Shown in pieces: positions 1-28,744 of a stretch of DNA of 28,744 nt (positions within the stretch are counted from its first letter, which is position 1; the number at the start of each line of letters is the position of its first letter). Source of the stretch: a virus; the IMG/VR virus record IMGVR_UViG_3300046808_000219, positions 1 through 28,744 of that record. One strand, given 5' to 3'. The position numbers and the translations under genes are program-made. The notes below the pieces were generated by a model. The model made no database searches, had not been told where the DNA came from, and saw nothing but the letters and a program-made list of their open reading frames with translations.

Positions 1-2
1 CG

Positions 3-950
3 CCTACGCCCACCGGCTTTACCTTATCACCAACGCCAACGGTTACAGAGACGCCTACGCCCACTGTAACAGTGACGCAGCCTCCCACACCCACGCCAAC
101 GGACCCAACCAAATGGACGACTAAAGACTGGGTTATGCTTGGTCTGGCTGCGCCAAACCTTATCAATAGCATTGTCGGTAAGGGTGAGGACGTTGGTACT
201 ATCACACCAGATAGAAGCGCTGTGAACTTTAACCCGCTGAATCGTCAGGCCGGCATCGGAACCTTTGATCCTTTTACATATGGGCAAGAGGGCCCCGGAT
301 ATCAGACGGCAGAGTTTGAGTTCTTCCAGCCGTATAGTGCGGCTCAGCCGACTCAATCATATACGCCTACCAATGTAACATGGACGCCGGGGGCTGACAT
401 TTACAAGTATACCCCTGAGGAGTTTGAGGCGATGAAAGCTGACGCAGCCGCACAGTACGGGACGAGAAGCGCATCGTTTAACAACTATCAGCAGATGCTT
501 GCTCAGCAAGTCGAGTCTGGCGCGTTGACGCTTGATCAGGCTCTTGCTGAGGCGCGCTCCTACGCTGAGCCATTCGGTGGTGCCATTATCCCCCAGAAGG
601 CTGATGGCGGATATATTGGTTACGCAGATGGTGGCGAACCTGAAGATGATATGATAAAGCATCTTATGGAATACCGCAAAGGTGGCGGTCATAACGGCCC
701 GGGCCCTGTCAAAGGCATTGGTAGCGGGCAGGAAGACAAGATCCCGGCGTGGCTTTCTGATGGTGAGTATGTCTGGAGCGCTCAAGATGTTGCCGATCTC
801 GGCGATGGCTCAACGGACGAAGGTGTAAGGCGGCTTGACAAGATGCGTCAAATGGTGCGCAAACAGGCAGGCCGGAAGGACGTGAAGAAGATCGCGAAGC
901 CGCAAAAGGGTATCGAGCAGATGCTCAAGGCGGTTGGAGGTAAGGCATAA
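3..950 (+). CDS. Virion-associated protein with Pro/Thr-rich N-terminus (5' partial)
   Basis: The frame is open to the left edge, so the true start lies outside; an internal GTG at 72 is not needed. The first ~35 codons are a Pro/Thr repeat, and a 14-base DNA motif (acgcctacgcccac) recurs about 50 bases apart, near 1-13 and 51-64. After it comes a hydrophobic-amphipathic stretch and a C-terminal segment with the pattern GxGSGQEDKIPAWLSDGEYV, then a basic tail. From family knowledge, this IPAxLSDGEYV block is common in uncharacterised proteins of the late structural module of podovirus-like phages, next to internal or tail proteins. It overlaps the next gene by TAATG at 947-951. The exact role (tail, core or ejected protein) cannot be assigned from sequence. 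Confidence 0.85.
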   Translation, partial: PTPTGFTLSPTPTVTETPTPTVTVTQPPTPTPTDPTKWTTKDWVMLGLAAPNLINSIVGKGEDVGTITPDRSAVNFNPLNRQAGIGTFDPFTYGQEGPGYQTAEFEFFQPYSAAQPTQSYTPTNVTWTPGADIYKYTPEEFEAMKADAAAQYGTRSASFNNYQQMLAQQVESGALTLDQALAEARSYAEPFGGAIIPQKADGGYIGYADGGEPEDDMIKHLMEYRKGGGHNGPGPVKGIGSGQEDKIPAWLSDGEYVWSAQDVADLGDGSTDEGVRRLDKMRQMVRKQAGRKDVKKIAKPQKGIEQMLKAVGGKA

Positions 951-1948
951 TGGCGGTTCAACAGACAACTACCCAGACCATCCTGCCGGAATGGTACACC
1001 CAGTACGCTCAGAACGTGCTGAGTAAGGCCTATGGAGCTACCTCTGAGCCTTATCGGAAGTACGTAACTAAGGACGCTGCTGGGAATGAGGTTCCTATCG
1101 CCCGTATCGCCGGCTTCCAGCCTGAGCAGGAAGAGGCTTTCGGTAAGTTCAAGTCCACGATGGGTAATTATCAGCCATACATTGGCGCTTCAACGCAGGC
1201 CCTTGGAGCCGGGACTCAATCCTTTACCGCTCCCGGCGTGGCTCAACGCTACATGAACCCATATCTGCAGAACGTAGTTTCTGGGATCGGGGCTATGGCT
1301 GGCCGCAATCTGTACGAGAACATCCTTCCTCAAGTGAATCGCACCTTCATTGGTGGTGGGACATTTGGTGGATCTCGCAGTGCTGAGTTCACCCAGCGCG
1401 CTATACGCGACGCGCAGGCCGCAGCACTTGAGAAACAAGTTGGTGCATTGAGCGAGGGTTATAAGAGCGCTGCAGACTTGTACGGTGCTGAGGCCGAACG
1501 CATGCTTGAGGCCGCGCCTCGCTTCGCTGAGCTTGGCGCACAAGAGCAGGAGCAACGGTTCGCTGACATCAAGGGCCTGCAGGATATCGGCTCTCTTCGC
1601 CAGCAGTTGGCGCAGCAGTCTGCCGACTTGGCCCGCCAAGACTTTGAAGAGCAGCGTGACTTCCCGTACCTTCAGGCTCAAAGGCTTGCGAATATCGGGG
1701 GCGCTCCTTCGGCCACTGGTTCTGGAACCCGAATTGAGACAGCTCCGGGGCCGTCTGGTACATCTCAGGCCCTTGGCACTGTGGCTACTATTGCGGGCCT
1801 TCTTGGTAAGACTGGCGCATTCGGCAGCCAAGGCTGGCTGTCTAAGATCTTCAAAGAAGGTGGTGAAGTCGAAGGGCCTGTGAAGGATGGCAAGCGCAAT
1901 CTGAAGCACCCGATGCATGGTCTCGGCTGGTTGAAGGATGTGAAATAA
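950..1948 (+). CDS. Phage structural (tail or internal virion) protein, 332 aa
   Basis: The ATG at 950 overlaps the upstream stop (TAATG), so translation is probably coupled. The protein is Gln/Ala-rich and mostly helical. Features seen: an N-terminal LPEWYTQYAQ segment, the motif YMNPYLQNVV near residues 100-109, a Gly-rich turn (FIGGGTFGGSR) near residues 133-143, and a long Glu/Gln-rich helix. The C-terminal end (about residues 300-332) is Gly/Lys-rich. From family knowledge, the YMNPY plus GxxGGSR combination occurs in uncharacterised virion proteins encoded just upstream of very large ejected proteins in podovirus-like phages. It has no catalytic motif. The structural assignment rests on position and pattern, not on a named family. 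Confidence 0.82.
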   Translation: MAVQQTTTQTILPEWYTQYAQNVLSKAYGATSEPYRKYVTKDAAGNEVPIARIAGFQPEQEEAFGKFKSTMGNYQPYIGASTQALGAGTQSFTAPGVAQRYMNPYLQNVVSGIGAMAGRNLYENILPQVNRTFIGGGTFGGSRSAEFTQRAIRDAQAAALEKQVGALSEGYKSAADLYGAEAERMLEAAPRFAELGAQEQEQRFADIKGLQDIGSLRQQLAQQSADLARQDFEEQRDFPYLQAQRLANIGGAPSATGSGTRIETAPGPSGTSQALGTVATIAGLLGKTGAFGSQGWLSKIFKEGGEVEGPVKDGKRNLKHPMHGLGWLKDVK

Positions 1949-3225
1949 TGGCTTTCATGGACGATGATAGAATCCGCCGTGCACAGCGACTCGCATTCTT
2001 AGCTCGGTCTGGGGTGCCCGACGTATTTATGCCGGGTGCTCCTCCTCCCGCGCAGGCAACGCCATCAACACCTCTTCCCGGTACGCCTATGGACAGAGCT
2101 GTTGTCGCTCCCCAGTCTGAGAGCGCAGTCAATCCTCAGTACGATGAGTTCGCTGCGCTTCGCGGATTGATCACGCCTCGTGAATTTACGCCGACTGGCA
2201 ATAAAGAGATTGATGCGATCCTAACACGCGGCTCCCAGACAAGGCAGGCTGGAGCGCGGAATATACTTGATATTCTCTCTAAGGCTCGCATGAATCCTGA
2301 AGAGGAATCTCTTCTCAATGAGCGTCGTGCGCGCACAGCCAAGGATCTAGAGCGCCTTGAGAGTGATAAGAAGCAGGAAGGCTGGGATGCACTAGCTCGA
2401 GCTGGTCTTAAGATGGCTCAGAGCAACAGCCCGTATTTTATGCAGGCTCTGGCATCTGGTCTGGAAGCCGGCATCCAAGGCTTAGACGAAGCCAAGCTTA
2501 GGCGCGAAGAGAAGCGTTCCCGCCTGCAGGCTGCAGATGAAGACCTTCGTCTGGCCGTTATTCGTGGTCGTCAGTCTGCACAGGATCGTGCTCTCTCCGT
2601 TTATAATGCTGCAATTGCTGCAGGTGAAACTGAAGAGCGTGCGCAGGCTGCTGCTCGCAAGGCTGCAGAGGAAGAAGCCACACTACCTCAGCGTCTCGAG
2701 ATGGCTAAGCTTGAGGTCGAGGGCAAGAGACTTGATAACAAGCTGACTGCAGCCAGAACTGTTGACGCCCTGCGTGGCCCGAGCGGTGGAAGCAGCGGGG
2801 GTGGTGGTGACGGCACGCCGGGGCCAAGACCGCTTCCTCCGGGCGCGCGCGCTGAAGCTCAGGGCCGTCTCGCCACTGCATATTCAGAGCAGGATGAGGC
2901 GTATCGTGATTGGGTTGCCGCTGGAAAACCGCTCATTGGAAAGGTTAAAGAAGGCACTGACGAGTGGTCTGCGGCGAGCGCATACGAAGCAGCGCGCGGC
3001 AAAGTTAATAACATCCTGAAAATATTGGGTGAGCCGTCTCTCGGCCCCGCTCCCACCCGGACTGGTGGCCAGCGGATTACACAAGCTCAGCGCAGGGCTG
3101 CGGCTCCGCGTCCCGCTGCACGCCCCGCAAGTTCAGGAAGCTCTCTAAAGAAAGGTGACGTAGTCAACGGATATCGCTATAAAGGTGGTGATCCGAACGA
3201 CAAGAAAAACTGGACGAAGGCTTAA
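1948..3225 (+). CDS. Coiled-coil-rich virion protein, 425 aa
   Basis: The ATG overlaps the preceding stop (TAATG). A Pro-rich N-terminus (about residues 28-50) is followed by long charged helices rich in Arg, Glu and Ala (about residues 95-270) that look like coiled coil. A Ser/Gly linker near residues 275-290 leads to a second helical part, and the C-terminus carries GYRYKGGDPNDKKNW. That last motif (GyrfKGGDPxdxxNW) is a recurrent ending of phage structural proteins beside large internal virion proteins. No enzymatic motif is visible. It is likely a minor virion or internal core component made with its neighbours; the precise role is unknown. Confidence 0.8.
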   Translation: MAFMDDDRIRRAQRLAFLARSGVPDVFMPGAPPPAQATPSTPLPGTPMDRAVVAPQSESAVNPQYDEFAALRGLITPREFTPTGNKEIDAILTRGSQTRQAGARNILDILSKARMNPEEESLLNERRARTAKDLERLESDKKQEGWDALARAGLKMAQSNSPYFMQALASGLEAGIQGLDEAKLRREEKRSRLQAADEDLRLAVIRGRQSAQDRALSVYNAAIAAGETEERAQAAARKAAEEEATLPQRLEMAKLEVEGKRLDNKLTAARTVDALRGPSGGSSGGGGDGTPGPRPLPPGARAEAQGRLATAYSEQDEAYRDWVAAGKPLIGKVKEGTDEWSAASAYEAARGKVNNILKILGEPSLGPAPTRTGGQRITQAQRRAAAPRPAARPASSGSSLKKGDVVNGYRYKGGDPNDKKNWTKA

Positions 3226-3227
3226 TT

Positions 3228-6200
3228 ATGGCTCAACCTTGGGAACGCAAATGGAATGTGGTTCCGTCTGGCAGTTCCAAGCCGTGGGAAGTGGATTGGA
3301 AAAGTCCACAGTCCGGTCCTAAACTTTCTGAAGACCTCAAGCGCCGTCAGGCGGAGATCGAGGCTGAGATCAAGCGTCGTCAGGCGCAGATCGAAGAGGA
3401 TCGTCGCAAAGCTGAAGCAGCCCGATCCGCCCCAAAATCATTCTTTGAGCTTCTCACTCGCGGCGTAACTGGCGGCGAGACTGAAGAGGCTGGTGTTCGT
3501 GATGACGCCAAGGCATTTGAGGCGCGCGCTGCCGCAAATAAGCAGGCCATCGATGCATTAAACCGTGAGCGTCAATTTATTCAGGAGCAAGGTCGGCCTG
3601 TTCCTAAGTTGACCACGACTGGTCGTATCCGTGAAGCAGCCAAGGCTCTTCCTGCGCAGGCTATTCGTAGCACATCACAGTTTGCAGGCAGCGCAGGCGT
3701 TATCCCGGGCGTTGGCGAAGACTTTGCGCGGCGCATGGAGCAGCGTGGTGAGAATGTAGTCAAAAGCCTTGGTTTGCAGGAAAGTGAAGAGGTTCAATTT
3801 GATCCTCTCCAGCAGGCTATTAGTGGTGTCACTGGGGGCATCGGCAGTCTGATTCCATACGTTGGGACTGAGCTTGCTGGTCGTGGTGTCGCTCGTGGCT
3901 TGCGTGCCGTCGAGGCTGCTCGTGCGGCAGACCTTGCACTCAAGGCTTCTCGTGGCGCACAGGCCTCACTCGGCGCTGGTCAGGGGGCTGCGCAACAGCG
4001 TCAGCAGATTGAAGAGTTCGAGCGTGAGACGGGCCAGACAGTGTCTCCATTCCGCCGCTCCGCTTCTCAGTTTGGCGGTTTAGTAATTGGCTTATCGGAA
4101 GCGCTACCCATCCCGGGCATGGCTCAGACAGGTGTCGCGCGTATTGCAGCAGAGGGTCTGAAGAACCGAATCGTTAAGTCTGCCATTGAAGAGAGTGCGC
4201 AGGAAGGTGGCGCACAGCTCGCTCAGAATGTCATCGAAGCTGCGGGTTACAATCCTGAGAAGGTTCGCAATCTTGGTGAAGATGTTCTTGAGAATGCGAC
4301 TCTTGGTGCCATCACTGGCGGTATTGTAAGCGGGACAACTGGTGGCGCACAGGCTATCTTCGAGCGCGGCAAGCCTGCACCGGCTGGAAATGTTCCTCCT
4401 CCTCCGCCCGGTGCAGAAGCTAAACCTCTGCGCACAACGACGGTTACCTATCCTAACCGGGAAGACCCGACGAATCCAGTTACGCGCACGCTCGATGTAC
4501 TGAGTGAACCTGACACTGACGGTTACATCACTGTGCGTGATGATACTGGAAAAGCGTTTGAAATGAAGGCCGCTGACCTTGAGGAGCTGGAGATCGCATC
4601 TCCCGCCTACAAGGTTACTCCTGAGACTGAAGCTCCACCTCCCACTCCGACAGTGGACCGTGCGACGATTACTGAGCGCCTGCGTCTAGCAAGTGGCACG
4701 CCTGAAGGTAAGAAGCCTGTTGGTCGCGTCATGTCTTTGGCGAATGACGTAGCATCTGCACTCGAGGCAGAAGATCCTGTCGCTGCACAACGGGCAATCC
4801 AGTCTCGCATGAACGCTCTGGCTGCCAGCCGTATGGCTGAGGAGACAAAGGCGCAGCGTCAGGCTGAGATCGATGAGGCGCAGAGCATCGTCAATGATTA
4901 TCGCGTCGAGTTCGCACGCGCGCGTGCAGCAGCTCCTGCGCGTGTTGAGGCCCCGGCTATTGAGCCCTCGTCTGTTGAGCAGGCTATCGATCAGAACTTG
5001 GGGCTTGCGGCAGAGGACGAAGCACGCGCTGCTGCTGAGCGCGAACGATTGAAGCTTGAGAGTGATTTGGAGACTGCGTCTCTGATTGGTCAGGGATCTC
5101 CAATCCGTCAGGCGCAGACAGAACGGCAGCAACTCTTCGACTCCATCATTAACGATGATACAGTTGAGAACCCGGCTGCCACCTTCCGGCAGGCGCTGCG
5201 TGATCGCGGCTATCCGAACACCGAACTGAATGAGGCAGAGCGCCGTCAGGTACAGGCGCGACTTGCATTTGAGCAGGCTCCCATCGTGGAGGAAGAACCA
5301 GTTGCAGGTGAGCCCACCGAAGTCCCAGCACCGCCTTCCGCTGCCCCGCCCGAGGTGGTTGCTGGGGCAGCCGAGCCAGTGATTGAAGAAGAGGGTGTTT
5401 CGCCTGTTCCCACTGCGCCCCCCACTGTTGTCACCGCGCCGCCTTCCGCGCCTGCTGCTGCACCCGCTGCCGCCCCTGCTGAAGCCCCAGTTAAGCTAAC
5501 GCCATACGAAAATGTGGCGATGTCTATCGTCTATTATCCGTCAGGCGCTGAGTACTCATACATTGGGGCAAAAGAGCCAGAGTGGGGGCCTCCTGCAAGG
5601 GACCGTGATCGTTCCTTGGAGAGGTATTCTCCGGGTTATGATTACGATACGGCTCGTGCCTTTGTGGGGAGGAGGGACATCGATGCCGTTGAGGTTAAAA
5701 ATGGCATACTTCCTAATGGCGAAAAGGTAACGACCGTTTCCGTTATTGTACCTTCGGTAGACGAGACTCTCGGTGACCGTGGCAATCATACTGGTGTTAC
5801 ATTCTGGTTTCGCGGCGCATATCCGGCAGACCTTGCGTCTACTATTGAAACTGCACAGACGGTTGCAAAGTGGATCGCTAATCCGAGTAACTCAAAGAAG
5901 TCTAATGGTCCGCTGAATAGCATCGGGAACAAAGCCCTAGAATACGTTGCTGATCTCGGCGGTCGGGAGCCATCAGAGTCTACTGATTACAACCCCAACC
6001 TCCTGTCATCTCCTAACACGGTTGTCGCTCCCGACATCGCTGCCGCTGCCGCTGACATTCAGAGCAGGTTGGATGCGGGCGAAACCCACATTCAGGTTGT
6101 TCTTGCGGAAGAGCCGGGTGTTCCTGCTGTTGCTCTGGGCGAGGAGCCTACTCCGTCTGCTATGGCTGGCGAGCTGGCCGGCGCTCCCGTCACGGCGCAG

Positions 6201-9200
6201 GAAGCTACCGACTACGATGCTCGCAAGGCTCTACGTGAAGATGCGCGAAACAAGCTGCGTGAAGTTCTGAAGGGCTTTGGCTTCGACAACATTACGGTGA
6301 TTGTCCGCGATCTTCTCGAGGGAGGTAAGCTCGCTGGCAGCTATGACCCTATGGACAGTATCATCCGCGTCGCCATGAACCCAGATGGCACGGTGATGGA
6401 GTCTGTGCTGTACCATGAGCTGGTGCATTACCTGAAGGATCATGGTTTCTTCAGTGATGCTGAGTGGAGCGCGATCCTGAAATTCGCCAAGCGCGATCTC
6501 GTTATGCGTGGCATCATTGAATATGCTTATCGCGGTGATACGCGGGCCAACAAGGACGAAGAGATCGTCGCCGAATCCTTCCGTGCATGGATGGCTGAGA
6601 GCGCAGAAGGATTCCAGAAAAAGAACAATGTGTTCGCGAAGGCCCGCCGTTTCCTTAATGCGATCCGAGACTTCTTCTTCAGCCAAAACCTGAATGATGC
6701 GAACGCTGTGTTCGATGCGATCCGCAATGGCGAGTTCGCGACGCGCGAAGACAAGGGCTCCGCTAAGCGCGCAGCATATTTTGCAGGCACAGCAGAGATG
6801 CCGGGCCGTCGCCCGATCTACGCTGGTCGTGGGATCACGGAAGCTCGTGAAGGCGAGAACGAGATCGATGCAGAAAATCGCCGCTTAATCGCCGAAGACT
6901 ATGCTGTCGCTCAGCAGATGGAGCAGGACGGTCAGGACGCTGCTACCATCCGCGTGGCTACAGGTTGGGAGCGTAACCCATACGATAACGAGTGGCGTTA
7001 CCTACAGCCTGACAACTTGGCACAGAAGAGAATGTTCCTCGAAGATCTGATTGAAGACTTCGATACTGCAAAGATGTCGAACCAAGATAAGTTTATCAGG
7101 GGTGGAGCCATCGAGCTTCAGGATCTCATTCGCCATCCAGAGCTTTATAAGATCTATCCTGAGGCGAAGAACATTCAAGTCTTTGTTAAGAAGTCTCTCC
7201 CGAACAATAATGTTCAAGGCTCATTTAACCCTGATAAAAAATCTATAACTCTCTACACTAAGGCAGTAGACCCTCTGGGTACGCTGCTCCATGAGGTTCA
7301 GCACTGGGTGCAGGACAAGGAAGGCTTTGCAGTCGGCGGCTCTCCTGAAGGTGTTTGGGAACAACTCAGCCCAGCTCAGAAAGCTGATGAGGGAATGATC
7401 TTCATTGATAAAATGAAGACCGAACTCGAGGCGAATAAGAGCGCCTCCGATATCCTGTCATTCTTGATTGATACTCTCGAAGGTGACCTCGGCCTATTCC
7501 CGACTGAGCAGCAGATTGAAGAGGCTATTGCCCCTTACTTCTTTGAAGACCCAGCCGCTGATGACGCTGGGATTGATACCGCCATTGACGCTATACGCAA
7601 ATTCAATGTTTATCGGGAAACATCTGGCATCCCTGCATTGCCAATCGACGCGACTGCGCTTTCCCTGATTGAAGGCGATATCAATTCTTATGCGTCTGAT
7701 CTTCAGTCGGCCATTGAGAATATGAGCACATGGGATGGCACTGATAAGACTTCCCCTGCCGCAAGAATGGCGAAGAAGTTCTTTGCTGAAGACGCTGATC
7801 GTGCATTCACCCGCTATCAGAATCTTGCCGGAGAGATCGAGGCCCGTGACGTATCTGCGCAGAAGGGCAAGACCCGGGAAGAATTGCGGGCCGTTGGCGC
7901 TCTGAAATCCGAGCGTGAGCGCAAGCCCGGTGAAGTCGTCGTCAGCCGCCGCGCTGAGGGGCCGTCTGCGTCAGCGGCTCCGAACCCGACTGTGCCGCCT
8001 AGCACAACCAAAGGTGCGAAGCTGGGCTTCATCACCAATATGCGCAACTTCATGAGCGACCTGTATCGGAAGCACATGTACAAGTATTCCGGCGCGCTGA
8101 AGCTGGACGAGAAGCTTGCGAATGCGTTGGGTGTGAAGAGACTGCCCAAGGAGATGTCGCTTGAAGATCGCGCTTCGATGTTCGAGACGATGCGCTCTGG
8201 TCTTCTCCGTGACTTCAAGCGCATGTGGTTCGATCCATTCAAGCGCGCAATCAAGGCGTCCGGTATCGATCCGCAAGATCTGTCGATGTATCTCTGGGCC
8301 CGCAGCGCAGCAGACCGCAACGCTCTGATTGCCGAGCGTAATCGTGACATGCCTGATGGCGGCTCTGGCCTGACGAACCTCGAGGCCGAGGCTATCCTTG
8401 CCTATTACAAGGCGTCTGGCCTGATGCGTAAGATGGAGCCGCTGATTAAACAGCACGATCAGCTCGTCGACTGGATGCTGAAGCAGCGGGTCAAGAATGG
8501 CCTGATGTCCAAGGCAGAGGCCGATCTACTGCGCAAGCAGCAGCCGTTCTACACGCCACTGAAGGGCTTCGCTGCCGACGGCGACATGTTCACAGCCGGT
8601 GATGAAGATCCGCACACTGATTACAAGGGCCCGTCACAGCTTGGTGTGCGTCCTCAGGACTACATCAAGACTGAAGGTCGTGCATCGATGCCGTTCGATC
8701 CAGTGTCGAACCTGATTTCAGATGCCATGTACCTGACCCAGCGGATCGCCCGTAACGACGTGGGCAAGCGTTTCGTCTCTATCGTGCGGGACTTCCCTGA
8801 TCTTCTTGGGGATGCGGTGAAGATCTATACGGACGACAAGCCGAAGATTGTCAGCAAGGGTATTGCTCCTCCGGGTTCGACGAAAAAGACGGTTGGCCCA
8901 ATGAACATGGCCGCGAACGCCAATAAGTTCATCGTCGTTAAGATTGATGGCAAGAATTATTACGTCGAGCTTAACGAGAAGAAGAGCGATGGCGCAATGC
9001 TGAAGCGCATGTTCGAGAACATGACGCCGAAGGATCTTGATGGCTTAGTGAAGGTCTTGGCCAAGCTAGGCAACCTCAAGAAGCAGATGCTCACGCGCTT
9101 TAACCCGCCGTTCTGGGTGTGGAACTTTGGCACTGACGTATACGACGCCATCGTCACTGCTATCTCAGAGAAGACGCGCGAAGGCAGTCCTGTCCAAGGC

Positions 9201-10733
9201 AAGGACGTAGCGTTGCGCTTCATGGGTAATCTTGTGAAGCCATCAACTTGGACGGCTGTTGGTCGCTACATTACTGGTCGAGACCCAACGGATGCCAAGG
9301 CCGCTGAGAACGTCCTGCTTTTGAGCCAGATGGTTCAGGATGGTGGTGAAGCTGGTCGCCAGTATGTGATGAAGGCAGAAGAAGTTGCTGACGAAATCAA
9401 GCGGGACGCTGCTATCATAAAGTCAGGTGGCGTGAAGAACATCTGGGGCAAAGCCAATGAGAAGCGGAGGGCTCTGGTGCGTGTCGTTGACGGCATCAAT
9501 GAGTTCTTGGGTCTGGTGCCGCGCTTCGCTGCCTACAAGGCTGCCATTGATGCCGGCGTTGAAGCAGACGATGCCGCTAAGTTTGCGCTCGACTCTACTC
9601 TGAACCTTTCCCGTAAGGGTGAGGCGACGGATGCGGTTGATAACATCTACCTCTTCACCAATCCTGCAGCGCAGAGCCTTGAGAAGAAGGGTCGCATTTA
9701 CAAAAGCAAGTATGGTCGCCGCGCTCTAGCTGGCATGATGACGCTCGGCGTCGGCCTGCACTTCTTTAACATGATGATGGCTGGCGATGAGGATGATGAT
9801 GGCGAGAACGATTATCAGGAGCTGGATGAAGCAACCAAGCTGAAGAACCTGATCATCTACACTGGTGACGGTGAGCCGATTAAGATGCCCGTCGGCTTCT
9901 TGGTTGCGTTCGAGGTTTACCTTGGGCAGCAGCTTGCCCGTATGATCACGAACGACAGCAGCGGCATCGGTGTCATGCAGGCTGCGGCCAATGCATGGAA
10001 TGGCTTCTTCTCGTCTCAGCTCCCAGCAGGTGACAAGATAGGCAGCTTCGGTGATATTCCTAAACTTGCCATCCCAGATGTCTTCACGTTCGGCCTAGAT
10101 CTGTATCGCAACAAGAACTACTTCGACGGCCAGATTTATCCTGAGCCTTACTATGAGGGTCAGGCTGTGTCGGGCATGCCGCGTGAAAGCACGGGTGAGT
10201 TCTACAAGAAGTTTGCAGCAGCCGTGAACCGTTGGGGTGGTGGCACAGAAGATGTGGCCAGCGACTTTGATACGCCTGCTGAGGCTTGGCAGTACGCCGT
10301 GAACCAGAACCTTCTGGTCGGCGGTGCTGGTATCCCGCGCGACTTCTTCAAGGCCTATGAGGAAGCTGACGTTACCAAGCTTCCGATTGTGAAGCGGTTC
10401 GTTGGGGACAGCAGCGAGTACGCCGCGCAGAATAAATACTTTGATCGCATCCAGAAGATCGAGGTCATCGCCGGCCAGAAGGAAGGCGAGAACAAAAATA
10501 GCGATGCCTATGCTGAGTCCAAGGAGAAGTTCCCGGTCGAGGCCGACAGCAAGGTCATCAAGGCTTACAAGGATTCTGAGAAGCAGCTGCGCAAGTTAAA
10601 TAAGGATGCGCGCGAGGCCCGTAAGAATGGCGGACCGAACATGCAGTCGAAACTTGATAAGATCAAGCAGGACCGCAACGAAGTCTATGTGAAGTTCAAC
10701 CGGAAGTACAACGAGGTGAAGCAGGGGCTCTAG
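3228..10733 (+). CDS. Giant polyvalent virion protein (2501 aa) with two zincin-like motifs and an LPD38-like domain
   Basis: This is the last late gene; it starts two bases after the preceding stop (TAA-TT-ATG). Layout seen: N-terminal coiled coil rich in KRRQ/E repeats (about 28-70); a Gly/Ala-rich amphipathic region (about 130-385) that could insert in membranes; a Pro/Ala/Glu-rich linker (about 685-765); a zincin-type HELVH at residues 1063-1067 with a downstream EEIVAESF segment that may supply the third ligand; a second HEVQH at 1355-1359 followed by KEGFAVGGSPEG, a pattern typical of phage and plasmid polyvalent proteins; a helical region (about 1610-1790); and from about 1955 to 2395 a region resembling large polyvalent protein-associated domain 38. 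The C-terminus is a Lys/Glu-rich helix. Proteins of this class are thought to be packaged and ejected with DNA to act early in infection. Peptidase activity is inferred from the motifs only. No lysozyme or transglycosylase motif was recognised. Confidence 0.93.
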   Translation: MAQPWERKWNVVPSGSSKPWEVDWKSPQSGPKLSEDLKRRQAEIEAEIKRRQAQIEEDRRKAEAARSAPKSFFELLTRGVTGGETEEAGVRDDAKAFEARAAANKQAIDALNRERQFIQEQGRPVPKLTTTGRIREAAKALPAQAIRSTSQFAGSAGVIPGVGEDFARRMEQRGENVVKSLGLQESEEVQFDPLQQAISGVTGGIGSLIPYVGTELAGRGVARGLRAVEAARAADLALKASRGAQASLGAGQGAAQQRQQIEEFERETGQTVSPFRRSASQFGGLVIGLSEALPIPGMAQTGVARIAAEGLKNRIVKSAIEESAQEGGAQLAQNVIEAAGYNPEKVRNLGEDVLENATLGAITGGIVSGTTGGAQAIFERGKPAPAGNVPPPPPGAEAKPLRTTTVTYPNREDPTNPVTRTLDVLSEPDTDGYITVRDDTGKAFEMKAADLEELEIASPAYKVTPETEAPPPTPTVDRATITERLRLASGTPEGKKPVGRVMSLANDVASALEAEDPVAAQRAIQSRMNALAASRMAEETKAQRQAEIDEAQSIVNDYRVEFARARAAAPARVEAPAIEPSSVEQAIDQNLGLAAEDEARAAAERERLKLESDLETASLIGQGSPIRQAQTERQQLFDSIINDDTVENPAATFRQALRDRGYPNTELNEAERRQVQARLAFEQAPIVEEEPVAGEPTEVPAPPSAAPPEVVAGAAEPVIEEEGVSPVPTAPPTVVTAPPSAPAAAPAAAPAEAPVKLTPYENVAMSIVYYPSGAEYSYIGAKEPEWGPPARDRDRSLERYSPGYDYDTARAFVGRRDIDAVEVKNGILPNGEKVTTVSVIVPSVDETLGDRGNHTGVTFWFRGAYPADLASTIETAQTVAKWIANPSNSKKSNGPLNSIGNKALEYVADLGGREPSESTDYNPNLLSSPNTVVAPDIAAAAADIQSRLDAGETHIQVVLAEEPGVPAVALGEEPTPSAMAGELAGAPVTAQEATDYDARKALREDARNKLREVLKGFGFDNITVIVRDLLEGGKLAGSYDPMDSIIRVAMNPDGTVMESVLYHELVHYLKDHGFFSDAEWSAILKFAKRDLVMRGIIEYAYRGDTRANKDEEIVAESFRAWMAESAEGFQKKNNVFAKARRFLNAIRDFFFSQNLNDANAVFDAIRNGEFATREDKGSAKRAAYFAGTAEMPGRRPIYAGRGITEAREGENEIDAENRRLIAEDYAVAQQMEQDGQDAATIRVATGWERNPYDNEWRYLQPDNLAQKRMFLEDLIEDFDTAKMSNQDKFIRGGAIELQDLIRHPELYKIYPEAKNIQVFVKKSLPNNNVQGSFNPDKKSITLYTKAVDPLGTLLHEVQHWVQDKEGFAVGGSPEGVWEQLSPAQKADEGMIFIDKMKTELEANKSASDILSFLIDTLEGDLGLFPTEQQIEEAIAPYFFEDPAADDAGIDTAIDAIRKFNVYRETSGIPALPIDATALSLIEGDINSYASDLQSAIENMSTWDGTDKTSPAARMAKKFFAEDADRAFTRYQNLAGEIEARDVSAQKGKTREELRAVGALKSERERKPGEVVVSRRAEGPSASAAPNPTVPPSTTKGAKLGFITNMRNFMSDLYRKHMYKYSGALKLDEKLANALGVKRLPKEMSLEDRASMFETMRSGLLRDFKRMWFDPFKRAIKASGIDPQDLSMYLWARSAADRNALIAERNRDMPDGGSGLTNLEAEAILAYYKASGLMRKMEPLIKQHDQLVDWMLKQRVKNGLMSKAEADLLRKQQPFYTPLKGFAADGDMFTAGDEDPHTDYKGPSQLGVRPQDYIKTEGRASMPFDPVSNLISDAMYLTQRIARNDVGKRFVSIVRDFPDLLGDAVKIYTDDKPKIVSKGIAPPGSTKKTVGPMNMAANANKFIVVKIDGKNYYVELNEKKSDGAMLKRMFENMTPKDLDGLVKVLAKLGNLKKQMLTRFNPPFWVWNFGTDVYDAIVTAISEKTREGSPVQGKDVALRFMGNLVKPSTWTAVGRYITGRDPTDAKAAENVLLLSQMVQDGGEAGRQYVMKAEEVADEIKRDAAIIKSGGVKNIWGKANEKRRALVRVVDGINEFLGLVPRFAAYKAAIDAGVEADDAAKFALDSTLNLSRKGEATDAVDNIYLFTNPAAQSLEKKGRIYKSKYGRRALAGMMTLGVGLHFFNMMMAGDEDDDGENDYQELDEATKLKNLIIYTGDGEPIKMPVGFLVAFEVYLGQQLARMITNDSSGIGVMQAAANAWNGFFSSQLPAGDKIGSFGDIPKLAIPDVFTFGLDLYRNKNYFDGQIYPEPYYEGQAVSGMPRESTGEFYKKFAAAVNRWGGGTEDVASDFDTPAEAWQYAVNQNLLVGGAGIPRDFFKAYEEADVTKLPIVKRFVGDSSEYAAQNKYFDRIQKIEVIAGQKEGENKNSDAYAESKEKFPVEADSKVIKAYKDSEKQLRKLNKDAREARKNGGPNMQSKLDKIKQDRNEVYVKFNRKYNEVKQGL

Positions 10734-10741
10734 GCCCCTGC
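10721..10741 (+). terminator. GC-rich hairpin at the convergent junction
   Basis: Perfect 8-bp arms GCAGGGGC and GCCCCTGC flank the loop TCTAG, which contains the TAG stop of the giant protein gene. On the + strand it is followed by a moderately T-rich stretch (ctcatcattctt); on the - strand there is no U-tract. It most likely ends late transcription just before the convergent early genes. The weak T-run makes intrinsic termination plausible rather than certain. Confidence 0.6.
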
Positions 10742-10751
10742 CTCATCATTC

Positions 10752-11063
10752 TTAAAAAGGTACGTCGTCCTGAAGGTCGCGCGGCTGCGGCTGGAAGGCA
10801 TTGGCCTTCTGCTGTGAGTGCTGCTGCTGCTGCGCAGAGCTGGGCTGGTTACCGTCAGCCTTCGGCTCATACAGCGACACGATGATGCTCTCGCGTCCAT
10901 CATTGCCACCGACGCCGGCAGGATTGAACGTGCGATCAAGCAGGATGTACGGGCCGTTCTGCCCTTCCATCATGACGCCGACGTTCTTGAAGCGGCCCTT
11001 GGTCTGGCCCTGTCCATCTGTGTATTCGCCGACCTTGACGACGAGATCATACTTCTTAGCCAT
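10752..11063 (-). CDS. ssb: Phage single-stranded DNA-binding protein (SSB-like), 103 aa
   Basis: Short OB-fold-like protein beginning KKYDLVVKVGEY, with a conserved core (GRFKNVGVMME, LLDRTFNPAGV, SIIVSLYEP), a Gln/Ser-rich linker (about residues 75-92) and an acidic tail ending DDVPF. The acidic tip with a terminal Phe is the hallmark used by SSBs to recruit partner proteins. Phage proteins with this KVGxY/RTFNPAGV core are annotated as SSB-like. It would coat ssDNA during replication and RecT-mediated annealing. A strong Shine-Dalgarno (AAGGAGA) precedes the ATG, and the gene sits 11 bases after the RecT gene at the promoter-distal end of the recombination block. Confidence 0.85.
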   Translation of the reverse strand: MAKKYDLVVKVGEYTDGQGQTKGRFKNVGVMMEGQNGPYILLDRTFNPAGVGGNDGRESIIVSLYEPKADGNQPSSAQQQQHSQQKANAFQPQPRDLQDDVPF

Positions 11064-11074
11064 TTACTTTCTCC

Positions 11075-12145
11075 TTATTTCAATAGGTCTTTGAGGGGCT
11101 TGAGCGCACGGGGTGCCATCATCTCAGCCTCGTCAATCATGTCGGCGTGCATTGCCTTCCACTCTGCACGCTGTGCTTCTGTGAGATCTGACACAGCTTC
11201 ATAGGCAGCATAAGCCCATGTGTCCCAGTCGACCACACCATCATCATCCTCAACCGCGTGCAAGAGTGTGACCTCTGGCACAGGTTCTGCTTCAACCTCA
11301 GGCTCAGGCTCAGGCGCTACCTTGCGGGCAACCTTCTGCTCAAGCACGCTGACCTGCTTCTCGGCACGGTGCATGGTTGGCTCCGGCGCTACGTCCGTGA
11401 TGTCGCCCACGTCACCGACCAGATCGTCAGCGTCGACGATACCGTCAGCTTCGTTGTCGGCCATGACTGCGCGCTGCGCCTCAGTCGAGAGCGGCATATA
11501 CTTGCTGGCCCGGCGGACCACAGTCTTGCGCCACATCTCAGCCTCGTCCGTCTTCCAAGGGCCGACGACGTTACCGTCCTTGGTCTTGGCTGATGAGCGA
11601 TCACGGATGGCAAGGATCTCTTCCTTGTTCATGATCTCGAACTGCGTCTCGCCGTTCTTCAGCTTCCACACGCAGTATGCGCCGACCATGTCACCACGAT
11701 TGGACAAGCCATGCTTGTGAATGATGCGTGGCTCGATGCCTTCCTCGACCTCGAACGTGTCATTGGAATAGACCAGACGGCTCTCGATCTTCAGCACGTC
11801 ACCGCCTTGAAGGGCCAGCTTCATCAGGCCTTTGTAGCGTGGGCGGAACTGCGCTTCGTTGCGCTTGGTCTTGCCGTTCCATACCTTGAGGATGTCGGCC
11901 TCGGCCATGTTCTTGTTGAGCGACAGGCCCAGCTCGGCTGCGCTCAGGCACGCCTTGAGCAGCGAGCCACGATCACAATCGAGCAGATCGATGTTGTCAG
12001 CAACAGCCGCAACCACGATGGCTTGGAACTTATCGACGGACATGGTGCTGGGCAGCAGCTTGCGAAGGTGGTCCTCACGCGCCGTCAGCTCCTGCTTGAA
12101 GCGGTCCATCGGCTTGATGGGAGTGACCGCGTTACTTGTTTGCAT
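11075..12145 (-). CDS. recT: RecT family ssDNA-annealing recombinase with C-terminal extension, 356 aa
   Basis: The RecT core is clear: a helical N-terminus (KFQAIVVAAVAD), the segment LLKACLSAAELGLSLN at about residues 62-77, the signature FRPRYKGLMKLAL at 100-112, an EVEEG/HKHG strand region, and WRKTVVRRASKYMPLS at 205-220. It anneals complementary ssDNA during phage recombination and works with the YqaJ-type exonuclease two genes upstream. I chose the ATG at 12145, which has GAGG upstream and overlaps the preceding small gene by 14 bases; a TTG at 12172 would be weaker. Beyond the core, an acidic Glu/Pro linker (about 278-292) leads to an extra helical module at 303-356, longer than a minimal RecT. 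Confidence 0.92.
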   Translation of the reverse strand: MQTSNAVTPIKPMDRFKQELTAREDHLRKLLPSTMSVDKFQAIVVAAVADNIDLLDCDRGSLLKACLSAAELGLSLNKNMAEADILKVWNGKTKRNEAQFRPRYKGLMKLALQGGDVLKIESRLVYSNDTFEVEEGIEPRIIHKHGLSNRGDMVGAYCVWKLKNGETQFEIMNKEEILAIRDRSSAKTKDGNVVGPWKTDEAEMWRKTVVRRASKYMPLSTEAQRAVMADNEADGIVDADDLVGDVGDITDVAPEPTMHRAEKQVSVLEQKVARKVAPEPEPEVEAEPVPEVTLLHAVEDDDGVVDWDTWAYAAYEAVSDLTEAQRAEWKAMHADMIDEAEMMAPRALKPLKDLLK

Positions 12146-12296
12146 TGCGAATTTCCTCTTCGAGATCTTCAATCATCAGTTCGATGGCACGCTCCAGTGT
12201 GGAGCGCAGGCTTGGCTTGAGTGGGTGGCGTGCGGCAACAGAGCGAAGCTTGTTGAGTAGCTGCTTGTTGACCCGAGTCATGACCAGCTCTTTCAT
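12132..12296 (-). CDS. Small basic RHH-like protein, 54 aa
   Basis: This short gene lies between the exonuclease and RecT genes. Its ATG overlaps the exonuclease stop (TAATG at 12294-12298) and its 3' end overlaps the RecT start. The product begins MKELVMTRVN and continues as two predicted helices, with a Pro-containing turn between them (HPLKPS) and an acidic C-terminus. A short strand followed by two helices is compatible with a ribbon-helix-helix (Arc/CopG-like) dimer, a common DNA-binding form in phages. The family call is tentative; the coupled position makes the gene itself likely. It could be a local regulator or a recombination accessory factor. Confidence 0.65.
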   Translation of the reverse strand: MKELVMTRVNKQLLNKLRSVAARHPLKPSLRSTLERAIELMIEDLEEEIRNANK

Positions 12297-13231
12297 TAGC
12301 TGATCCTCACGTTGACATAGCCCTTGCGTTTGCCAGTCACGGTGCCGACCATGTCCTGCGTGATAACCTTACCCGGGTTATCTTCGACCACACTGATCGA
12401 CATCTTATGCTCACCGCACTTAACGATAGCCTTGTCCTGAGATGTGTTCATGTTCTCCAGCTTCTCCCGAACCTTGACTAGAATCATAGCCTTGACCTCA
12501 TCAGCACGGGCACTGGCTTTCTTCTCGTCTTCCTTGGCGGTCTTATAGTCCAAGAAGAGCAGGGCATCCCCCTCGTCCAGCACGACCTCGCTCTTGGGCA
12601 AAGTGCCCATCAGCTTAGTCAGCGCGTCCACGTCCTTCTCGAAGTCCACCTCCGGCTCTTTACCCTTAGCGATGCTGTCCCAGAACGCTGTGATCTCAGC
12701 CTTGATGGCGTCGATGATGTTATCATTGCGCGGGATCTTCATGCGGCGGGGCTCGTCATCGATCAGTGCGACCAGCCATGCGTGGTCGGACGATGTGCAG
12801 GCGAGTTGATGCTGCACCTGAAGGATGTAATTCTCAGGGGCTTGGATGATCTCGTCGCCGGTATACTGCCAGCCGTGACCACGAGCAGACCATTTGATCT
12901 CCACTGGTGCGCCGTCCGCCGTGATGTAATCGAACGATGCGCCCATGCCCGGGCAGTCATCGACTGTGAAATAGTCGTTGACCTTGGTGATGTCCATCGA
13001 CCAGCGATGCGCTGCCCAGTTGGCAATGCCGCTCTCGAGGAACGTGCCTGCCTGCACAGCTTTGTTGTCAGACAGATCTTCAGGGGCGATCTTGCCGACC
13101 TTCTCCATCCACAACTGCCAGCGTGTGGTAAAGGGCGACAGCCCAAACAGTGCGGCCACGTCACTACCGCCAATGTGTTTGGCACGCAGCTCGTGCCAGT
13201 GCGCCTCGTCACGCACAGTAATAATAGCCAT
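12296..13231 (-). CDS. YqaJ-type (lambda exonuclease-like) recombination exonuclease, 311 aa
   Basis: The N-terminus shows the YqaJ signature: WHELRAKHIGGSDVAALFGLS (about residues 12-32), then WMEKVGK. Candidate catalytic residues follow: Glu66 in the FLESGIA motif, Asp101 in ASFDYI, and Glu111-x-Lys113 in VEIKWS, then the YILQVQHQL helix at 135-143. This is the PD-(D/E)XK arrangement of lambda exonuclease relatives. It resects dsDNA ends to give ssDNA for RecT and SSB, which are encoded just downstream. The start has a strong GGAGG seven bases before the ATG. The length is normal for the family. Confidence 0.92.
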   Translation of the reverse strand: MAIITVRDEAHWHELRAKHIGGSDVAALFGLSPFTTRWQLWMEKVGKIAPEDLSDNKAVQAGTFLESGIANWAAHRWSMDITKVNDYFTVDDCPGMGASFDYITADGAPVEIKWSARGHGWQYTGDEIIQAPENYILQVQHQLACTSSDHAWLVALIDDEPRRMKIPRNDNIIDAIKAEITAFWDSIAKGKEPEVDFEKDVDALTKLMGTLPKSEVVLDEGDALLFLDYKTAKEDEKKASARADEVKAMILVKVREKLENMNTSQDKAIVKCGEHKMSISVVEDNPGKVITQDMVGTVTGKRKGYVNVRIS

Positions 13232-13258
13232 GTTGTAACCTCCGGTCTTTATATTTTG

Positions 13259-13438
13259 TTATTTTGTATATGTAACTACGATCTCTTCCTCAAACGGGGT
13301 AGGCTTGTATGCGTCATCTTTCCCGTCTGCTATCTCATATCCATAGCGCTCAAGCTCAGCGGCAATGATATTAAGTAGGTAAGTTTTGCCTGAGCCAGCG
13401 GCACCGGCAACCGAAATCTTTAGAGCTTCCATTTCCAT
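13259..13438 (-). CDS. Tiny P-loop protein, 59 aa
   Basis: The protein has a clean Walker A motif GAAGSGKT at residues 12-19, preceded by a hydrophobic strand (LKISVA) and followed by the helix YLLNIIAAELERYGYEI. Then it ends: there is no room for a Walker B or a full AAA or kinase fold. I chose the ATG at 13438 because AGGAG lies five bases upstream; an earlier in-frame start at 13468 lacks that. It is the first gene of the recombination block (exonuclease, RHH-like, RecT, SSB). Similar 60-70-residue P-loop proteins are, to my knowledge, seen in other phages without a known function. It could bind nucleotide as an oligomer or as a cofactor. Confidence 0.8.
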   Translation of the reverse strand: MEMEALKISVAGAAGSGKTYLLNIIAAELERYGYEIADGKDDAYKPTPFEEEIVVTYTK

Positions 13439-13461
13439 ATTATCTCCTAACGTATCCGAAC

Positions 13462-13478
13462 GTGTCACAAAGTGTCAC
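13462..13478. repeat. Phased direct repeat GTGTCAC (candidate operator)
   Basis: Two perfect copies of GTGTCAC (13462-13468 and 13472-13478) are separated by AAA, so they repeat every 10 bases and face the same side of the helix. They sit in the leader of the P-loop gene, about 24-40 bases before its ATG. Read on the transcribed strand they are GTGACAC, sharing the core TGAC with the 13-base element at three other promoters. Confidence 0.5.
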
Positions 13479-13484
13479 CACATT

Positions 13485-13520
13485 GTCTTCTAAATGTATA
13501 CTGCTATGGCTGGATGTCAA
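13485..13520 (-). promoter_or_regulatory. Predicted sigma70-like promoter of the recombination operon
   Basis: A perfect -35 TTGACA (13515-13520 on the - strand) lies inside the 3' end of the VRR-NUC gene. A weaker -10 TACATT follows after a 16-base spacer. It would start a transcript near 13485 reading the P-loop, exonuclease, RHH-like, RecT and SSB genes. Prediction from consensus only. Confidence 0.5.
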
Positions 13521-13827
13521 GCCCCTGATAAACATCCTCAAGGGAGCGGGCTAAAATGTAGATCCCGCCACGCTTTTCCCAAGCATGTTGCCATGCCACT
13601 TGAGCTGTGCGCTGCTTCCCCTTGGGCGCTTTAACCTCAATCGCAAACGCCTTTCCGTTAGGGCCCATGACCCCAAGCAAGTCGGGTGTTCCTTCAGGTG
13701 CAGACCTTACTACGCCTGCGTTCCCGCTAACTGGGCGGAACAGTCCGACGTTAATGCGGAACATCATGATGTCATCCCTCTGGCCCAGAGCTAGACGTAT
13801 CTGTTGCTGGAGAACTGCTTCGCTCAT
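13504..13827 (-). CDS. VRR-NUC domain nuclease, 107 aa
   Basis: A single-domain PD-(D/E)XK nuclease of the VRR-NUC type. The core runs EGTPDLLGV (residues 45-53, Asp49 as a predicted metal ligand), FAIEVKAPKGKQ (61-72, with Glu64-x-Lys66 as the catalytic pair) and QVAWQHAWEKRGG (76-88, the conserved helix). Stand-alone VRR-NUC proteins of about 100 residues are common in phages next to SF2 helicases and primases and are thought to cut branched or flap DNA. The start has GGAGGG about six bases upstream, and the first 56 bases overlap the 3' end of the glycosyltransferase gene in another frame. Confidence 0.9.
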   Translation of the reverse strand: MSEAVLQQQIRLALGQRDDIMMFRINVGLFRPVSGNAGVVRSAPEGTPDLLGVMGPNGKAFAIEVKAPKGKQRTAQVAWQHAWEKRGGIYILARSLEDVYQGLDIQP

Positions 13828-14779
13828 CTCCGACCCTCCATGTTATGTGGCGCTTTGAGTATTCGATCCCGCTTCTCTTCTCGTATTCATCCAAAGATCG
13901 GGTGGTCCCAAGTCCGTATGCACCACCAGTCTTCCGGTCAAACAGAAGCTCGCGCAGCCTTTTGTTGCTCATCGAGCCCATCTCGGTCCACTTTGTTTTG
14001 CGTTTAGAATCAACCGACTCGTGCCAGTGATGGGTAACGTAGTCGTTCCCGTTCTCTTTATAGAGATGATAAACTGGGATGAATGTGTCTCTTACATGGA
14101 AGATGTCCCAGCCATGCGTGAATGCACGGGTTGCTATGTTCTGCTCTTCGCCTTCGAAATACATTCGATAGTCGTATGGAACCTCTTCAATGAAGTCGCC
14201 CGGAGCAAACACAAATCCAGCAGCGATATGGTAGCCAACCCTCATGACCGGGCCTTTCACATACACAGCACCAAAGCCGAATGAAACCTTGTCATCCCTT
14301 GGGTTTGCGTCGGGCAGTGGTCGCAAGACAAACACAGCGTCCTGCACGATGCCGTTCTTGAACGGCTTTCCGTTCTCATCGAAACCGAATGGCGGTGGGT
14401 AGGTGCTGATTATAGGCTTGGCTGACTTCTTCTTCGCCGCGTTGATCAGCCTCAGAAGCCTAACGTCCCAACCCTTGTCGAACCATGTGTGCGAATCGAT
14501 CTGCAGGAAGTAATCTTCACCGCAATAGAGTGTATTGCAAACGCTGCGCGCCCAAGATGCGCCTCGCGCCTGCACTGGATCGATCTGTAGATACCGCACG
14601 TTAGCGTCGTATTTCTTTTTGGAAAGCCAAGATGTCGTATCAAAATCACTCTGGTCGAATAGGCCAACAAAGATGCGCTTCGGATGGCTGGCTAACTTAA
14701 ATATGTTATCCAACGTGAACTCAAGCAGGGGCTCCTGATATGCCGCCACTGAAACGAATATCGTCGGCTCGTCGCTCAT
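13772..14779 (-). CDS. GT60-like (GlcNAc-type) glycosyltransferase, 335 aa
   Basis: The N-terminus TIFVSVAAYQEP begins a GT-A fold; FVGLFDQSD follows near residues 37-45. The key signature is ARGASWARSVCNTLYCGEDY (71-90) followed by FLQIDSHTWFDKGWD (91-105), where Asp95-Ser-His97 replaces the usual DxD metal site. This matches the Glycosyltransferase (GlcNAc) family (PF11397), whose founding members transfer GlcNAc to protein hydroxyproline. The real start is the ATG at 14779, which overlaps the upstream stop (ATGA) and has GGAGG nearby. Its place between a helicase and a nuclease gene is unusual. The target could be a phage or host protein, a surface glycan, or possibly DNA; the sequence does not say. 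There is no signal peptide or membrane segment. Confidence 0.85.
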   Translation of the reverse strand: MSDEPTIFVSVAAYQEPLLEFTLDNIFKLASHPKRIFVGLFDQSDFDTTSWLSKKKYDANVRYLQIDPVQARGASWARSVCNTLYCGEDYFLQIDSHTWFDKGWDVRLLRLINAAKKKSAKPIISTYPPPFGFDENGKPFKNGIVQDAVFVLRPLPDANPRDDKVSFGFGAVYVKGPVMRVGYHIAAGFVFAPGDFIEEVPYDYRMYFEGEEQNIATRAFTHGWDIFHVRDTFIPVYHLYKENGNDYVTHHWHESVDSKRKTKWTEMGSMSNKRLRELLFDRKTGGAYGLGTTRSLDEYEKRSGIEYSKRHITWRVGDERSSSPATDTSSSGPEG

Positions 14780-15645
14780 GCCCTTGCCTCCACCTTGTAG
14801 TCTTTCACCACCATCCCGTCCTTGCCGTTGACCAAGGCGGCTGCGACCCAAGATCTCTTGCCTGACTTGTAATGTCTCCAGTGCCCACGGCGCAGGTGAG
14901 TGACGGGTGATGCGTGCGTTCCACCCTTACCTTCTTTGGAAACCTTCCGCTTCCCGGTGATCGTGATTACCTTGTATGTCATCAGCGGCTTCTTCCCACG
15001 AAGCCGCCTCAGTCTTTGAGCCTGCGCATCAGGCTTTTGATCAACGATCTCTGTCTCGTACTGGGACATCGCCAAGCAGAAGTCCATGTACACGGACAGC
15101 TCTTGATTGATATTGCTAAGTTCGATTGAAGCGTATGTCTCCAAGGACATGGGTATCTTCACGGCTGCTACCGCTCCGGGCCAGCACTCTCCGTATCGAA
15201 TGGCATCGTTATCGCTAAAATCCCTTGGCTTTGTTCTGCTCAGGGCAAAGCTCCGCCCATATATAAAACGCCAATAGATACCGGGTGGCGTCCATATGTC
15301 TTGAGCATCCGCATAATAGGCAGGGAAGAGGGTAACCCCATCGTTCTCATCGACAGCCAGAACCAGACGCTTGGTTGATGGCGTCTCGCCGGCACGAAGT
15401 TCCCCGCCTCCCTCAGTATATTCTATGACTGTCGTAGGGAATGGGGGGCGCAGAATATCAGTTTCAATAACCACCTCATCGCCTTCTTTCGGCAGGATAT
15501 AACCCCCATGAGGCAGTTGGAAATGAACGGCTCTGGACTCAATCCGCTTCCTGATCCTGTTGAAGTAGCCTGCTCCAGCAGGATTGGACTTTGCAAACCA
15601 TTTGAGATCATCGCAAAATTCATTCGAGAAATATCCTATGCTCAT
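14776..15645 (-). CDS. Conserved phage protein of unknown function with basic C-terminal RGHWRHYKSGKR motif, 289 aa
   Basis: The start is the ATG at 15645, overlapping the previous stop (ATGA); the 3' end overlaps the glycosyltransferase start the same way, so the three genes are coupled. The N-terminal part looks mixed alpha/beta (YFSNEFCDDLKWF; LPHGGYILPKEGDE). The C-terminal part is basic and ends with HLRRGHWRHYKSGKRSWV at about residues 254-271. From family knowledge, an RGHWRxYxSGKxxWV tail recurs in uncharacterised phage proteins; its His/Arg/Lys density suggests nucleic acid binding. No catalytic motif is recognised. Confidence 0.78.
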   Translation of the reverse strand: MSIGYFSNEFCDDLKWFAKSNPAGAGYFNRIRKRIESRAVHFQLPHGGYILPKEGDEVVIETDILRPPFPTTVIEYTEGGGELRAGETPSTKRLVLAVDENDGVTLFPAYYADAQDIWTPPGIYWRFIYGRSFALSRTKPRDFSDNDAIRYGECWPGAVAAVKIPMSLETYASIELSNINQELSVYMDFCLAMSQYETEIVDQKPDAQAQRLRRLRGKKPLMTYKVITITGKRKVSKEGKGGTHASPVTHLRRGHWRHYKSGKRSWVAAALVNGKDGMVVKDYKVEARA

Positions 15646-15872
15646 TGCATCGTCTCCCCCGGGACGCCTTCCATACATCTATCAATAAATTGCATGGCCA
15701 TATGGACCGCGCTGGTTCCAATGAGGGCATTGAACTCCACGCCAGCGGCGCGCTGCTCATCTTCCCATTGGATCATCACGCCACTGATCGCCTCAACCAC
15801 ACGCTTAACTAGTTCGGTTGGCACGCTGACTTCTACGAAGTCGCATTCATCCTCCCAATCGTCGCGTTCCAT
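15642..15872 (-). CDS. Small acidic protein of unknown function, 76 aa
   Basis: Acidic N-terminus (MERDDWEDECDFVEV) followed by amphipathic helices. It overlaps the helicase 3' end by 40 bases and the next gene by ATGA, so it is translated within the replication operon. AGAGAGG lies about eight bases before the ATG. I do not recognise the family. Its size, charge and position would suit a partner or modulator of a neighbouring enzyme, which is inference only. Confidence 0.68.
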   Translation of the reverse strand: MERDDWEDECDFVEVSVPTELVKRVVEAISGVMIQWEDEQRAAGVEFNALIGTSAVHMAMQFIDRCMEGVPGETMQ

Positions 15873-17317
15873 ATCTTTGACCTCTCTTCCACTGTCAGAC
15901 CATTGGTCGTGATGCTTCCATTAGCAGACCTGATCTTAGCTAACCTCGCGGATTCCTGCCCGCAGATCACATTAAATGCCCACTTGTCAGGGTGCGCATA
16001 TCCTCTGCTTGTCCCAATTTTTTTCAAGACATTATATCTCCTGCTGAGATCGACAACCTCCGACGCTTGCTTCGCATCGTCAGGTCGGCTGATCTGCACC
16101 AGCTCGCCGTCAACCTGTTGCACCTTGCGTGACTTAACCTGATAGACGTGACCGCACTTAGGACATACGGGCATTGGCCTGTGCATGGCGAAGCATGTTG
16201 GGCAGCTCCTCACAGTGGGCACAACCTCGTCGTTGCTGCGCTTGCGCGCGCGCTCAGTCGTTAGCTCCCACTCGCGATGCTCGTCGATGAACCCGTGCAT
16301 CTTGGTGTTGCCGGCATGGTCTAGGACAATTGTCTTCTCCTTGCCCGGCGACGGGCGGATGGCTCGGCCCACCTGCTGGAGGTACATCGACAAGCTCTTG
16401 GTTGGCCTAAGTAGGATGGCAACCTCAATAGCTGGGAGGTCAAAGCCCTCACTGATCAAGTCGCAACTGGTCAGGATCTGTATCTCACCCGTCTCAAACT
16501 TAGCCAGAATGCCGTCGCGCTCACGCTCTTCCATGCCGCCGTCCACATGGCTGGCATGATATCCCGCCTGCCTGAACTCTTCGGCCACATCCTTGGCGTG
16601 CTTGACGCTGACGCAGAAGGCCACAGCGCGCCGGCCATCGGCCAGCTTGCGATAGTGCGCGACTGCGCTGCCAGTGATGGACGGCTTGTCCATCGTGTCC
16701 TCGAGATCCTTCGTGACGTAATCGCCCATGCGGGTGCGTGCGCGCGACAGGTCAGGCTTGCTTGGAGCATAGACCTCAGCCGGTGAAAGATACCCCTGCT
16801 CGGTCAGCTCAGCCACCGTAGGGCCCATAACCATGTCATCGAATAGGAGACCCAGCCCTTTGCCATCGAGGCGCTCAGGCGTGGCTGTGACGCCCAATAC
16901 GCGGGCATTGGGGAATGCCTGCACAACCTTGCCCCATGTGGAGTCGGGCGTGAAGTGGTGTGCCTCGTCCCCGATGATCAGATCAGGGGCCGGGAACTTG
17001 GCCAGCCTGCGGGCCAGCGTGAACACCGAAGCAACCACGACATTGGCTCGAGGCAGGCCCATTGTCCCTGCCGCCAGCACCGCATGCTTGACGCCCACGT
17101 TCTTCAGCGCGGCACTGATCTGCTTGAGCAGCTCACGCCTGTGCGCGATGATCACGATGCGCTTCTCGTTGCGTGCCATGCCTGCGGAGATGTAGCTGAA
17201 CATCAGGGTCTTGCCGCTGCCAGTCGGGCTGACCAGCAGCGTGCGCTTATGACCCTGCCTGAAACTATCCCGAACCGCTTCGATGGCGCGCTCTTGATAG
17301 TCTCTAAGCTGAACCAT
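15833..17317 (-). CDS. RadD-like SF2 DEAD/DEAH-box helicase with C4 zinc finger, 494 aa
   Basis: Motifs in order: Q-like LRDYQERAI (4-12); Walker A PTGSGKT (31-37); HRRELL (59-64); DEAH (117-120); TATPERLDG (144-152); motif V-type SEGFDLPAIE (289-298); motif VI QQVGRAIRPS (314-323); a four-Cys zinc site with Cys372, 375, 385 and 388; then a C-terminal helical tail. This is the architecture of RadD/YejH and of phage helicases annotated as type III restriction-like. It would remodel forks or branched DNA using ATP. It starts six bases after the previous stop. All key residues are intact, so it should be active. Confidence 0.93.
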   Translation of the reverse strand: MVQLRDYQERAIEAVRDSFRQGHKRTLLVSPTGSGKTLMFSYISAGMARNEKRIVIIAHRRELLKQISAALKNVGVKHAVLAAGTMGLPRANVVVASVFTLARRLAKFPAPDLIIGDEAHHFTPDSTWGKVVQAFPNARVLGVTATPERLDGKGLGLLFDDMVMGPTVAELTEQGYLSPAEVYAPSKPDLSRARTRMGDYVTKDLEDTMDKPSITGSAVAHYRKLADGRRAVAFCVSVKHAKDVAEEFRQAGYHASHVDGGMEERERDGILAKFETGEIQILTSCDLISEGFDLPAIEVAILLRPTKSLSMYLQQVGRAIRPSPGKEKTIVLDHAGNTKMHGFIDEHREWELTTERARKRSNDEVVPTVRSCPTCFAMHRPMPVCPKCGHVYQVKSRKVQQVDGELVQISRPDDAKQASEVVDLSRRYNVLKKIGTSRGYAHPDKWAFNVICGQESARLAKIRSANGSITTNGLTVEERSKIWNATIGRMNATS

Positions 17318-17323
17318 AACCCA

Positions 17324-17512
17324 TCACTTCCACTTTCGTTTACGCATTTCCATGTCGAGGATCTTCTCAGCTTGAACAACTTCAATGCCGTATGCCTTGA
17401 CCAGATCGATGGCCTCAGCCTTCTTCAGGCGATCATCCGTCCACTGGCCGACCATGATGATTGACATTTCAATCTGCCGGTTCGGCGGCTTTCTTAACTT
17501 ATACTTTGGCAT
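17324..17512 (-). CDS. Small basic protein, 62 aa
   Basis: Begins MPKYKLRKPP and ends in the very basic RKRKWK, with a helical middle (KKAEAIDLVKAYGIEVVQAEK). Three ATG codons occur in a row (17518, 17515, 17512); AGGGG lies best for the second or third, and I give the third. It overlaps the end of the primase-helicase gene and lies just before the helicase gene. The IEMSIIMVGQWTDD segment recurs, as I recall, in small phage proteins near primase-helicases, but the function is unknown. Confidence 0.68.
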   Translation of the reverse strand: MPKYKLRKPPNRQIEMSIIMVGQWTDDRLKKAEAIDLVKAYGIEVVQAEKILDMEMRKRKWK

Positions 17513-19931
17513 CATCATTTCCCCTGTCGTGGATGGGCCAGTGGACCATTGGAATGTAGAGCGCCCGGCTAACCTCACCACCGAAGCGCATGCTCTTGTC
17601 GCTCTTCTTGCAGGATGGGTTACGCTGAAGCACCTTCTGCCAGCCCTGCGCATAGACTGATGAACCCATCAGCTTGTTCAAAGGCAGCACGTTGGTCGCC
17701 ACCCAGATCCCCAAATTGTTCTCTTCAATCTTCAAACCATACCGACCCAGCGTAGCGACGGCCTTTGATGGAATGATATCTGGCTCATACTGTGGGTGGA
17801 TCAGCTCATAGATGATCTCACCAATGGCTCGCTCTTGCGTGCCGTTGCGTGTCTCAACCCTGATGATGCTACCACAAATGTGGTGAAGCAGGGCAATGTC
17901 CTCACGCACCGATTGCACCGACGTAAAGTCAGACCAGTCATAGGCATCGAGATACTTCTCGCAGGCCCGGCGGCTGATGATGTTGCGTGAGCTGAGTGAG
18001 AATGCACCAGCGAGCAGTGTGCCGAGCTGGTCACCGATGCGACGGTTAGCCATAGATGTTGCGATGACCTCCTTGAATATGTCGATGTTCTTACGCAGCG
18101 CCCAGATGTTGGCGAGCTGCCGTGCCATCAGGCGCTGGGGCATGTCCCTCGGGATCATGTGTGTCAGGTTCTGAAGCTTCTGGAACTGAGCCTCCATCTT
18201 CTGCATCTCCTCTAGGCTGTGCGCTTCGTTCGGCAGCAGCGTGACCACCGCTGTACGAGTAAGGTCAGCGGCTTCGGTCAGGCCCACGCCGATTGACGCC
18301 AGCAAGAACGATGACCTCACCGAGAACGAACGGCTCTCGTGGTTGGCACTGCCCTTCAGGATCAGCCCGCGCGTGTCGGATGATGACTGACGCATGAGCT
18401 GGATGATGGCGTGCCGGCGATCTGCATTGGCCTTGTCGTCCTCGACCTCGTCGAAGATGATAGGCCGGGCGTCGTTACCGATAGCCTGACGCAGACCAGC
18501 TTCGGTTGTCGCGCCGATAGGATACAGTGCGACTGGCCCGAACAGAGCGCCGACCAGCTTGTCGACCACGAATGATTTGCCTGAGCCTTGGTTGCCCGTG
18601 ACCCAGCAGTGCGTGCGCCAAGGCAGTGCGCCGCCAACGATGGCCGTTGCTACCCACCCGGCAAGCAGGTCGGCATGGACAGGCGATTGCCAGCGCAGGA
18701 GCTTGATGATCTCACGGATCTGCAAGCCCTCCTCGTCTGTCGCTTGCGTGATATAGTCCACGCCATCGCCCTCATCCTTGATGATGGGGCGGGTGGCACG
18801 ATAGATCCAGCGTGACCGAATGCGTGAGCATGGAATCTCGCGGACCTCCTTCTCCTGACGCCCAAGATATAACGTGTTGCCTGCGTGCAGGACGACGCGC
18901 TCTGCGCCATGCATATCCTTGTCGATCCAGACGCCACGCCCCCGCTCCATGTCAGGGTTGTACACCCCAGCCTCGAAGCATTTGTCCATCACCTCAGCGC
19001 CAGCCTTTATCCAGTTGGTGCGCCCCTTGATTGTCTCGGTCTGCTCACGCCAATAGTCTTCGTCATTGACGATCTCGCGCAGCGATGTCTCGTTCATCAG
19101 CTTCGCCGCCGTGTATTCATTGATCTGCTTGGCGCTCTCCGGCATCACGAAATAGATCTGATTGTCGTAACCCAGTGGCCGATAGCGGCGCGTCATGGAC
19201 ATGTCAGGATCGTCGCCATCGATATCCTTCGCCGCCTCGACCTCGGCCTTCTCAGGCGCAGCCAGTGTCATGACGCCGGCATCACGCAGACCACGCTTCA
19301 GGAACTGAAGGATGACCGCCTTCGTCACCTTCGGTGGCAGCGCATCAGCCAAGTCCCAGCCCTCAGGGAACTGAGGCGGCACAGCAATCGTGAACGATGG
19401 CACAGCGTGACGGGACAGCTCCATGCGGATTGCCTCGCTGGCAAGCAGCCCAGCCTTGTCATTGTCCGGCCAGATCACACAGGTGTGTCCGGTCAGGACG
19501 GACCAGTCCGTCTTCTCGACTGCGTTCGCGCCGCCCTGCCACGTCGTTACTACCCAGCCATCCGGCACATATTCCTGCGCAGCAATCGCCGCCTTCTCGC
19601 CCTCGACGATCAGCACCGGGGCAACAGGCGACGCGGCAAGCAGGTCTCCGTTATAGAGAGGGCGCTTGTCCCCGAACCCAGATGTGACGTGTTCCTTTCC
19701 GTTCCATACGATAGGACGAATCTGTTTGCGCTGTCCCTCGGGATCCCATCGGGCGACTGCCCCGAATGCAGTGCCGTCCTGCATCCGATAGATCCACATC
19801 GAGACCGGGTCTCCGCCCATCGCATCTCGTAGCTTCTTAGGTACGACCACTGGCTCGGGCATCGGCGTGACTATCGCCACATCGTGCGTCACGTCGATTG
19901 CCTCGACCTTGGTCAAGTCAATCTTATGCAT
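17499..19931 (-). CDS. TOPRIM primase-helicase (replicative initiation protein), 810 aa
   Basis: The N-terminal region (about 40-100) is a primase accessory segment. A TOPRIM domain follows, with LIVEGEKAA (107-115, catalytic Glu110) and WPDNDKAG (154-161). The C-terminal half is a P-loop helicase with Walker A GNQGSGKS (446-453), Walker B IIFDEVED (491-498) and, downstream, motifs around SSDTRGLILKGS and RSSFLLASIGVG resembling DUF927-like or phage D5-type helicases. It would lay primers and unwind DNA at the fork. I chose the ATG at 19931, with GGGGTTGG just upstream and an 8-base overlap with the zinc-finger-like gene; the longer ORF to 20027 reads through unlikely sequence. Zinc-binding and catalytic modules are split over two genes. 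Confidence 0.92.
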   Translation of the reverse strand: MHKIDLTKVEAIDVTHDVAIVTPMPEPVVVPKKLRDAMGGDPVSMWIYRMQDGTAFGAVARWDPEGQRKQIRPIVWNGKEHVTSGFGDKRPLYNGDLLAASPVAPVLIVEGEKAAIAAQEYVPDGWVVTTWQGGANAVEKTDWSVLTGHTCVIWPDNDKAGLLASEAIRMELSRHAVPSFTIAVPPQFPEGWDLADALPPKVTKAVILQFLKRGLRDAGVMTLAAPEKAEVEAAKDIDGDDPDMSMTRRYRPLGYDNQIYFVMPESAKQINEYTAAKLMNETSLREIVNDEDYWREQTETIKGRTNWIKAGAEVMDKCFEAGVYNPDMERGRGVWIDKDMHGAERVVLHAGNTLYLGRQEKEVREIPCSRIRSRWIYRATRPIIKDEGDGVDYITQATDEEGLQIREIIKLLRWQSPVHADLLAGWVATAIVGGALPWRTHCWVTGNQGSGKSFVVDKLVGALFGPVALYPIGATTEAGLRQAIGNDARPIIFDEVEDDKANADRRHAIIQLMRQSSSDTRGLILKGSANHESRSFSVRSSFLLASIGVGLTEAADLTRTAVVTLLPNEAHSLEEMQKMEAQFQKLQNLTHMIPRDMPQRLMARQLANIWALRKNIDIFKEVIATSMANRRIGDQLGTLLAGAFSLSSRNIISRRACEKYLDAYDWSDFTSVQSVREDIALLHHICGSIIRVETRNGTQERAIGEIIYELIHPQYEPDIIPSKAVATLGRYGLKIEENNLGIWVATNVLPLNKLMGSSVYAQGWQKVLQRNPSCKKSDKSMRFGGEVSRALYIPMVHWPIHDRGNDDAKV

Positions 19932-20316
19932 GATCCAACCCCAGCATCTCTGCGAATCCCTTGATTGTCTCGGCCATCGACCCACCGAATAGGCGCATCG
20001 ATAGATCGAGCATGTCGCCATGCTCACCCGTAGTGAAATCTTTCCAGCGTCCGGTGGTCAGCGACACACCCAGTGATGGGTTCTTATCCTCCCGCCAAGG
20101 CGTGCAAGCAACCCACCATCCGCCTTGCTTCTTACCACTCGGCAACCAAGCCCGGCACAGCACCTCAATGTGTGATGCGTGCAGGCGTGACTTGATATCC
20201 TGAATGGTAATGGACCGGGAGGTGACGGGTCGACGAGGGCGCGGAAAGGTTTCGCTGCCAGTCGCGACTCCGTGGTGTTTAGGCAAGCCTTGGACATTCC
20301 CACGGTTCCCGGTCAT
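19924..20316 (-). CDS. Primase zinc-finger-like (CHC2-type) domain protein, 130 aa
   Basis: The C-terminal 85 residues resemble the N-terminal module of phage primases: GGWWVACTPWREDKNPSLGV (66-84), then GRWKDFTTGEHGDMLDL (89-105). This keeps the PxREDKxPSxxV and GxxGDxxxL blocks of CHC2 proteins, but the classic second Cys pair is replaced (WKDF...HGD). Only Cys54 and Cys71 remain as possible ligands, so zinc binding may be weak or lost. It directly precedes and overlaps the TOPRIM primase-helicase gene and probably acts with it in template recognition. The first ~30 residues are Pro/Arg-rich. It is the first gene after the promoter at 20380-20430. Confidence 0.83.
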   Translation of the reverse strand: MTGNRGNVQGLPKHHGVATGSETFPRPRRPVTSRSITIQDIKSRLHASHIEVLCRAWLPSGKKQGGWWVACTPWREDKNPSLGVSLTTGRWKDFTTGEHGDMLDLSMRLFGGSMAETIKGFAEMLGLDHA

Positions 20317-20379
20317 GGCTGTTTACTCCCGAAGGAGGACACGGTCAAACTAATCGAGTGCATATACCTCTCCATCTAC

Positions 20380-20430
20380 TGCCGTCACAGCAGGGCGCTG
20401 ATCATGGAACGACGAATCGCTCCATGTCAA
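20380..20430 (-). promoter_or_regulatory. Promoter P1 with shared 13-bp element (replication operon)
   Basis: A perfect -35 TTGACA (20425-20430) is followed after an 18-base spacer by CATGAT (20401-20406) as a candidate -10. Then the 13-base element TGCTGTGACGGCA lies at 20380-20392, 32 bases after the -35, close to the expected start of transcription. With flanks it forms CTGCTG-TGA-CGGCAG, six-base arms with one mismatch. It precedes the primase zinc-finger-like gene by 63 bases. The same -35 plus element pair occurs at 23541 and 25934. Confidence 0.65.
20403..20426. promoter_or_regulatory. 24-bp imperfect palindrome overlapping the P1 core (candidate operator)
   Basis: Arms CATGGAACGA (20403-20412) and TCGCTCCATG (20417-20426) pair at 9 of 10 positions around the loop CGAA. 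The palindrome fills the space between the -35 and -10 of P1, where a bound repressor would block RNA polymerase. It also contains a GANTC site (GAATC, 20414-20418), the target of the CcrM methylase in many Alphaproteobacteria. Confidence 0.6.
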
Positions 20431-20443
20431 CGGGGGTAAGAAA

Positions 20444-20629
20444 TTAATCTCGCTTCAACGTGCGCATGCTCTTTACAAACCGCCCAGTCTTGGGGTCGCG
20501 ATCCACCAGCGTGTGATACTCGTCTTGCAACTCCTCGAGCTGCTTGCGCAGGCCGGCGTTCACATACAGCAGCACGATCCCGACCAATGTCAGGACGGCG
20601 ATTGCTCCGATTGCAACTTCTTGTGGCAT
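20444..20629 (-). CDS. Membrane-anchored coiled-coil peptide, 61 aa
   Basis: A single hydrophobic helix (about residues 6-24: AIGAIAVLTLVGIVLLYV) is followed by a charged helix (RKQLEELQDEYHTLVDR) and a basic tail. An N-terminal anchor plus a cytoplasmic coiled coil resembles a spanin-like or membrane-tethering peptide, but no lysis neighbours are present. GGGAG lies about seven bases before the ATG. It overlaps the previous small gene by 40 bases. Function unknown; it is the last gene before P1. Confidence 0.7.
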   Translation of the reverse strand: MPQEVAIGAIAVLTLVGIVLLYVNAGLRKQLEELQDEYHTLVDRDPKTGRFVKSMRTLKRD

Positions 20630-20769
20630 CCATCATCTCCCATACCATGAAGGAAGAGGCGCAGTTCATACGACATCTCAGGGTCCGCCTCGTTACCCTT
20701 TGAGATAGAGAACTTCTTGAGGTAACTGTCGGGTATCTTGTTCCCGCCATACCAAGGGGGCTTAGCCAT
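20590..20769 (-). CDS. Small hypothetical protein, 59 aa
   Basis: Begins MAKPPWYGGNKIPDSYLKKF and ends after a Gln/Ser-rich tail. AAGGAT lies about eight bases before the ATG, and the stop overlaps the next gene. The Trp/Tyr/Gly-rich start looks like real coding sequence. I do not recognise the family. Confidence 0.6.
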   Translation of the reverse strand: MAKPPWYGGNKIPDSYLKKFSISKGNEADPEMSYELRLFLHGMGDDGCHKKLQSEQSPS

Positions 20770-20774
20770 CGCTC

Positions 20775-20987
20775 TTATCCTTTAAACCCGGTAGCCTTAG
20801 GGTGAGCGATGATATGCTTCATCTGCTCATCAGACATGGTTATTTTTATGGTTCCATCCGGCATTAGGTAAAGCCGAGACATTTCAGTTCCGATAACGAT
20901 GCGACCAATATGAAAAGGGGCACGGCTATTATTCATAAAGTCTTTTTCGAATATCTTATTGTATCCGCGCTGTTCTTCTTCAGTCAT
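20775..20987 (-). CDS. Small hypothetical protein, 70 aa
   Basis: Charged N-terminus (MTEEEQRGYNKIFEKDF), then IGRIVIGTEMSRLYLMPDGTIKITM, a strand-rich segment, and a short basic end. Two ATGs (20993 and 20987) are possible; GGAGG lies nine bases before the second and only three before the first, so I take 20987. It overlaps the upstream gene by 8 bases. No known family recognised. Confidence 0.68.
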   Translation of the reverse strand: MTEEEQRGYNKIFEKDFMNNSRAPFHIGRIVIGTEMSRLYLMPDGTIKITMSDEQMKHIIAHPKATGFKG

Positions 20988-21162
20988 CGACATGAACCTC
21001 CGTTAGCAGTGCGTGTTCAACCAATCGCAACGCGCCAATCACGCCCAGCGTTGGGACTTCACCTTCAAACTGCATGATCGCATCCCAGATAGCCTCGTAG
21101 ACTTCCGTCAGCTTTGGGAACGGCGCACCGCCAAAGTTTACTTTGACCACGTTGTCGCTCAT
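20980..21162 (-). CDS. Small hypothetical protein, 60 aa
   Basis: MSDNVVKVNFGGAPF, then mostly helical (VYEAIWDAIMQFEGEVP; LGVIGALRLVEHALL). The ATG at 21162 overlaps the upstream stop (ATGA) and GGGAG lies upstream; an earlier in-frame start at 21201 is not needed. To my knowledge small proteins with a VKVNFGG start followed by two helices recur in phage early regions, with no assigned role. Confidence 0.7.
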   Translation of the reverse strand: MSDNVVKVNFGGAPFPKLTEVYEAIWDAIMQFEGEVPTLGVIGALRLVEHALLTEVHVDD

Positions 21163-21344
21163 TTCGTTTCTCCCAAGGCTGCGCGGACATCTGCGATCCA
21201 TTCATCGGCCATGCAACTTTGATAGTCTCTGAATATACACCGCAACTCATAACGCAGCCGCTCGTTCTCTGCGCTTAGGCGGTCCACCTCAGCGACATAC
21301 TGGCACTCGATATTAAACGCAGGGCATCGGGCGAACTCCGTCAT
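21159..21344 (-). CDS. Small coiled-coil protein, 61 aa
   Basis: A Cys-containing start (MTEFARCPAFNIEC) leads to a heptad-like helix (VDRLSAENERLRYELRCIFRDY), typical of a short dimerising coiled coil. I chose the ATG at 21344 because it overlaps the upstream stop (ATGA) better than the GTG at 21350. Its 3' end overlaps the next gene by ATGA. Function unknown. Confidence 0.66.
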   Translation of the reverse strand: MTEFARCPAFNIECQYVAEVDRLSAENERLRYELRCIFRDYQSCMADEWIADVRAALGETK

Positions 21345-21463
21345 ATCCACCAGTCCTCATCGAACTCCCAGTGATTGACGCGGCGTGCCATCAGGTATGC
21401 CGTCAAAGACAGCACCCCGATGGCGATCCCGAATAGCGTCAGCCGCGAATGCTTAGGGGGCAT
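21341..21463 (-). CDS. One-helix membrane peptide, 40 aa
   Basis: Too short for most gene callers but well supported by context. A basic start (MPPKHSR) is followed by a hydrophobic helix (about residues 8-25: LTLFGIAIGVLSLTAYLM), then ARR and an acidic, Trp-rich end (EFDEDWW). Positive-inside residues fit a single-pass membrane peptide. AGGA lies about eight bases upstream, and its stop overlaps the next start (ATGA). It starts inside the 3' end of the secreted peptide gene. Possible roles include superinfection exclusion or a small toxin, which is inference only. Confidence 0.58.
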   Translation of the reverse strand: MPPKHSRLTLFGIAIGVLSLTAYLMARRVNHWEFDEDWWI

Positions 21464-21621
21464 ATCGAATATCCTGCGGCGATCACTGCGCCATTCGAGT
21501 AGCGGCAGAAGCGCATTCCGGTATTATTTACCCACTGTTCGACCAGATAATAGGTAAACCCAGATGCCAATGCCGGAGCAGGCGTTACAGCCAGAGCGAC
21601 TGCGATAATGATCTTCTTCAT
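21439..21621 (-). CDS. Secreted or periplasmic small protein with signal peptide, 60 aa
   Basis: A textbook Sec signal: MKK, then IIIAVALAVTPAPALA, with likely cleavage after ALA-S (about residue 19). The mature part is about 40 residues with two Cys (FCRYSNG; YSICPL), possibly forming a disulfide in the periplasm. The start overlaps the previous stop (ATGA). Phage-encoded secreted peptides of this type are sometimes superinfection or envelope-stress factors, but the family is unknown here. Confidence 0.7.
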   Translation of the reverse strand: MKKIIIAVALAVTPAPALASGFTYYLVEQWVNNTGMRFCRYSNGAVIAAGYSICPLSIRG

Positions 21622-21863
21622 CCTATCTTTCCTTTCTTCTTGATCTCAACCTTCACTGCTCCTCGAGCATAGCTTTCAAAATCGTCCAGCTCTTGAGGTG
21701 TCATCTTCCGATAGACCTTCTTCGTCATGTAGATTGCAGCCGCCAGCTTCTTCGATCCCTCAATGAGACGATTCACTTCGCCCTGCTGCTTCGGGTAATT
21801 CGTTGGCGTCTCGTCCCTCAGTAGCTTCGATGTCCTCTCGAAATTCTCCCTGACTCCTCGCAT
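21618..21863 (-). CDS. Small basic protein, 81 aa
   Basis: MRGVRENFERTSKLLRDE start, then helices (VNRLIEGSKKLAAAIYMTKKVYRKMTPQELDDFESYARGAVKVE) and a Lys-rich end. I chose the ATG at 21863 because GAAGGG lies five bases upstream. The first ~100 bases overlap the end of the preceding gene in another frame, so both frames may be used. Family not recognised. Confidence 0.62.
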   Translation of the reverse strand: MRGVRENFERTSKLLRDETPTNYPKQQGEVNRLIEGSKKLAAAIYMTKKVYRKMTPQELDDFESYARGAVKVEIKKKGKIG

Positions 21864-21957
21864 AATTACCCTTCTCCCATTCGTTACCAGAACCACAGTC
21901 ACACCATGATCGGATGTCACCCCATCTGGTGATCGCGCAGTTCGGGTCATGTGTCAT
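21760..21957 (-). CDS. Small Cys-containing protein, 65 aa
   Basis: MTHDPNC followed by WCDCGSGNEW gives three Cys in the first ~26 residues, a pattern seen in small phage proteins that may bind zinc. The rest is acidic and polar. The ATG at 21957 overlaps the stop of the upstream gene (ATGA), which supports translation. About 100 bases overlap the start of the next gene in another frame. Function unknown. Confidence 0.6.
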   Translation of the reverse strand: MTHDPNCAITRWGDIRSWCDCGSGNEWEKGNYARSQGEFREDIEATEGRDANELPEAAGRSESSH

Positions 21958-22484
21958 TCGCAATTCCACACCGTCTTGCTGACGCGCATGTTCTCCGGCC
22001 AGCCTTCGTCGTTCGTGAAGCTTCGCTCGGTGAACAGCAGCATATTCGTTGGCCTGATCAGCAGTCTTCCACCTTGAGTGCGCATGAACATAAACTCTTT
22101 GCTTTGCTCAGGCTCGGCGCTGAACCCATCGCCATACGGGCACGCCGTGAACATATACTGCGCCTGTGCTATGCTGTAATCGTAGTACGCCCAGAGATCA
22201 GACAGGTATTCATACCTGACCACATCAAAGTCCCTGCCGTAGCAGTTCCATACCTGCGCATTCCGTAGCGTCCATGCCTCTGGCTTCTCGTTAAATGCCA
22301 GCGCATGGGGAGGTAACCCCCGATAGACAGCGCCGCATTCCAGCATCACATGACAGCCCCATGCCCGCCCCGGCTCAGACCTCACAGCGAACCAGACTGC
22401 AGGCTCAAAGCCTACTCCCCCTTCCCTGACGAACGATGAATCCACCCAGACATACTGATGGTGCGGGAGATCCTGACTGCTCAT
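21954..22484 (-). CDS. Hypothetical phage protein, 176 aa
   Basis: Rich in aromatic residues, with no membrane segment. Recognisable stretches: HHQYVWVDSSF at the start, RAWGCHVMLECGAVYRGLPPHALAF near 40-65, EYLSDLWAYYDYSIAQAQYMF near 90-112, and GGRLLIRPTNMLLF near 138-151. It begins within the stop of the HTH gene (ATGA overlap) and ends within the start of the next gene. I do not recognise the family and see no catalytic motif. Confidence 0.72.
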   Translation of the reverse strand: MSSQDLPHHQYVWVDSSFVREGGVGFEPAVWFAVRSEPGRAWGCHVMLECGAVYRGLPPHALAFNEKPEAWTLRNAQVWNCYGRDFDVVRYEYLSDLWAYYDYSIAQAQYMFTACPYGDGFSAEPEQSKEFMFMRTQGGRLLIRPTNMLLFTERSFTNDEGWPENMRVSKTVWNCE

Positions 22485-22666
22485 ACCAAGTCAACCGCCC
22501 TGATCTTACCGCCCGTCACGATCTCAATCTGGATAGCTTGCTCGGCGGGGATCTCGCCACGCCTGAACCAGTGCGACACTGCGCTGCGTGTCACACCTAG
22601 CTGGCGTGCGATCTCAGCTTGCGTGTTGAAATGCTCAAGCAATTCTTCAAAGATAACTTTACTCAT
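22481..22666 (-). CDS. YdaS/Cro-like HTH DNA-binding protein, 61 aa
   Basis: A single helix-turn-helix: NTQAEIARQLGVTRSAVSHWFRRG (about residues 14-37), then IPAEQAIQIEIVTGGKIRAVDLV, the layout of YdaS/Cro-type regulators, small phage repressors or antirepressors that bind operators as dimers. The ATG at 22666 shares a base with the upstream stop (TAATG). The long ORF to 22729 reads from an unlikely start. No matching CI-type repressor gene is nearby. It is a natural candidate to bind the operator-like elements at P1-P3, which is inference. Confidence 0.82.
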   Translation of the reverse strand: MSKVIFEELLEHFNTQAEIARQLGVTRSAVSHWFRRGEIPAEQAIQIEIVTGGKIRAVDLV

Positions 22667-22860
22667 TATGCTGCAATCCCTAGTCGTGCATGAACTGCAT
22701 GGCGCAGCATGGTGGGCGTGAAGCCCCATAGTTTCATTGCCAAGCTATACGCCTTGACCAGCTCCGCAATCTCTGCATCCGCCTGCTTCAGCTCAGCCGC
22801 CAGCTTGTCGCGCTTCTTGAACGCAGCATTGGCGCGCTTGATAACCTCTTGCTCAGTCAT
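22666..22860 (-). CDS. Small coiled-coil protein, 64 aa
   Basis: A charged helical stretch (KRANAAFKKRDKLAAELKQADAEIAELVKAYSLAMK, residues 8-43) is a likely coiled coil, followed by a short hydrophobic end (LWGFTPTMLRHAV). The start overlaps the upstream stop (ATGA). It directly precedes the HTH gene and could be its partner, but this is only positional. Confidence 0.68.
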   Translation of the reverse strand: MTEQEVIKRANAAFKKRDKLAAELKQADAEIAELVKAYSLAMKLWGFTPTMLRHAVHARLGIAA

Positions 22861-23138
22861 CCCACAATCTCCAGTATCTCAGGCTTGTCCGTGCAGTCAG
22901 CGACCACTTCGTCAGGATCGTTGCCGTATATCAGCCAGATCATCCCGATCTTTCTCAGGTCGTTGTTCTCCACATACAGCCAGTCAGCATCCGTGTGGCC
23001 AAGCTCAGCCATCACTTCCTCTGCGTCGTCGCTGTGCATCAGCGGAAACTCTTCGCCATCAAAGACTGTCAGAAGATAGCCCTTGTCCAGCGCCCGGTTC
23101 ACAATCTGCCGGATGATAAATCGCTCGTCAGTATTCAT
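22857..23138 (-). CDS. Acidic hypothetical protein, 93 aa
   Basis: Acidic and well structured: RFIIRQIVNRALDKGYLLTVFDGEEF, then AEEVMAELGHTDADWLYVEN and KIGMIWLIYGNDPDEVVADCTD. To my knowledge this pattern (KGYxLxVxDGEE, DxExLxxxGxxGxxxLIYGN) is common in small phage and plasmid proteins of unknown function. The start overlaps the upstream stop (TAATG at 23138) and the stop overlaps the next start (ATGA). Confidence 0.72.
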   Translation of the reverse strand: MNTDERFIIRQIVNRALDKGYLLTVFDGEEFPLMHSDDAEEVMAELGHTDADWLYVENNDLRKIGMIWLIYGNDPDEVVADCTDKPEILEIVG

Positions 23139-23326
23139 TAGAACGCCCTCGGTTTGCGCCGCCCGTAATCGCGCAGCTTGTCATATGCCTTGGCATAGTC
23201 ATCCCAGAAGCCGTTATAGACACGGCCATTTCCATCAGCGTCGATCTGATCGTCGATTGCCTCGACCAATTTATCGAGCGCGTCGAGCAGCTCCTCTGCG
23301 TCCAGTGCATCAAGCTCCCGGTTCAT
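23138..23326 (-). CDS. Small acidic helical protein, 62 aa
   Basis: MNRELDALDAEELLDALDKLVEAIDDQIDADGNGR, a Leu/Asp/Glu-rich amphipathic helix, then VYNGFWDDYAKAYDKLRDYGRRKP. The start overlaps the upstream stop by ATGA. The short DxDxNG segment resembles an EF-hand-like loop but is too little to claim calcium binding. Function unknown. Confidence 0.64.
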   Translation of the reverse strand: MNRELDALDAEELLDALDKLVEAIDDQIDADGNGRVYNGFWDDYAKAYDKLRDYGRRKPRAF

Positions 23327-23523
23327 GACGCGATCCCCTTATCGTAAATGATCGCAGCCATCGGCTCGTCATCCGGCCAGCGCCGGTCAATCACACGATA
23401 CCGCCCGCCATCAGCCTCGCTCAATGCACGCGCAGCTTCCATAGCCAGCGTGCCCAGCTCGAACTTCGCAACCGGCCACCACTTGTGGCAGACCCGGTCT
23501 TCCATTTCGATTTCGACTTTCAT
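23323..23523 (-). CDS. Hypothetical protein, 66 aa (first gene after P2)
   Basis: MKVEIEMEDRVCHKWW, then LAMEAARALSEADGGRYRVIDRRWPDDEPMAAIIYDKGIAS. I took the ATG at 23523 because GGAAAGGATG lies just upstream and it falls 17 bases after the shared 13-base element; an in-frame start at 23541 would lie within that element. The central AxALSxxxGGRYRVIDR looks like a short alpha-beta unit. No known family recognised. Confidence 0.66.
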   Translation of the reverse strand: MKVEIEMEDRVCHKWWPVAKFELGTLAMEAARALSEADGGRYRVIDRRWPDDEPMAAIIYDKGIAS

Positions 23524-23540
23524 GCAACATCCTTTCCTCA

Positions 23541-23588
23541 TGCCGTCACAGCACGCATCAATCGATCACACTGTTGATCCCTTGTCAA
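23541..23588 (-). promoter_or_regulatory. Promoter P2 with shared 13-bp element
   Basis: TTGACA (23583-23588) lies in the last codons of the upstream gene, and the identical TGCTGTGACGGCA element sits at 23541-23553, 29 bases later. Any -10 is weak (TCGATT after 17 bases). Between them is GATCA-N6-TGATC (23564-23579), a second small inverted repeat. It would start the 23523-20444 operon. Confidence 0.6.
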
Positions 23589-23898
23589 CCCCATAGTGTT
23601 TCGCAATCTCCGGCAGCATCTCATCCACCATGTCGAGCGCAAGCTTGTGCTGCTCACGCACCTGCTTCTCGGTGGCTCTCGTGTTCCAGTGGATCATGCG
23701 ACGGCCATAGTCCGTTCGTGCTTGGTGTCGCTCCGCACGATAGCCAATCTCCTCCACCACATGGTGAACCATAGCTGTCGTGCAAAGCGCACCATCCAAA
23801 GCCTTCGCCGTCACGATACGCAAGATGCGATTGCCACCCAGATCAATCCGTGTGTTGCCTTGCCATCCCATCTTTGTCTTGGCGATGCTCGTGTTCAT
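23566..23898 (-). CDS. Hypothetical protein, 110 aa
   Basis: MNTSIAKTKMGWQGNTRIDLGGNRILRIVTAK, a strand-rich N-terminus, followed by MVHHVVEEIGYRAERHQARTDYGRRMIHWNTRATEKQV, rich in His and Arg. GAAGGG lies upstream of the ATG. Its 3' end carries the P2 -35 hexamer, so this is the last gene of its operon. The pattern (RxxTxKxxxGxLxTxAxVxxxE) resembles small phage proteins of unknown function. Confidence 0.7.
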   Translation of the reverse strand: MNTSIAKTKMGWQGNTRIDLGGNRILRIVTAKALDGALCTTAMVHHVVEEIGYRAERHQARTDYGRRMIHWNTRATEKQVREQHKLALDMVDEMLPEIAKHYGVDKGSTV

Positions 23899-23902
23899 CC
23901 TG

Positions 23903-24049
23903 CTATCCCTTCTTGCGTAGCACTGTTGCTAACTGCGACTCATACAATCGGGCCATCTTGTCCATCCCAATGTGGCGATAGGCGCGGATCCGCTGCCGCA
24001 ATTCACCCTCGCCTAGCATTGCGGCATATGTCTCGGCTAGTTGCCCCAT
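23903..24049 (-). CDS. Small helical protein, 48 aa
   Basis: MGQLAETYAAMLGEGELRQRIRAYRHIGMDKMARLYESQLATVLRKKG, two amphipathic helices with a basic end. A strong Shine-Dalgarno (AAGGAG) precedes the ATG by about nine bases. It overlaps the 3' end of the 32-residue membrane peptide gene. The compact helices and strong RBS support a real gene; function unknown. Confidence 0.62.
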   Translation of the reverse strand: MGQLAETYAAMLGEGELRQRIRAYRHIGMDKMARLYESQLATVLRKKG

Positions 24050-24135
24050 CTTTTAATCTCCTTGATCAACATCCAAATACCTAGCGCCACTGATCCCCAG
24101 ATCAGCACCCAAAGCATGATCGATAGCGGGTGCAT
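24037..24135 (-). CDS. Membrane micro-peptide, 32 aa
   Basis: MHPLSIMLWVLIWGSVALGIWMLIKEIKRW: almost the whole chain is one hydrophobic helix (about 5-23) with a basic end. The ATG overlaps the stop of the AT-hook gene (TAATG at 24133-24137), and GAGG lies upstream, so it is likely translated by coupling. Single-helix peptides of this kind include small toxins and membrane regulators, but no specific function can be given. Confidence 0.55.
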   Translation of the reverse strand: MHPLSIMLWVLIWGSVALGIWMLIKEIKRWGN

Positions 24136-24431
24136 TACGCCTCAGCCTTCGGCTTGTTCTTGCTGCCAAATGGACGGCCCCGTTTCTTCGGTGCCTCCGC
24201 CGCAACCTTCGGCTTGTTCTTGCTGCCGAACGGGCGACCGCGCTTGGGCTTAGGCGCTGTCGTGTCAGGTGTATCCGTCACACTCTTACGGCGGCGGCGC
24301 TTTCTTGCGCCTGCCATAGCCTCGCGGAATCCAATCTCAATCGACGCAACAAACATCGCCCTCTCTGCTGTCGTGTCCCAGTCGAGTGACGTAGCCCAAT
24401 CAAATAGCTTTCCTGCCAACCATTTACGCAT
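24135..24431 (-). CDS. Double AT-hook DNA-binding protein, 98 aa
   Basis: The N-terminal half (residues 1-42) is a small helical domain (WLAGKLFDWATSLDW; MFVASIEIGFREAMAG). The C-terminal half is a basic tail with two copies of KRGRPFGSKNKPK (63-75 and 83-95), each holding an AT-hook RGRP that binds the minor groove of AT-rich DNA. The repeat is also seen in DNA (24146-24245), so it arose by tandem duplication. A Lys/Arg cluster (KRRRRK, 44-49) adds to DNA affinity. It could act as a nucleoid-like or silencing factor. GGAG lies upstream and the start overlaps the previous gene by 8 bases. Confidence 0.83.
   Translation of the reverse strand: MRKWLAGKLFDWATSLDWDTTAERAMFVASIEIGFREAMAGARKRRRRKSVTDTPDTTAPKPKRGRPFGSKNKPKVAAEAPKKRGRPFGSKNKPKAEA
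24146..24245. repeat. 60-bp-period tandem duplication inside the AT-hook gene
   Basis: The 22-base string starting ccttcggcttgttcttgctg is identical at 24146-24167 and 24206-24227, 60 bases apart, and similarity extends about 18 bases further through diverged third positions. Each copy encodes one AT-hook and the KNKPK tail. Confidence 0.8.
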
Positions 24432-24651
24432 CGACCTTCTCCTTCAGAAGCACAGCGAAATCCACGCTGTCTAATTCACTGTCATCCATGCCAAGGCATT
24501 TGCCTTCTTCGAGCGTTGCCTCTTCCTCAATAGTCGTGTCGAAGTTACGCACCTTTTCCATCGCCGCCTCCGCGCTATCCGCCTCGACTGTCATGTAGTA
24601 GCGCACAATTATCGACTCACGGCGTGCCAGTCCCACCTCATACTTCGCCAT
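24424..24651 (-). CDS. Hypothetical protein, 75 aa
   Basis: MAKYEVGLARRESIIVRYYMTVEADSAEAAMEKV is an alternating strand pattern followed by a helix, then an acidic end. The pattern (YxVxVxRxxxxxxxxxVEADSxExAxEKV) is typical of small DpnD/PcfM-like phage proteins that may fold as a single alpha-beta unit. I use ATG 24651 rather than GTG 24654; AGGGAG lies upstream. It overlaps the AT-hook gene by 8 bases. Confidence 0.68.
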   Translation of the reverse strand: MAKYEVGLARRESIIVRYYMTVEADSAEAAMEKVRNFDTTIEEEATLEEGKCLGMDDSELDSVDFAVLLKEKVDA

Positions 24652-24793
24652 CACCCTCTCCCTTCTCCAATCGCATTGCCTTCAGTATCTCTTCCTTGCT
24701 GATAGCCTTCAGCAAATCAGCCAGCTTCACCCGTGCATCCAGCTCGTCCGCTGCCATGATGGCAAAGCCCAACGTGAAATCATATCGCTTCAT
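24638..24793 (-). CDS. Small helical protein, 51 aa
   Basis: MKRYDFTLGFAIMAADELDARVKLADLLKAISKEEILKAMRLEKGEG, mostly one or two amphipathic helices. It overlaps the upstream gene by ATGA (24790-24793) and the downstream gene by 14 bases, which supports it. Function unknown. Confidence 0.6.
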   Translation of the reverse strand: MKRYDFTLGFAIMAADELDARVKLADLLKAISKEEILKAMRLEKGEGDGEV

Positions 24794-25014
24794 GCATTCT
24801 CCTCCTCAAACCATTCGATGTTGGTTTCTTCAATGGCGATGCCCCAGTCTGCCATCTCGCTCTGGCATAGATCGCGGCCATCGTTCATTTCGAGAGCAAC
24901 CCAAGGCTTCACCCAGTCACCGCTTGGCAGGGTAAATGCGCGGCCTTGCTCAGGCACAGCCGTTCCGTATGGCAGATCAATAACCGCCTCAATTACAACC
25001 CGTATCTGCATCAT
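24790..25014 (-). CDS. Hypothetical protein, 74 aa
   Basis: MQIRVVIEAVIDLPYG, a strand-rich start, then FTLPSGDWVKPWVALEMNDGRDLCQSEMADWGIAIEETNIEWFEEE. The start overlaps the upstream stop (ATGA; a second ATG follows). Alternating strands and an acidic end suggest a small beta-rich domain. I do not recognise it. Confidence 0.62.
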   Translation of the reverse strand: MMQIRVVIEAVIDLPYGTAVPEQGRAFTLPSGDWVKPWVALEMNDGRDLCQSEMADWGIAIEETNIEWFEEENA

Positions 25015-25193
25015 GCGTTCCCTTCATATGCCGTGTAAGGCAGCAGCTTCGTCCTCTGCTCCACCAGAAACTCACGCAGCGTTTCGAACTCAGCCGGTTC
25101 GCTGATCGCAATGTCATCCACGTCCCCGCTGTCGATCAGATCGCACAGATCGAAATAGATTTCCTGCAATGTGGTCAGCATCTTCTCATCCAT
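25011..25193 (-). CDS. Small acidic protein, 60 aa
   Basis: MDEKMLTTLQEIYFDLCDLIDSGDVDDIAISEPAEFETLREFLVEQRTK, helical and acidic. I chose the ATG at 25193 because it overlaps the upstream stop (TAATG) and AGGAGG lies upstream; the longer ORF to 25397 is a shadow of the upstream gene. Function unknown. Confidence 0.64.
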   Translation of the reverse strand: MDEKMLTTLQEIYFDLCDLIDSGDVDDIAISEPAEFETLREFLVEQRTKLLPYTAYEGNA

Positions 25194-25912
25194 TACGCCG
25201 CCTCCTGATAGTGTTTCGCACCAGCCCCATGCGGTGCAATCTGTATGCTCACCGGAGCCTTGCTCGTGCTGCCCATGCACAGCTTGCAAGCGATGCACTG
25301 CGTCCGCTTGCCTGCCTCCTCCGATGCCGGGCAATTCACCTCGCGCCCCGTCATGGGTGCGCTGCCTACACGGAACGTCCGATACCCACGCAGCCATGCT
25401 TCCTTCGCATCCGTCGGGCTGTCAGCCGATGCCATCACCAGCCGTGACCAGCCGCGCTCTGCCTTGCGCCATTGGTGTGTGTATCCCGTCCAGCCAGCGG
25501 CCTTCGCAACCAGCGTCTCCCATAGGGCAAGTGGCGCTGCCGCCGGATCACCATAGGTGCCAAGCCGCACCATCTTACCGGCCACAATCTCGGCCACCTC
25601 AGCCGCTGTTGCCGCCGGATAAACGCCACGCTGATAGCTTTGCCACACGTTCTTGGGGCCATGAACCAGCGTCACATAGCATGAGCGCCCCTTGCCGGTG
25701 CCATCGCCACGATGCACGCAGTCCCCGCAGATGGATCGATCAGCGCCAGTGCGCACCGCCTCAAGCGGGTGCATATCGGGCCGGATGATATAGGTCTGCA
25801 CCATCTTGCCCGTCTTGGTGTTCCGGCTTCCAGCCAGACCCGTCACAACCACAATGATACGCTCCCCGTCCAGCATAGACGGGCCGTCATAGATCACATA
25901 ACCTGCAGTCAT
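25193..25912 (-). CDS. Cys-rich phage protein of unknown function, 239 aa (first gene after P3)
   Basis: N-terminus GYVIYDGPSMLDGERIIVVVTGLA. Seven Cys fall in two groups: Cys62-x2-Cys65-x12-Cys78, and Cys194-x11-Cys206-x2-Cys209-x2-Cys212, the latter in QCIACKLCMG. These look like zinc or iron-sulfur ligands. The central part (PAATAAEVAEIVAGKMVRLGTYGDPAAAPLALWETL) is conserved in related proteins from many phages and plasmids, as I recall, with no assigned role. It has a promoter and the shared 13-base element about 21 bases before its ATG, so it is likely expressed early and regulated. Confidence 0.8.
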   Translation of the reverse strand: MTAGYVIYDGPSMLDGERIIVVVTGLAGSRNTKTGKMVQTYIIRPDMHPLEAVRTGADRSICGDCVHRGDGTGKGRSCYVTLVHGPKNVWQSYQRGVYPAATAAEVAEIVAGKMVRLGTYGDPAAAPLALWETLVAKAAGWTGYTHQWRKAERGWSRLVMASADSPTDAKEAWLRGYRTFRVGSAPMTGREVNCPASEEAGKRTQCIACKLCMGSTSKAPVSIQIAPHGAGAKHYQEAA

Positions 25913-25933
25913 ATCGAAACCTTTCCATCAGCG

Positions 25934-25982
25934 TGCCGTCACAGCACCCCTTTATAAAAGCCTATTGTTTAGCCCCTGTCAA
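25934..25982 (-). promoter_or_regulatory. Promoter P3 with shared 13-bp element
   Basis: TTGACA (25977-25982) is followed after 17 bases by TTTTAT as a candidate -10, then TGCTGTGACGGCA at 25934-25946, 30 bases after the -35. Flanking bases extend it to GTGCTG-TGA-CGGCAC. The -35 lies in the 3' end of the upstream gene. It would start the 25912-23566 operon. Confidence 0.63.
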
Positions 25983-26360
25983 CACCTCAGTTTTATGCAC
26001 CACCTCATCTTCGATGCGCCGCCGACGATCATCATCAATCGCGCCCGGCTCCCCGAAAAACTCGCGGCCCAGAATCTCCCAGTCCCCGCCGATTAGATAC
26101 GTCCCGTTGTCCCCGTTGTCATAGTCCAGATCACGCACCCGACCGATGCCGATGCTCGTGCTGCCGCCGAAATAATTCGCGATGACCTGCGTCAGCCGCG
26201 CCATTGCGTATTGCGGATCGTCCTCCGGTGTTCGCATATTCAGCCGCTGTGCCGCGCCCAAGAACGCAGCGATGCTCTCCGGCCCTCCATTCCAGTGGAC
26301 ATAGATGCCGATATTATCCAGCCCGAACGGGGCCAGTGTGATTACTGCTCGATTACCCAT
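25962..26360 (-). CDS. Conserved phage protein, 132 aa
   Basis: MGNRAVITLAPFGLDNIGIYVHWNGGPESIAAFLGAAQ is a very recognisable start: proteins beginning MGNRAVI with a GIYxHWNGG motif are widespread in phages and plasmids with no known function. Later come MARLTQVIANYFGG and TYLIGGDWEILGREFFGEPG. GGAAGGG lies about eight bases before the ATG at 26360, and the upstream gene ends a base before it. It ends with the -10 region of P3. Confidence 0.78.
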   Translation of the reverse strand: MGNRAVITLAPFGLDNIGIYVHWNGGPESIAAFLGAAQRLNMRTPEDDPQYAMARLTQVIANYFGGSTSIGIGRVRDLDYDNGDNGTYLIGGDWEILGREFFGEPGAIDDDRRRRIEDEVVHKTEVLTGAKQ

Positions 26361-26361
26361 C

Positions 26362-26511
26362 TCAATTCCCTTCCATCCCGTAAACTTCGCGGCAAAATTT
26401 ATCCCAAAGCTCTGCATCCACCCGAAGCCAAACGTGTTCTTCGAATTGCTGCATTACGTCCGCGCCATCCAGCACATCAAATGCCAGCGCGACTCTATCC
26501 CAATCGCTCAC
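26362..26511 (-). CDS. Small protein with GTG start, 49 aa
   Basis: VSDWDRVALAFDVLDGADVMQQFEEHVWLRVDAELWDKFCREVYG, helical and acidic. The GTG overlaps the upstream stop (GTGA), with GGAGG seven bases before it, a strong start signal that decides a non-ATG start. Function unknown. Confidence 0.62.
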   Translation of the reverse strand: MSDWDRVALAFDVLDGADVMQQFEEHVWLRVDAELWDKFCREVYGMEGN

Positions 26512-27080
26512 GCCATCACCTCCATCTTATACTGCCGCCATGACGGCCACCGAAACGGCAAGCCATAGCCCTCCGTCATGAAGCGGGGCACACGCCCAGC
26601 CACAACCACCTTCACCTCACGCAGCGGCACGCCGCCTATCGTGGGCACATTATCCGCCAGCACACGCAGCTTCATGCCCGGCTCAAGCTTCGGAGCCGAT
26701 GCCCTATGAGCATGGTATTGCCTGCACTTCTCGCGCCAGCGATTAGCATATTCGTTGTCCGTCTCTGTCAACAGCGCCAGAATCTTCTCAGGACAGCGCC
26801 AGATATACGGGCCCATATGCTCCGTCATATCCTTATACCCGAACGTCATGCCATCCGGCGCGCTCGGCGCAAACTGCAGCATATAGGTGGCGCACCAGAC
26901 CTCGCGCGTCCCGTCCGGCTTGGTATGCTCGACTGCTGCGTAATACTCACGCGCTGCCACGATTGCGGATGCCAGCACGCGGCGACTGCCCACATCAATC
27001 CCTTCGGGGATGTCCCATGTCAGGCCTGCATCCAGATACGCCTTCACGTTGTCCGGCTTTACTTGAAACGTCCAGCCCAT
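26508..27080 (-). CDS. Conserved phage protein (DUF6927-like), 190 aa
   Basis: MGWTFQVKPDNVKAYLDAG start, then REYYAAVEHTKPDG, VWCATYMLQFAP, FGYKDMTEHMGPYIWRCPEKILALLTETD (about 80-108) and WREKCRQYHAH. The FGYKDMTExxGP...CPxxILxLLT block is one I recognise from a family found in phages and plasmids (DUF6927 as I recall), function unknown. GAGG lies about six bases before the ATG. Confidence 0.78.
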   Translation of the reverse strand: MGWTFQVKPDNVKAYLDAGLTWDIPEGIDVGSRRVLASAIVAAREYYAAVEHTKPDGTREVWCATYMLQFAPSAPDGMTFGYKDMTEHMGPYIWRCPEKILALLTETDNEYANRWREKCRQYHAHRASAPKLEPGMKLRVLADNVPTIGGVPLREVKVVVAGRVPRFMTEGYGLPFRWPSWRQYKMEVMA

Positions 27081-27088
27081 ACGTCACC

Positions 27089-27568
27089 TCACCAGCTTGA
27101 TTGATAGTATAAATCCCAGACAAGCACGTTGCCTTCGTCGCTGTCGAACCATTCGACCAGCGGCTTTAGCTGCGTCACTGTCTCTTCCAGACAGTCCCAA
27201 TACCAATCATCATAGTCCGTCGAGCCAAAGAAAAACCCGTCTGCCGTAGGCAGAACGTCCGCTGCCTCCTCTGGATCACGCTTGGCAAGCAAGTCCTCGC
27301 ACGTTGCGACCAATTCTTTCAGCGATTGCACCGACACGAAGTGTTTCTGGCAATCGTCATTGCCATCCTGTGCCTCACGCACGAACCATTCGTGAATGGC
27401 ATTGGCCTTGCGCCAATAGGCTACGCTGATCGTCACTGTGGCCGAACTCTCTCCGTCCTGACGCAAGGGCGGATGAACGCCCACGGCCTCGACCACCCTG
27501 TCCCGGCGGTCAATGTCGCTATAGCCGCTGATATATTTTTCAGCGGTCAGATACATATCCAAGCCCAT
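27089..27568 (-). CDS. Conserved phage protein beginning MGLDMYL, 159 aa
   Basis: MGLDMYLTAEKYISG, then VTISVAYWRKANAIHEWFVREAQDGNDDCQKHFVS (about 45-80) and LKELVATCEDLL, then FFFGSTDYDDWYWDCLEETVTQL. Proteins with MGLDMYL and YWRKANAIHxWFV are widespread in phages, plasmids and some bacteria, with no known function. I start at 27568 (GGAAAGGGA upstream); the longer ORF to 27658 is unlikely. Confidence 0.8.
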   Translation of the reverse strand: MGLDMYLTAEKYISGYSDIDRRDRVVEAVGVHPPLRQDGESSATVTISVAYWRKANAIHEWFVREAQDGNDDCQKHFVSVQSLKELVATCEDLLAKRDPEEAADVLPTADGFFFGSTDYDDWYWDCLEETVTQLKPLVEWFDSDEGNVLVWDLYYQSSW

Positions 27569-27569
27569 G

Positions 27570-27815
27570 TCAGTCCCTTTCCACCAGATAGAAACAATAC
27601 CCATCGTCCTTCGCGCTTCGCGCCATGTGATATTCCACCCGCTCGTCGCCATCGTCATCCATCAGGATGAGAATCAGCTTCTCAGCCGCCTCGCCGTGCG
27701 CGTCCTCTACGCTCAGCTCGTGCGGATAGGGGATCGTCACAGTCCGCGTCCCGTCTGTCGCCCTAATACGCGCGCCCTTCGTGTCTGTCGGGCCCAGATA
27801 TTTGGTTCGGATCAT
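27570..27815 (-). CDS. Hypothetical protein, 81 aa
   Basis: MIRTKYLGPTDTKGARIRATDGTRTVTIPYPHELSVEDAHGEAAEKLI looks like a small beta-barrel followed by a helix, ending YHMARSAKDDGYCFYLVE. The TKYLGPTxxxGxRIxAxxxG start with VxIPYPxxLS is common in small phage proteins of unknown function. I use ATG 27815 (TGATG overlap, GGAAGGGG upstream) rather than GTG 27818. Confidence 0.74.
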   Translation of the reverse strand: MIRTKYLGPTDTKGARIRATDGTRTVTIPYPHELSVEDAHGEAAEKLILILMDDDGDERVEYHMARSAKDDGYCFYLVERD

Positions 27816-28072
27816 CACTTATCCCCTTCCAATAGCTCGATCAAAGTGTCCAGCGACTCCCATTCGATGCCGCCCTTCACGCATAGGTCAACCACCTCGC
27901 GCGTCGCCGCCTCCAGCTCCTGCACATAGTCGCACGCTGCGTCATACTGCCGCGCCAGCCGACGAATCTCCTCGCGCGCCGACTCCACGCCAGCGCCAGA
28001 CCCTCGCTCCAATGCCGTGATATAAATATCAATCACGCCAGCCCATGTCGGGGTTACGTCTACGTATTCCAT
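27815..28072 (-). CDS. Helical hypothetical protein, 85 aa
   Basis: MEYVDVTPTWAGVIDIYITALERGSGAGVESAREEIRRLARQYDAACDYVQ, a helical protein with the DVxPTWxxxxxIYxxAL pattern that recurs in phage and plasmid small proteins of unknown function. GGAGG lies about seven bases before the ATG at 28072. The longer ORF to 28096 begins within the preceding gene. Confidence 0.72.
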   Translation of the reverse strand: MEYVDVTPTWAGVIDIYITALERGSGAGVESAREEIRRLARQYDAACDYVQELEAATREVVDLCVKGGIEWESLDTLIELLEGDK

Positions 28073-28074
28073 GC

Positions 28075-28419
28075 TCAATCCTCCGGATAAAAACACAAGT
28101 CAAAGTTATAGTGCGGCTCGGCAAAGATGCCGACCTGCCCCAGCGCCTCGCTTGCCACAGTCGCCCAGCTATAAGGGCCGCTCTCCCACGATACGCGCCA
28201 CTGTCCACGCTCATCACGCATGAACGTCTCGATATCCGGATCCTGTCCCCAGCTTCGCGAAACGTGCCGCAGCACTGCGAACACGCATTCTGCCACAGCC
28301 TTCGGCCCCAGATGCTTCGCGGCATGGGCCGCCTCTGCCACTGCTTCAGCCAGACGGGCCGTTCCGTCCCCGTAATAGATGCCTTCGCCTTTGCGGGCAT
28401 AGTCCAGATTTACTTCCAT
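28075..28419 (-). CDS. Hypothetical protein, 114 aa
   Basis: MEVNLDYARKGEGIYYGDGTARLAEAVAEAAHAAKHL, a helical start, then ECVFAVLRHVSRSWGQDPDIETFMRDERGQWRVSWESGPYSW. GGAG lies about nine bases before the ATG at 28419, just after the upstream stop. I do not recognise the family. Confidence 0.68.
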   Translation of the reverse strand: MEVNLDYARKGEGIYYGDGTARLAEAVAEAAHAAKHLGPKAVAECVFAVLRHVSRSWGQDPDIETFMRDERGQWRVSWESGPYSWATVASEALGQVGIFAEPHYNFDLCFYPED

Positions 28420-28421
28420 CT

Positions 28422-28616
28422 TTAAATCTCCACTTTCTGCAGCCATTCATGGCCCCAATTCGGATTATTGCGTATCGACCTCAGCGCCCAGCCATTCGGC
28501 TCCAGCGTGTCGCGCCCATCGCCCCAGTATAGCGCCAGCGTTTCCTTCCAGCACCGCCCATGCTTCGCAGCAAACGCTCGCACCGCTTCGCGGTGATCGT
28601 CCGGTAATTCATCCAT
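28422..28616 (-). CDS. Small conserved phage protein, 64 aa
   Basis: MDELPDDHREAVRAFAAKHGRCWKETLALYWGDGRD, then LRSIRNNPNWGHEWLQKV. The pattern FAxxHGRxWKxxLxxxWxxG ... LRxxRNxxGxxWL is common in small phage and plasmid proteins of unknown function. GAGGG lies upstream. Well supported as a gene, with no function assigned. Confidence 0.76.
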   Translation of the reverse strand: MDELPDDHREAVRAFAAKHGRCWKETLALYWGDGRDTLEPNGWALRSIRNNPNWGHEWLQKVEI

Positions 28617-28619
28617 CCC

Positions 28620-28744
28620 TCAGCCCTCCAAACTATCGCGGTGAAACCAACGCACTCGACCGCCCCAGCTCTCCGCCCAGACGATGTGCGGGGTGACCTT
28701 AATCACGCGCCCAGTCCACGGCTCGCCATAGACTGTCGCTGTGA
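28620..28744 (-). CDS. Hypothetical protein, 5' partial at the window edge
   Basis: The frame is open to the right edge and reads TATVYGEPWTGRVIKVTPHI, then VWAESWGGRVRWFHRDSLEG and a stop at 28620-28622. Only the last 41 residues are visible. The GRVxxVxPxxVWxESWGxRVRWFHRDSL form is beta-rich and resembles C-terminal ends of small phage proteins. The next gene starts 3 bases after its stop. Confidence 0.6.
   Translation of the reverse strand, partial: TATVYGEPWTGRVIKVTPHIVWAESWGGRVRWFHRDSLEG

Follow-up and report, generated by a model that had tools for sequence, protein, structure and literature searches.

Gene organization and genomic context

The window, meaning the whole stretch of DNA that was analysed, is the entire 28,744-base virus record IMGVR_UViG_3300046808_000219, for which no completeness estimate is given and which is probably a fragment of a larger genome, so that little can be read from a gene missing in it. 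On its plus strand, positions 3228-10733 form an uninterrupted open reading frame for 2501 aa, the last plus-strand gene ahead of a minus-strand block encoding RecT-, RecE/YqaJ-, helicase- and primase-like products. A GlcNAc-type glycosyltransferase gene (13772-14851, minus strand) lies amid these recombination and replication genes. In the operon, a DNA-ejection-like gene is followed by a gene for a 425-aa protein and then by the gene under study, the largest and last of the three (Table 1), and a gene with coiled tape-measure-like matches is located further upstream.

This order is that of gp7, gp20 and gp16 in the ejection operon of the podovirus P22 (ejection proteins are reviewed in PMC8954989), although the final protein is much larger here, and the last and largest gene thus takes the position of the P22 gp16 or T7 gp16 ejection protein. 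The 425-aa protein, which has the size and place of P22 gp20, gave no family match in family searches, and by its position it may be the gp20 counterpart. In comparison with the closest relative (L002), the 3' part of its gene and the beginning of the 3228-10733 gene diverge together. The 3228-10733 gene is adjacent to virion structural genes, as is typical of phage-type polyvalent proteins. Its 2501-aa product was taken for a polyvalent virion protein in the initial annotation, and the presence of LPD23, LPD38 and two zincin modules within one large polypeptide bears this out. The virion context is likewise supported by the operon position and by a homologue, gp60 of Pseudomonas phage H66, whose database record notes that its presence in virions was verified by mass spectrometry; by analogy with such relatives, the protein is very probably a virion component.

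Table 1. Features of the 2501-aa protein and the two genes preceding it (nucleotide positions in the window; amino acids numbered from the protein start)
Feature	Amino acids	Nucleotides	Strand	Basis
DNA ejection protein-like gene, upstream		950..1948	+	phrog_4287, E 9e-17
425-aa protein between the ejection-like gene and the 2501-aa gene; size and place of P22 gp20		1948..3225	+	Gene order
Whole gene, polyvalent/ejection-type protein	1-2501	3228..10733	+	ORF, translation
N-terminal block, A/G-rich, divergent among relatives, weakly like Vibrio phage large proteins	1-400	3228..4427	+	Sequence comparison
Linker block, 64-84% conserved in both close relatives, end Pro/Ala-rich	401-740	4428..5447	+	Comparison, composition
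Insert between linker and module 1, missing in both close relatives	741-960	5448..6107	+	Comparison, searches
Zincin module 1, core	990-1128	6195..6611	+	AlphaFold2; profile match to virion RNAP chain 11fw_A
HELVH	1063-1067	6414..6428	+	Sequence
E1112, predicted third metal ligand of module 1 (EEIVAES helix)	1112	6561..6563	+	Model helix 127-145; E1112 kept in L002 and L016
LPD23	1223-1264	6894..7019	+	Pfam, E 3.8e-7
Zincin module 2, core, with helical insert inside	1317-1544	7176..7859	+	AlphaFold2, alignments
HEVQH, then Q..EGF..GG	1355-1359	7290..7304	+	H, E and H invariant (57-row alignment)
GEIEAR, predicted third metal ligand region of module 2	1535-1540	7830..7847	+	G1535 and E1536 invariant; model helix 551-561
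C-terminal block, common to E. coli and Vibrio podovirus large proteins	1659-2495	8202..10712	+	phrog_14770, E 1e-85; tblastn 24-28%
LPD38	2193-2359	9804..10304	+	E 1.1e-17, above Pfam cut-off

Two HExxH sites in a predicted zincin fold

The protein, which has only 12 histidines in total, contains exactly two HExxH motifs, HELVH and HEVQH. When its sequence was shuffled (n=5000), the mean was 0.0042 HExxH per protein and no shuffle contained two. Moreover, both motifs are kept in L002, a protein of 2224 aa encoded on a separate contig, with an identical spacing of 292 residues. The middle of the protein (aa 984-1645) was modelled with AlphaFold2 from an alignment of 57 sequences, with a mean pLDDT of 75.6 and values well above this mean in both zincin cores. 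In the model, module 1 consists of a helix, three strands, the HELVH helix, one further helix and then the EEIVAES helix, and module 2 of three strands, the HEVQH helix, a helical insert and then the GEIEAR helix. Both thus follow, in secondary structure, the layout described for the MPTase core of polyvalent proteins, namely an N-terminal helix, three strands, the HExxH helix and a second helix with Glu (Iyer et al. 2017, PMC5512222), and the model places neither site outside a zincin fold. The proposal that the motifs are chance matches, or that the reading frame is an assembly artefact, is refuted by the shuffled expectation, by the conserved motifs and spacing in a separate contig and by the predicted fold.

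The two zincin-like motifs of the initial annotation are therefore confirmed, and its description of two peptidase-like modules gains support, at the level of a model, from the predicted fold and the conserved residues. The claim that the sites lie in different sequence contexts is half right, since the modules proved to be remotely related: hhalign gave a probability of 91.5%, with the alignment on HExxH and the strands preceding it. Metal would probably be held in each module by HExxH and the Glu of a later helix, and peptidase activity is predicted on this basis. In Foldseek searches, the modelled region had 14 matches with E < 1e-3 in a viral library, the named ones being largely "large polyvalent protein" records, and no significant match in the PDB, where the zincins IrrE, selecase, PprI, collagenase H and Wss1 recurred in the top rows among helical-bundle noise.

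Module 2 and the LPD23-zincin family

All hallmarks of the LPD23-zincin family are present: TGW...WR in LPD23, HExQH..Q..EGF..GG and GExEAR, the last of which, as GEIEAR, presumably provides the metal ligand region of module 2. In the alignments made, the module was accompanied by LPD23-like sequence. One scan of IMG/VR returned at least 518 relatives, and one scan of bacterial and archaeal genomes returned 211, in Bacteroidota, Clostridia, Spirochaetes, Desulfovibrio, Proteobacteria and others; isolates with the module include the Pseudomonas phages F116, H66, AF and 8P. Bacterial genomes yielded no close relative of the zincin cassette, and no host is therefore proposed. Between the window and L002, module 2 is under purifying selection (dN/dS 0.17).

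Module 1 and its probable relation to N4-type virion RNA polymerase

Module 1 is of a more diverse type than module 2 and differs widely between phages at the same position; its relatives occur in PhiR5_2-type E. coli phage proteins and in F116, H66 and 8P. It is under purifying selection against L002 (dN/dS 0.04). A profile built from 18 sequences matches PDB chain 11fw_A with E 7e-6 and HELVH aligned, a 2493-residue chain recorded as virion DNA-directed RNA polymerase. Both this name and the chain length would fit residues 1008-3500 of N4 gp50, in which case the matched stretch would fall in the C1 domain (2124-2375) of the N4 virion RNA polymerase (vRNAP), a domain reported to carry HExxH (PMC12633501). 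On this identification, module 1 would belong with the N4-type HExxH C1 domains. A narrower profile of six sequences matched no zincin in the PDB, and the N4-type match thus depends on the broader profile.

E1112 is predicted, from three close sequences and a position in a later helix of the model, to be the third metal ligand of module 1; its short motif is also found in 30% of 125-aa windows, too frequent to serve as stand-alone evidence. EcoEI_R_C (Pfam) and Hvo_1808 (NCBIfam), which overlap module 1, were set aside as weak, the former being below and the latter far below its cut-off.

Regions surrounding the zincin cassette

The Pro/Ala-rich linker noted initially is evident in composition, aa 701-800 containing 20 P and 21 A. 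It runs into the insert, whose 220 aa had no relative in the collections searched. The weakly conserved N-terminal region had been described as amphipathic and a candidate for membrane insertion, and simple hydrophobicity and moment scans supported neither property: amphipathic windows make up 2.2% of aa 1-400, against 3.0% for the C-terminal part, and the transmembrane-like threshold was not passed by any window of aa 1-400. Across the whole protein, the hydrophobicity scan gave no strong transmembrane window, with a top peak of 1.35 at 2166-2184.

At the other end, the LPD38-like character of the C-terminus is confirmed (Table 1). Its reading as an effector-type region is not upheld, as the C-terminal 840 aa have homologues at the C-terminal ends of large proteins in other phages and LPD38 has no known function; by homology, a structural or ejection role would fit better. 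A fold search of the PDB returned noise for this block, and its structure prediction from 15 sequences was of poor confidence (pLDDT 59), so no fold is claimed for it. A PDB sequence search with the whole protein gave no useful match. The large protein of Vibrio phage 252E42.2 (L013, 5670-14870) has the same C-terminal block and lacks HExxH throughout, so that the zincins are dispensable in some phages.

It had also been suggested that wall penetration may rest on an unassigned region, an argument drawn from the absence of a cell-wall hydrolase motif in a 28.7-kb fragment. The contig of a close relative (L102) encodes a GH19-type endolysin (9248-9856, minus strand) within the structural gene block, upstream and outside the part covered by the window. 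This weakens the suggestion and is not proof of what opens the wall at entry.

Comparison with known systems

As in the polyvalent proteins of Iyer et al. (2017, PMC5512222), a giant multidomain protein is encoded beside virion genes and combines LPD domains with an HExxH helix and a Glu helix. The middle region has a parallel in the PLxRFG/LPD23-zincin virion proteins of F116 and H66, which possess both modules; in these phages, however, LPD23 and module 2 come first and a HEMIH/HEMVH-type module follows, and the C-terminus matches a tail-700/PLxRFG model (tested in F116) and not the LPD38 block. The E. coli podovirus PhiR5_2 (phrog_616 type) shares a homologous LPD38 C-terminal block, a module-1-type zincin and the placement of the giant gene at the 3' end of the late gene cluster, whereas LPD5, LPD1, MuF_C and a CLCA_X-type match with its own HExxH replace LPD23 and module 2. 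N4 gp50 is similar as a giant ejection protein that contains the related C1 domain and ends in a large helical region, but the C-terminal blocks have no detectable sequence relation, and its RNA polymerase domain is absent from the 2501-aa protein, for which no T7-like RNA polymerase domain was matched in Pfam, PHROGs, NCBIfam or the PDB.

Mosaic exchange and proposed function

Three sequences, those of the window, L002 and L016, were compared in the blocks aa 1-400, 961-1545 and 1611-2501. In both end blocks, L002 and L016 resemble each other (46-79%) and the window differs (20-37%), while from module 1 to approximately aa 1545 the window and L002 match closely (92-100%) and L016 differs (26-53%). 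The linker (aa 401-740) is similar across the three, and only the window has the insert. As far as three sequences can indicate, this hints that the two ends change together and that the zincin cassette changes apart from them, and such separate swapping suggests a division into delivery parts and payload parts.

The reading that we favour, and consider reasonably probable, is that the protein is the largest among the ejection proteins of a short-tailed phage, of polyvalent type and with two zincin peptidase modules that most likely serve self-processing. It would be stored in the phage head and enter the host along with the DNA, passing the tail as folded units on loose linkers. Packaging and ejection would be the task of the blocks at the N- and C-terminus, and the middle would carry the two zinc-peptidase modules, that of N4 vRNAP type first and then LPD23 with module 2, each holding its metal by HExxH and a Glu from a later helix. 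The modules may cleave their own polypeptide and let its parts come apart, either ahead of packaging or once the phage DNA has entered, with cutting of host proteins as the second choice of use. Processing by such domains was proposed from phage P1 DdrB (PMC5512222). However, packaging leaves N4 vRNAP, with its related HExxH domain, uncut (PMC5512222); cutting before packaging is thus not general, and the cut could instead come after entry or fall on host proteins, or the role could be regulatory. We put self-processing, as opposed to host targets, at roughly even chances.

That the modules are instead injected effectors cutting host proteins, for example in defence or transcription, is the less probable view, though an option listed by Iyer et al. 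(PMC5512222); the exchange of the cassette apart from the ends between related phages is payload-like, and the wide variation of module 1 types between phages at the same position points the same way. Module 2, in contrast, is very uniform in phages with hosts of many phyla, which a general task on the phage's own protein would explain better. A more elaborate version, in which the matched end blocks form a delivery device for an exchangeable two-zincin payload and the modules differ in cleavage specificity and act in sequence (e.g. one freeing the payload and the other cutting a host target), is improbable and is offered as speculation.

One or both modules might keep the fold and have a structural or regulatory role comparable to that of the C-terminal domain of N4 vRNAP, with no peptidase activity in the infection cycle, and this would accord with the uncut packaging of N4 vRNAP, with the autoinhibition of transcription by its C-terminal domain, including the HExxH C1 (PMC12633501), and with the Vibrio phage 252E42.2 protein, which keeps the C-terminal block without HExxH. 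We regard it as rather unlikely, because a structural role would tolerate loss of H or E, whereas module 1 is under strong selection and none of the 57 rows aligned for module 2 departs from HExxH or from the GE of GExEAR.

Frequency of the two-zincin arrangement

Zincins are the commonest domain of phage-injected proteins, and the 2017 survey that named them leaves their role open. In that survey, about 36% of polyvalent proteins had one to five MPTases and about 8% more than one copy (Iyer et al. 2017, PMC5512222). Among long proteins with module 2 (>= 1500 aa), at least two HExxH motifs were found in 41 of 60 and three in 6 of 60, fractions that are not survey-grade because the sample was drawn from the best 80 matches plus a few isolates; altogether, 107 HExxH were seen in these 60 proteins versus about 2 expected by chance. 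Besides L002, 13 IMG/VR loci share the order seen in the window, with an HExxH 226-335 residues ahead of the module 2 motif, and F116, H66 and 8P show the reversed module order. Because double zincins are this frequent here and one to five MPTases have already been published, the layout belongs to a described kind that is common among phage polyvalent proteins, and the 2501-aa protein is a good new example of it. What the case adds is a clear two-module arrangement whose key residues are defined, a connection between module 1 and an N4-type virion RNA polymerase chain and evidence that LPD23-family proteins often have the double arrangement. In one further contig (L019), two LPD23-zincin copies occur together with a third HExxH in the 3578-aa product of the reading frame from 3528.
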